NCBI GenBank assembly: GCA_947561715.1 | Contig: OX387198.1 | Coordinates: 18,851,645 to 18,915,644 of the forward strand | DNA from: Ascidia mentula | Taxonomy: Eukaryota; Chordata; Ascidiacea; Phlebobranchia; Ascidiidae | Length of the DNA: 64,000 nucleotides | Direction: 5' to 3' | Shown here: one piece after another, positions 1 through 64,000 of the stretch | Layout of the letters: the number at the start of each line of letters is the position of its first letter | How positions within the stretch are numbered: the first letter of the stretch is position 1 | Translations under genes and position numbers: made by a program | The notes under the pieces: model-generated | What the model saw: only the letters and a program-made list of their open reading frames with translations | The model's database searches: none | Told to the model about the DNA's origin: nothing

Positions 1-663
1 CCAAAGAAAACTGATGAAGTCATCAACAGTTACTTGTGGAGATTAACCACTGCAAACAGCCATACACTGTATGTATGTTCCATGGTTGTCCGAACACTAA
101 TGCAAAAAGGTTCTATCAAAAGATTGTGGAGTGGTGTCTCCTTTGACAAAGAACAAATTATTTTTTTGCCCTGGATAACTAAAATACATTGGATTCTTCT
201 TGCAGTCAACATTAAAAAAAGACAATTGTTATATATTGATCCGTTGAAAAATTCCTGTGTTTACCATTTACAGGGTGTTGCTAAGGCAACATCAATGGTC
301 GACCATTTGTTGTGGCAAAAATTCCATTTCAAAATTGAATTAGTGGAATCCCCAAAACGGGTTTATCAACCGGATTGTGACAGCTGTGGAGTATTCATTT
401 GCATGTATGCCAAATGGCTTGCTATGGGTATAAGCCTTGAACAAAGGTGTTCTGTATACCTGTACAGAAAAGAAATATTCGACAGTATTTCTGGAAACTG
501 CCTAACTGGCAAACTTAGAAGACAGAAATGCAAGTTTTACAATGACAATACTAAGACTCTTTGGGTTGAATGTACTAGATGCAAACAATGGTTCCATGTA
601 GAGTGTGTAGGCAAAACCGTTGGCAATGCATCAGATGATATGTATTTTGTTTGCCCAAGTTAA
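1..663 (+). CDS. Ulp1/SENP-type cysteine protease with C-terminal PHD finger (5'-partial, probably transposon-borne)
   Basis: The frame is open to the left edge, so the true start lies outside the window. Numbering from the TTG codon at 34, His52 (in KIHWILL), Asp69 (in LLYIDP) and Cys118 (in QPDCDSCG) form the expected C48 (SUMO-protease family) catalytic triad with the usual Gln before it. The last 50 residues hold spaced cysteines plus VECTRCKQWFHVEC, a PHD zinc-finger pattern ending at the stop. Ulp1 proteases fused to PHD fingers are known from Ginger-type and other large DNA transposons, whereas cellular SENPs lack PHD fingers. Transposon origin is therefore likely, but no transposase is visible next to it. 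The frame is free of stops, so it may still be functional. Confidence 0.75.
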   Translation, partial: PKKTDEVINSYLWRLTTANSHTLYVCSMVVRTLMQKGSIKRLWSGVSFDKEQIIFLPWITKIHWILLAVNIKKRQLLYIDPLKNSCVYHLQGVAKATSMVDHLLWQKFHFKIELVESPKRVYQPDCDSCGVFICMYAKWLAMGISLEQRCSVYLYRKEIFDSISGNCLTGKLRRQKCKFYNDNTKTLWVECTRCKQWFHVECVGKTVGNASDDMYFVCPS

Positions 664-685
664 ACATGCAAATGTGCAATTTTAG

Positions 686-954
686 CAATCGCTTGGTCAT
701 CGAGTGAGGTGTATATGCCACTATGCTGTGCGAAGGTTGCAAAACCCTAGCCAGTGCAATCGCTTGGTCATCGAGTGAGGTGTATATGCCACTATGCTGT
801 GCGACGGTTGCAAAACCCTAGCCAGTGCAATCGCTTGGTCATCGAGTGAGGTGTACATGCCACTATGCTGTGCGAAGGTTGCAAAACCCTAGCCAGTGCA
901 ATCGCTTGGTCATCGAGTGAGGTGTACATGCCACTATGCTGTGCGAAGGTTGCA
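686..954. repeat. 71-bp tandem repeat, about 3.8 copies
   Basis: Units begin at 686, 757, 828 and 899 with CAATCGCTTGGTCATCGAG, exactly 71 bp apart. They differ by only a few substitutions and the last is truncated. The array starts 23 bp after the stop codon of the protease gene, so it would lie in its 3' UTR or in the transposon's internal region. Confidence 0.95.
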
Positions 955-1079
955 ACCTTTTCTTAGATTAATAAACAAAACAATATGTTCTTCAGTTTAT
1001 TGGTGATGCTGAATAAAAAAAAACAATATTGTAAATGACATGCATCCATGTGGTGAAACAAAATTAGCATTGCAGTGTT

Positions 1080-1580
1080 GTCAGTTACCTCTGGGTCTTT
1101 CATTTCTTCGTCTAAACAAAAAAAAAAAAAAATGTAGACTGGTTTATATGAGCTTGAAAATTAGATCAAAAATTGTGTCAGTCACAAGAATTGCAGTATA
1201 GTTACCTCCGGTTTATATGTGCTTGAAGATAAGATCAAAAATTGTGTCAGTCAGAAGAATTGCAGTATAGTTACCTCCGTCTCCTTGGTTTCGTTTTGTC
1301 TAAAAAAAATAAAATGTAGACTGGTTTATATGTGCTTGAAGATAAGATCAAAAATTGTGTCAGTCATAAGAATTGCAGTATAGTTACCTCAGTGACCTTG
1401 GTTTCGTTTGTCTAAATAAAATAATGACTGGTAATGCTGTACAGTTACTTATTAGAAGCCTTAGCAAAAAGAATAAAATTATGACTGGTTTAAATGTTTT
1501 TATGGCACAAGTATTGCAATACAGTTACTTACTAAAAAATTTTTGGCTTGTTTTGTCTACACAAAAACAAGGTTAAGAAG
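1080..1580. repeat. Degenerate tandem repeat with poly-A/T-rich spacers
   Basis: A unit containing GGTTTATATGTGCTTGAAG, then a segment ending in GAATTGCAGTATAGTTACCT, recurs at about 1140, 1209 and 1322, with a further decayed copy near 1487. Spacing varies between about 70 and 165 bp. No coding potential is apparent. Confidence 0.75.
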
Positions 1581-2777
1581 ATTTTGATTTATGTGATTAT
1601 ATGCAACCATTTTTGGTTTCTTTGTCTGCACAAAAAATAACATCACATAAACTTTCATACTTTTACTTGTCATACACTACCCAATACTTACCACAAAGGA
1701 TTCTCTTTTTTCAAACTAAAAAATAAGGTGGAGCAATATTAGAAGTTGCTGTTTCAAAAAGTGAGTATATTGTAGAACTATCAAAACCTGAAGTGGTTGT
1801 GTTTTCATAATTTACATACTAAAAACACTAGGGCCTGTCAAATTATTTGAAGAATAAAATTTGGGCCACATAACATTTTTTTTCTCGGAAAATTAATCTC
1901 GTATTTTATGATGTCAGTTGTTTAAGTTTAAGCACAACACCTACACTAAGAGACAACTTACATTTTCAAAAAATGTTCCAAGGGAACCCATCTGTGGAGT
2001 AACAGTTATTAAGGCTACTGATATATGTGTACGATTAGTGTTTTACAATTTACAGACACTTACTTTGACTTGCTGGGAATTCTTTTCTGTCTAAAAACAT
2101 TCAAAAACTTTGTGTACATGTATAGATTACAAATATATACAAAATGTTAGCACAACTGCTTACCTTTGCAATTTTTTAAACCTTTTTAATGTCAGAAACC
2201 TGCAAAATTGTAAGCTATTAATAATGTTAAAAAACATATACTTAACTTAATACCCTTTTGGAAATTTCTTTCTTTTCTGCAAAATATAAATAGATCACAG
2301 TAATTCTATAAAAAAAAATATGAAAAACTCTTACTTGTGCTTGATTCGAAGCAGCAGAGCACCCTGGGTGGAATCCCCGGGTGTAGGGCAAACGAACTGT
2401 TGTACATTAAATGAACACTTATTACCCAAATTACGTCACCATAAGTTGGGGTCAAGTTATGACCTAGCACCAAACAATAAATCCCTCATCTTATTTTAAC
2501 CCGTTCACAACTACGTCAACAACATGTGTACAGACGCCACGTTGCGTTAAGTTCCCGCCAAGAAAGAGAGAGAGAGAAAGAAGAAAAGTCTTTGCCTTCT
2601 TTTTAAAACATCAATCCTCTCGTGATCCGACTTGTCTACGTAAGTGTGCTAAACGTTTTGCTTTAAACTACTTTATACACAATAAGATTGAACAGCAATT
2701 TTAAGATAGCGTAAACAAACATCATTTGAATCAATCCATGTTGGTTGGTTTATCCTACCATGGTGGTACCACAGCTC
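1581..2777. other. AT-rich intergenic stretch without recognisable genes
   Basis: Stops are frequent in all frames. A short GA-rich run lies at about 2565-2590. I see no RNA gene, TIR or conserved coding segment here. Confidence 0.5.
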
Positions 2778-2808
2778 AGTGTTTCTCAAACTTTTTTTCT
2801 GCGCCGCA
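2778..2808 (+). other. Possible hAT terminal sequence (single end)
   Basis: The stretch CAGTGTTTCTCAAAC followed by a T-run and GCGCCGC resembles the outer end of ZBED5/Charlie-type hAT transposons. No matching inverted end or 8-bp duplication was found, so this is a remnant at best. Confidence 0.35.
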
Positions 2809-2881
2809 GAACAGACAAAAAACATTACAAATTTATTTGTTGCTCGTCAATTATTCCGATGGTGAGTTCGAAGTCGACTCA

Positions 2882-3067
2882 TTAAACATCTTTTCTGCAG
2901 AAATTTTGGTTTCCTTCGATATTAAGTGGATCTCTTAGGTGTTTTTTTTTCATAAGGTTCTGGGATTCTATATTGGAGAAAAGCTGGGCATGTCTTCGTA
3001 AAGACGAAATATGGGTGTAGCTTTCATCGCAATGTAAACAATTGTAGAGTTTGTTTGCTTCCTGCAA
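2882..3067 (-). pseudogene. C2H2 zinc-finger fragment
   Basis: The minus strand reads NCLHCDESYTHISSLRRH, which has the CX2C..F..L..H layout of a single C2H2 finger. The second zinc-binding His is not at its normal spacing, so the finger is incomplete. It ends just left of the piggyBac element. It may be a relic of a zinc-finger gene or of a TE accessory gene. Confidence 0.4.
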
Positions 3068-3142
3068 AATTGTTTACAATTTTATAAAGTTTTTATATAT
3101 TTCTTGCTCAAGAACCTTGTTGAACAACATTTATGCCCTACT

Positions 3143-5342
3143 TTAACCCTTTAAGCCCACATCATGAAATACTGGAAGGAAAATTCAAGTTTTAAGCCAA
3201 AACAGTTATTTTGTGTGTAAAAACACAAAGCAGTTTGGGCTTTAGTGGGTACGAAAATCGATAATCACTTTCTGTTAAAACTTTTACTTTATTTATCCAC
3301 AGTGCACATTATTTCAACATTTTAAACTATTACGGCAGTTTCATTTTTAGCACATTTTTACATTGTAACTAAACAAGTGTTTCCTTTCAGGATCATTAAC
3401 ATTATATAACAAGCTGTAATGTTAGAACAAATGAGGTATATTGCAATGATATCTTGACTTGAATTATATTTCCCATATGTTCATTCATAGCAAATTTTAT
3501 ATAAGGTCTTATAATATTACAAAGACATGCATTAACATAAACTACCAACAAACACTGTAATGCAGGTCTTTTTCGCAAGTACACATAACAACAACACAAC
3601 ATATATAAATTGCAAACCAATCTTTAACTCAACAATAACAGTGGCATAAATTTACAACTGGCCTTAGGAAAGTTTACAGTGGTATCATTTTGGAATGTAC
3701 AAATAATTTCAAACGAACATATCCAGAGTATTAATTGCATAATGTAGTTAGTCTAACATTACATTTATCACAAAATGTGTCGCGGCCACTTGCACCCTTG
3801 ATAGGCCAATGGCGAAAGCAATCCTTCTGTACATCATTGGAAGCAACAACCCGTTGGATGGCCGCCCAACTTTGGAAACATTTAAACTAATACGAGTGTG
3901 ACCGACTCTGGACTGGAAATCATGCAACAATCACGGCGGTATTGGAGCCAGGAATTGACCATGGCAATCGATAAACTGTGCCAAAAAATATATCAATACC
4001 AGCGACGAGACTTCAGATGATAACGACTTCGTGCTAAGTTAGCATCCAGCGAGTCAGCTCCCCCATATTCCCGTTTTTTCTCGTCAAATCTATGCACACA
4101 GCTCACATGATGCTGTCAAACCAACGAAGGACGACTAGATTGTGATAGCCGGCATTTTCTTATTGTACCAACATAATGAATTCCTTTTTTTTGTAAATTT
4201 ATCAACAAAGGTGGACTTGTGAAAAGATTGTCAGCATAAACTTTGTAATTCTGTTGATGCGGTAGAGTTGAGCATAATCGCACCACAACATCACCAGCTA
4301 CACCTAACTGACTTTTATTTTTGTTCCCATCAACGCTCCCTTGGTATACTTCGAAATCACAAAGCATACCACTCACAGTTGTACGGCACCAAATTTTGAA
4401 GCCCCATGGGTGGGGTTTTCCGCGTATGTATTGCTAAAAGGGAATTAATGTGCCTTTAAATGGGACCATCATCTCAGGAATTATATTTAAACAAATTTGA
4501 CGAAAAAGGCTTAGCCATGGTCTTAATTTCCAGAGTCACGTAAATTATCCACAAAGTGCAATCTTGATGAAAGTTGTATGGTGCTATCTTGCCAATAATA
4601 TCTAGAAGACTTGCAAGTTTTTTGTACACTATATAGATTAGTATTTTCCATCACAAGTTTGATCATTTCATTTGTCACAAAGCCTTTGAAATATTGAAAA
4701 GGTGTTTTAATGTCAATCAAATCCGAGGGTGGTAATCTATTTCCAGTAAATGTCACATCTGGCTTAATATATTCCTTTCGCACCCATTTAAATTTATGTT
4801 TTTTAGCAAATACAGGTTGATGTTCCCTCATGAACAACAGCAGCAGGAGGAGGAGGAGGAAGTGTGCCTGGCATAGATTCATCATCACTGTCACTTTCCT
4901 TCTCACTTTCATCTCCATTAATTACTAACTCTAATGCATCTTGCACAGAGTAATACTTCCTTTGTGAATTCATTAATATGTTGGCTTGCAAATGTGCAAC
5001 ATCACTTTTCGGAATTGTAGGACACCCACCGCTGTTGAAGCATTCATCCGTAAACTAATTATATTTACTGTAATTTATCTAAACTGCACCACAAACAACG
5101 TTTTCCAATCAAAAACCTTTCAAAAACACTGAAATACAACTTAAAAGTTTGAAAGTTCATCCTGACAGACAGGGCTTGAAAATCGGGATAATTCCTAAAA
5201 GTTTAGTAACCCGCTAGGTGGCAGTATTTTTTAAAATATGTAAAGGGGCTTTTACTAAATCAGAAAAACCAAAACTTAGCACAAAATATGTGTGATAATA
5301 TACAGTGTTCCATATATGCAACGCTGGGCGCTAAAGGGTAAA
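3143..5342 (-). mobile_element. Decayed piggyBac transposon with both termini
   Basis: The left end is TTAA (3143-3146) followed by CCCTTTAAGCCC. The right end (5326-5338) reads CCCTTTAGCGCCC on the opposite strand and is followed by TAAA (5339-5342), a one-base variant of the TTAA target duplication. TTAA targets and CCC-starting termini are diagnostic of piggyBac. The 2.2-kb interior holds a broken transposase on the minus strand. Confidence 0.85.
3748..4991 (-). pseudogene. piggyBac transposase (PGBD-like), frameshifted
   Basis: Transcribed right to left. An acidic N-terminus lies at 4991-4803 (about 60 residues, rich in Glu/Asp/Ser). It is followed by TPFQYFKGFVTNEMIKLV (about 4700-4650), typical of the DDE_Tnp_1_7 N-terminal region. 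The block KVYADNLFTSPPLLINLQKK (about 4250-4180) carries one catalytic Asp of the piggyBac DDD triad, and GTIRKCR follows it. The reading frame changes at least twice, and the segment between 4523 and 4376 is badly eroded. A short piece at 3930-3748 may be the C-terminus. The protein would be non-functional. Confidence 0.85.
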
Positions 5343-7000
5343 CTTCGATGTTGCGCTTTGCATTTTTCTGAAACATAACTTCTGCTGCAATAAATACTTA
5401 CAAACAACATTTTATGCATGTTTATTGCGACTACAATTCAGTGCTTGTATACAGCCATGGGACATTGGTCTCTTAACACTTCTTCTTACAAGCAGTTTTT
5501 GGTAATTATTTACAACTGGTATTGGAAAAAAAAATACCTACAAAAGATAATTTCAAGCAACATGGCCAACCAAAAACATACTTTTACTTTAGGAGTAATT
5601 TTCTTTAGAAATCGACAGTTATCACACAAATAAGTCTCATATAATTAAAATGGATCCTTGCAACACATTATGCTTTTGCAATGTTAGTCCACACAGAGAG
5701 AGAAACTTGGGCTGGCGAGCTCGCGCGCTGGCGGAAAGAAAATATCGGCGTCCTCACTCACGCCCGGCGTATTTTCGCTGCCAGTTGTCAGGGTCATTTG
5801 TTTTGCATGGCGTTCAAAAACGTGAGAATTGTGCTGTTTATTAACGAAGGCATTACGGCCGTGGTGAATGGTACCAAAAATTACTGCATTAGTCAAAAAC
5901 ATTGCCAAGAACAACTGAAGTATGTTTGTCTGGTTAACTTTTGCCTGCGTCCACAAAGAAACAACAACACCAAATGAAACCGTTTTATTTTGTGGAATTG
6001 ACTAAAACAATAATAAAAGTAATGAAATAACAAGTTACTGGTTTGGTATTATGATCATTATGTTTATTACTACTTTAACCACTGAAATAGTTGTCATGGT
6101 GAACTGGTATTCTTTCATGTTATTGAATTTATTGGGTTCCTTTTTAAATTTTTCTGAACAATGCTGCTGATTTTTAGCAACGAGTGCTGAATAAACACAG
6201 AAAAATGTATAGGCAACATTAAAGAGAACCTCGCAAAGAAATATAAGAGCACATATTTTAGACAAATATACAGTAGCATGAAACCATACAATGTATCACT
6301 TAATTAAAGCATCATATTACATGCAATTTTTAAAGCTAAACAGTAGATGATGCAAAAGATAACTATACAAAATATAAAAATTCAACATTTTGAAAACATG
6401 AGCAACCTTTGTTATGGTATGATCAAAACAAGCAACATTTTCTTACACAGGTTGATTGTTAGTGGATGCATGTTCATATTCCAATGAAAGATACTTCACT
6501 TTAAAATAGAAAGCAGGCTTGCTTAAAGTATTTCAAATAAAACCACATGTAATACTGCTCCAAAAGATATTGAAATCCTGTCCAAATATCCATTAGTTTA
6601 TTGTGGTTTTTAGGTGAATTGGCCAGCAAAGGCACAATTTACATTTTCTATTTGAACAGCTTTTTCACTAGCTAAATGAAACTACCTAAACTATGCAAAA
6701 GCTGGAAGATATAAACATGCCATGGTATAATCAACGTATAAATTATCATGATAAGTTGATTTTGCCCTTCTACATAATACTAGACATGTTCTTCTGAAGC
6801 GTTAATTCAACTAAAACTGTTCTTAAAACTTTAAAAGCAAACATGATTTAACAAATTTCCATTTTGGTTTCAATGGTAAAATGTCTTGTCAATTAAAGTT
6901 AAAAAAAAATGTTTGTGATTAATTTTCGAAAGTAATTAAACTCAAAAAATACTCTGGCCCACATCAAATTTCCACTTACAACACCTATACCTTCGACCCA
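5343..7000. other. Intergenic stretch with an interspersed repeat copy
   Basis: ORFs around 5650-5977 resemble nothing I know. Positions 5945-6410 are listed separately as a repeat shared with 47095-47510. The remainder is AT-rich and unannotatable. Confidence 0.5.
5945..6410. repeat. Interspersed repeat, copy 1 (copy 2 at 47095-47510)
   Basis: Long collinear identity to 47095-47510 in the same orientation, for example CCGTTTTATTTTGTGGAATT / CCTTTTTATTTTGTGGAATT and AGAGAACCTCGCAAAGAAAT, with several small indels. No TIR, poly-A tail or coding capacity could be defined. It is probably the non-coding part of a DNA transposon. Confidence 0.85.
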
Positions 7001-7221
7001 CAACCTATTTCCAAAGCTTGCGGGCGTGAGCTAAATCAAAATGATTTCGCCGGCGTATAAGCTCAGCGGCAAGTCGCGGGCGTATTACGCCGAGCGCTCG
7101 CAAGCCCGCGACCTCTTGTGAGCGAAAGCTCACGCTTTCAAGCTTTGCCCCGAGCGTACGCCCGCGGCAATGAAACAAACAAAGAATCCGCCGGCGCAAA
7201 GCGTGAGTGTGGACCCGGCCT
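7000..7221. other. GC-rich, CpG-dense block ending in a TIR-like motif
   Basis: This block is strikingly CpG- and CGCC/GGCG-rich inside AT-rich surroundings and ends in GTGTGGACCCGGCC (7208-7221). Its composition matches the Harbinger-type terminal region near 62650-62840. I infer a transposon terminal region, but the opposite end was not found. Confidence 0.4.
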
Positions 7222-7289
7222 ACGATTTTACCACAAAATACTTTAACAACGGTATATAATACAACTTATCAGAATGTCCAACATGCAGC

Positions 7290-8629
7290 AACACTGGTGC
7301 AGGCAAGTGTCCAGAGCTTCCAAAATTTGTGGATGACGTGGACGGATATTTGCTGCGATTTGAGAGATACGCGGAGAACAGCGGCTGGGAAAGGAACCAA
7401 TGGGCGCCATGGCTTAGTGCACTGCTGACTGGAAAAGCGATGGGAGTGTATTCTCGACTCTTGGCAGACGAAGCCAGGGACTACGAGGTGTTGAAACGGG
7501 CGTTGCGGGAACGGTATGGATTACGCGAAGATGGATACCGCAACAGGTTCAACAATGAAACCCAGCAACAAGGCGAAACGGTTTCCCAGTATTTTGTTAG
7601 GTTCGAAAGTTATTTGGACAGTTGGGTAGAAATGGCCGGCATCGAAAAGACCTACAAAGGACTCAAAGGAACTTTTTCTTCGCGAGAAGTTCCACAAAGA
7701 CAGTTACCGAGAGCTATCACTATACATGAGACAACATTCGACGAACGATTTAAAAGAATTTGCTGAGAAAGCCGATAGGTTTCTCGGCCCATTGAAAAAG
7801 ACGATCAGCGGTCATAGTTGTGATTTTAAGCATCCTCGAGCTGCTGTTTACTTTTCCAATTGTGAAAGATCGGTCCAACGGGGCGTTATCATCGCTTGTC
7901 AGGCCCTACTGACCGCAGGTGCTTTAACTGTAACGGACATGGACATATTGCAAGAGATTGTAACGTGGAAGGGGCCGTTCAAAGTCGAGGGGAAGGTTGG
8001 AATCAATGACTACCGTGTGAATGTCAAAGGTAATACCAAGCTTTACCATATTAACTTACTGAAGAAACACGTCCAAAGAGAGTCAGAACAGAACATCGGA
8101 TCAACGACGAGCGACGCACTGGTAATGAGAGATTTGTGTCATGAGTTGAACTTGGGAACTCACCACGAAACAACCGATGACTTGGCCGTGAGTGATTCCC
8201 TTACCGAGATTCAGAAGCAAGAAGTCATGAGGATTGCCAAAGCGCATGTAGAGGTATTTTCCGAAAGGCCCGGGTGCATGAACTTGGTTGAACACAACGT
8301 TCGACTTACCAGCGACAAGCCGATACGTTCGAAGCCCTTTAACGTACGCGAGTCATTGCGAAATGTTAGACACAGGGGTGATAAGACCTTCGACGTCATC
8401 ATATGCGTCACCGGTGGTTATAGTTCGAAAGAAAGATGGTACAAACCGGATTTGCATAGATTATCGAAGACTTAACAAGGTAACGGTGTTCGATCCTGAA
8501 CCGATGACGACGGCCCAGGATGTTTTCCACGACCTTAGAAACGACAAGTACTTTTCGACGATTGATTTGACTAAGGGATACTGGCAGGTGAAAGTCGCAG
8601 ATTCCGACGTACACAAGACTATGGCCTAA
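7290..8629 (+). pseudogene. Ty3/gypsy gag-(integrase C-terminus)-RT, internally deleted
   Basis: From left to right: a gag region (about 7329-7790) with the retroelement-type stretch QYFVRFESYLDSWVEMAGI; a CCHC zinc knuckle in another frame (CFNCNGHGHIARDC, about 7920-7965); an integrase C-terminal GPY/F-type module (GPFKVEGKVGINDYRVNV...HINLLKKHV, about 7974-8070); then the RT N-terminal part with VFSERPGCMNLVEH, RICIDYRRLNKVTVFDPEPM (about 8450-8510) and YFSTIDLTKGYWQ. A frameshift lies near 8290-8400 and a stop at 8627-8629, beyond which RT is missing. Integrase upstream of RT is the Gmr1-type gene order. Protease and the integrase core have been deleted. Confidence 0.8.
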
Positions 8630-8668
8630 TTCCCATGCGAAGATATCTCGCAACCACCGGACGTTTAC

Positions 8669-9092
8669 TGTGCGTATTAAATCTTTTGTTTCAAACGGCC
8701 GCTTCGCACCCTCATTTCTTTTGTTTTCGTCCCGAATGTGCCAGTTTTATCGCGTCGCCCGTTACTTGCTGCAGCCACCATTGTTGATACTGCTGGGAAA
8801 AAAAGTTAACGCTTTGACCCGAGTCATTGTTACCCAAACGATATAAGTAGCACTCTGTTTTCTAAAACAATTCATTTTTAGTACAAAAGTGTAGTTCAGT
8901 GTATTGGTTAAATTTATAACCGTGTTACTACGTCTGTAAGTAATCGTATTTTGTGTGTTGCATTCTATTTGAATAAGACAATAAAGGTGTAGGAAAAGGT
9001 TTATTGCTGATCAGGGTACAAGTGCGTTGCTGTCAAGGAACTTCCAATAGTCAGACCCATCTTTTGCGTAACCGTGAAAACGGAACGTGACA
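8669..9092 (+). repeat. LTR (copy 1; inverted copy at 57340-57786)
   Basis: The segment begins TGTGCG, ends GGAACGTGACA, and is matched almost throughout by the reverse complement of 57340-57786. The TG..CA borders, a promoter-like ATATAAG (8841), an AATAAAG signal (8981) and the position just after the gypsy pol relic all fit an LTR. Homology extends a few bases left of 8669, so the outer border is approximate. Confidence 0.75.
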
Positions 9093-10370
9093 ATGCCTGT
9101 TGCCCCTACTTGTGAATATATAGTTTCTATCCGAAATCCAGTATCGTCCTGTCGTTACGGCGCTGTGGGTTGAGTAGAATCGGTTGTATATTTTGTTGTT
9201 CTTCGTCTGTGTTTCCGTCGTGGTCGCAAGCTGTCACGTTGGTTTCTTTTTCTGTGTACATGCATGTTCACAAGCACGTCCTGGTAACTGTTGGCCTATT
9301 CGCTTACGGGTGGTCCGTAATATCATTTCTACGTTAGACTTAAGATTAGAATTATTAAAATGAAAGAACTTGTCGTAGAGATAGATCATGTTGTCAAGAC
9401 CAGTAGAGGGTCTAGGGCAGAGATGTGCAACCCGCGGTACCTATTTACGTGGCCCGACTCAAGTTGGCAAGTATCCGAGTACTTTTCACTATTAGATCGT
9501 GGTATTTTTGACTTTGTATTACGTCACACAGTATTATTTAAATTTTGTCCATTGTGATGACTCCCCCATTGTTGCGACATAGTTCACATGCGTAGTTCTT
9601 CTGACAATGATTCGTTAGCACATGATCTTATTTTATGGGTGCAAGGTGTTGAATATATCGAGATATCTTGATAAAGGTAAAATGTCGGTCAAGTAGTGCT
9701 GTATTTTATGATAACATTATATGGTAATGATGTGTTAACGCAAATCCTATCATGGGTTAGGAAGAAAACATGACTCCTGGAATGATTCTTATATTTCCAT
9801 GCATAATTGCACAAGGTATATAAAGGCCGGGATTTTTAAACTTTGGGTTGCGGCCCAGAGTTGGGATTGTAAATTGTAATTTTGTGGTTGCAATTATGGT
9901 TTTACATTAGTTGCTTGCCAGAGATCGCAGAGAAAATTCATTTTGCCAAAGTATTGTGCATTACAGAATCCAACATCCTTCAGACTTTCAGCAAATATTG
10001 GTGTTGGATATACCAACAGCTGAAGAAGCATTGACAATATGCTTTGCATGCTTGTAAACCTGTGGAACTTCATTCAGAGGTTGGCAAAGCTGAGTTTGGT
10101 AGACCGATCATTGCCAGTAAAGGCATTCTACACTTACTGCGAACTATAATTACAACTGTTTTTGTTAGCAGAACTTTTGCTGAGACTTAGACAAATAGAG
10201 CGTACATTCTGCTGAACAAATACTGCTGTTTTTCTGTTCAACGACATTGAAGGAATTTCTACAAAAGTTAAGTACAATATTACTAACCTTTATTATTATT
10301 ATTATTGTTGTTATATTACATCTATTTACACTTTGTTTCTGCTAACCTACTTCCTGTAAGAATAGACTAA
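9093..10370. other. Mostly unannotatable; two hAT-end-like motifs
   Basis: CAGAGATGTGCAACCCGCGG at about 9418 and, inverted, a CAACTCTGGGCCGCAACCC-type sequence at about 9845-9868 look like Charlie-type hAT termini. They do not match each other as one TIR pair. A simple ATT-repeat run lies at about 10290-10310. A 65-residue ORF at 9360 has no recognisable domain. Confidence 0.4.
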
Positions 10371-10380
10371 CTGTGCATAA

Positions 10381-10770
10381 GATGTCACAGCGTTCAAAGA
10401 AAGACAAGGAGCAATCTGCTGTCCTTGACCGCATCGACTCACTGAGAGATGAAGTACGGGAGAGCAAGAACTCCACTGACAACACCCTGAAGGAGCTAGT
10501 GCTGGAGATGCGGAAAAGCCAGACCTTTCTCCAAGAGAGGTTTGAGGAGAATAAGAAGCTTTCCACAAACGAAGTGGTGATTCACTCCCTCTAATCTGAG
10601 AATAAGGAGTTAAAGAAGGCCGTAAAAAAACTCCAGGCAAGCTCTGCTTCAAATGAGCAATCCATCAATAATTTGGAGCAGTATGGCCGTCGGCCATGCC
10701 TGGGGTTTAAAGACCTTCCCTAATCAGATGAGGAGAGCACCGACGACCTGGTCAGGGACACTCTAATTTC
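10381..10770 (+). pseudogene. LINE ORF1-like coiled-coil protein fragment
   Basis: The segment starts MSQRSKKDKEQSAVLDRIDS and continues as a charged, heptad-rich coiled coil. After an in-frame stop at about 10591 it continues through NEQSINNLEQYGRR, a motif typical of non-LTR retrotransposon ORF1 proteins just before their RNA-binding domain. A second stop follows in DLP*SDEESTDDLV. It is truncated with no associated RT. Confidence 0.65.
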
Positions 10771-10780
10771 GGTTACACTG

Positions 10781-11032
10781 TTGCATTTATTTTGTAGTTC
10801 AGAAGCAGAAAAATACACAATGAGCAAAAAAGTAAGATGTGGTGCATGCAGTGACGGGGAAACTTTTCTTCGGATTGATTTAATTGTCGAGAAAAATATT
10901 ATACAAAAAAAAGATGGGAGAAATCAGCAGTTTTACAAAAGCATTGCTGAAGAATTCGGAGATAGAGGCATCTTTCGACATTTCAAAAATATATTTTGTG
11001 GTACAGAATTTAAAAGTATTTATTGTTTTTAA
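10781..11032 (+). other. Short unrecognised ORF (83 codons)
   Basis: The frame includes RIDLIVEKNIIQKKDGRN and EFGDRGIFRHFKN. It directly follows the ORF1 relic and could be part of another element. No domain, signal or membrane segment is visible, and I cannot say whether it is expressed. Confidence 0.25.
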
Positions 11033-11799
11033 AGTAAGAATGAGTTTAAATTAATGTTTGAAAATTTTCGATTACTACAAGTGAAAATTTTTTAAGGAAA
11101 CCATATTATGCCATGTTGAAGGGCACATCAAAATCAGGAGCTGCAGCCCTTTTATGAGAAGTTAAATGCTCTACTTTCAGGCCAAAAGTAAGATCAGTTG
11201 GAAACAGCATGAAGGCTGTAGCAACACGCATGTTTCCCTACTCAATTCTTCACACATTTGGAACACAGACCGACCGAAAGCTGCAGACGGTGTTAAGCTC
11301 TCCTGTAGGAGCTCCCACCAGCTTTCTGGCATCCCGCTGGACAACCACGTTTTTCCTGTCTTTTTTGTTATAAAACGCCCTCGTAACAATCGTTCGCTCT
11401 CTCAGTCTCTCTCTCGGTTTGCCATTCGCGCTGATACGATCGCACGTTCTTTTAATAGTTAATTCGCTGCAATTCAGTCACGTGGTAGCAACAAGTCTGC
11501 CACGGAGTCGAACTTAGTAACCTAAACAGTAAGAACACGCAAGCAGACTTTATATTCAGCAAAGCAGCGACTGGGAATCCTATTGGTACGCTGCAAGGCC
11601 TACAATTTTACACTTAAAGGTTCGAAACAACCTTTAAGTGTAAAAGGAATATTTACTGCGACGGTATCACACAAAAGTGGAATGTGTTTAAAACAGTTTA
11701 AAAGAACGCTTTTAAATATATCAAAAAACGGATAGTCGAATACGGTTCAATGAGACCGTCTACAACATACCTAGAGCATTTAACAGCTAAATTTATTTC
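11033..11799. other. No recognisable gene
   Basis: A GC-poor stretch with ORFs lacking recognisable motifs at 11166-11462. A short hairpin is formed by two inverted copies of ACACTTAAAGGTT (about 11608-11645). I cannot assign it to a family. Confidence 0.4.
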
Positions 11800-12648
11800 G
11801 TTTGGCCATATTATTTCAAAACAAAGACAAGTAAATACCTGTCAAAGACAAGCTTAAACCGCGCCGTCAGTTCGCCAAAACAGTTTTAAGAACGCCTTTT
11901 CGTATGACAACAAAAAACTAAAGCATATAGTTGAATAAAGTTTAGAGGTATAGCCTTCGACATGGCTGTAGTATTTAACTGCCAAATTTTAATTCGCCTG
12001 GATGCAAAACAGAGATTTGGCAGGCGAATACCTGTCAAAGGCAAGCTTAAACCGCGCCGCAAGTTGGCCAAAACAGTTTTAAGAACGCCTTTTCGTATGA
12101 CAACAAAAAACTAAAGCATATAGTTCAATAAAGTTTAGAGGTATCGCCTTTTACATGGTTGTAGTATTTAACTGCCAAATTTTAATTCGCATGGATGTAA
12201 AACAGAGATTTGGCAAGCGAATACCTGTCAAAGACAAGTATAAACCGCGCCGCAAGGGCGAAATTAACTGAATTTGACAGTTGTCCGCCTGTGATTTGAA
12301 CAATTTTAAATCAAGCGACTTGAAGTTTTGCACACAAATATTAGATGCCACTACAAAACGAGAAATGAAAACTAATTGGCGTCTGTCCTTTAGATTTTTA
12401 TTGCTTGCCGAAAACGCATGTTTGAAACTATGGTGGCTAAGGTTCGGCGGTTTTAACTAAATTTGACAGTTGTCCGCCAGTGATTTCAACATTTTTATAT
12501 CAAGCAACTTGAAATTTTGCACACAAATATTAGATGCCAGTACAAAACGAGAAATGATAACTAAATTCGCGTCTGTCCTTTAGAATTTTATTGCTTGCCG
12601 AAAACGCATGTTTGAAACTAAATTTGACAGTTGTCCGCCTGTAATTTC
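11800..12648. repeat. Tandem-repeat array (193-bp and 189-bp units), left part
   Basis: Two unit types follow each other. The first contains CCAAAACAGTTTTAAGAACG at 11875 and 12068, giving a 193-bp period. The second contains TTTGACAGTTGTCCGCC at 12273 and 12462 (189 bp) and again at 12623 in a shortened copy. The second array is interrupted at 12649 by the HECT/integrase element and continues in the same orientation from 17829. Confidence 0.9.
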
Positions 12649-13105
12649 TATGAGGCGCCGTTTGCAAAAAAAATAAAAACTGCAAAAATCAACCGTTCTA
12701 GGCCAGAAAAGCTTAAATCGGAAAGTGTTTTTCTCCGATTTAACAAATCGGAAAATGTTTCTCTCCGATTTAATAAATCGGAATTCCGATTTAGCATTGA
12801 AGCGTGACTTGCTTTCCGATTTAGCATTGAAGCATGACTTTGTTTCTGATTAGTGAAAATTTATAGTCTTTACACTATTTAATTTTGAAACTTCTGTTCG
12901 GTTTTCTGGTCTTAAATTTCCCAGTGAACTCTTTTATATACTGTAGTTGTACTTGGTTACCATTTGGGACGTTCTATTTTAAGAATAATGACAATCACAA
13001 CAGAAATCAGAAAACAATTCACGCTTCAATGCTAAATCGGACAGCTAGTCACGCTTCAATGCTAAATCGGAATTCCCAAATGGTTTGCTGTCCGATTTAG
13101 CGTTC
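12649..13105. repeat. TIR and reiterated AAATCGGA / ATTTAGCATTGAAGC motifs
   Basis: The terminal region holds about ten copies of AAATCGGA or its complement TCCGATTT. Several sit within the longer motif ATTTAGCATTGAAGC (about 12786, 12818) or its complement (about 13030, 13055). The opposite terminus at 17690-17765 has three more. Repeated motifs in subterminal DNA suggest transposase binding sites, which is an inference. Confidence 0.7.
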
Positions 13106-13415
13106 CGAATATTTATAAATGATCAACTGGTTAGACCAGAGTAAGGTTAGGGACATTTACTTAGTGCTGTTTATTTAATATCACTTTATTTAAGATTCTA
13201 TAGGCTAGTTAATAGCTAACTCAGGAGATAGAAGTAACTTAGGAGAAGAAGTAAAGTGGACAAAATAGCTTCTGCTATTTTATATTCAATAAATAGTCAA
13301 AGCCAGTTTAGTTCTTCTACTACATCCACAACAACGGTGTCAGAAGTAAGTTGGTGTGATGTATTTGTTTTTGGACAGGCACTTTGTATAACATTTTTAT
13401 TTTTTTTTCATTTTA

Positions 13416-15989
13416 GGTGCCATTGCCAAGCATAACAAGAAATGATGCAGATGATGAAAATGACTTCACAACAGTAATATTCATATCACATCACATATAT
13501 TCATTTGTACTACATACGGAATGTCAATTTTTCCTGCTCTGTGACACACACAATTTTTTTTGAATTATGTAGTTTGAAGTGTCAGTTAAATATTGTTTCA
13601 TTAACTTATGAGAACTTATTTGATAAAATTTGTTATCAGGATTACAGATATTCTGCTCCATTAAGTGGAAGGCGGGTACCCACTCGTGTGAATGGAAATA
13701 GACAAAGAAAAAAAAAATTATATTTGAAAGTCTGTTCGAGGACTGTTCTGTGCATTCCTTTTGAATATGGGGCCAACCAAAATTTTGGTTGCTAAAATTG
13801 CCATTAGCAACAAGCTTAATGAAAATGAAGTAAAATCTTTCAAGATTTGTTCACTAACACATCGCAAGGTCTACAATTTAAATACCTGACAAATCTGTCA
13901 GGGCTGAAAGTCTTGAGTGTTCCAAAGGTTAACACGATGTTTAAGTGGGATGCCTCTGCCTTTTATCTTTAGGTAAAACCATCATTAATGTTTATGTTGA
14001 TCAACAACACTGTTTGATCAACAAAAGCCTCCTGGAGTTTCATGAGGAAAAGGTAAGACCACATTAACATTTCTACACAATAAGTCTCGTTGTCAGAAAA
14101 TTTGCCCATCATGTGGCAAGATAAAAGCTTGTTGAAACATGTACTTTAGAAGTTGTATGTGGAGGAAGTTAGGCAAGATGAGGCCCATTTTTCATTGCAG
14201 AATATGGCAAAAAAAATTAGTGATGAGGCTAAAGAGCGAGATGAGGCTGGAGAGCGAGATGCGGCTGGACCATCATCATCTTCTCTTTACACGTATGTGA
14301 TCCAAATTTTATTATGTCACAAAAACATTTGATTGGATTTTCCTGATATAACTTGTATCAATCTGCTTTGATTATGTCAATTTAGTATCAGAGTTTGATT
14401 CTGAAAATGATGACTACCTGTTACAAGAAGCTATTGAAGCTTCCATCACAGAAAGCAGTGACAAGTTAGGGTGTGTGTATATCATGTTATAGTTAAGAAG
14501 TCTGCAGAATTACCAGTTTTCCAAATATTTGCAAAACATATTGGCCTCCTTTTGTTCACATTACCCTATTACATAAATTCGAATACAACCTCAAAAATTA
14601 CTTGGCATGTCATGAAAAAAAATAAAAATCACTTGGCACCTAGCACGCCAGGGATAGCCAAACTGACATTTGCCATTTTTTATGCAGGGTACCTTCAGAA
14701 AGTTTGTCTGTACATGACCTTATCTTAAATCTGCAAGACTGCATTGATGAAAATCAAGTTAATAGGCAGCACATTTTAGAATGTGCAGTCCGTGCAGTAA
14801 AAAGGAATAGTTTTGCAGCAAATGCACGTTTGAGTGTCAAGTTCAGTGATGATATTGGTCAATCTGAAGGTGCAGTTGATGCTGGTGGGCCAACCAGAGA
14901 ATTTTTGAGACTAGTTATGTAAAGTATAATGCGAGTGCCAAATTTCTTGCCAGAAACGAAACAGGTTTTTGTGATAAACTTGTTGGTTTGCAGGACAGTT
15001 TTGTTAATACATGTTTTCCAGGTTCAACAAATGTTTATGGTTGCTTAATATCACTTTCAGTTATACATGGTGGACCGGCACCAAGTTTTTTTCCGAATCT
15101 TTTATTTGATTAAGTTGTTGAAAGGCCAAGGAACTTTGTTGCAGCTATATCACAATTGCAGCACATGTCATTCTACCCACAATTATTAACGGTAGTAATC
15201 CAGTTTATTGATTTGTACAAAAAAAAGACTGTTTCGTATGTTTACAGATTTACAATGCAGAATCACTTGATGATTTGAATAAAATTACAGATTACTTGCA
15301 AGTTAGTGGTTGCCCAACATTTGTGAAAGACATAAACAGAAAAGAAGAAATTGTTGTTTCGGCAATCAAATTTTACACGGAGGATCGCTTAAGGGACCAA
15401 TTAGACAGGTGTATATCCAAAAGCTTAGACTGTACTTTGTTAACTATATGCAAGTGTAAGTTTTGGCAAATTTGCAGGTTCAAATTGGGCTTAAATTCGA
15501 CGGACCTACTGTCAAAAATGAAAATGGCACCTATATCTTTCCAAAAAATTTTTTTGGAAAAACGAAAGCTTGATCACACATTTTTTCATGAAATTTTTGC
15601 AATTGGTGAGCTTTCACCATCTGGCAGCAATGCCAGATCTAGTAAAAACTGTGCTATATCATTTTGGAGGGACTATGTGCTTGATGTTCAAGGTACAAAT
15701 ATTATGCTTCAAATTAATGAAATAACTAACTGTATATGTTTTGAATATTTCAGATGGAGAATGCCAATGTACGCTTCATGACATCTTGGCATTTGCAACA
15801 GGTGCTGATCAACTATCCCCACTTGGTTTTACCGGAAAACCAAGTTTAGAATTTACAAAAGATTCACAATATCCCCTAGCCAATACTTGTGCAAATATTT
15901 TGACCATTCCACTTCACACGGATTATGAAATTTTTAGGTCTATGATGGACTTTGGCATTTTAAATGCCCCTGGCTTTGGAATGGCATAG
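13416..15989 (+). pseudogene. UIM + HECT E3 ubiquitin-ligase-like cargo gene of the 12.6-kb element
   Basis: A multi-exon gene. Probable early exons lie at 13416-13475 and 13639-13795 (basic NGNRQRKKKLYLKV stretch). An exon at 14386-14469 encodes DYLLQEAIEASITESS, a good ubiquitin-interacting motif. HECT N-lobe coding (about 14690-14924) includes SVKFSDDIGQSEGAVDAGGP and is followed by LSVIHGGPAPSFF in a shifted frame with stops. The C-lobe exon (about 15753-15989) has FATGADQLSPLGF, the catalytic cysteine in YPLANTCANIL, and ends with the typical FGILNAPGFGMA. It resembles the G2E3-like HECT proteins common in fish and invertebrate genomes. HECT domains move ubiquitin from E2 via this Cys to substrates. 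At least one frameshift (about 14922) and stops make this copy defective. Confidence 0.8.
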
Positions 15990-16136
15990 GGAATGTTTGT
16001 ACAACAACAATTTTCGTTATGGAAGTTGCACATGAATACAAAATAACTGAAGAACACATTTGTTTATTAAAACAGGGTTGAGCATGAGCTGCATTTTTTA
16101 TGATTAATTGGGCACTATTTGTCTCAAAGGACAACG

Positions 16137-17358
16137 TCACGGTAAAGTAACTAAATATTGAGACTTAAGTTCATCAATCGTAACCATGCTTGCAGGTGGA
16201 TGATTTACATCGCTACTTAAAATTTGTCTGGTGGGATCCAATGTTTGCAACTGTAGCAAACGTAAGTTGGTGTGGAATAGTTGCAATGGGGTGTGATTGT
16301 TTTCTGTTGAAAGGCAGTGATTATTCGAAGCATCAACAAATTCTAAAAGTCTTTTGTTGATGATGCCCAGAAACACAAAATGCAAGCAAAACAGATCTGT
16401 GCTGTTTAACGGATCAAGTAAATGGATATCTTCCAGATAAGAGAATTTATTAAAGAAATCATTTATAACTTGGTTATTGATATCTCTATGCAGTCTTTCA
16501 ACTCTTTGGTTATGCACTGACGAGCCAGTCATGACAGCACCACTATTTCTTTGTTTTTCATACATATAGTTCCAAACCAAAACATTTTCACCTCCAAAAT
16601 CTGATCTGACACGAAGTGGCAAACCATACTTGTGTTCTGCTTCTTGAAACAATTTTAACACTGTTTCAGATTTGTTATTGGTTGAACAATGACAATATGT
16701 TATCAGCCTACTAAATCCATCTATTCCTGCATGCACAACGAATTTCCATCGGATGAGCTTGTGTGTGCCATCAATGTGCCAAACATAATTGGGTGATGGA
16801 ACACTGTATTTTTTTCGCCTAATGGTAACAAGTTGTCTTGACCGTATACCATTTTCATCAATTCTGTGCAAACTTTCTCTTAGCCTTTTACGTTGCACAA
16901 TGATTCCTTGTGATAACAAGTGGCCTCTGACCATCACTTCTCCAACTGCTGGATGCCTCTGCTTTATTGCACTTATAACCTCATCAAGCTGATGATTGGA
17001 CATACCACTGAATAAGTACACATTACTTAATTTAAGGACTAACCATTGCTTTCACAAACATACTATCATTCTGCTTCTTCGTGATAAGGAGTTTTATTTT
17101 TTTGGGGAAATTAGCAAGTATAAACGAAATACAAGAAAAGAACAGCTTTGGAATAAATACAGCTCTATGACTTAGAAGGCATAAGACAATAAAGGCTTAT
17201 TATTACCTGAACTGTTTACCAATTAGATTGTTAGACCTCATCACTAATTGCAAAGTTGGCCTTGAAACTCCTAAAATTTGGCTAATTTCAGTTTTCGTTA
17301 GCTGCAGTTTTAGCAGACCTTTAAGATGATTAATGTCAACTTCCTTTCTTGATCGTCC
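16137..17358 (-). CDS. IS3EU-type DDE integrase/transposase (two exons)
   Basis: Exon 1 (17358-17207) encodes a helix-turn-helix (LTKTEISQILGVSRPTLQLV) and ends at a GT donor. Exon 2 runs from about 17007 to the stop at 16137. In the 294-residue frame, Asp84 (WHIDGTHKLI), Asp141 (VRSDFGGENV) and Glu175 (NQRVERLHRD) give a retroviral-type D,D(about 35)E triad. The segment HAGIDGFSRLITY is characteristic of the family. No stop or frameshift is visible across these exons, so the transposase may be intact. It faces the HECT gene, with about 150 bp between the two stop codons. Upstream exons before 17358 may be missing from my model. Confidence 0.85.
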
Positions 17359-17828
17359 CTGCAGATTTAGAAACCACAAAATTATATGTACCTTCCATCT
17401 TCACCAAAACACACGGTAAAACGTTAACATTAACAGGGTCTAAACAAATCCACAGAGCTAATTTTGTACACAAACTTTTGTAGCAGTTGTCATACAAAAT
17501 GGTACATCACTGACAATACACAATAATGGAATTGATTTATCGACTCTAAATCATTGTATTTTTAGCTGATCTTGACCCAATACAGAAATATAAAACTTAC
17601 CATCGCATATATTCAACTTTCAATAACTTTATTGGTCACCGGATCAGCTGTAATCAGTATCGTATAAAGGAATAACTCGGAATATATGTCACGGTTCAAT
17701 GCTAAATCGGAGAGAAACACTTTCTGATTTAACAAATCGGACGAAAACACTTTCCGATTTAGGCTTTTCTGGCCTAGAACGGTTGGTTTTTGCAAATTTT
17801 GTTTTTTTTTTACAAACGGCGCCTCATA

Positions 17829-18440
17829 GATTTCAACATTTTTATATCATGCGACTTGAACTTTTGCAGACGAATATTAGATGCCACTATAAAACGAGAA
17901 ATGAAAACTAAATTGGCGTATGTCCTTTAGCTTCTTATTACTGCGCGAAAACGCATGTTACAAACAATGGTCGCCAAGGTCGTGCGGAATTAACTAATTT
18001 TGAGAATTCCCGCCGGCAATATACACAATTTTAAATCAAGCGACTTGAAGTTTTGCACACAAATATTAGATGCCACTACAAAACGAGAAATGAAAACTAA
18101 ATTGGCGTCTGTCCTTGCTAAGGTTCGGCGGATTTAACTAAATTTGACAGTTGTCCGCCTGTGATTTCAACATTTTTATATCAAGCGACTTGAAGTTTTG
18201 CACACAATTATTAGATGCCAGTACAAAACGCGAAATGAAAACTAAATTGGCGTCTGTCCTTGCTAAGGTTCGGCGGTTTTAACTAAATTTGACAGTTGTC
18301 CGCCTGTGATTTCAACATTTTTATATCAAGCGACTTGAAGTTTTGCACACAAATATTAGATGCCAGTATAAATCGGGAAATGAAAACTAAATTGGCGTCT
18401 GTCCTTTAGAATTTTATTGCTTGCCGAAAACGTCACATTT
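17829..18440. repeat. Tandem-repeat array, right part (189-bp and 145-bp units)
   Basis: GCGACTTGAA recurs at 17850, 18039, 18185 and 18330, so one 189-bp step is followed by two shortened steps of about 145 bp. Units match those at 12262-12648 in the same orientation, showing that one array was split by the transposon. Confidence 0.9.
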
Positions 18441-18699
18441 TTGAACGACATTTAGGTCGCGTATCAACAATTTTCTTGAAAGAACGACAATTGTGTACTT
18501 GGATCGAAAAGGTACCTTCACAACGGGAATGTAATTATTCCTCACAGTACGATAATTCTGTTCCAGTAACAAAAATTCCGTTACCTTAACGAAAATTCTG
18601 TTCCAGTAACGAAAATTCCATTACCGTAACGAAAATGTTGTTTTGATACAGTTGCCTTGCTGAAGAGTCGTGAATAAGCTCTAAAAATTCATCCTGGCA

Positions 18700-20196
18700 T
18701 TCTTAAATCACTGAAACTTTTTCGACTGGAAATGTATAAGGATTCCAAGTCTTCATCAGATGTCTCTGGAAAGTATCTTTCGAATTCCTTCTCCCTGGCA
18801 TTTTATTCTCTCTGCTATTAAGAAGCATATCCAGTTTTTCAAACATTGCACAACTTTTGATTTCGATTTTTCTTTTCCAATTTGTCAATTTAGATTTGAA
18901 AGCTTTCAGTGCATCAACAAACTTAATGATATTGTTATTTCTACCTTGCATATGTAGGTTGAGTTTGTTCAGTTGTTCAAATACATCACATAAATAAGCC
19001 AGAGAGTATATCCATTCTTCATCGTCCAGCCAAGAGTAATACTCTATCTTGTTTACAAAATTCCTTTAATTCGCTTCTAAGTTCAAAGAATCTTCGCGTA
19101 ACGTTTCCTTTGGATATCCATCGAGTTTGAGTGTGATAGAGAAGCACTTGGTGGTCTGAATCCATATCTAATGTCTTTAAAAGCCGGGAATTCAAAGCAA
19201 CTATCATCTGATCTCGAACCTTTCGAAGTGATTCTGGTAATGTTTTGGAAGCTAGGGCTTGCCTATGCAACATGCAGTGAACACCTTTGCTTCTTGGAGC
19301 TTGCTTCTTTACAGCAGCTTGAAAGCCCGAATATCACCCCAACATTGCTGGCGCACCATCAGTACAGCAGCCAGCAAGATTTTTCCATTCCAAATTCTCA
19401 GACACAAAAAAAGGTGAAACTCTCTCCAGAACGTCTGCTGCTTTTGTAGTCGTTTCAAGAGGCGAGCTAAAAAAAAACTCTTCCTTAAATGCACCATTGT
19501 AAATATATTTTGCAAATCAACTGTGCACATTTTGATTTGCTGCACTACCCGACTTTTTATGTCATTAGATAAATCTTTGATGTCGTGTTATTGGATAGCG
19601 AAACTGGCGCTAGCTTTTTTTCTGCATCTTTTCCCAGCACTACATCTGCCATTTTCAGAACACAAGGCTTGATTAATGCTTCACCAATAGTGTGTGGCTT
19701 TTTCTGCTCTGCTATTTCAAGTGCCACTAAATACGATGCTTATACAAGTTTGTTATTTCTTTCAAAAAATTCACCAGAAGCATCCAGTCTCATAATTTTC
19801 AGAGCTTTATCGTGACGCTTAAAAAAGCTTTTGTCTTTATCTTTGTTTTGCGGATGCACATTTGCTTCGTTGGTCTCATTGAGTCGTTGGGGAGTACTTT
19901 ATTATAAAGTACGCACCTCACCGCTTTCAGTGATTAATGTAAACCCATACTGCATATATGACTTATCATGCTTTCGTTTTTTACTGCTGAGGTCTCTTAA
20001 ATACTGAAGCCACAACAGTCCTAACTAAAAATCTAGTTTCATTACACCTGCTGTTTACTAACTGTTATCTGTTCCAGTTATTTGTAGCCTAGCCTTATAA
20101 AAAGTAGCTCAATCGGGCTACACTGGATGTCCAATGTTGCGTCAATGTAAAAAAAAATAGGTTTTTATGAAATTCCTTCCCGGTTGGGAACCACTG
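18700..20196 (-). pseudogene. hAT transposase, ZBED5-like, with right terminus
   Basis: Read right to left. The block at 19860-19580 includes ASGEFFERNNKLV and ALEIAEQKKPHTIGEALIKP. A middle segment lies at about 19545-19310. A third block at 19273-19019 reads LHRQALASKTLPESLRKV and HTQTRWISKGNVTRRFFELR, and a C-terminal piece lies at 18951-18703. This order and wording match ZBED5-like hAT transposases. Several frameshifts and stops are present. The right end CGGTTGGGAACCACTG (20181-20196) is a typical hAT terminus (CAGTGGTTCCCAACCG on the minus strand). The opposite terminus is lost near 18440-18700, where an ACGAAAATTC-type short repeat occurs. Confidence 0.8.
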
Positions 20197-20219
20197 GTTT
20201 AGATAAATATGCAAGGAGA

Positions 20220-20820
20220 GATTGCATTATGGCGCGCAGGGGAGCCCTTGATAAAAATACACGCTACTCACCTTCACAATGCACGGTTGCATAGACTGGT
20301 TTCTCACTGGCTATCAAGGTCATGACCAAACTGTGAGCTTTCTCCATTGTTGGTCAAAAAATTTGTTCGCTGCTATTTGGAAACTGAAAGATACCTTCGA
20401 GGGTATTTCGCCAGACTCCACTTCAAGGTCTCTGGCGTAACTCCTATCGTAACAAAAATGTGCGCCAAAAAAGCAAGACCGGCAATAATTGGCTTACTGC
20501 TGTGTAGGAAGATTTTAGCAAGGGTGACAGTGCAAAGTTGCCAGTCCGCACCTTGCAACGAGAGTGAGTGATCAATTGCGTCACTTAATTTTGTTCGAAA
20601 ATATAATTTCGCCTTTCTTTGCCGATGTTGGAGAGCCTAGTAAAAAAAAAGCCAAAGCTAAAATGTTGGTAAACGTTTCGAACTCAATACAGGGTTCATC
20701 GTCAACGTTTACCAGCATTATGATAAACAGCATTCTAGCTTTGGCTTTTTTTAAATTACTTAACTCCAGATACTTGGCCTCAGACAAACTAATGATAAGG
20801 ACAGTAATGCTGCACTAAGT
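20220..20820. other. No recognised gene; contains an imperfect fold-back
   Basis: Near-complementary arms lie at about 20641-20682 (starting with a run of A then GCCAAAGCTAAAATG) and 20705-20755 (ending CATTCTAGCTTTGGCTTTTT), with unequal loops. ORFs on both strands here are by-products of the inverted repeat or lack known motifs. Confidence 0.45.
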
Positions 20821-21035
20821 CCCTCAGTAAAAGTTGAACAAATTTGCAAGGAGCCGTCAATAACTGCAAGTTCATTTTGGGCTTCATCAAACCAAATCAC
20901 ACAAAAGCTTTAAATCAGCTGTTGGAGGTGTTAAATAGTTAAACGAAAAACATTTACAATGGTGTATTTGCATATTTGGGTCAAAAAAATGGATTGTTTG
21001 CAACATTGAAATTAAGTTCAAACTTTTGCCAGAAA

Positions 21036-21445
21036 ATATAATTGAAAATTAATGTTGATGGCCTGCCTTTGTTTAGGTCTTCCAATTGTCAAATATGGCC
21101 TATACTGTGTTCATTTAGCTCATTTAAACTAATTGCTGTGGCAGTTTTTTATGGAAAAACTAAACCTTCTCCAATTGAGGAATTTTTGCATGACTTAAAA
21201 GGAACAGGATTTATACATTATTTCATATGGGCACTACAATCACTTTCTTTGCTTGACTCTTGCTTCTGTATCATGTTGGATTCAGATCGCAAAGACGAAG
21301 CCATTACTTAAAGTATGCATTTACTTCATAAAGAAGTGCTCCAGTTTGTATGGTAAAATATTTATTGTATATAATATTCATAGCTTGGGGCACTTAGCAG
21401 ATGATGTTCAAGTTTTGCAAATTGATAGTAACGAAAGTTAAAAAT
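21036..21445 (+). pseudogene. CMC-like (EnSpm-related) transposase remnant
   Basis: MKINVDGLPLFRSSNCQIWP followed by FYGKTKPSPIEEFLHDLKG is characteristic of a widespread animal transposase-like family whose members usually read 'NIDGLPLFKSS..WPIL..GKSKP'. A second frame near 21330-21410 gives IHSLGHLADDVQ, matching the later block of the same family. The several hundred residues normally in between are missing, so it is internally deleted. Confidence 0.65.
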
Positions 21446-21689
21446 AATCTAAAGTCCCACCATTTCTTGTAATTGTAGAGATGGTTGTTATCTTATGAAA
21501 AGTGATAGCTTTGCTTTTGTGAAGCAGGATTGTGGCAGTAATAATTACTTATGTGATGTAATGCCAAAGAGAGAAATGAGAAGTTTTTTTAAATGTCCTG
21601 TTTGCATCACCTGTGATTGAATTTGCATTTCCTCTTACCACAATGCAGACACGTTCTCAAGACGGTGTTTAGTGTATTTTAACATGAGG

Positions 21690-22144
21690 AAGAAGGTGTT
21701 GTTCCAAGTAGCTGGGTAACATGTACAACAAATGCTGTAAGGTTGTTGAGGGCGCAAGCAGTACCGGGAAATGACTGGAGAAAATTTCCCTCAATTAAAA
21801 TAAAGTTTCAGTCAAATAACGTTTCTCGTGATAAGAGAAAAATGGGGAATGTGAGGATTACGATGAAACAACCACTGTGGAGTTGTCTGACCACGAAACG
21901 GTAGAGGCTCCCATGATATCCAAAAGGCCAAGAAAAAGAAAATCAGACGATACATATGTCTATTCAGGTAAATTAGAAGATTTTTAAGTGAAACTTAGTT
22001 TATTAAGTGTATTAATGGTCTTCCTCAATTGGCAGCTGCATTGGATTCATGTGGTGATGTCACATTTACACCACCTACATCCATTGGGGAAGGAGAATCA
22101 GGTGAAGGACATCACATGAATTTGCCGCAAGGACATGTAAGCCT
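21690..22144 (+). pseudogene. DUF4806-like partner-gene fragment
   Basis: The block VPSSWVTCTTNAVRLLRAQ...GNDWRKFPSIKIKF (about 21695-21810) has the N-terminal Trp-rich layout of animal DUF4806 proteins. These often lie next to the transposase relic described just upstream. A basic stretch SKRPRKRKSDD and a probable GT donor at about 21967 follow, and then a possible exon at about 22036-22144. The frame is broken near 21845. Assignment rests on family memory and position. Confidence 0.5.
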
Positions 22145-22202
22145 AGTTTCTCCCATAAAAGGTCAAAATTGGGTGTTGTTGTACCATTTGTTGGGAATGG
22201 CT

Positions 22203-23117
22203 GTAGGGGAGACCGGGGATAGCTCGGACGGTTTTGGGAAAATTGCTCATATTTTTTTAAAATTATGAACTATATTCTTAAATTTTATTTTATTGTAACT
22301 AGTAAAGCATTGCTCAAAAAACAAAAGGGTTTTGGTTCGTTTTAGCTCACTAAAAATGCTCATTCAGCCAATTTTTTAAGCAGGTCTCAAATGTCCGGGG
22401 TGACATCGGACATGACCGGGGATATCTCGGACAGCAAGTTTTAAACAAATATCTGAAATCAAACTTGGCGCAATATCACCATTGGGGCATTAGCGCATAT
22501 ATTATCATTCAAGCTTTCAGGAATCGGGGCGTGGCCACTTATGGTTTCGACCCTTCCATACGTTCATGCTTTGGGTAACTCGTGTACTTTTAGGACAGCA
22601 CGGATATCATAGATTTTCGGGTCAACAAACGATGTTTTATCTTTAGGGCTTATTTTTACTGCCAAAATTCGATCATTTCATACAGCCTCTGTATATTCTC
22701 TTCTATAAGCTGATAATTTTTCATAAAACTCAAAAAGTGTGGTCTTCTCGCGATTTCTTGCCATGATGTCCGAAGTATCCCCGACCACGTGACGACAAAG
22801 AAATTATTAAACTATGGCCTTGTTTTTAAAGGTTACACAAAATCACCATTGGCCTATCTAAGAATACACATATGAATATGCAATCAACCAAAAATTACTG
22901 CATTTTGATTAACTGTGACTGATATATAACCTTACACATACAAATTGAAAAACTTGGTTTCACTGATAAATTGACTTTTTCGATTATAATTTTTTAAGCA
23001 GACATGATTTTATTCCAAAGTTCCTGTTAACGTTTTATGGAGACATAAAGCTTTTGTATCAGTGTCTTAACAATACCTAATTGTGACATAAAATACCTGG
23101 TCCGAAGTCTCCCCTAC
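22203..23117. mobile_element. Non-autonomous DNA transposon (TIR GTAGGGGAGAC)
   Basis: The left end GTAGGGGAGAC (22203) is mirrored by GTCTCCCCTAC ending at 23117. Inner parts share TCGGAC/GTCCGA, and similar words (GGGGATATCTCGGAC at about 22417; GTCCGAAGTATCCCC at about 22768) recur inside. There is no coding capacity. I could not identify a convincing target duplication, so the superfamily stays open. Confidence 0.7.
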
Positions 23118-23254
23118 CATTGCTTTAAAAAACCAGCTTTATCACAGTCACGTACGAAAGAAAGACTTGTATTTTTACATTTTTGTTAATTATAAACCTA
23201 TTGCAGGGATTTTGGCTTGTCGTTATTCGAATATTTATTGATATTTTGTTTAAA

Positions 23255-23570
23255 CTTGGCTTTTGAAACCGCTTTATACACTTTTACATTTACACTCGTC
23301 TTTCTGGCGCCTTCGCTAGTTATCTCGCTTGCGCTACTTCTTCTAAGTTTCCTTTGTCGCGTAATCGCAGCAATTATCTATCTGTCTTTGTCTCTATTTT
23401 TTTGCGACTCTTTTCACAAATAAGCGTATCATAGTTTTCGGTCTCCTAGATCATGGTGTTCGGTCTAACAGATCCCAATTTGATCTCTCAGATCATGGCT
23501 TTTGGTCTCATTTTGTTCTGACAGAAGCTGCAGGCAGCATGTTGTCTCACCGGGACTTTCTGGACAGGTT
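23255..23570. repeat. Direct repeat flanking R2-type RT relic, left copy
   Basis: Shared with about 25133-25370 in the same orientation: TTTTACATTTACACTC, then CGCTAGTTAT..TCGCTTGCG, and later TGTCTCACCGGGA. The similarity is patchy but collinear. It could be a duplicated 5' region of a LINE or two copies of another repeat. Confidence 0.65.
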
Positions 23571-23939
23571 TGATGTTGGGTTCGCGGTGATGCAATTCCT
23601 GCAAAATCTTTCGACATACCAACTGCGACCCTTCAATATAAAGGAGCTAAAACGTACACGTCTGGACATCACACCAACTGATGAAATATGTCAATTAGTT
23701 CACAATTTAAAGGGTTGAGAGCAAAAAAATGAAGCCATTAGAGTTCATTATGATATACAAAAAAATTACTGCCAATTGTTTCGAAAAACCTGTTCCTGTC
23801 ACTCAGACTAAAAAATTGATTACCCGGGAAATAGGCATGAAATCAAAAGATATTCAAAGGGCTCTAGCCCGCGCTGAAGATCATTCTGTAGAAGTGCACG
23901 AAAAGTTCTTTCACATTACTGACCCCGGAACAATAGTAG

Positions 23940-24930
23940 AAAAAGCTAGAAATATTCTTGAAAATATATATTGGATTCGCATCGGGGCTACTCCACAGTG
24001 GACCAAGGAGAGCTGGACAACGTTAATCCCAAAGAAGAACACGGACCTCCGCGACGTCGGGAATTGGCGGCCCATCACCATCGGGTCGCATCTCCTATAC
24101 GAAGATCCTATCCCGGCGTCTCCAGACGAGTGTTGACCAGATGGTTAACCATCGTCCGAAGGCCTTTCGCCCGGTTGAGGGATGTGCGGAAAACATCATA
24201 ATCCTCAACAACATCATCAGATATGCCTCAACATCCTCGCCGTGGCCATACTAGACCTTGCAAATGGTTAGTCACCATTCCGTTGTTCGAGCTCTTCACA
24301 GGCATGTAGTACCGCAACCCTTCATAAACATCATCAAAGACCTCTACCAAGGATGCACCACCACCATCTCCCTTGGCGGAGAGTAGACGTCCCGCATCAA
24401 CATCACCAGGGGCGTCAAGCAGGGTTGCCCGCTATCACCTCTGCTCTTCAACATCATCATCGACGAACTGCCCACCAGCCAAGGAGGCCGGGTCTCGTTC
24501 TGGTGGGTAACTCACCGGAAGGAACACAACATCTCCTCAACCAAACCAACTTGTTCTTCCACAGCAGAGGATTGCGGCTTCAACCGAAGAAATGTTTCTC
24601 CCTCGGGATCACCCACACCCGGGGCAAGACTTCAACCCACAGGGTGCGGATCACTCCTTTCCTCACCATCGAAGAGCACCCTGTGAGAACCATCAAACCC
24701 GGGGAGTGGGTGAGATACTTGGGCATCAACATCGGCCCTCAGGGAACCTGCAAGATGCAGAAAGAGAAGATCACTTCAGACCTCCAGCGGCTCCTGAGGG
24801 CCCGTCTCAAGCCGCAGCAGAAGATCCACATGCTGCGGCACCACACAGGCTTGTCGAATCCTTGGATCCGCCTTAGCCCCGACAACATCTTCGAAGAAGA
24901 CTGCAGGCAGAGGTCGGGAGCGGAGAAGAA
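23940..24930 (+). pseudogene. R2-type non-LTR retrotransposon reverse transcriptase fragment
   Basis: The segments in order are LIPKKNTDLRDVGNWRPITI (about 24035-24085), then RGVKQGCPLSPLLFNIIIDE (about 24410-24470), GLRLQPKKCFSLGI (about 24570-24612), VRYLGINIGPQGT (about 24710-24755) and ARLKPQQKIHMLRHH (about 24805-24847). These are the RT fingers/palm and thumb blocks in the form used by R2 elements. The YADD-containing portion is deleted or scrambled between 24480 and 24530, and the frame shifts repeatedly. The GC-rich composition contrasts with the flanks. It complements the R2 5' half at 41.9-43.4 kb, but the two cannot be shown to be the same copy. Confidence 0.75.
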
Positions 24931-25132
24931 ATAACAACAACCACTATTCTCCGCGCCAGAGCTGAGTGGTTGAAATTCAAAACGAAAAACGCAGGACAGA
25001 AGAGGAAATTCTGCCAAGGAGTTGACGGATTTATTGACTGTTCGTCCGAGAAGGCTGGAACGGAGTGCAGATGCAAAACCGTTTTTGTAGTTTTAAGCAT
25101 ACGCCTGATCTTAATGGTTATGTTAATCTCAT

Positions 25133-25370
25133 TTTGTATTTTAAAACTGCTTTCTACTCTTTTACATTTACACTCTCTGTCTGACGCCATCGCTAGTTAT
25201 ATCGCTTGCGTTCGCTAAGTTTCCTTTGTCGTGTAATCGATGCAATTCTTTCCACAAAACAGGTCACAATGTGATCCCACAGATTTTAGTCTTATAGACC
25301 AGCACAGATCTCGGTTTTGTTCTGACAGGACCTGCAGGCCGCATGGTGTCTCACCGGGAATTCAGTGTTG
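25133..25370. repeat. Direct repeat flanking R2-type RT relic, right copy
   Basis: Collinear with 23255-23570, as described there. It is followed by GTGTTGATGTGGGGT, comparable with GGTTTGATGTTGGGT after the left copy. Confidence 0.65.
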
Positions 25371-25800
25371 ATGTGGGGTCTTCGACAACGGAAGCCTCTC
25401 AAGAGAAAAACCGATTCCCGAGCGTAGTGGACAAAATCACGCAGCTGGTTAAACGGTCAGCCTGGAGGAATAGATGGGAGTCAATCTGGGAGCCTGATGC
25501 CAAGCGCGACGGATTGCACCTCAAACCTGATCTGGTCTTGAACAGGAGGTCGACCTGACGCGTGTTGGACACTTTGATAGTGGCCGACAATGCGTTACTG
25601 GCACTAGAGGTAAGCTGGCTTTACCGCCGACGCTCTTGCGCCTTCTGTCTGGCGTGAACCTTGAACAGGGACATCGGATCTGGCAGCTGTTTAGTAGGAG
25701 CACGTTTAGTCGAAGTCGTGATCGGGAGCCGTCAGACTTTCGACCGCGGAAAGAGGAGTTGATCTTCGTGCACAGGCGCATTGGGAAATCACTGTGATTC
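25343..25800 (+). pseudogene. Possible LINE C-terminal fragment
   Basis: The frame contains GLHLKPDLVLNRR, reminiscent of the 'KPDLVL' block before the endonuclease-like C-terminus of R2/NeSL-type LINEs. It stops at 25556. A second open segment (about 25606-25796) starts GKLALPPTLLRLLSGVNLEQ and has no match I recognise. The assignment is weak. Confidence 0.3.
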
Positions 25801-26700
25801 TGTAGTCAGGGTTTCGATCCTGTAGTTGTCCCTGTTTATTCCATAGCTTACTCCTAGAGAGTAACGCTATTGCATGAGCAATCGATTGGCGTCCCGATCA
25901 ACACCACTAGAGCCGGTCCGTACCTTCATATCCGTCGTTAAAAGCGCTTGCGTATGTTTTATCAAAGGTTTCTGTGTCTAAGTTTGTTTGTGTTTTTTGC
26001 AGGTAGAGAAAAAAAACGTTTGCGAAAACAAGAACGTGATAATGAGGGTCTGCGACGCTTTGGAGAACGTGGATATTTTGGTAAAATGGACATTGGATTT
26101 GTCTTGGTCTTACTGTGCGCATTGTTTTTCGGTAAACACGTGTAATATCCGTCCCGGGTTTATGCGTCCTCGCTTTTCCACATTGAAGACAGTCAATGTA
26201 AGGGAAATTAAACAGTTCCTCGAATTGCTGATTGATCACAAAAAGTTGAAACCTCTGGCGAGCAATCAATTCTGGCGTTTTTTGCGTTGTACGTGAATTG
26301 CACTCGGCGATTACAGAACTGTAGGGTTGCTGTAACTCTGATACAGAGCTCTGTACTTGAATTCAGAGTCGGAGTAGGCTGTTGACAGCTTATCATCATC
26401 TAGTAAATGATGGAAGGAGTGCTTAACTTCGGTAGGCAACAAGAGAAAGCTTTATTTAGATCGCGAATCCCCTTTTTGGTGTGGGTACTATTTTGCATAC
26501 GTGTACATGGACTGTTTTTTTTTTATATTGGCAACGGCAGCATGCATATCTCGTGGATGCTGTTCAACAGTTGATTCATTATCTACGCATTCGTTGGTAG
26601 AATAAACAACTCTTCCCAACTTCGAAACGTTCGCGCATATTATGTCGGAACTACTACGTGGTTATGTTACTGGTACTCGTGGAAAGACCATTTATTGGCA
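25801..26700. other. No recognisable gene
   Basis: ORFs on both strands at 25907-26296 lack known motifs. The stretch separates the R2-type relic from the envelope-bearing Ty3 element and may include its degraded 5' part. Confidence 0.4.
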
Positions 26701-26763
26701 AACATCCTGGAAAAATCCTCCAATGTCCTATAGATTCGAACATAACCTTTTGTCATTGCATGG

Positions 26764-28373
26764 ATGGAAAACAATAAAGAGCCCATCGCATTTTTCTCCA
26801 AGGCATTAAATAACGCGCAAAAAAATTACAGTACTTTCGACAGAGAGTTGCTTGGGATTTATTTAGCGATTAAGCATTTTAAGGATATACTGCAGGGAAG
26901 GAATTTTAATGTTGTCTCAGATCATTTATCTTTGGTTAAGGCTTTCCGATCAAAGACGAGCAGTTTCACTCCGAGGCAAAACCGTCACATGGATTATATT
27001 GCCCAGTATACAAGCGATGTTGAATTTCTAAGTGGTTTTCAAAATGCAGTAGCAGACGGTCTTTCCCGAATCGAAGTAAATGCAATTTTCCTAAATGACA
27101 ACTTACTTTCGTTGAATGATTTAGCTCAGCATCAGCAAGATACGGACTTTCAGGAAAGTTTACAGGACTTGTATGGTTCATTGGAGGTAACAGAAAGGCA
27201 AGTTCCCAACAGTGATTTGAAGTTGATTGGCGACAGACCTATTGTTCCTCATGCTTTGAGGAAACGTGCTTTTCACACGCTTCACGGATTATCTCATCCA
27301 GGTGTAAAAGCGACACGCCGCTTGGTGGCTAGTCGTTTTGCTTGGCACGGTCTTAATCGAGACGTCAATGAATGGAGTCAAACTTGTTTGGAATGCCAAC
27401 GTTGTAAAGTTAGACGGCATGTACGAGCACCTTTGGGCAAATATATTGAACCCACAGGTAGATTTCAAGATGTCAACCTTGATCTTGTGGGGCCTTAACC
27501 ATTATGTGATGGATATTCCTATTTATTAACATGTTGTTGCAGATTTTCTCGTTGGTTTGAAGCAATACCATTGCATAATATTACCGCCGAGACTTGCATA
27601 AACGCGTTCTTGTTGCATTGGGTGGCAAGATTTGGTGCGCCACTGCGGGTTTCGACAGATCGCGGTAGTCAGTTTACCTCTGAAGCATTTAATGATTTTT
27701 GTGTGCAATTTGGCATAAATTTACAACGCAACGGATTCATCGAGATACAACATAAGTATTTAAAATCTGCTCTCAAATCTCATAATCAACCAAATAATTG
27801 GAACGCCAATACGCCAATTTAGGTCTTGTACTTTTTGGCTTACGCAGCGTTTTTAAGCCAGACATAGGTGCATGTGCTGCTGAATTAGTCTATGGCCAAA
27901 CGTTGAGATTACCTGGTGAATTTTTTGAGGAAATTGTACCGGAAACATCTGTATCCAATTATTCCAAGCAATTAACCGCATTTATGTCACATTTGAACTT
28001 TGCAAATCGTAAGCCGCAGCGACAGGTTAATGTTTATGTCGACCCCGTTCTAGCGAGCTGCACACATGTTTTTGTGAGAGTACACGCCAAGAAAGGAACA
28101 TTATCTCCAGCTTATGATGGTCCATGTAAGGTGTTGAATAAACATCCAAAGTTTTTCACCTTAGCTATGAACGGACGAGAAAACACAGTAACCATTGATC
28201 GACTTAAAGTCGCTGATCCAAATGTTCATACAGATTCATCTATAGACACAGACGTAATAACTGATACTTCTGCTATTTCCGACGTTGCTCCACTTATCGT
28301 TTCCCCTGATCAGGATACACACGTCACTAGAAGAGGACGCATAATCCGAAAACCTCTTCGATATCGCGATTAG
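26764..28373 (+). pseudogene. Ty3/gypsy pol: RNase H and integrase, broken
   Basis: The first frame (26764-27498) starts inside RNase H (PIAFFSKALNNAQKNYSTFD; FNVVSDHLSL; NAVADGLSR). It then gives the integrase zinc domain (HGLSHPGVKATRRLV...CLECQRCKV) and the start of the core (LDLVGP), ending at a stop. The core resumes at about 27571 (RFGAPLRVSTDRGSQFTSEAF, second catalytic Asp) with disruption near 27810. A third frame (27798-28373) supplies the C-terminal part, including PAYDGPCKVLNKHPKFFTL and a basic tail. Protease and RT are not present upstream. It is defective. Confidence 0.85.
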
Positions 28374-28439
28374 ATACGAGCGTACAACAAAATGCACCTT
28401 TTCATAGGTTTCATAGGGGTGGTTCATAGTGGTATGCAG

Positions 28440-29983
28440 CCATTTACGCCATACCCGAACCCACCATCTGTAAAAAACAGGAATCTCAAATTTTTAAGAC
28501 ATGTTCTGGCCAACTCTATAATCCATCTACTGACTTTATTCGTTTAGAAGTATATTCCTGTCAAATTTTTGAATCATCTTTCGAATCTCATTTATATTCC
28601 ACACTAAGAAATCCATGGCACCACCGTCTTCAGGGGCCTGCGAAGATTGGCAACGCACTCATAGCGCAGCCCTAATTGGACGATTAACCCAATCCGCTGA
28701 TAATGTTTGGTCATCCTCTAATGAAATAAAGGTGAATTATAGATGGCCTACCTCTTCGAAGGGAACTGTTCAAAATGGTGTTTTGACAAAGTCCACTATT
28801 TTATATGATCCCATACATAAACAAATGAAGGGTGCATTAGGAATTATGTCAAAATGCAATATTCATCGAGGTAGCTGCACAGTGGGGACACGTATTTTTA
28901 CCTGGGCTGTACCGCATAAAGTCGACTGCCCAGTAGTCACACCTTTGGGAACTCATGGACTAACTTTACATTTTAGACAGGATGAGAAATACTATTTGTT
29001 CGAAGGCAATTTGTTACGGACAAGACGCCATCTGTACGGGAGGCATGATTATAGTGCCGAGTAATTGTGATGTCCCCCTACAATTACCCCTTATGATCCC
29101 TAAGGCGAATTTTACTCCTAGAGGCGACATTTTATCAATGAAGCAATGGACACCGTATCATCATCGATTAATGATTTAACTGCTAGCATCCACTTTAACT
29201 ATATCAAGACAATACCCAGGGGAAATCCTTAGAATAACTGTTGGTGATTTAATGACTGAAATTTCTTGCGAAAATATAAACGGTACAATTGTGGAAGAGT
29301 TACGTCATAAAAATCTATTTGCCACAAGACCTTTAATTAAATACATTGATTCTAAAGGTAGACAATTATTCAGAGATGGTTTCGTATATCCCACAGTTAA
29401 GTTTGTCGAGAACTATGTACCCGGTAGAGTTATGTCTTTTAGGATTAATAACACTTTTTACGTTTATGATAATTATACACTTAGAATCCGCATGTACAAC
29501 ACCTACATTGGCTCCTGTAAAATATCATCAAGAGGAATTGGATTTTCAAACGTATGAAGATAATTTACCCCGACCTAGTAGTGGTTTTGAAGATTTAAAC
29601 TCTTGGCACAACTCAGCCAATCGCGCTTAACAAACGACAAACTTTACCAATTTATCGACAGCAACACAGATCCTACAACTGAAGTTGATGTATCCTACTT
29701 ATCTTCAACGATCGAAGCGGCTTCCAAAAATGCTTTACTGCATCTGATAAGTTCTATAACATCACCTTTTTTATGTTTTGCCTTTTTAGTAATTTATATA
29801 TTAGCTGGAATTTGGGCGATTCTATTGACCGGATGGGTAATTAAGATTTACGGACGATTAGCCTGGAACAGATTAATGGCATTTCGAGAACCGAACGGAG
29901 ATGAACAAACAGAAGGTGACAATGTAGCCTCTGACTTTCAGGCCAAGCCTTTATTGTTCAAAAACAAATGTATTCTGTTGTGA
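28440..29983 (+). pseudogene. Envelope-like third ORF of the Ty3-type element, broken
   Basis: Directly downstream of integrase, several cysteine-bearing frames follow (about 28465-28610, 28615-29064, 29252-29557, 29603-29983). The last contains a 25-30 residue hydrophobic segment (about residues 45-75 of its frame) followed by a basic, hydrophilic tail of about 50 residues. This is the layout of a membrane glycoprotein's transmembrane region and cytoplasmic tail. Position after pol and this topology support an env gene as in errantivirus-like elements. I could not place the glycoprotein in a known fusion class. Frame changes and stops show it is inactive. Confidence 0.6.
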
Positions 29984-30698
29984 GGGGAAACTTTAGCGAT
30001 TAATTTGAAACGAATCGCCGGACCCTTAAACTTGTCTCTTTTGTGAGTGACTATCAGACTGATTAAGGACCAGTATAAAAGTTATCTTAGTTTTGACAAG
30101 GCTACGTGTTCCCAAAACAGTAAAAGTTTATTTAATTTTTAAACTTGCTGAAGGAAAATGGTAGGAGAAATGCACAAATTAACGGTAATGGTGTTTTCAA
30201 TGCAAATGCATCGGGCAATGACGCGACCGCGTACTTTCTACGCAATCCCTTTTTTATCCATTTTTGTACACAGAACTCTATTTTACCGGACAATGTCCGA
30301 AGAAGCAGCGTACGACTGCTTGGTCGCTATAAGGTGCATGTAACTATCGCCTTATTTTGCATATGCTCAAGTAAAATCATGGGCATAGCGTTGAAATATC
30401 ATGCGTTGGGCCGTGGGCCACTTGTAAAAATCCACAGTGATTTGCCTACGATGTTCAATCGCACTGGTAAATTTTAATAAGCGACTTATTTTTCAGACCG
30501 CAGATACGGCCACTCATTGTAACACACTGCGAGTCTATAAATTGCATTGTGGGAGATTCATGATAAATCCAAGTCGTGGATTACATTTCACATTTGCAAA
30601 TTCTTGTCATTAGCCCGCACCAAGTGGACTGTTTTAACCGTGTCAATCCTACCAAGTACAAAGGCTCGTTTAATTTGTATCTCATTGGAATTGCTGAA
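29984..30698. other. Possible LTR remnant and unannotated sequence
   Basis: A purine run GTGAGGGGAAAC just after the envelope frame (29980-29991) could be a polypurine tract. A TATA-like AGTATAAAAG lies at about 30072, as expected inside a 3' LTR. No second copy exists in the window, so LTR borders cannot be set. The rest up to 30698 holds nothing I recognise. Confidence 0.35.
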
Positions 30699-30704
30699 CA
30701 CATG
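30699..30704. repeat. Target-site duplication CACATG (left)
   Basis: Identical to 36121-36126 on the other side of the alpha-kinase/integrase element. It marks the insertion exactly. Confidence 0.9.
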
Positions 30705-31375
30705 TATGGTGGCCCATCGTTGCCACGACTTTTCATTGAATATAAATTAGTTTTGACTTACATTTTTTTCTATTTTGATATGAATGTGCATTTCATTTTT
30801 ATTTTAAATTCATTTTTATTTTAGTTGCATTTTTGAATTCATTTTTATTATGAAAGGTAATTTTGATTTTATTTTCATTGTGAAAAGCATTTATAATTTC
30901 ATTTTCAATGTCAAATGCATTTTCTTTTTGAAAAGCATTTATAATTTCATTTTTATTTTGAAAAGCATTTTTAATTTAATTTTCATTTTGAAATTCGTTT
31001 TTATTTGTGAATGCATTTTAAAATTAATTTTTGTTTTGATATGTATTTCGTTTTAAAATTAAATTGATGTAGGTGGCCCAGCGTTGTCATCACGTGACAA
31101 CTTGTGTAGTAGAGCGTAAAATTTCCTGCGTGAAATATGCATTGTCCACGGTTGTTGCCTGACGGCGCACCTGAAACCGCGTTTGCTTTTCAATCAAATG
31201 CGGCAAATTTTGTATTATCAGCTTGCGTCAAGGCTGACAGAAAACTATTTTCTGTGGGACTGAATTTTTTAGTTGTAAAAGATCTGCTTTGGTCTCGCGC
31301 GTAGTGTTCAGATTAGTTTTCCAATTGTATTTCACTGGATTAACCGGGATCGACTCGAAAGGCCCCAACAGACTT
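30705..31375 (+). repeat. Left long terminal inverted repeat
   Basis: Pairs with 35465-36120 inverted. It includes a low-complexity core with repeated GAAAAGCATTTATAATTTC and ATTTTTATTTT words (30780-31060), and an inner unique part (GGCCCAGCGTTGTCATCACG onward) that also matches. Confidence 0.9.
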
Positions 31376-31546
31376 TGATTGGTTTATTTTTTACTAAAAA
31401 AAGTCGAAATTAATTCACAGAATTATTGAACAACAATGATGATAGTTGAACCATTTGAACGTTCAACAAAATCAAATATAATATATGTTGTTGTTTTATT
31501 ATACTGCTGTAGTGTGGTTGGTAGGTAAAATCAAACTTTCAATTTT

Positions 31547-32764
31547 ATGATATTTATAATGAAACGCAAACAAACTTGGAAAGAATTTGAGGCAATGATT
31601 GGACAGAAACGCAAGGGCACAAATGAGAAGAAGAATGACTGCCAAAACGCTACTCCAGATGACATTATGGTACAACGTATGTCAAGTGTGCCATCAGGTA
31701 GACTAAAGAAGTATGAACCCTTAGATACTCGAGACTTTGTTCCTTTCCCACATCCTGAATTATCCCTTGAAAATGTAAAAAATGCATGTGAATCATTTTA
31801 TAGCGAACCTACCGGCTCATGTGATGTTTTGGCCTCAGATAGAGGACCATCTTGCAGCAGAATTGAGCAGGTGAAAGGAAAGAAAATTTTTTTAGTAAGG
31901 TTCTTGTCACATGAAGCTGGCATGGATACTGTGAAAGGTAATAACGTCAGCCAACACAAATCGAGAAAATCCACAAACCATTTGTCTCATCCCAAATCTA
32001 TATCAATTAGCCACTTGCTACGAGCTGGACAGTTGGTCAAAGCCCCTTTAAAACAGCAAGCAACATTAAAGCTCCTGTGGTTTGATGCATATAAGACTAG
32101 CTGGAATGAATTAGGAGATATAACTTTTGAGATAGCAGACCAAAAATTTGCGGATGGAGCATTTCGAAATGCACACAGGGCGACTGTATGCAATAATGAG
32201 GATTTACCTAGAGAGTGTGTTATAAAAATGTACAAAGATGATACACTTGCAACCATAAAGTATGATTTAAATCTGTCTGAAGAGGAACACACAAAAAAAC
32301 AGGTCCAGATGCATAGTGTAGCAAAGGTTTTTGCAGAAGTATGTTCTAATAAGGCTCCTTCCCAATTTGGCAGTACATTTAAGTTTGGATCAGTGTATTT
32401 TTCGAAGTATAAAGATAGACATGTAACTGTTGAACAGTATTATGCTGGAGATTTTAGAAAGTACATCAACAATGATGGCCATTGTCCTATAACAAACCAG
32501 GATGAGTTTCAGAAAAAAGCTGAATGTCTCGCACATTTTAGCTATTCTTACTCAAACACTAAGATGATGTTGCTTGATCTGCAAGGTACTGGGTATCAGC
32601 TTTATGATCCAGAAATTGCTTCAACAGAGTTAATGAGTGAGGACCAAAAAGAAACCCTGTTTTGTGCTGGCAACCTGTCTACAGAAGCCATTACCACTTT
32701 TATCAAAGAACATGTTTGTAATATGAACAGAATAGCCAATACAGTGCTCGAAAACTTCATGTAA
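31547..32764 (+). CDS. Alpha-kinase (MHCK/EF2K-type) cargo protein
   Basis: An intact 405-codon frame; Met5 (31559) is an alternative start. Residues 1-165 are basic, low in motifs and probably disordered. The alpha-kinase domain spans about 185-400. FADGAFRNAHRATV (201-214) is the nucleotide-binding loop region, CVIKMYK carries the likely catalytic Lys227, and FAEVCSNKAP (262-271) and AHFSYSYSNTKMMLLDLQGT (329-348) match kinase core strands, followed by the LYDPEIAS block (352-359). The end TFIKEHVCNMN (384-394) resembles the zinc-binding end of these kinases. His389 and Cys391 are there, but the next expected Cys is replaced by Arg. Alpha-kinases phosphorylate Ser/Thr. What a transposon gains from one is unknown. 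The gene precedes the integrase gene in the same orientation. Confidence 0.85.
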   Translation: MIFIMKRKQTWKEFEAMIGQKRKGTNEKKNDCQNATPDDIMVQRMSSVPSGRLKKYEPLDTRDFVPFPHPELSLENVKNACESFYSEPTGSCDVLASDRGPSCSRIEQVKGKKIFLVRFLSHEAGMDTVKGNNVSQHKSRKSTNHLSHPKSISISHLLRAGQLVKAPLKQQATLKLLWFDAYKTSWNELGDITFEIADQKFADGAFRNAHRATVCNNEDLPRECVIKMYKDDTLATIKYDLNLSEEEHTKKQVQMHSVAKVFAEVCSNKAPSQFGSTFKFGSVYFSKYKDRHVTVEQYYAGDFRKYINNDGHCPITNQDEFQKKAECLAHFSYSYSNTKMMLLDLQGTGYQLYDPEIASTELMSEDQKETLFCAGNLSTEAITTFIKEHVCNMNRIANTVLENFM

Positions 32765-33289
32765 ACGTTTCGATTGTTTCTACAACCATTATCAATGTTG
32801 ACAAACCTCCGTCGTCGGAGGTTTGTCAACATCTTGTGTCAAATCCATCGCACAGGATCGACTTTAACAACCCAACCATCCTTGGACAGATTGAAGGAAA
32901 GCGGCGCTTATCTTTCTTGGAAACTATCCACATCCAAAATTTTAGGCCGCTTTTAAATGCCGACACATCCTCTGTGCCACTACGACTTTTTAATATATAA
33001 ACCGTGTATTTTATAATGTTTTTTTATTTTTATTCTTTTTATTTATTTATTTTCTTTACCGTGCACAGTGCCCTTAATTGTTTTTATCTATCACTACCAC
33101 AGGCAACTCCGTTCGACTCCATTATCAACAATTGCGCTTATTTAATTCCCCGCCTTTTTCTATAACCTCCCAACTTCACCGTACCATTTTTGCCGATCCG
33201 CTTTCATTTGTATTGATAATGGTTGTAGAAACAATCGAAACGTTTACATGAAGTTTTCGAGCACTGTATTGGCTATTCTGTTCATATTA
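32719..33289. repeat. Inverted duplication of the alpha-kinase 3' end around a hairpin
   Basis: 32719-32795 (the last codons and start of the 3' UTR) is repeated inverted at about 33214-33289. The right copy contains the complement of the ending GAAAACTTCATGTAAACG. Immediately inside the left arm is a near-perfect hairpin (32796-32831) with 16-bp arms TGTTGACAAACCTCCG and a 4-base loop. The roughly 380 bp between is T/C-rich and non-coding. It is probably a local inverted duplication or a nested insertion. Confidence 0.85.
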
Positions 33290-33654
33290 AAGATCTACAA
33301 AACCGTTAGTTATGTTCCTATGTTTGTAATACATTTTGTGACATGTTAAAGCTTGAACCGCTTTAACTGGATTGATGAAGTTAAATATTATGAGCTGTAG
33401 ATTTTCCAGTCCATGCTTTTATTAGAAGTGTATTAATTTCAATTTCATCTATATATTATGTTTCGTCCATCAAGCACAATTGGTTCCAAAGCAATTGGTT
33501 TCATCAAATTATTTAGCAATAACTTCCATGTATCAAAAAAAGATACAGTAAAATTTAAGCAAAGTAGTGCTGCTATAAAGTTGCATAATGTTGTATATCA
33601 GAAAAGTGTCATGCACAATGTTGCACATTTTTCTTTTCAATTTTAATTTTTTAG

Positions 33655-34836
33655 ATGGATGGGAGTGTCATTAGCAATGCATGGATGTCTGATAGTAGGC
33701 TAAAAAATGACTTGAATACTTATGTCCAGCAAAATCTAAAGCGAAGTGAAATTCTCGACTTTATTAAAAAGGATTATCCACATTATGCTTGGAGTTTAAC
33801 AACACTGGACAGAAGACTGAGACATTTTGAAGTATTTTACATTAATTACAATACAAGGTTATCTCAAGTTTCTGATGCTATAAAAAACGAACTGCAAGGA
33901 CCTGGTAAGTTACTCGGATACCGGGCTATGAATCAAAAGCTGAGATGTGTACATAACATTAGGGTTCCAAGGCACTTAGTGCACAGCATGATGACTCATC
34001 TAGATTATGAAGGGATGCGTTTACGTAATGTTAAAAGGAAGCAGAAACATGAAAAACATCCGTTTACTTCACAAGGTCCATTGTGGGTAATATCACTGGA
34101 TGGTCATGACAAACTCTGTGGATACCAAAATTCAACCTTTCCTCTTGGTATATATGGATGCATGGACACATTTTCTAGGAAAATTTTGTTTTTATTTGTT
34201 ACACATTCTAATTCTAACCCCCTCATTATCGGAAAAAAATATCTAGAGTTCCTGGACAGAGGAACCGAAACTGGCAAAATGGCAACGATCCACTCATACC
34301 TATTGCACCTTGTTTCAAATATGGACAATCCAACAAATGCAATATTATATGGGCCATCAAACACCAACAAAATTGAACGTTGGTGGCGAGATTTGCATGA
34401 GAGGCTCGAAAAGTTCTTTAAGCATCAGTTAAATGAACTCTTGCATGAAAAGATTTATGATCCACACAACCTACTTGACAGACAGTTATTGTTTTATGTT
34501 TATCAGCCTATACTTACGCGTGAATGCAGTGTGTTTGTTGACTATTGGAATAGTCATCGTATTAGAGCTCAAAGAGGGTTGGAATTACCATGTGGTGTTC
34601 CAAATCACCTCTATTCCTTTCCGGAGTATTATGGTGCATCCAGAAAAGGGTTTGCAATCAGTCATGATAATCTAAAAACTGTTGCAGAGCTGTCTGGAGT
34701 CATAAGTGCCCCAACCACATGGTTGGAAGATGATGTTGCTGTAAAGTGTAGAGAAATTATGTGCTCTCCACACGAAATAGACTCTGCTCATGCTGCAAAT
34801 GCCTACCGCTTTTTGAAGCAGCAGTTTACATGTTAA
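33655..34836 (+). CDS. IS3EU-type DDE integrase/transposase
   Basis: A 393-residue frame that starts at ATG right after a splice-acceptor-like TTTTTTAG, so an upstream non-coding or short exon is likely. Residues 15-60 look like an HTH region. Core: Asp149 (ISLDGHDKL), then YGCMDTFSRKI (168-177), Asp201 (LDRGTETGKMAT), and Glu241 in NKIERWWRDLHERLE, followed by VDYWNSHRIRAQRG and GVPNHLYSFPEYYG. These are hallmarks of a large family of integrase-like transposases in fish and invertebrates. From FSR to the second Asp there are about 29 residues, versus 39 in the integrase at 16.1-17.4 kb. An in-frame loss of about ten residues just before the second catalytic Asp is therefore suspected and could inactivate the enzyme. 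Confidence 0.85.
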   Translation: MDGSVISNAWMSDSRLKNDLNTYVQQNLKRSEILDFIKKDYPHYAWSLTTLDRRLRHFEVFYINYNTRLSQVSDAIKNELQGPGKLLGYRAMNQKLRCVHNIRVPRHLVHSMMTHLDYEGMRLRNVKRKQKHEKHPFTSQGPLWVISLDGHDKLCGYQNSTFPLGIYGCMDTFSRKILFLFVTHSNSNPLIIGKKYLEFLDRGTETGKMATIHSYLLHLVSNMDNPTNAILYGPSNTNKIERWWRDLHERLEKFFKHQLNELLHEKIYDPHNLLDRQLLFYVYQPILTRECSVFVDYWNSHRIRAQRGLELPCGVPNHLYSFPEYYGASRKGFAISHDNLKTVAELSGVISAPTTWLEDDVAVKCREIMCSPHEIDSAHAANAYRFLKQQFTC

Positions 34837-35464
34837 CATTAAAATTATAACATGAGCTTTTTCTGTTCCTGTTTTGTAAAATTGTGTGAGTTCTTATGAC
34901 TTTTTTACTGGATATAATATTTTCGTGTACGTCTACACTGTTTCCATGTGACAATCATATCTTCTCATGTCAAAATAGAATTACAGAATTTATTTGCATT
35001 TGGTGATACACTCGGCTGCCTCACAATAAGTTGAATAGAAATAAGTTTTGTGACCAGATCTGTATGTTTTCCATACATTGTGGTTCACAAGCAGTTGCCT
35101 GAATTCACATTCACACAGACTTGAAAGAAAAATCTAAGCTAACCATTTAGTTGTTGTTGGACAAAATCATTTGACAATGAAAAATCCCACCCCTTTTTTT
35201 CTCTTTGAAAAGGACCAGTAGATCTTCATGGGTCACCGACCACAGGAATTGTTGTGGGCAAAAAAGCAAATCACCCAGAATGGGTATTAATGTTGATAGG
35301 CTTCAAAACTTGATTTTGGGGATTTAATACTGATATGGGGCCTTCAGGGAAATTTGCCACTTTGTAAACTGTGCAATGTGGGTCAAATTTATGCTTAAAT
35401 TTCTAAGTTTATGTATTTCGAGGAACATGGAAATTTGTGTGGTTAGTTCTTTATTAAGCACAGG
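34837..35464. other. 3' flank of integrase gene, non-coding
   Basis: AT-rich, with no ORF or motif of note between the integrase stop and the right inverted repeat. Confidence 0.5.
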
Positions 35465-36120
35465 CATGCTGTTGGGGGCTTTTCGATGCGATCCCGGTCA
35501 ATCCAGTGAAATACAATTGGAAAACTAATCTGAACAATACGCGCCAGACCAAAGCAGATCTATTACAACTAAAAAATTCAGTCCCACAGAAAATAGTTTT
35601 CTGTCGGCCTTGACGCAAGCTGATAATACAAAATTTGCCGCATTTCATTGAAAAGCAAAAGCGGTTTCAGGTGCGCCGTCAGGCAACAACCGTGGACAAT
35701 GCATATTTCACGCAGGAAATTTTACGCTCTACTACACAAGTTGTCACGTGATGACAACGCTGGGCCACCTACATCAATTTAATTTTAAAACAAAATACAT
35801 ATTTTAAAATGCATTCACAAATAAAAACGAATTTTAAAATGAAAATTAAATTAAAAATGCTTTTCAAAATAAAAATGAAATTATAAATGCTTTTCAAAAA
35901 GAAAATGCATTTGATATTGAAAATGAAATTATAAATGCTTTTCACAATGAAAATAAAATCAAAATTACGTTTCATAATAAAAATGAATTTAAAAATGCAA
36001 CTAAAATAAAAATGAATTTAAAATAAAAATGAAATGCAAATTTATATCAAAATAGAAAAAAATGTAAGTCAAAACTAATTTATATTCAATGAAAAGTCGT
36101 GGCAACGATGGGCCACCATA
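35465..36120 (-). repeat. Right long terminal inverted repeat
   Basis: Inverse of 30705-31375. It ends GGCAACGATGGGCCACCATA at 36120, followed by the CACATG duplication. Confidence 0.9.
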
Positions 36121-36126
36121 CACATG

Positions 36127-37440
36127 TCAAATGTCGAACCTATTTGTATTGCTATATACCTCCTTAACACACGAAATAGTTACTCACAAGTTATCACAAT
36201 CGCGTTGATTTTTTTTTATCGCAGTTGGATATAATCGCTATTGTCTCCGCAGCGCAAATATGTAAACATAGAGATGTATATTATAACAGTATGTCCATCA
36301 TGCAACTCGGTGAACAAAGTATATTGTTGTATTCTACATTTATTCCCCATTATATTTTGAATATTGTATTAATTTAATACCGTATGTTTGAGTTTGCTTT
36401 CCAGAGATGTACGAATCAGTAAGAAGAAACACATGGATATCACATCGCGTGCAACGACGATCTTTCGAGTGCACGATCGAAAATGTACATTAGTTGAAGA
36501 CGTTCCATCGCAATCAACTCCACCAGTTGTGCTTTTTAACGACCTCAATCGAGTACGTGGAGTTGAGAGAGATTTCACGATAACAACAACTCAGCAAAGA
36601 GTCATCAAGATAACTTCGAACAACAAACGAAATTCTCCACACCAGCTGTAGACAAGAACATCCAAGAGATTTTACTGAAACAAAACTTTTCCGGAAAACA
36701 CTTTGGTGGAAGGGAAGTTCTGCATCTATCACATCATATTTGAGAACAATTCCCAGTATTATAGTGCTATTGTTAACAAGCAATTGCTTCAACCTGTTAC
36801 AATTCATCATTTATGCGGACTGACAAGCGCCTCGTCTACGTCATCATCACCTTTTCCAACGTCATACGTCAACACCAACGTCATTTCTTTCTTTTACCTG
36901 AGCTCTCTCTGGCTATATATATTACGTGCATATTCATGAAAAAAAGAGAGACCCAGAGACCAGGGAGAAAATCACCAGAGAGAGAGAGACAAACTAAACC
37001 CGCCAAACAAGACCATAAGTCAAAGAGTAAATCAAAAAACTGTTATGTTGATTGTCGCCAAGCTATACGAGCTTTATTGTTTAAGAACCGATTGATGCGT
37101 GGTTTGTAAGTTGTTGATGATAAATCTTAAAGGTCTATAGTCTTTGTTCAAACAGTAACGCAGGAGTCAGATATACGGCAGTGTTAGATTTTGTGCTACG
37201 TTCCCGAACGGTCAGTGCATATGCAGGCTTTGAAATAGCACGACGTTTGACCGTAATTAAGGCCCATGGAAAAATAATGTTAAAATCTTTTACGGCCCCT
37301 TTTTTGTTTATGATTTAAATCGTCATTATGTTATTTGGTCATATCACTTGCTCATATGTTCAACATCCCTCTTGATTTTTGGTTATCCCTTAAAGTCAAA
37401 ATTAAATCCCTCATTATTTTTCATTCGAAACGCTTAGTTA
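36127..37440. other. No recognised gene
   Basis: An 87-codon frame at 36388-36651 and a 98-codon frame at 36813-37109 (with a GA-rich, Arg/Lys-rich centre at about 36940-37030) have no known motif. A possible acceptor TTTGCTTTCCAG precedes 36405. Nothing allows a function. Confidence 0.35.
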
Positions 37441-37449
37441 AAGAATCCC

Positions 37450-39100
37450 GTGATTAGGTTTCTTCCCTACAACAATCCCTTTAATTCCTTTTATTCCGTT
37501 AAAAAATCCTTATCCCGTTCTAACTTGATCCTACAAGGCTCTAAACCCCCTATTTTTGAGTTGCAAGATTCTTTTGGTCTCCTTTTAACTACCCCCAAAG
37601 AAATGCTTTCACATACTTTTGATTTTTTTAAGTTGTTATATTCTAATCAAAATCTTGAGTTACCAACCCCCACGAACATTTTTCTTAAACAACCTCCTAA
37701 GTTTATACCTGATTCTTTTTTAGAAAATTTATCTGCCCCATTTTCAGTTTCAGAAGTTAAAAAATCGGATTTTCTTTTTCCCTGCGGTAAAACCCCCGGC
37801 CCCGACGGTCTCAGTTCAGAGTTTTACAAACTGTTCTGGGACCTGATCGGGGCCGACCTCACATCAGCCCTTAATTTTTCTTTTCTTAACGCTTATGCCC
37901 ATCCTAATTAAACATCCGGCCATATTACTCCCATTTTCAAAAAATCTGACCCTTCTTTATTATCTAACTATCGCCCCATATCCCTTCCTAATTTAGATTA
38001 TAAAATTTAATTTCCCCTAATCAGTTTGCCCAACCTGGTTTTACTTCTTCTCACGCTACTACTCTCCTCCGCGACCTTCACTATTCAGCTAAAAAACGTA
38101 ATTCGGACTCCTTTTTTTATCTCTCTTGACTTCCGAAAAGCTTTCGATTCCATCTCTCATGACTGGCTCCTTTTGCAATTACAACTAAAACGCTTCCCCC
38201 CGCTTTTTACTGATTTTTTATCTTCACTCTATTCTTCATCCTCATCACAAGCCCTCCTCAACGGGTTTGCCGATCAGGAGAGGTGTTAGGCCCCTTAGCC
38301 TGACCCTCTTCCTGATTGCTGTCGACCCGCTTCTTGCTGCCCTTCAAAACCACCCTTCAATTAGATCTATTCCCGCACCATGCCGTAACGTACCCAAAGC
38401 GGTCGCCTACGCGGACGATGTCACCCTAGCGGTGACCGGCCGCGACTCCCTCTTACTTGCCCTCGACCTCGTCACAAATTTTTCCAGTATATCAGGCTTA
38501 ACCGTTAATCCCACCAAAACCCAGGCGATCGCCACCATCAATCCCCCTTCATAATTTTACCCAATACAGTATAACTTGGAACAGTAAGGCCATAAGCCCA
38601 TTAAACATACCAATTGGACACCCCAGCTCAATCACCGCGCTTTACGTACCCGTGTTTCCTCTATAAGCGACCCCTTTCTGACCTATGATTCGAAAAGCAT
38701 CCTCACTAAAACATTACTCCTTCCCCATATTTCTTATCTAGCTAAATCGTACCCTCTCCCTGAAGGACAGCGGGAAGCGGTAGACAGCATTGTGGCAGGC
38801 TTCGTTGGGGATCACCACAATCCTACCCTTCCCATCCAAACCCTGGCGGCGTCGCGTGACCTTGGCGGGTATGGCGTCGCCAAAATACCACTTTACTCAA
38901 ATCTATTCTTTCTCTTTCCTGTTAAAAACTACTATAAACATAGAATTTTAGATCCCCCACAACCCCTGCTCTTTCTTTTGTTGAGTTTAATATTGGTTTA
39001 CCCCTCTCTAAGTTTTTTAATTTACGTGTCAGAAATAATTTACCACACGCTACAACCCCTTCTCCTTTTTACAAATATCGTTTAGATCTCACTTTTAAGT
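37450..39100 (+). pseudogene. LINE reverse transcriptase (L1/Tx1-like), frameshifted
   Basis: Blocks in order: TPGPDGLSSEFYKLFW (about 37790-37840); then in new frames FISLDFRKAFDSISHDWLL (about 38115-38170), PIRRGVRPLSLTLFLIAVDP (about 38269-38328) and AYADDVTLAV (about 38407-38436), which holds the RT catalytic Asp pair; then FSSISGLTVNPTKTQAI (about 38485-38530). The order matches RT motifs 2-5. The GxxPlSp block is altered, and there are at least three frame changes. The sense strand is notably pyrimidine-rich (CCCC/TTTT words), unlike its neighbours. Downstream pieces to about 39100 may be the C-terminus. Confidence 0.8.
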
Positions 39101-40030
39101 TTGCCCCCACAGAATCTGAATTACTTTCACCTCAGCTAAAACCTCTTTATTTACGTTTAACAAATCCGGAACCTAACCCTTTTCAGTTGACAGATTGGTC
39201 TTTAGTTCATCATCCTTCTTTTCCAAATTATTTAAAGACTTTTAATTTCCCCTTAAGTCTACATACACCCCCTTTCTTTTAGACAATGATTGTTTTTGTA
39301 CCTTTTGTTCAAATATATATGAAACTAATCATCATTTATTTTTTAAATGCATGCATATTTAACCACTTCGTTCCTTAGTTATTTCAGTTCTCAGAGCACT
39401 TATGCCACAGAACCTCTATTATTTCGATCATCCTACTTATTTACATTTTCCCCAACTCCTTGATGATAATACACTCGAGCACAGATTATTATTTTAAACA
39501 CCACCCTTACCCACACAATATGGAAAACCCGAAACAAAGTAAAAAAGAATCCTAATGTTGTTAAAAATATCCCAAGAAAACTGACCCAATCCTTCCGCCA
39601 ATCACTAATCCTTAAACATCGGTTACTGCGGACAAGGCCAGATCCCCTCCTGGAGGTGGTACTTGTCAAATCCGTAGATTTATAAAATAAATAAATGGAC
39701 CCCACAGAGTGTACCTCTTTCTTCCCCTCCTCATTAAAACCTGTAATCCTCCCCTTTTATACAATGTTCACTTCCATATATAGCGTAATTCTCCCACTTT
39801 TATTCTGCGTTCTCTTCCTGTAAATATTTGTAAATACTTGTTCTATCCTTTTTTCACGTTAGTTTCCGTTGTTAACTTGTTTTCGCTGGGCACCTTTTAA
39901 AAAAAAGGAGAAACGGTGTTTTGAAAAGAGATATCATCGTTCTTTCTGCGATAATTACAAAGGTTCGTGTTGTAGTGTTTTTGTTGATGCGAAGATTTTA
40001 AATTGATTGCTTTTTTGCTGACAGTGATAA
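39101..40030. other. Pyrimidine-rich 3' part of the LINE and non-coding DNA
   Basis: The T/C bias continues to about 39880 with no conserved coding. The run ATAAAATAAATAAATGG (about 39679-39695) may be the 3' end of the LINE. Confidence 0.4.
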
Positions 40031-40031
40031 C

Positions 40032-41083
40032 ATGGAGTCTACTGATAGTCCGAAGAAGAAGGGAAGGGGCGTTTCTTTTTTTTACCACTTTCCAAAAGGT
40101 TAGTGTCTGATATATGCGTGCAGTCATATGATGTGAACGTGTGCAAATGTAATCGTTTTGTTGTTGCGCAGATTTTCTTCGCCCGTATGGTTTGGCATGC
40201 GACCCTAAGCAAATGGATGATGATCGAGTCTTCCAAGAGAAATTGAAGAATTTCACTTGTGAATGGCTTACGAGGCCGCATGTGGCTTTGTCAGAATTGA
40301 GTGAAACACTCAGAGAAGAATTGGAGTGTCATTTGCGACGATTTGAAAGCATTGACAAAGAAAAGTTTTTTCGGAAAGTTCGACGACTTTTTGCGGCAGA
40401 CGAAGGACTTCTGCAAGCCTTTTGCGAAGAGGTTACCGGAAGAAGAAAGGGCTAGTTTCAGTCAAGGAATGCTCAAAGAAAATCTTGGCCAACTGAGACA
40501 GAATGTGCAATTTATGAAAGAACTCAACGAGTGCTACATGCACAAAATGACCCAAGTTGGTGCCTCAATGTATCTTATTGGGATACATTTGCGTGTCATG
40601 CAGTTCGTGTTTGCGAACTTGCAATCAATTGCTGCTAAATGTAATGACGATTTTTTGTCCACATTTAAGCAGAAAAAAAACCTTTTCGTCGTATTGCGAT
40701 GCTATTTGTGGAGAACTTGGCCACGGGTATCAACTTCAAGAAAGAGGTCCTTCAAGGACTTCGCTGTGACGTCATCAAGCAGTAGCGATTCAAAAGCCAA
40801 AAGGTCAACAAGTGCAACGCAGAAAAAGCAAGTCGCAGAGGATTCGGGTGATGAGACAACGTTGAACAAAGAAACTGAGAATTCGATGCGACTTGAAGAG
40901 CTTTTGCGAAGTGGCACAACGTCTCAACATGTGCAAGACGCGAAAAGAAAGAAAAAAAGTTCAAAGAAGGAACCCAGGAAGGAAATCTTGCCAACTGCGG
41001 TCACTGAAGCGGCTGAAAAAAGCGATGTGGCAGTGACGAGTAAGAAAAGAAAACAAAAATGCGCAAGCAACTTCCTTCTGTAA
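40032..41083 (+). CDS. Unrecognised two-exon gene with Lys-rich C-terminus (possibly frameshifted)
   Basis: ATG at 40032 opens MESTDSPKKKGRGVSFFYHF and ends at a GT donor (about 40099). After an AG acceptor (about 40171) the frame continues DFLRPYGLACDPKQMDDDRV and is rich in charged helices to a stop at 40455. A second frame overlapping it runs 40301-41083 and carries good coding sequence after about 40430 (EEERASFSQGMLKENLGQLRQ). One indel near 40430, or an alternative exon structure, would join them. The C-terminal 100 residues are rich in Lys/Ser/Glu with RKKKKSSKKEPRK and KKRKQK, which look like nuclear localisation signals. A small nuclear protein is plausible, but the family is unknown to me. 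It could be host or TE-encoded. Confidence 0.45.
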
Positions 41084-41349
41084 ATTAAGATTTTGTTTAT
41101 TGTTTCCAACGTTTTTACTATTTTGTTCACTTTTGTTTTCGTGTTCCATTGGTTGATTGTGTTGCTTGTTCACATATTTTCGTTGTTTATATGATGCGTT
41201 GTTTCACTTAGTTCAATAGACTTTGAAAAAAGAACTGTAAGTTTTTAGGAATTCTTGAATTTTGCCACATTGTTTCTTAGAAGGGTACTGCGAAATAAGC
41301 TTGTGAAGGCGTCTACTAAGCAGCATGAGTGTATTACCACAAAACGACG

Positions 41350-41364
41350 TGGGGGCGATAGGCT

Positions 41365-41417
<53 letters not shown>

Positions 41418-41700
41418 CGCTCGGTGGTCGCAGTTTTATCTCGTAAAGCGAATGATTAGAGGCCTTGGGGACGAAACATCCCCAACCTATTCTCAAACTT
41501 TAAATTGGTAAGAAGCCCGGCTCGCTCGGCTAGAGGCGGGCATGGAATGCGAGTGCCAAGTGGGCCACTCTTGGTAAGCAGGACTGGCGATGCGGGATGA
41601 ACCGAACGCCCGGTTAAGGCGCCCGACGCGACGCTCATGAGAGCCCACAAAAGGTGTTGGTTGGTCTAGACACCAGGACGGTGGCCATGGAAGTCGGAAT

Positions 41701-41734
<34 letters not shown>

Positions 41735-41926
41735 TCAATCAGCCCTGAAAATGGATGGCGCTGGAGCGTCGGGCCTATACCGGGCCTTCGCGGCGGTGCG
41801 AGCACGCCGGTGCGCTACGCTGCGACGAGTAGGAGGGAATATAGGTGATAGGCGAATGCCGTTCTGAAGTTTTTCAACCAAGCGCGGGTAAACGGCGGGA
41901 GTAACTATTATTCTATTTGAATAAGG
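41350..41926 (+). rRNA. 28S rRNA pseudogene fragment ending at the R2 target site
   Basis: Long runs match conserved metazoan 28S rRNA: CTAATCGAACCATCTAGTAG, CTGGTTCCCTCCGAAG, AAGTCGGAATCCGCTAAGGA, GTGTAACAACTCACCTGCCG and GCGGGTAAACGGCGGGAGTA. Substitutions and at least two internal deletions (around 41838-41848 and 41870) show it is not functional. The fragment stops at GTAACTAT...AAGG (41901-41926), a decayed version of the conserved site where R2 elements insert. Confidence 0.9.
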
Positions 41927-42005
41927 TGGTAGGGTTAGAAAAATATCTCAAGCTGAGTGCGTTCACGCTGCGTGAAGCTAAGCATTACCCCCCCGAAACA
42001 AATTA

Positions 42006-42285
42006 GAAGAACGCAAACGACAAGCGGAAATTGTCTAGAAAAGAGAAAAATTGACTGGTCTACTTTTAGTTGGACAAAAAAGAAGTTCTACGAACTATAC
42101 CCAACCCAAGCATGGAAAAAGAAATTCCTTCACCCACCTGACGCAAATAGAAGAACGCGAAGACAAGCGGAAATTGTCAGGAAAAGAAAAATTGACTGTT
42201 CTATTTTCAGTTGGAAAGAAACCAAGAAGTTCTACGAACTTTATCCAGCCAAAGCATGGCAGAAGAAATACCTTTACCCATGAAG
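42006..42285 (+). repeat. 143-bp tandem duplication in the R2 5' region
   Basis: GACAAGCGGAAATTGTC and AAGTTCTACGAACT occur in both units, which begin with GAAGAACGC at about 42006 and 42150. Confidence 0.85.
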
Positions 42286-43428
42286 ACAGTCAATTTGGTC
42301 TACAACCGCCCCAACAGCATCAGCTGCAATATGTGCTCCCTCATCCTTACCACCGACCAGGGAGCACAGACCCACCTGCGAACCCACCGTGTCCCCAGAT
42401 CTGGCTACGCGTGCGGTAAGTGCCATCATCCTTTCGAACGCATTTCGCAGGTCGCCTGTCATTATCCGAGATGCAAGATTACTCCAGAGGAAACACCATC
42501 TACTGCGACCGCGATTGCGTGCGAACTCTGCTCCCGTCACTTTGAGACCACGAGGGGGCTCCATCTCCACCAGCGATCTAAACACCCCCTCGAATACCAT
42601 CAAGATCTAGAGAGGAAGGACGTCTCGAAGCGGCGGCCTTACACCAGCGACGAGGTCAACATCTTAGCAATGGAGGAGGCAAGACTCCATCCGCAGCCCA
42701 GGAACATCAACCAACACCTGGCCGGGCTGCACCTCGTCGACCGAACAGCAGAGCAAATAAGGGTGATGAGAAAATTTCTGCGGTGTAAATCCACCCTCGC
42801 TTCCCACCAAACGAGAGAAGAGAAGGAAGAAGATGAAGAAAAGGAAGGAGAAAAAAAGGATGTAGAAGAAAAGCGCGGTCCGAGAGAAGAAGGCAAAGTG
42901 GGACGAGGAGTTGGATAAGTACCTGGACGACTTAACCAGATCAGGCAATTTGTCCCCAGGTACGCGCGCGGTGAACCGTCTTCTGAAGAACAGAGCCAAA
43001 GACCCCAACATCATCGAGTCTCTAGACGGTTTGCTGCGCGACCTTTACCCGGAGATTTTCACCCGCAGAAGTAAGTCCCTGCGGAAGAAAGTCGAGCAGG
43101 AGCAAAGAGAAGAATAGCCAAAGTCATCGGCGGCGAGAAAGAGGGCCGAGTACACCCTACAACAACAACTTTGGAAGAGAAACCGCCCTCTTCTCGCCAA
43201 AGTACTGCTCGACGACGCGCCGATCAATCCCAGAGGACCTCCTACCTCAGAGATAGAAGAGACCTACAACGAGAGATTCGAAACACCATCACCGACAGAC
43301 GAGGAAGAATATGAGAGAAAGGAAAATCCTGAGGTAGGAAACCTGCTCCTTCCCATCACGGAGCAGGAATGTTCTCTGATGCTAAGAACTTTAAAACGGT
43401 CGGCGCCTGGTCCCGATGGTTTTTCACC
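42211..43428 (+). pseudogene. R2 protein: three zinc fingers, Myb-like domain, RT N-terminus
   Basis: Zinc fingers: CNMCSLILTTDQGAQTHLRTH (CCHH), CGKCHHPFERISQVACHYPRC (CCHC-like) and CELCSRHFETTRGLHLHQRSKH split over about 42330-42600. Next is a Myb-like DNA-binding segment (RPYTSDEVNILAMEEARLH ... RTAEQIRVMRKF, about 42636-42780). Three fingers characterise the R2-A group. A Glu/Lys-rich stretch follows, with a frameshift near 42900. The next frame (from 42911) has an in-frame TAG at 43115-43117, and the RT start LKRSAPGPDGFSP is at about 43395-43430. In active R2 these N-terminal domains bind 28S DNA. The rest of RT and the endonuclease are missing. Confidence 0.85.
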
Positions 43429-44420
43429 TATTTTCGCATGACGGGCGAAGTTTTTGATGAACTATTGTGCAAAATTGCCCCAGAGATAACGAAACAAAAT
43501 ACACATTTGCGAGAACCAATATCAGCTGAAGAAAGATTGGCTGTTACTTTGAGGTAAACGGACAAGCCCATTAACATAAAAGAAATATACGCCTAAAATT
43601 GTCCACCATGGCTTCAGTCATTTCAAACTTTTTAGCAACAGAAAACAGTTATACCAGCATTGCTAATTCATACAGAAAGTCAACAATATCAAGGGTTGTA
43701 CCCGAAACATGCAAATCCTTATGGAATGTACTGCAGCCAGAAGTGATGCCTCACCGAAAAAGAAGACAGTGGATAAAAATCGCTGAAGAATATGATACGT
43801 TTTGGCAGTTCCCTCATTGTTTGGGGAGAGATGAAAAGCATGTGCTCATTCAAGCACCATCCAGTTCAGGTTCACTGTACTTCAATTATACAATTTCGTA
43901 ATTGTTGATGTTGGAGCTTATGGCAGACAGAGTGATGGAAATGTATTGGGAAATTCTGCATTTGGAGGTTTAAGAGGTAACCTCTTAGATTTACCTACCC
44001 CCACTAGTTTATCTGGAATTGCTCAGCCTCTTACATATGTAACTTAATAATCTGTTCTTCTGGCACACATTATTAAGTTACAATATGCCTGGCAGCAACA
44101 AAAACATTATATTTCTTCCATATGTATTTGTCGGGGACGAGGCATTCCCTTTAAGATGCAATTTGTCACATGAGCAGAGCAAGGCGCATAGTGGAAAATG
44201 CATTTTTCGGGTGTTTCACCGGCCTTTGTTAGTACTGTTTTACATAATTTTTTACGACGCAAGGTAACCCTACAGTATGTTGAACCAAACACCACTGATT
44301 ATGAAAACAAATATGGTATAATTGAACCAGGACAATGGCGTGCAGATACCTCACAGTCAACTGTTTTTGCAACCATTATTGTGTACTGGAGGAAAGCATT
44401 CAGCAAAAGCTGTAGAAGTT
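43428..44420 (+). pseudogene. Harbinger (HARB1-like) nuclease, broken
   Basis: Starts TYFRMTGEVFDELL, the usual N-terminal block of HARB1-like nucleases. PISAEERLAVTLR and then a frame at 43599-43901 (FWQFPHCLGRDEKHVLIQAP) follow. Next comes VDVGAYGRQSDGNV (about 43903-43960), then MPGSNKNIIFLPYVFVGDEA (about 44085-44145) and, in another frame, RIVENAF with the last catalytic Glu. The first catalytic segment, normally 'GAIDGKHI', reads GRDEKHV, so the first Asp context is altered. Multiple frame changes make it inactive. Its left end abuts truncated R2 without visible termini. Confidence 0.8.
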
Positions 44421-45640
44421 CGCAATGATTTTGTGAAGTATTTCACAAGTCCAATAGGATCTGTACCATGGCAAAATGATGTTACAATGCGGTCATAATT
44501 ATTTGGTCTTATAAAGTTAACAGTAAACCTTGAATGTTCAACAGCAGTGGTAAATCACAAGTGTCACAGTTTTTCACTACAAAAATATGTCACAATAAAT
44601 GTAAAATTATGCTAAAAATGTGGTTTGATATGAATGTAGTGAAAGTGAAAACCGAAAACGGTTAGGCAAGCACAACAAAGAACACTGCAAAGAAAATGCA
44701 TTCCAATAACATGGTTATAAAGAATTGCAAGAAAGAAAGAAAATGAACATAGTTTTGTGTTTGCTTTGTCTTTTTGAGGTATCGTACAATAATACTCTTA
44801 AGTTTGTAAAAAGTCAGTGTTATGCATTGTAGTTACCATATTTACATGTGAAGAATGTAGAATGTCTAAACACAACAAAAATCGTGCATGCTGGGCAAAT
44901 ATAATTACAGCTAATTGTTTGGATCATTGAAAGCATTATGTATACTTGTCATTATTTCTGTTCGGACTTGTAATTTTTTATGTTGGGGAATAAGTTTTGC
45001 CTCTTTTGCCACGCAAGCAAAAAACATGTCATCACTGTCTGCAGGCTCTGTCCAATAAAAAATATTTTTTTAATACTTCACAACAAAATCTAAACAAATG
45101 AAAATACCTTGGCCGTTTGGTCAGCAAAGTCGTCTTATAGTCACACCAGCTGCACTGATGGGACTTTTTAGGTTGAACAATTAACATCTTGTTTAATACT
45201 TGTGAGACTTTTCCCAATAAAAAACACAAAAACTTAGCAGAATGTTTGTTGCACTTACAGTTTTCTGATAATCAGCCTCCAAAATACACAAAAAAATTTA
45301 CATACTTCCGCATATTGAAAAGAAACTCAACACAGAAACAAAACTGATTAGTATTTATAAACCTACGATATATTAGTAGGAAAGAATATACACTCACATT
45401 TTGTTGAATGTGACTTTTAAACAGAAACAAAACATAACTGATTAGTTTGCAACGACCAATGACTCTAAAATAAAATAAGTTTTGTGTGAACATAGTTAAC
45501 AGTACATCTGTCCACAATCGTGAAGTTCTTCCGAAGCTTGGCACTGATTTTAGCTGATGACGGAAACGATGGTGATGCTTCTGGCAGCAACTTTGATCTG
45601 AAGCCGAATTTGACTCCACTGATGATCAGAGGAACAGGTA
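44421..45640. other. No recognisable gene
   Basis: AT-rich. ORFs at 45032-45229 and 45272-45619 (minus) have no known domain. It may include the eroded second gene of the adjacent Harbinger. Confidence 0.4.
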
Positions 45641-46320
45641 CAGGTAGACAAAAATGATAGGCCCATTACCAGAAAAATAGTCAGAGACACAGACCATGCA
45701 AAAAAACACCAGAAAATAGATAAAGGTGAAGTTTTTATGGGAGACTGTGTCAAACCAGATTATGCAGAGTACTGGACGTCAAATAGCATACCAGCGACCT
45801 CGGAATTCACAAAATATTAAGTCTTTTCTTTTTATCCCCTGGAAAAGAAATAAAGTATTTGTGGTTGCTGATGCAGTAACTGGTTATGGATACGCTGGAG
45901 CTTGTAAGACCGAAAGTGTTGATAATATTTAGCGAAACACACGTAATTGTCAAAAATCTATTTACTCCTTGGCATGGTACCACACTGTCTATATGGACAG
46001 CTTTTATTCTTCCCCTTTCAGCTAAGTACAGTTCACAACTCTTTCATGTGTAATCACAAATATCAAAAACTGAAAGCGGATTTCGTGAGGTGAGGAAGCC
46101 ACACTGCATAGACCGCTATACATGGGTGGAGTGGATCTTTTTGACCAACGCGCAAAAACTTGCCTCTTTCCACATTCGGTTTTGTATGATTAAAACAAGG
46201 TATCTCCAAGGTTTTGCCACTTTTACAATTGCAACATTTGACAATAAAAGTTGACAAGCAACACGACTGCATTTTTTGTTCTGATAGAACAATAAACTGT
46301 GCATGTGTAATCATTTTTTT
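45640..46320 (+). pseudogene. Second piggyBac transposase remnant
   Basis: The frame at 45726-45932 includes WKRNKVFVVADAVTGYGYAG, matching the piggyBac block 'K..VLADS.TGY'. Further on, VYMDSFYSSPFQLST (about 45988-46030) matches 'YMDNFYTS', the block with another catalytic Asp. The tail has CIFCSDRTINCAC (about 46268-46305), like the C-terminal Cys-rich region. Stops and frame changes are frequent. It belongs to a different subfamily from the element at 3.1-5.3 kb. Confidence 0.65.
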
Positions 46321-46329
46321 AAACATCTG

Positions 46330-47094
46330 TTTTTAATTTTGTTTTGGTGTTCATTTGCTGTACATTCAATGTTTTCTTGAAGCATGTTTGTGTGACATTA
46401 TGACGTATGCCAATATGCAGTACATCTTTAGAAAGAGGAGGACCTAGACAACATTTCTCGCTATAGTGAACATATTGTACTAAATGAGAAATGCATGTCG
46501 AGCCTAATTTTTTTTTGCAACTTTATTCAAAGACTGTACATAAAGGTAATAAACGGTTCAGAAACATTTTTCAACATTGTCATTAGTCACATGGTAGTTT
46601 TACTAGGATTTTGCCACATTTTCTCTTTGACAAGTCTACTGACAACTTTTACGACTTTCTTGTACTAAAACAGGATAGTCAGAAACTTATTTTAATATTA
46701 CTGTACTTCCTGCCGCACAGACATAAGAACCAAAGGTTTTAGGCCAAAACAACTTTAGGCCATCAACGACAATATTAAGATCACCCGCAATTTTCAAACA
46801 AACGGCAGCAACGTGATCCATTTCCAAAAGTGCATAGACCATAGACCATATTAAGGTATATTGAGCTTTTCGTGAGAAGCAAATGTTAATTTATTTGTAG
46901 GATTTCTCGAACATTACGGAACTGCAACCGACGAGGAACGCATATCGTGAAAGTTGTTTTGTTGAGAAATTGAAAAACTTTACATGTGACGTGAGTAGTA
47001 GAAGAAGTGGTCGCATTCATTCGTGAGTTTTGCACAACTCCTGCAATTACCACATTCACAAGGCCCTGTTTAAAAACGTTTGTCTGCATCTACA
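46330..47094. other. No recognisable gene
   Basis: AT-rich stretch without conserved motifs. A duplicated TAGACCATA word lies at 46836-46852. Confidence 0.45.
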
Positions 47095-47510
47095 AAGGAA
47101 CAATTACACCAAATGAAACCTTTTTATTTTGTGGAATTAACACAAATGAACAAGCAATACGAGAAATGAAATGAGAAGTTACTGATTCGGTATCAATGGC
47201 GGGTATTATGATCATTATGTTTATTACTACTTAACCATTGGAACAGCTGTCATGGTGAACTGGTATTCTTTCGGGTTCCTTTTTAAATTTTTCTGAACAA
47301 TGCGGCTGATTTTTAGCAACGAGTGCTGAATAAAAACAGAAAAATGTATAGGCACAACATTGAAGAGAACCTCGCAAAGAAATAAGAGCACATATTTTCA
47401 AGATAAATATACAGTAGCATGAAATCATACAATGTATCACTTAATGAAAGCTAAACAGTAGATGATGCAAAAGATAACTATACCAACAATTCAACAGTTT
47501 GAAAATATTT
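47095..47510. repeat. Interspersed repeat, copy 2 (copy 1 at 5945-6410)
   Basis: Collinear with 5945-6410, slightly shorter through deletions. Shared words include ATTATGATCATTATGTTTAT and GTCATGGTGAACTGGTATTC. Confidence 0.85.
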
Positions 47511-47820
47511 GTTATTTTCTTACACTTGTTTATTGTAAGTGGATGTATGCAAATGAAAATAATTGAAATATGAATAGGCGCCCAGTTTCAAAAATTTGCG
47601 GGAAGGCAGAACCAAAGTCCGTCACATAGCGAAATATGCACCCACCGAAACGTAACAAATTGTTCGATTTTTAATGCAGCGAAAATCGGAAGTAATATCA
47701 TTACTAGCCTTCTAACACCTGTGTTTTCCTACCTGCGGATCCAGGCATCGACAGACGGACTGTCAAGATGCGTACCGAGCGAATGATGTTGATGCAATCA
47801 CAAGTAAATTTCAAAAACGT

Positions 47821-48719
47821 TTATTTACAAAATGTGTTTTGTCTGACTGGATTTTTTGAGGCAAACTCTGTGATAAGTTGTTCCACATCAAGTATGTCAA
47901 CAATTTCTTTATGCGTGCTCAGGATGCATGTGCTGTTGAGGCGGTCTTGTGTTATTGTGGATCGCAAATACGTTTTAACGCGACGAAGAGTGCTAAACGA
48001 TCTCTCAGCCTCACAAGACGTGGAAGGTAAACACAAGAACAGTATGCAGAGGTGCTCAAGGTGATTTCCAAAATATTTAACTTCCAAAGAAAGGCGGGGA
48101 AAACTTTCCATCAGCTGTTCCTGATTAACGCGTTTGCACAGGATTGCGTACTCCAGCAACTGAATTTTTGATAAATTTTCTTTCGAAAACTGATTAACGA
48201 GGGTAGAAGTAGCCAGGCGGTACATTTCTTTGTAACTTCCGGATATTTTGAGTTGCCGTGCTGAATCCATAACCGCCTGTACAAAGGCATCGGCATTCTT
48301 ATCAGAAGCGCTTTCTACAGAAAAAATATCCACCAATCTCCTAATCATTTCCTGTACATCTGCAACAGTGTTATTCCTGGATTGGATTTGCGTGTGGACG
48401 ACGATCAAGAATCTTTCCATCAGACGAAGCATAAAATATGTCGCAAACCAAAGATCTGACAATCAAGTATTTTCTCATAATTTTGCAAAAATGCCTCGAG
48501 GGCAGGCAGGCGAAGAACCCACCAGGTGGGACACGAGTCATTTTCGTTTCCAACATGAAAAGTGGAAAACATTGCCAAACGTTTAGGAAAACAAACTTTA
48601 GTTCCGTAAGTGTGCAAATTCAATGCCTCTTGTACCACGAGATTAAGCTGATGGCCCGCACAGTGAACAGATGTTGCCCAAAAGTGTTTGGGTAAAGTGA
48701 TGCTTGTACTGTATCCCAA
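47821..48719 (-). pseudogene. hAT transposase C-terminal half (copy A)
   Basis: Read right to left. VHCAGHQLNLVVQEALN (about 48660-48610) is a conserved hAT block. The frame at 48462-47821 ends with LPSTSCEAERSFSTLRRVKT, the hAT dimerisation motif, and a C-terminal stretch ending NPVRQNTFCK. One frame change near 48430-48460 separates the two parts. The wording resembles ZMYM1-like/zinc-finger hAT transposases. The N-terminal zinc finger and first catalytic region are missing. Confidence 0.85.
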
Positions 48720-48879
48720 AAAATTGGGTTATTTTTTTTTGTTTTATTTTACCAAACAAAAAATTACAATTTACAATCACTTGCGTAGAATACGGGGGTG
48801 CGGAGGTATACATACAGCAAAACTTTTTTTGGAATCAGTGCAACAAGAGGCGGTTCGCTTGAAATTACGACAACCGGTC

Positions 48880-49431
48880 GTTCCCGTAGCCGTACTGCAC
48901 CCAAAACTGATGTAAACACCTATTTTTTGCAAGTTTACACCCTAATTTTCGCTGCTGCAACCACAGACTTAGGGGAGAGATTTTCAAAAGAAAACCTTTC
49001 TTATGGAAAGTATGGTTGTTGGCAAAACTGATTTGACAGAACAACAAATTTCAAACAAATTCCCAGACATTGATGCTCGACAGTATTTTCAGGAAGTCGG
49101 CAATTTGAAAGCATTTTTTCAAAGCAAAGGCATTGAAGAGGCGACACCAGAAAAAGTGTGCAATCTTTTCAAGGAAAGTGAAACCTTTCAGATAATGCTG
49201 CCAAATATCGCAATTTTGATTAGATTGTACTTGACTTTGCCGTGCACGTCATGTGAAGCTGAACGTTCCTTCAACACACTCCGGCGGGTCAAGACACATT
49301 TCGCAGCAAAGGCTTAACCACGTGTGCGTCATAAACGCACATAAACAAGAAGTTGATTGCTTGGACAGGGAGAAACTGATAACCGAGTTTGTTGCCAAAA
49401 CATCGGTTAGAAAAAACACGTTTTGCAAATA
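48880..49431 (+). pseudogene. hAT transposase C-terminal fragment (copy B, inverted to copy A)
   Basis: The frame at 49003-49317 carries LPCTSCEAERSFNTLRRVKT, then after a frame change REKLITEFVAKTSVRKNTFCK ending at about 49431. These match the last blocks of copy A (VEQLITEFASKNPVRQNTFCK), so the two belong to the same family. The copies are head-to-head with their C-termini outward. Confidence 0.8.
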
Positions 49432-49439
49432 ATCGTCTC

Positions 49440-50500
49440 GTCTTAATCCAGCTGCTTTTGTTTTGTTGCTGTTTTCCGCTAGTTTTAGTGGTTCTGTCTT
49501 TCACTGTTGTATTATTACAGCGGTTAATTGTCAGCTATGCAAAAATTTACTTCAAAATAAACATGTCTTGCTTTTGCAAGCATTTTAAACCGGTGCTGTT
49601 GCGACGCTTTAAGCGGCGGACACATAAACGTTATTCTAATATTATGACTTTACACGGTTGAAGGATTACCGTGTAAAGTACAAAAACTTTTTTAAAACAA
49701 TTCTTGTGTTTCAAAATTATGCCTGAATACTCACTGAAAAGGGCGCCAAACTATCTTGCCTCCCCAGTCTTAGTTCTTTGGACTTCTTTGTCCCTACCTG
49801 CGTGAACGTGATTATCGAACGTAGGGCGCGACTTTTTCTTAATTACAGGTAGTGTTGTAAGCTGTTTCATGTGTCATGGATTTAAGCATTCAGGGTTTAA
49901 TTAATTTTGTCAAGATTACTCTGGAAGTTCTTCAAAAAAATGCTGAAATCGAGAGTAAGTTGTACATATAATTCTTTGAACGTGAAAAAATTGCCAAAGC
50001 TTTGATAAATTACACTTAACTTGGAAAAGGTAAGCTATATAGGAATAGGCCTATTATGCATTCCATCAATATGTTCAAAATAGAATAAAGGGCCAGAAAA
50101 ACTTTTCCAGCTCTGTCATAATGTTTTCTATTTTTTGTAGGAATTGATGGAAAAGCATTATTATGCACCAAAGATTGTTTCGACATAATTAAATGCACGT
50201 TTCCTTCAACAACAAATAGATATCTATTTAGACTGTTTGGAGCATTTCATAAAAATTTGAGGATAAGTCAGCAAATAATTCTGATGACACTGAACCGTTG
50301 AAATTTCATCATCAAGTTGTTCTTCGAGTTCCCCCAGGTACAAATGTCAGTTTGGTTATAGTGGGAAGGAAATGATCAGAACCGGAAAAAGTGGAAGTAA
50401 TAGGGGAGTTGGTGCGTGTAATGAAGTGCTATGAAATGTAAGAAAACATTGTACTTGTTTATGGAACAGAGCTAATGTAATTTTTTTTTTATTCACCAAA
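49440..50500. other. No recognised gene
   Basis: AT-rich. A short hairpin of TTTACACGG/CCGTGTAAA lies at 49648-49677, possibly at the outer end of hAT copy B. Confidence 0.45.
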
Positions 50501-50513
50501 TTTTGCAGACTAT

Positions 50514-51248
50514 TTGCAGAACAATGAAGGAATTCCTCAAACCTTGTCGTATAATGAATGGCAGATCGCCACTTCTTTGGTTGCTGTTTTGGGAATTTTT
50601 ACACGGCAACGTTGCAGTTATCCCACCAAAGTGGCGCATGTTCTTCCAATTGAAAATTCATTGCTGAAGTCCCTCGAACAATTTCAAAGTGACGTAAATG
50701 ATTGCCGACTATATGGAATAGGGAGTTTTGTTGATATTCTTAAGGAACAGATGATGTTACGATTTCCTATTTCGGTGCAAACAACAAAAGAATCTTATTT
50801 TCGAGATGAAAACATTTTCCAATTCTGTGTAGTTAAAGCTTCCATTTCAAATTATTGGGATGTTGACATTGTATCTCTAACAGAAACATACTGGAGTCTG
50901 TTTAGAAAACATCACCCGAAGCTGGATCTCACAGTGAAAGTCCACAGAAAGTATTTTCGACAGCACAAACACAAGAAACTCCATCGTTGTCTTCTTCAAA
51001 TGACATTCGGAACAGCATCAAGCATTATCTTGGTAGTTGTCGGTCAAAAAATCGGGCTGACCAAAAGCACACAAATACTGAACTGTTTGCCAGTTTCACC
51101 TTATAGTGTGTGCACAGAGCGACTTTTCAGTTCCACTGGAGTGATTTGTCTGAAGGCGAAACATGTGGAAATGCCAAAGCTAAATTTTTGCTTTTTGTTA
51201 GCTCATTGCAACTGCTCCGTTCTTTCAATTCCACTTACCGTTTCTTAG
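50514..51248 (+). pseudogene. hAT transposase (ZBED1-like) remnant
   Basis: A 244-codon frame starting with QTLSYNEWQIATSLVAVLGI, typical of the middle of ZBED1/Tramtrack-like hAT proteins ('L...EW.....L..VL..F'). It ends with CTERLFSSTGVICLKAKHVE, the dimerisation block ('SERLFSTAGLI..KKR'). About 100 residues between are poorly matched, which suggests internal deletion or frame drift. There is no zinc finger upstream. Confidence 0.7.
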
Positions 51249-51566
51249 ATAATTTGGCAACATGGCGCAGGCAGAAATCTATCAAATTCAAGCATGTTCT
51301 GTTCCCGGTTAATATGCGAGAGACCGTGAATTTACTGACGTCAACTTTATACACGAATCTATTCGGGTTCATGAGAATAACGTTTACTGTTTATTCGGGT
51401 TAGTGCGATTATAGTACACTCACATATAGTAGTCCGACTCATTGTTACGTAGGCCGTCGTCACGCATGACCGCTTAGGCCTTAAATCTGTTGTGCGACAT
51501 TTGTTTAAACAATGTTAAAAACACAAAAACGTTGTTGAAAATTTCTTTTGACTTCAGTTAATAACA

Positions 51567-53280
51567 ATGCCAGAAACTTACTGCGCTGTGCCTAAATGCA
51601 GCTGGACTAAGAAGAAAGCAAAGAAGGGAGACGTGAGAGCACTCTTCACAGTGTACAGACCTGCTGAAGAAAGAGGTCACCGGCAGGCCTTAACCATTTT
51701 TTTTTTGTTGAGCGTTAGGAATGCTCAAGCCGGAGATTGTATCCAAGCTCTGCTTCACAAAGAAACGCAAGTTCCTAAATAGTTAAGAATTAGTTTTTTT
51801 TTTCGTTTTTAAATCAAACAAACACACATTTCATGCATATGAAAAATAATTTCATTTGCTGTTTTATGTTTTAGATGATTTAGAATGTTTACATTGTTGC
51901 TCTGGTGTGCAGTCAGATGATGCGCAATTACATTGCCATCCCATTCCGAGGTGGATAAACTCAAAAGTTTGCATAAGTTTTTCACACAACAATGTATGAC
52001 AAAAGATTGTATAAAATAGACGCTACTGATGATAAACCCTGCACTGCTTGTCAAATATTTGTTTCTGCAAAATTAGGACATCACTGCCCAGGAACAATCC
52101 AGGCAAATCCAGAGGAGTCATGGAAGACAACGATGGCCTTTTGAAGTTACTTGTTGACAACAAAGAAAGGACTAAATCTGACCTGTTGCACAAATGTGGT
52201 TAAACTATAAATACTAATAGCCATTCTTTTTAGTCAATATTTGTTAATGATAAGGCTATACTCAACGCTTGGCAAATACAAGGAGAAAATGCCAACTCCT
52301 CATCCAGTGCACATAGGTAAGTTATATTTACTAAATACCGAAGGTTGATGGTACTTACCCAAGTTTGTAGGTGTGATGAGATGGTTGTTCAGTCGATCCC
52401 CAGCAGCTTATGAAATTTTAGGAACAAGTGGAATTTTGACGTAAGGTGGACCAATGACTAACACATGGCAATTAGATAATAAGAGACTCATTTGCAGAAA
52501 CTGTTTCTCACCCAACCTGGAAAAAGTGGGCAAGCTTTAAAGGAAATGGAGCGTGTTTTAGGCACTGGCAAGTTCATAAAGCTTGCTACCTATATTACTA
52601 TCGATGAAATGAAATGTAGGCATATATTTTATGTTACTGCAAAAATGTTTGAAACAAGTTGTGATATTTCTGTTTCTTGCATCACTTTTTGCAGTATGAG
52701 AAAATATTGTTGTGCACCAAGGAAAACTTGTGGGATTTATCGACTATGGCGAGACCATTAAACAACAAACACTCAGCGTGGCTACTCATTTGCTAGGTAC
52801 GACTTTTTTAAAGTTAAGTGTTAAACAAGTAGAAACTTGTGTGAAAGAGAAACTTCTGTTCCACTGGCATAGTACCCAACCTAATCCACAAGTGCTGAGT
52901 CTAGAAATGTGAATATTCACGCTGTGGTATGTGATGGTCATGCCACAAATCGAAAATTTATGAAGCTTTTGATCAATTTACCAATACCCTTGAACATGGC
53001 ATTTACAGCTCCGAACCCTTACGCAGTTGATATACCGATATTTCTGTGCTCAGATCCATCTCATTTGCTAAAGGTATGTCTTAAACTTTAGCAACATATT
53101 TTCACCCAGTAAATTGTGGATGGCATAATTGATGCAAATGTTTTCCCAAATCCTTACAGCAAGGTAATTCAGCCTAGTTTGTTTTGTGGATGCATTTCTT
53201 TAAAGTTACTGCTTTGTAGATGAAGGTTGGATTAGCAAGAGATGTTTTAAGTTGGAAAGATAGGCAATGTCTACAACTGG
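51567..53280 (+). pseudogene. P-element-type (THAP9-like) transposase
   Basis: Exon 1 (51567-51690) starts MPETYCAVPKCSWTKKKAKK, a THAP DNA-binding domain start with its CX4C pair. Later exons: about 52370-52440 (FSRSPAAYEILGTSGIL), about 52490-52620 (LATYITIDEMKC, RNase H-like first Asp), about 52695-52795 (HQGKLVGFIDYGETI) and about 52909-53091 (NIHAVVCDGHATNRKFMKLL; NPYAVDIPIFLCSDPSHLLK, the GTP-binding/catalytic area of P transposases). A last piece near 53220-53260 reads MKVGLARDVLS. GT..AG borders are present around several of them. Some splice sites and frames look damaged. Confidence 0.75.
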
Positions 53281-53289
53281 AACATCGGA

Positions 53290-53383
53290 GTTTGTTCTGC
53301 ACCAAGGAAAACTTGTGGGATTTGTCGACTATGGCGAGACCATTAAACACTCAGCGTGGCTGTCAAGTGTTAAACAACTAGAA
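53290..53383 (+). repeat. Partial second P-element copy, left segment
   Basis: GCACCAAGGAAAACTTGTGG and TATGGCGAGACCATTAAACA repeat 52711-52765. The copy runs to the border of the 6.2-kb element at 53384. Confidence 0.85.
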
Positions 53384-54050
53384 ACTGTAAACTCAAAAGG
53401 TGGATTTTACATAGCAGAGCGTGTGCACTAACACCCCACTGGTAATTTTGGGGTGGAATTTTGAAAAGGGTCATTAGTTTACACCTAAAATGTGATAGTA
53501 TTTACAAGTTTGTTAAGAGGATGTGTGATACCACCCTTTGATGTAAATAAATGTGTATTCTTCATCTAGTGAAGTGATACCTTACAATCAAATACAGGTG
53601 AAGTTTAAAAACCTAAAGCGATTGGCCTTTGTTGCAGTAGTAAGTTCGGTATGCGCGTTCCCAATGTGTTTAATTGTGAACTATTGAACTTTTTGTTTTC
53701 TAATTTTAGTGTTAAGCATGTTTTTAAATTCCTGAATTATAAGAATAACCAACATTAAAATCAACCCGAAATCACTTTAATAGAAATAATTTGTGAAAAC
53801 GAAGACCGAGTTTATTTCTATGTGAAAAATGAGGCATCGCGTCACGTGACGGACAGTTGCCTCTTTCTTTTTACGCATCGCGCTGGCTGTTGGTAGGGTT
53901 GCTAGTTTTGTAGCCTGCATAATCTAGTAACATCCACGATTACAGAAAAGAGAAAAGTGGCAAGCATGGTTTGGTAATTAAATCTATTTTTTTAATGTAC
54001 TGCATGGCTATAAAATATTGAAAATGTATAACCAGTACAATTTTTTTTAG

Positions 54051-56790
54051 ATGAACAAACAAAACTTTCATTGCCCATTTGCTAATTGTACAAATATAGC
54101 TGTAACTAAATTGCTTCTTTCCCACATGCGCAAAGATCATGAAAAATGTAATCAATTACTTGTGCTCACCTGCAAAGTTACAGGATGTGGTAGAATATAT
54201 ACAAGTATCCGCAGTTTCGAGAAACATTTAGTACGAAGTCATAGCAGTAGTTACACCGATGTAAACGATTACCACCAAGAGGTTGAACCTGATGAGTGCA
54301 GTGTAGAAGACTATGCACCACCTGAAGGTGATTTTGTACGAAACATTGTAATTTTGTATTTAATGATTCGAGAAGGCCATGTACTTCCGAAATCCGTATC
54401 TAACAATATTATGAAAGAAGTCATTGCGGTGTTCAGTAGTTTTCATCACTCAGTTTTAAAGATATCCACATATCAGCAAACTAGTGATGATCATAACTAT
54501 TTAACTGATTCCAGCTATACTGCAAATTTGTGGAAAAGACTTCAGCCGATTTTGGTTTGGTCAATCCATTAGAAGTAGGTTTAGGTTCTAATGCTTCCTA
54601 TCAATATGTTTCCATTTTGGACACTTTAAAAAATTACATACAGCAACCAGAAATCTTTGAGAATATTTCCCAAATAAACAATTGCTGTGACAGCAATCTA
54701 CTGTTTGACTTTACGAGTGGAGATTTTTTTAGACATCAATATTTTCAAGGAAACCTGCAATTGCTAAGAATCCACTTGTATTGTGATGATATAGAGTTAT
54801 GTAATTCATTAGGTTGTTCATCTCGTAAAAGGAACAAGCTCACTTGTTTCTACTTCTTTTTTGCATCAGTTTGGTTATGATATTGTCATGCAACCACTTA
54901 TAAGGGACTTGCAGTCCCTAGAGCGAAACGGAATTGATTGCAACACAAATGGTCAAGCAGTTCGTTTTTATGGCTCACTTGCAACTCTATCGGCAGATAA
55001 TTTGGGTGCCCATGACCATGGGCGTATCCAGGGGGGGGTCCGGACCCCCCCCCTTTTGTGAAATATTTTGGTCTTTTTTGATAACTAAACAAACGCCACT
55101 GTATTTTTTGTCAAAATCCGCGTGAAAACCAGAAATTCTCTTTGACGTTGACCTAAAAAACGCATCGTGTTGCATTCGCCATTGTTTCCAAACAGGGAGC
55201 ATTGTTACCGAACACTTGGCATTGTTACCAAACATGTTGCATTGTTACGAAACAAGTGTCATTTTTCGTCAGTTCAGGGACGAAACGTCGTTTTTAAGTG
55301 GCCATGTTGTAATGACAAGCGGTTTATTTGCGTGAAAGTCAATTAGTTTAGTTGTTAAACTTTCCATAGCGTTACACAATTGCGCAAGCCACCGTTTATG
55401 TAACGATTGGCGCGAACACCGGCGTTCGTATTTTGCGATTCTCGCCCTCAATAGTTTATATTTAGTTTATACCTGAAAATCGGGGAATTCCCCAAACAAA
55501 TTTGGACCCCCCCCTTTAAAAATTCCTGGATACGCCCCTGCCCATGACATTGCAGGTTTCAGAAAATGCTTTAGTAATGGTAGAATTTGTCGATTTTGCA
55601 TGTGTTCGTACGAAGATTTAAGAACTGTTTTGAGCAAGATTTCACTTTACGCACTCCACAAATTCATGCTTTTCATCTTGATAGTGTCCAGGCTGATAGC
55701 ACACTTTCAGGTGTTTATGGTTATATCTTTGCCACCAGATATAATGCATGATTGTTTGGAGGGTGTTGTTCCATTGTTGTTACATACAGTCATTAAACAT
55801 TTGCACACTACAGGTATACTACCCTAGCAATCATTTAAATGCCAGAATCCGTGCATTTTCATTTGGAAAATCGGACATATCCAATAAGCGTCGTTGTTTA
55901 CCTCTCAATGTTATATCGTCAAATGGAAAACTTCTTTTAAATGCAAGTGAAAGTTGGTGCTTCTTCCGCCTCTTTCCTTTTTTTGTTGCAGATGTAATAT
56001 CTAACGATGATGCCTTTTGGAAATTGTATGTTTTATTAGCTGAATGTCTAGATATAATTTTTGCTCCAATTGTTGCAAGGGAATGGGCATTTTATCTTGG
56101 TGTTATAGTACCAGAGTTTTCTTCGTCATGTCTTTCTTTGGCTAATGAAGTTGTGAAGCCTAAATTACACTATATGCTTCACTATGCAAACCAAATCATT
56201 TTTGTGGACCACTACGCCACAGGTGGTGCATGCGGTTCGAATCATTCCATGCTAAATTGAAGAATGTTGCCACAAAGTCCAAAAATTTTAAAAACATTTG
56301 TAAGACTGTGGCCGAACGTATTCAGAACCAAAAATGTTGGGAGCAATCGAATCTTTCACTTTGTGAAATTCCGCAAAGATTTGGAGAGAAAGATATTTCT
56401 GTTGATGATCTGCCATCTGTTGTAATTCAATTTTTAAATTGTGAATTTGGAGAACTTGAAATGAGCTCAATATGCACATTAAATAAACTGAAGTTTGAAT
56501 TTCGTGAATACAAAGAGAATGATGTATTCATCTTAGATGTGCTTGATGAAATTCCTGTTTTGGACATTTACTTGATTAAAGAAAAAACCTAGATACCATG
56601 GGTTTTAATTCTCATTTACATTGTTATGAAGTAAAGCATACATGCAGTTCATTGTTTTTTAGACGTGGGGTTGAGCTTCATAAAGCTTTGGATTTGTATA
56701 TCTACAAAGAAAAGTACTATATTCTTAAAGCCTCACAATGTCATTTTTTTAATATTATGGATTACAACTTTGACATGTTTTATGCATAAC
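54051..56790 (+). pseudogene. Zinc-finger DDE-like transposase gene A of the 6.2-kb element
   Basis: The N-terminus has two C2H2-like units: CPFANCTNIAVTKLLLSHMR and CKVTGCGRIYTSIRSFEKHL. After a frame change near 54530, DNLGAHD is interrupted by a 524-bp MITE (55017-55540) and resumes as IAGFRKCFSNGRICRFC. PPDIMHDCLEGVVPLLL (about 55732-55785) resembles the 'D.MHD..EG' block of CACTA/Plavaka-type transposases. Later blocks are KPKLHYMLHYANQIIF (about 56157-56205) and MRFESFHAKLKNVATKSKNF. The C-terminus GFNSHLHCYEVK lies after another shift at about 56590. Proteins of this type are multi-copy in many animals, usually unnamed. Frame changes near 54540, 55790, 56215 and 56590 make this copy inactive. 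Confidence 0.7.
55009..55548. mobile_element. Non-autonomous hAT element (524 bp) with perfect 8-bp duplication
   Basis: Element 55017-55540. The ends CATGGGCGTATCCAGG and, inverted, CAGGGGCGTATCCAGG differ at one base. Flanks CCCATGAC (55009-55016) and CCCATGAC (55541-55548) are identical. The G-run/C-run next to each end is typical of such hAT MITEs. It interrupts gene A, and removing it together with one duplication copy makes the flanking codons contiguous. Confidence 0.92.
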
Positions 56791-56837
56791 AGTTTTAAAG
56801 TAAACTGTTGTTTGTTTTTAAATTTTAAACAGCTAAA

Positions 56838-59214
56838 ATGGCATTTATTTATCATGTTACATATAACAATTCGAAAAAGATTGTTTCATGTGGAATGAAG
56901 AGTGAACTGTATGATGAAGTGTCAAATGCATATGGAATTGCGGGAGCATTGAAATTTCAGTCATATAATGATGAATTTAAAGATTTGGAAAATATCCCAC
57001 AAAAAGCGAGGTTACTTGCTAAATTGGATTGTGATGGTACAACCTTTTTCATTTATGTTATTACTCTTTAATTTCTTATATTATATTTTATTTAGATACA
57101 CCAGAGTGCCTAAACACTAGCAGGGAAAGTTCAAGCTCGAGTACATGCGAAGCAAGCAATTGGTTTTCTGAATACAAACTCCCAGATATTCCTGTAAACG
57201 TTATAATGGAGTTTAAAGAATCCACACGTCGAAAACGAATTCAAATAATTTTTGACTCGCTGGCAGCCAACAATTTGTATGACAGACTATTTTGTGCAAA
57301 ACACAACATTCACATGTATATTTTTTACTTTTAGGTATCTGTCACGTTCCGTTTTCACGGTTACGCAAAAGATAGGTCTGACTATTGGAATTCCTTAACA
57401 GCAACGCACTCGTACCCTGATCAGCAATAAACCTTTTCCTACACCTTTATTGTCTTATTCAATTAGAATCAACACACAAAATACGATTACTTACAGACGT
57501 AGTAACACGGTTATAAATTTAACCAATACACTGAACTACACATACGCTAAATGCTTTTACGTGTAAACTTTTACCAGCGCGAGTTTGTACTAAAATGAAT
57601 TGTTTTAGAAAACAGTGCTACTTATATCGTTTGGGTAACAATGCCTGGGTTTTTTTTCCCAGCAGTATCAACAATGGTGGCTGCAGCAAGTAACGGGCGA
57701 CGCGATAAAACTGGCACATTCGGGACGAAAACAAAAGAAATGAGGGTGCGAAGCGGCCGTTTGAAACAAAAGATTTGATGCGCACAGTAAATGTAGGCCA
57801 TAGACTATCGCATTAGGTCGATCTATAACACATTTGTGACAGTATCCATCACCCTTGGAGTACAGAAACGCATGCCTTGAATTAATAAAAAAATACCCAT
57901 TTCTAGCAGATAAGAAAACTTTGCTTTTATTCCAGAGTACGTGGGTACAAAGCCTGCGCACCAGGTTTAGGGATATGAGAAGACCACTTCACGATGTGGC
58001 TACTGTTGCGATGAAAAAGAAAAGGTATGGGTTCACTAAAAAACCCAAACTACTAGAGTGAAAGTAGCAATAGTAACATTGCAACTGTCGCTTCCAGTGG
58101 GAATCGAGTCAAGGTTAATAATTGATATATTATATTGCTATTGCCCTAGTTGCTAATTTCACAAATTGTTTTTAAGATTCCCCGAGATGTTTGTGTGGAA
58201 GATATTAAATTGATGCAAATCGAATGTAAAAAAAACAGTCCGAATCTATTATTAGTTGACGACAGAATGAACAGAACATTTATGGACAGGAGAGACAAAT
58301 AGACCAACTGTATGACAGTATGTGAATTAATTGATGTATACCCAGCTTTGAAAATTCCAACCATTGTAAGTACTTTCTGTACTTGTTCACTCTCAGTTTA
58401 GAAATGTATTTGTGTACTGTATATGTATACATGTAGCAATGCATTTATCAGATGAGCATAACTATAGGTAGTCAGTCTAAAAAATGTTACAGATGATAGG
58501 TGAAGCCAACAGAGTTTTGAATGAAGGAAAGATAATTTGAAACTTTTTTAAAAGAATTCAAGGAAAAGGAGAAGAAACTACAGGCAATTATAAGACCAAC
58601 ATTGGCACCAGTCAACATTCAGCAGTGTATTGCAAAAGCCGGATTTATTTTAAATGGTATGACAATAATTTAATCAAGGTACAGTTACACACATTTCTTA
58701 GATTTGCAAGAGAACAATTAGAAATTGATTGGATAGGTTTGTGGGAAAAATAAAAAAAATATTTAAATTTTAAGAATTTCAATTTAGGTCTGATGCTGGA
58801 GGTATTGCTGTATGTTCCAACAATCTTTAGGGATAGTTATCAGGATTTTTTTACAACCACTGTAAGTAAGCTGAAAAAAATTTAGCATTTGTGTGTGTAA
58901 GCATGTAAAAAACGTATTTTGGCTGGTTATTTTCAACTTACACCTAAAAATTTCACAATTTTTTGTAGGAGGGAAATCCAAAATCACCTTATCCTGTAAT
59001 TTCTGCCTTTGATGTTGAGAAAATACAAGTGTACGGATGTATTTGTGTGTGCTTGGATTTGGTTCAAGCATTTGTGTGTATGATTTCATGTTATTGGGTC
59101 TTTGATGTTTCTTTTCCAAATTCATGCAAAAGATCACTTGAATTGATTTGTCGTGTGCTTAAACTTCAAAATAGCAGTTGTATCTCTGTACAAAGAGTAC
59201 TAAACAAACTGTAA
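56838..59214 (+). pseudogene. SAMD3-like gene B of the 6.2-kb element
   Basis: Exon at 56838-57040 (MAFIYHVTYNNSKKIVSCGM); exon at about 57095-57290 with FSEYKLPDIPVNVIMEF and RRKRIQIIFDSLAANNLYDR; then a solo LTR (57340-57786); exon at about 57841-58060 (YPSPLEYRNACLELIKKYPF and WVQSLRTRFRDMRR). The exon at about 58175-58370 (DRMNRTFMDRR, then an in-frame TAG, VCELIDVYPAL) is followed by pieces at about 58560-58660, 58785-58862 and 58969-59214 (SPYPVISAFDVEKIQ; ISCYWVFDVSFPNS). This order matches proteins annotated as sterile-alpha-motif-domain-containing-3-like in fish and invertebrates. It begins about 50 bp after gene A, which suggests a two-gene transposon. Stops and the LTR show decay. 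Confidence 0.65.
57340..57786 (-). repeat. Solo LTR inside gene B (copy of 8669-9092, inverted)
   Basis: Starts TGTCACGTTCCGTTTTCACG and ends GATGCGCACA. It is nearly collinear with the reverse complement of 8669-9092 apart from an extra segment at about 57545-57590. No internal retroelement sequence adjoins it, so recombination between LTRs probably left it. A target duplication could not be confirmed. Confidence 0.75.
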
Positions 59215-59584
59215 TTCACACTTAAATTGAACTATGTGAGCAGCTTTGTATTGGTGTGTATTTTCGTTCTTCTATGCGACTTCTTTTCATTACTGTCTTC
59301 ACAAATGCATTGGAGTACTGAAATTATTTGCAATTTTACAATGTTCATGTATGTTTACATATCTTTAGATGTAAAATAAACAGCTGGAGACTAAGCAATG
59401 AAACTACTTGTGTAGGATGGTGAAAACAAACTAAAATCGTGTGACATGACCAACTTTAGGGTGTAATAATGTGGGGTGGTATGAAACACCCCATTCCTTG
59501 AGGGTGGAATGTGATAATTTTGGGACCACGCATGTAGGTGGAAAGTCATACACGTTTGCATTTACAGTGTAGTGTTCTACGTAA

Positions 59585-59717
59585 GATCCATGGAAAGAGA
59601 AATTTCTATTCCACTGGCATGGTACCCAACCAAATCCACAAGTGCTTCAATCTTAGCTTTGTAATGTGAATATTCACGCTGTGGTATGTGATGGTCATGC
59701 CACAAATCGAAAACTTA
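59585..59717 (+). repeat. Partial second P-element copy, right segment
   Basis: ATTCACGCTGTGGTATGTGA and GGTCATGCCACAAATCGAAA match 52914-52955. It continues the copy interrupted at 53383 and is cut off where the Harbinger-type sequence begins (about 59717). Confidence 0.85.
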
Positions 59718-59884
59718 CGGGCGTATGCGCACACAGCGTCTGGGCCGCACACCTGCAAGGCACACACACATATCACCTCAAACAATTCCTCACAAAAAAA
59801 CAACTTCATGTAGTTTTGTTTTATCATTTTTAAATTTTATTAAAAAGAACTGAAGAGCATTGAAAGAAATACTGAACATTGAAA

Positions 59885-60860
59885 GAAAGTAAATTAGTCT
59901 AACTGGACTGTTGTGCAACATTAAACTCCATGGCACAATCCACAAGCTCTGCAGGTTTTTCTCTTAATTGTGCCACCACAAATTTACCGAAGTGGTCTAG
60001 TCGATCTAATTTCCTTTCCTGGAGTTCTGCAAGATGACTTAAGCTTTGCCTTAAATAATTTAGCATCTCTGTCTGCAAAACAGAAACATTACTGATTTTA
60101 GTTTTTATTCATAATATCACGAACTAAAGCATAGGCTTGAGCATACCTGTACTTTCTGTTTGTCTGTTTTTTTTCTTTTGCAACTTGGTTCTTCTGGTTG
60201 AGTTGCATTTGCAGGCATGTCTGCAGTAGCAGCATCAGAAGAAAATGAATTATCTTCTCTGGTACTTTCAATGCTGGAATCCTCTTTAAATATTATGAAC
60301 CAAAAATATATCTTCTTTCATGGTAATGAGCAAAAGTGCTGCAATAATGAAAGACACACTTGAACATTATAAACATTTCACATACCAGGGTTGTCGAAAA
60401 AGACTTGGGAGAACTACTGTCATCAGCAAAGTTGTCTACAGATCTACATAAACAGGAAGAACAATAAATCCTTTTTATTACTACATACCATCCACATACC
60501 CTCTATGCTTGATATAACTATCCAAAAATGATAGTTGGTTGTAATATGGCCATCTCTCTGGTGGAAGGGTACCAGACCCACTTGGAGCTCCAGTGTTTTT
60601 TTTGTGTTTTTTACCATATGCTGTTCGCAGCGTACGCCAACGCTTTTGACACTGGTCAACTGAAAGTAAAAATCAATTTAGTAATTATTTTTGTTATGAG
60701 ATGCAAACTTACCAGTAGAGTTTAATTCCTGGGCAATGTTTCTCCATGTAGAATCTGTTTTGCCTCTAATTTTGTGGTCTGGATGACATGGGTTGAAAAT
60801 TAGGTTAGCTTGAGACACAAGGTCAATAAGCTTCATATTAAAACTTTGTTCAATATCCAT
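59885..60860 (-). CDS. MADF/Myb-like partner protein of Harbinger (multi-exon)
   Basis: Exon 1 (60860-60713) encodes MDIEQSFNMKLIDLVSQANL and TDSTWRNIAQELNSTG, ending at a GTAAGT donor. Exon 2 (60659 to about 60500) follows a CAG acceptor and has QCQKRWRTLRTAYGKK and WPYYNQLSFLDSYIK. Together they form a MADF domain. Downstream exons: about 60420-60385 (VDNFADDSSSP), about 60275-60150 (SCKRKKTDKQK, basic) and about 60070-59890 (LRQSLSHLAELQERKLDRLD, coiled coil). I see no stop inside these exons. In Harbinger elements such proteins help transposase enter the nucleus and bind ends. Confidence 0.75.
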
Positions 60861-61025
60861 TGTACTGCACTACTTCCTAGAATAACTTGATGTGAAAAGA
60901 AATAGAAACTGTCAAATCATAAATTGATGGTTAAGGCACTGCAATTTAGCAAAAACTGGCAGCTTGAATTAAGGAAAGAAGTAAATACAAACAAACAAAA
61001 ATTGTTCATTAACCATGCATAAACT

Positions 61026-62294
61026 TTATCTACTCCACTGCCATGAAACTGCTCCATCTTTCAAAAAATATTTTTTTAACCGATCCCTGTAAAAACCTGC
61101 ATTTCTGGAATAAAAGTTCGAGCCAATATGTCCAAGTGAATCCATATTGACAGTTGAAGGAATAGTTTGTCTCCAGTTACCATTCACTGTATTGCCATTT
61201 CCATCAAATTGTAGGAAGAACCACACAGGCCTGTACAATACACTGTGCCATTTCTGGATCACAATTCAGCATTTTATAGAATACTTGCCATCTCACGGCA
61301 AGTATACCAAAAGCATTCTCTACAACTCTTCTTCTACGACTCAGTCGGTAATTAAAAATTTGTTTGTCCTCACTGAGATGCCGTCCTGGATACGGCTTAA
61401 TGATTCCAATCTTCAATGGAAAAGCATCATCAGCAGCCAAATAGTAGGGAACATTAATGTTAGATCCTGGCAAGCTTTTAGGAATACATAAAGAACCTTC
61501 ATCAATTTTTTTCCAACTCTGGAATTACTGAAGATACCACCATCACTATGTCGACCTGAGTCACCAATATCCACAAGAACAAAACGATAATGGGCATCAC
61601 AAATTGCTAAAAGCACAATGGAGAAAAAACCCTTATAATTAAAAAATTCAGTACCACTATTAGGTGGAGCCTTAATTCTAATGTGTTTTCCGTCGATTGC
61701 TCCAATGCAGTTTGAGCATTGCCAAAACTTATGAAAATCTTCAGCAATTTGCAACCAATCTTCTGCAGTAGGAGGGCGCAAAACTATTGGAACCAAACAT
61801 TCCCATAGCGCCGAACAGCACTCCCTGATAATCTTGCCTACTGTAGTGTGACCCACTCTAAATGAAAAACCTATATGTAGCTGAGATGCACCTGTTGCAA
61901 GGTATCGTAAGGTCAAAATCAGGCGACGCTGTGGTGAAATTGCTTTTCTCCAAGGAGTGTCCATTTTTCTTATTTTGGGCTAAATAGTCTTCAGTAATGT
62001 ATAGAATTTCTCTTTACTCATTCTAAAATATTGGTGACATTTGTCTAGGTCTCCACCTCCAAGAAGTTGCTCAGCCACAATAAATTCTGATTTGCTGTCT
62101 CTTTCTTTTAGCATTCCATGCACCCAAATATTTCTAAACATTAAAATGATAGCTTTATAAATACTTAAATAAGATATATATAGGTTACTCTCACTTAATC
62201 ACTACCTTTCACTCCCAGATAAACTTTCATACAGAACATATGCTTCAATTGTGGAATGTAGATTAAGCAAGGTTTCAAAGCAAACGTCATCCAT
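61026..62294 (-). pseudogene. HARB1-like DDE nuclease of the Harbinger element
   Basis: Exon 1 (62294-62206) encodes MDDVCFETLLNLHSTIEAYV. Exon 2 from 62133 has KCHQYFRMSKEKFYTLL, an in-frame TAG, then RRLILTLRYLATG, FHKFWQCSNCIGAIDGKHIR (first catalytic Asp; about 61730-61670), FFNYKGFFSIVLLAICDA and VDIGDSGRHSDGG. After a one-base loss in an A-run (about 61508), the frame continues LPGSNINVPYYLAADDAFPL and RRRRVVENAFGILAVRW (Glu of the triad). A second shift near 61208 precedes the C-terminus. One stop and two frameshifts mean it is inactive, but it is otherwise complete. Confidence 0.88.
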
Positions 62295-62557
62295 TGCAGC
62301 ACACTTGTTACAAACTTCAATCTTTTTAAGTATAGGGCTACAATAATTTAATACCTACTACTGGGTGCATGGAAAATGAGCTGTAATATATAGCTAGCCC
62401 AGGCAGAAAAAAGGTCATTTTAATTTGGTCAGCATAGCAGTATCCCGCTGCTGTAACGTCCACATGGGAGCTTTGTTGCTTTCAAGGCACCATTTTCTCA
62501 CGCACAAAACCCAGTCATTTGTCATAACTGTCACATCAAACGAAACTGTGACCAAAA

Positions 62558-64000
62558 ATGTCATTTTATATCAAATTTTTTAACTTCGAGCCGTTCGCGG
62601 CTGTGCGGCAAAGTAGAAAATTTTCTTTTTTTTTCTACTTTGTCGCAGACGCCGCAAGACCAAGTCCTCGCAGCCGCACATCGTCGCACAGACGCGCGAC
62701 CGTCGCAGTGTGCATCAACCGCCGTAAGTTCGGCCGCAAGCCGCGCCGTGATTCACACCAGACGCGGTTAACGGCTGGCGACGCGGTTTCGAAGCGGCGG
62801 GGGATTCACACCAGCCGGCGTCATGCCGTGACGGCGTGATTTTCTCGCTCGAAGCGTCTGACGGCGGAGTTAAAACTTTTCCGTCAGACGCTTTGTTTGC
62901 TAGTAGGTCTGCTGGCTGCAGAAACTTATTTTTGTGGGTTATTTGACTTATTTTAGACAATTTTAGCTAGTTTTGTTTGTAAATTGATTGTTTTATGGTA
63001 AGTTGTCGTAAATTTTCTGGTTAAAGTTAATGGTTTTGACACTTGTTTTGTTATTTCATCATTATTTAGTCAAATGAATATGCTGATTACCAATTAAATT
63101 TTATAAATTAAATTGTAATTAATATTTGGTGGAGAAATTTTGTTTGCAGTTTGTTTGTTTAAAAGTTTAATAATGGAATTCAATAAAATGCTAATACAAA
63201 TCTGGAAGCAAACTATATAAAGACCAGAAGCGAAAAGAAAATGTTTGGAAAAACATTAGTGAGTGCACTGGACAGTCAGGTAGGATAAATGTACTGTTGT
63301 TGTCTGGACCAGCAACTAATTATAATTGTTGATTCAGTGGAGAATTGCATGAAACGATGGAAAAGCTTAAGAGACCGTTTTGCAAAAGAAAAGCGAAAAA
63401 TTGAAAATGCACGGAAGAGTGGGGCTGCTGCTGAAAACCTGCAAATATGGGAGCATTATGAAGCATTAAAATTTTTGCAGGATCATTTGAGGCATAAAAT
63501 GTGAGTGACTTTGGTATGGACTAAATATAAATATATTGCACTTCTAACAAGTATGGTTTGTTGCAGGACTGTTGGAAACTTTTCCCGACCATCAACACCT
63601 GTGGTTGATTTTACACAAGATGAACCTGTTCCAGAACAAGGTATTTATATATATTTATTTGTGTTTTTATTATTTTAAACAAACATACAAATGATGTTTG
63701 CAGAGGAGATAACCCTTGAGGAGGTGGAGGTGGAAGAAGATATAGCTACCCCACCAAGTACATCTCTGCCATCAACTTCAAGGCAGGGAATGAAACGGAA
63801 ACGCAATGATCGATTGGATTTTCAGGTTAGTGTTTTTAGGTTGAAATGTAATTTATGCCACTCATATATTTCATACTGCTTCAGGAAAGCATTTGCAGCA
63901 TGCTTCGCCAAAATAGTGAAAGCATTTCAAAATTAACATCATCCAACATCGGACAAGATGATGAATTTACAGGCTTTGGCAATTTTGTTGCTTGCAGCTT
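62558..64000 (+). mobile_element. Second Harbinger-type unit, start only (runs off right edge)
   Basis: A CpG-rich block at 62580-62900 contains two copies of GATTCACACCAG (62750 and 62803) and GCGTCTGACGGCG, typical of Harbinger-type terminal DNA. A MADF-BESS gene on the plus strand follows. The nuclease gene would lie beyond the window. Confidence 0.55.
63172..64000 (+). CDS. MADF-BESS protein (Harbinger partner), 3'-partial
   Basis: Probable exon 1 (about 63172-63278) has KLYKDQKRKENVWKNISECT with a GT donor. Its first codons are in another frame, so one indel or start ambiguity exists. Exon 2 (63338-63499) has VENCMKRWKSLRDRFAKEKR and WEHYEALKFLQDHLRHK, the second half of a MADF domain. 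Exons follow at about 63567-63641 (FSRPSTPVVDF), 63705-63825 (acidic, then MKRKRNDR basic) and from about 63886, ending with DDEFTGFGNFVA, the BESS-type motif. All borders are GT..AG. The protein continues past the edge. Confidence 0.75.

Follow-up and report, generated by a model that had tools for sequence, protein, structure and literature searches.

The closest described systems are the DNA transposons of the IS3EU/GingerRoot superfamily. As set out in the main text of PMC10045372, these have TA..TA ends, usually 6-bp target-site duplications, and an integrase-like DDE transposase with no upstream HHCC motif; the word kinase has 0 occurrences in that main text, whereas the element described here carries one. 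In fungi, IS3EU elements combine 6-bp duplications and ends of the form TAYGG..CCRTA with a transposase and an alpha-kinase gene, according to the passages on IS3EU in Kojima 2025 (PMC12730594). In the fungal TET/JBP families, the TET/JBP gene sits between the transposase and the alpha-kinase (PMC12730594), and the abstract of the paper suggests TET/JBP as a means of escaping silencing.

The initial annotation of our element was aware of no described role of alpha-kinases in transposition. The association of the kinase with IS3EU is already in print for fungi, while the passages in question give no function for it (Kojima 2025, PMC12730594). Among the papers listed, no other literature on alpha-kinase-bearing transposons was apparent from titles and the beginnings of abstracts. 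As far as these literature searches go, the new observations are the occurrence of the pair in animals, the correlated divergence of its two proteins, a lineage with both genes in the same direction, and a copy without the kinase.

Boundaries and ends of the element

The window is a stretch of 64,000 nucleotides from Ascidia mentula (C2:18851645-18915644 of a 196-Mb assembly). The element in it spans positions 30705-36120 (5416 bp), with ends TATGGTGG...CCACCATA, and CACATG stands on both sides (30699..30704 and 36121..36126) with 0 mismatch. The left terminal inverted repeat (30705..31366, + strand; inverted-repeat arms I1 and I2, family D1) begins TATGGTGGCCCATCG and contains A/T-rich sub-repeats with 30/18 bp spacing; the right one (35475..36120, - strand; inverted-repeat arms and end scan) finishes ...GGCCACCATA. 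The inverted ends are ~650 bp long and contain two arms, 340 and 328 bp in length, that are 96-97% identical. The 5416-bp unit with TAT-starting ends and ~660-bp terminal repeats, as well as its perfect CACATG duplication, had been reported in the initial annotation and are both borne out.

The element resembles the IS3EU/GingerRoot superfamily, as characterized in the main text of PMC10045372, in its TA..TA ends, its 6-bp duplication, and its integrase-like DDE transposase (PF24764), although the window copy of this enzyme is probably inactive. With the fungal IS3EU elements, in the passages of PMC12730594 that describe them, it shares the 6-bp duplication, the end type (TATGG...CCATA), terminal inverted repeats (>30 bp in the fungal set), and the combination of a transposase with an alpha-kinase gene. 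The TET/JBP gene that lies between transposase and kinase in the fungal TET+ layout was not found in the window element: its two large frames gave no Pfam match to TET/JBP, and no other frame that begins with ATG reaches 150 aa. As part of the account developed below, the element is likely to be an IS3EU DNA transposon of a two-gene kind, present here as a damaged copy.

The alpha-kinase gene and its nested insert

The alpha-kinase reading frame (31547..32764, + strand; ORF scan) encodes 405 aa with the kinase domain at aa 202-392. The profile check proposed for this interval gave a PF02816 match with an E value of 1.1e-30 and 107.6 bits, above the curated cut-off of 21.3. Among PDB entries, the profile matches are a TRP-related channel kinase, which we take to be TRPM7, MHCK A, eEF2K, and ALPK1. 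The ATP-site Lys, the catalytic Asp and Gln, and a second Asp are present as K227, D344, Q346, and D354, roles that we assign by analogy with TRPM7. In the aligned kinases, H330, D344, Q346, and D354 occur in 31/31 rows, and K227 and E296 in 30/31. Since the active-site residues are conserved, it can be argued that these kinases work.

Between the kinases of L020 and the window copy, dN is 0.48 against a dS of 1.52 (unsaturated), which speaks for retained function, although both loci have damaged integrases; the near-identical copies of family A differ by few changes and show no sign of constraint (e.g. 5 nonsynonymous and 0 synonymous between L016 and L018).

The kinase domain, with its conserved zinc ligands and its Lys, Asp, and Gln, is common to the transposon kinase and the alpha-kinases of hosts (TRPM6/7, eEF2K, MHCK, ALPK1). 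Unlike the host enzymes, the transposon kinase has ~200 unmatched N-terminal residues and is encoded by one open frame lying within a transposon. These ~200 residues gave no PDB match and no consistent Pfam match. The N-terminal half was matched by 76 proteins, in 51 of which PF02816 is the sole Pfam domain, while 25 (all <=352 aa) have none; no sign of an independent function was found among the 76. The N-terminus is basic, but a bipartite nuclear-signal test gave 35 of 80 and so did not exceed shuffles of the same 60 residues, for which the mean was 26 and the maximum 38.

The initial annotation gave the correct length for the kinase frame and called it intact, but the gene is broken before its last zinc Cys by a nested repeat insert of ~600 bp (32724..33319, + strand). 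The insert has 78-bp inverted arms (32719-32796 and 33212-33289) and is flanked by the 12-bp word ATGTTTGTAATA (left copy 32712..32723, right copy 33320-33331). Because it interrupts the frame just after HVCN, the window kinase lacks the last zinc Cys, and the open reading frame ends in insert-derived residues (...HVCN-MNRIANTVLENFM). From comparison with the aligned kinases, the cut-off C-terminal remainder of the gene, VCNTFCDMLKLEPL-stop, lies at 33320..33366 (+ strand). A C-terminal CxxxC is conserved in 27/31 aligned kinases by a by-eye count of the printed ends, the second Cys not being conserved in the window copy, P0017, P0024, and P0086. The complete zinc site (H, H, C, C) is present in the kinases of families A and B and incomplete in the window copy.

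In the genome, the nested insert matches at least 96 stretches, a count that rests on scoring 40 out of 179 candidates and takes in the window's own match and separate inverted-arm matches; among the candidates scored its nearest other copies show 99-100% identity. Its matches cluster on C73 near 9.997-10.018 Mb. A frame of 337 aa in longer copies contains a YVDD motif and the stretch SYIGQT, which is GIY-YIG-like. By these motifs the insert is presumably the 3' end of a Penelope-like element; Pfam gives no match to the 337-aa frame.

The integrase gene

The DDE integrase/transposase frame (33655..34836, + strand; ORF scan) encodes 393 aa and matches PF24764 with an E value of 1.3e-15, above the curated cut-off. 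D149, D201, and E241, which are taken as the catalytic triad, are invariant across 30 aligned rows. The frame has the 393-codon length given in the initial annotation, but 36 bp (12 residues) are missing in frame at 34254..34255 (+ strand), immediately before the second catalytic Asp. All 29 other aligned rows have residues at this place, and the 36-bp difference is visible in the DNA of relic L041, which is 91% identical to the window copy. The absence of a stretch leading into a catalytic Asp probably kills the window integrase. Judging from its reading frames, the window copy should give no normal kinase and no integrase that is active.

The kinase-integrase pair across the genome

A genome search with PF02816 gave 23 matches, one of which lies in the window and 20 of which lie in 19 ten-kb stretches (L015-L033). 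The locus counts below leave out two weak matches (C2:19219476 and C52:14123277) and include L040, which was found via its integrase. By tblastn, 18 of the 20 loci with transposon-kinase remains also hold matching integrase remains, the exceptions being L023 and L033; conversely, integrase loci L039 and L041 have no kinase match. Many of the kinase copies are decayed.

In the end scan, which covered 20 loci including the window within ranges set by hand, TATGGTGG/CCACCATA ends with a perfect 6-bp duplication were found at ten. Nine of these contain both genes (the window, L015, L016, L017, L018, L022, L025, L027, and L029), and L039 has the integrase alone. The nine duplications of the two-gene elements are all different from one another. 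Whether kinase and integrase always occur together between such ends, a check suggested with the initial annotation, is answered positively by nine of the ten loci and negatively by L039. Both ends without a matching duplication were found at L021, L024, and L028 (5, 4, and 2 mismatches), and no end pair was seen within the ranges searched at L019, L020, L030, L031, L032, L040, and L041. L021 and L022 (C70:12745000-12764800) are inverted copies of one element with 99.3% identity over 4.8 kb, which may lie within a large palindrome. Copies with open genes do exist: L015 and L018 each have two full-length open frames (384 and 397 aa), and the active-site residues are present in the proteins of L015.

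A host kinase gene could in principle have been enclosed by chance between two element ends. This is extremely improbable, nothing found here speaks for it, and we reject it: the pair recurs with nine different duplications, and a host-type alpha-kinase is found elsewhere. At L026 (C69:5.602 Mb) two PF02816 matches represent one host-type gene, its pieces split over frames, including 'VVDIQGVGDLWTDPQIHT', which we recognise as eEF2K/MHCK-like. No integrase was detected there by tblastn, nor by Pfam within 6 kb, and the 9.9-kb stretch has no match to the N-terminal half of the transposon kinase. The 76 proteins that share this half, 51 with PF02816 only and 25 without a Pfam domain, speak against chance enclosure as well. 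Both the recurrence of the pair and the separate host-type gene without an integrase support the claim that the kinase is part of a mobile unit of IS3EU-like type and no gene of the host.

In 15 of the 18 loci with kinase and integrase the genes are convergent, and in three (the window, L024, and L031) they run in the same direction. The initial annotation was right that both genes of the window element have the same direction, but this is the minority layout genome-wide. The fungal TET+ elements have transposase and kinase in opposite orientation, an arrangement from which the window, L024, and L031 depart. A recent inversion, suggested by the 78-bp inverted arms, was rejected as the cause of the same-direction layout in the window, because these arms recur with the nested repeat elsewhere and the relics L024 and L031 have the same layout.

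With PF24764, 46 matches were found in the genome, 11 of them within 6 kb of a PF02816 match and 35 not. Ten of the 11 are the partner integrase in the same element; the other (C1:14817597 in L029) lies outside the element and resembles another integrase type. The strongest PF24764 matches have no PF02816 match within 6 kb. Searches at the Pfam level overlook decayed genes: the kinase of L040 and the integrases of L027 and L028 were missed and were seen by tblastn.

Relatives and correlated divergence

Relatives at E <= 1e-3 number 143 for the kinase and 367 for the integrase, and the best 120 of each were examined. The sources named among them are animals and include Ciona, Phallusia, Paramuricea, Dendronephthya, Exaiptasia, Actinostola, Clytia, and Patella. 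Identical contig size was used as a proxy for linkage, several of the matched contigs being megabases long. By this proxy 10 of 117 kinase matches share a contig size with one of 115 integrase matches, against a mean of 0.65 and a maximum of 3 in 100 controls in which sizes were shifted by 1-50 either way. No viral relative was confirmed in the scans of viral contigs, which gave 0 pattern matches in one scan and 59 and 3 in the others.

The distances of the two proteins were compared over 13 pairs, ten public and three of this genome, some rows being fragments. The kinase and integrase distance matrices correlate with r = 0.788, a value reached by 0/5000 label permutations. In these 13 pairs the family A and family B proteins are nearest each other and the Ciona pair, with a kinase distance of 0.39 and integrase distances of 0.24-0.26. 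Each maximum-likelihood tree has a single well supported inner branch and is otherwise weakly supported, and the two trees, which have no supported group in common, do not on their own demonstrate congruence: the supported pair of the kinase tree (c64267 and c85488) is absent from the integrase tree, and the supported group of the integrase tree (Ciona, famA, and famB) is not resolved in the kinase tree. Because the distances correlate over large divergence, the kinase appears to be a standing component of one lineage. The initial annotation was right that the kinase lies inside the mobile unit, but its term cargo is probably too weak in view of this correlation.

Correlated divergence of both proteins is also what would be expected if the kinase were a direct partner whose phosphorylation of its own integrase, or of the complex between integrase and DNA, times or limits transposition. 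However, plain linkage yields such a correlation too, and the 35 of 46 PF24764 matches without PF02816 within 6 kb count against this reading, although decayed kinases escape that search. On balance we judge such regulation of the integrase, as the specific role of the kinase, to be unlikely.

Family A, deletion copies, and proposed action in trans

Family A was represented by L015, and the first 124 bases of its end gave 15 genomic matches that form six pairs and three singles. Five of the six end pairs belong to elements of 2.7-4.0 kb (L015-L018 and L039); the ends of the sixth, around L019 (C69:21370172-21393153), lie 23 kb from each other and were perhaps separated by other insertions. The kinase is present in 5/6 of these pairs. 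In L039 a deletion removed the kinase together with the last 25 residues of the integrase, and the element has its own duplication, CATAAC. Copies with the same terminal repeats and no kinase had been named beforehand as an observation that would speak against the initial annotation; L039 is the one such copy, yet its internal deletion also took the end of the integrase. L039 indicates that a copy may move, or could do so before its deletion, without a kinase of its own, and the duplication around this copy makes it probable that the element can do without the kinase in cis. L027 (C71) and L028 (C69) have different flanks and broken genes, yet their sequences agree to 99.94% across 4724 bp, and no clear duplication is seen at L028; the two fit movement by proteins made elsewhere.

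The window family is close to single-copy. The suggested genome search with the terminal repeat of the window, carried out with 86 bases of its end, matched six places, two of them its own. Two others are the relics L024 and L033, which have the kinase, while L034 (within 9.9 kb) and L012 (within ~1.5 kb inward) have the end only.

A kinase-less element with ends and a duplication, as well as the many decayed kinase copies, would also be expected if the kinase were an old captured gene that is merely carried by the element and makes no contribution to transposition. The active-site residues are nevertheless shared by at least 30 of the 31 relatives, and kinase and integrase have been kept together over large divergence. 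We consider a mere passenger quite unlikely.

Proposed function of the kinase

Judging from the sequences compared here, the most likely role of the kinase is that of an accessory that acts in trans within one old lineage of IS3EU and modifies a nuclear host factor or the integrase. Overall, we regard it as likely that the window holds a two-gene IS3EU transposon, damaged in this copy, whose kinase is a trans-acting accessory of the element. In this scheme the integrase would cut and join at the TAT ends, which would generate the 6-bp duplications. The kinase, produced from an intact copy, would act in trans and phosphorylate either a host factor (in silencing, chromatin, or repair) or the integrase, and phosphorylation would raise the chance of the element moving or being expressed. 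The kinase would serve the element as an accessory and would not be cargo for the benefit of the host.

The kinase and integrase of family A (in L015 coordinates) start ~54 bp and ~259 bp inside the terminal repeats, so that each terminal repeat may carry a promoter. In the convergent layout, each long repeat could be the promoter for one inward-reading gene; in the same-direction lineage, only the kinase would start near a terminal repeat.

A narrower proposal is that the kinase specifically disarms the silencing of the element by the host, through chromatin or small-RNA factors. A similar role has been suggested for anti-silencing proteins of plant transposons, and the kinase is plausibly able to act in trans. 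TET/JBP lies between transposase and alpha-kinase in fungal IS3EU families (PMC12730594), and the abstract of that work proposes silencing escape for it. However, neither large frame of the window element matches TET/JBP, and the observations fit direct action on the integrase equally well. Counter-defence as the specific function is rather doubtful.

Returning to the trans-acting accessory, a more far-reaching version may be put forward tentatively: animals may harbour an old IS3EU lineage that depends on its own dedicated kinase, whose phosphorylation in trans would rewire host nuclear signalling or the integrase, and which non-autonomous relatives would exploit. If true, a DNA transposon that keeps a protein kinase over long divergence would add a new route by which mobile DNA influences its host.

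There is also a practical side, as database entries for such kinases carry host-gene names, such as 'myosin heavy chain kinase D-like', 'transient receptor potential ... M member 6-like', and 'Eukaryotic elongation factor 2 kinase'. An expansion of alpha-kinases has been reported in rust fungi, according to the part of PMC4469406 that deals with it, and expansions of this kind may partly consist of transposon genes.

Surroundings in the window

The window contains a second IS3EU-type integrase frame at 16137-17003 (- strand; 288 aa, PF24764 E value 3e-69), which is among the strongest matches to this profile and has no PF02816 match within 6 kb. Further mobile-element-type frames were recognised by Pfam: a Ulp1 protease with a PHD finger (82-663), a reverse-transcriptase RNase H with an integrase zinc domain (26764-27498), a hAT dimerisation region (47821-48432), and DDE_Tnp_4 (61413-61964).
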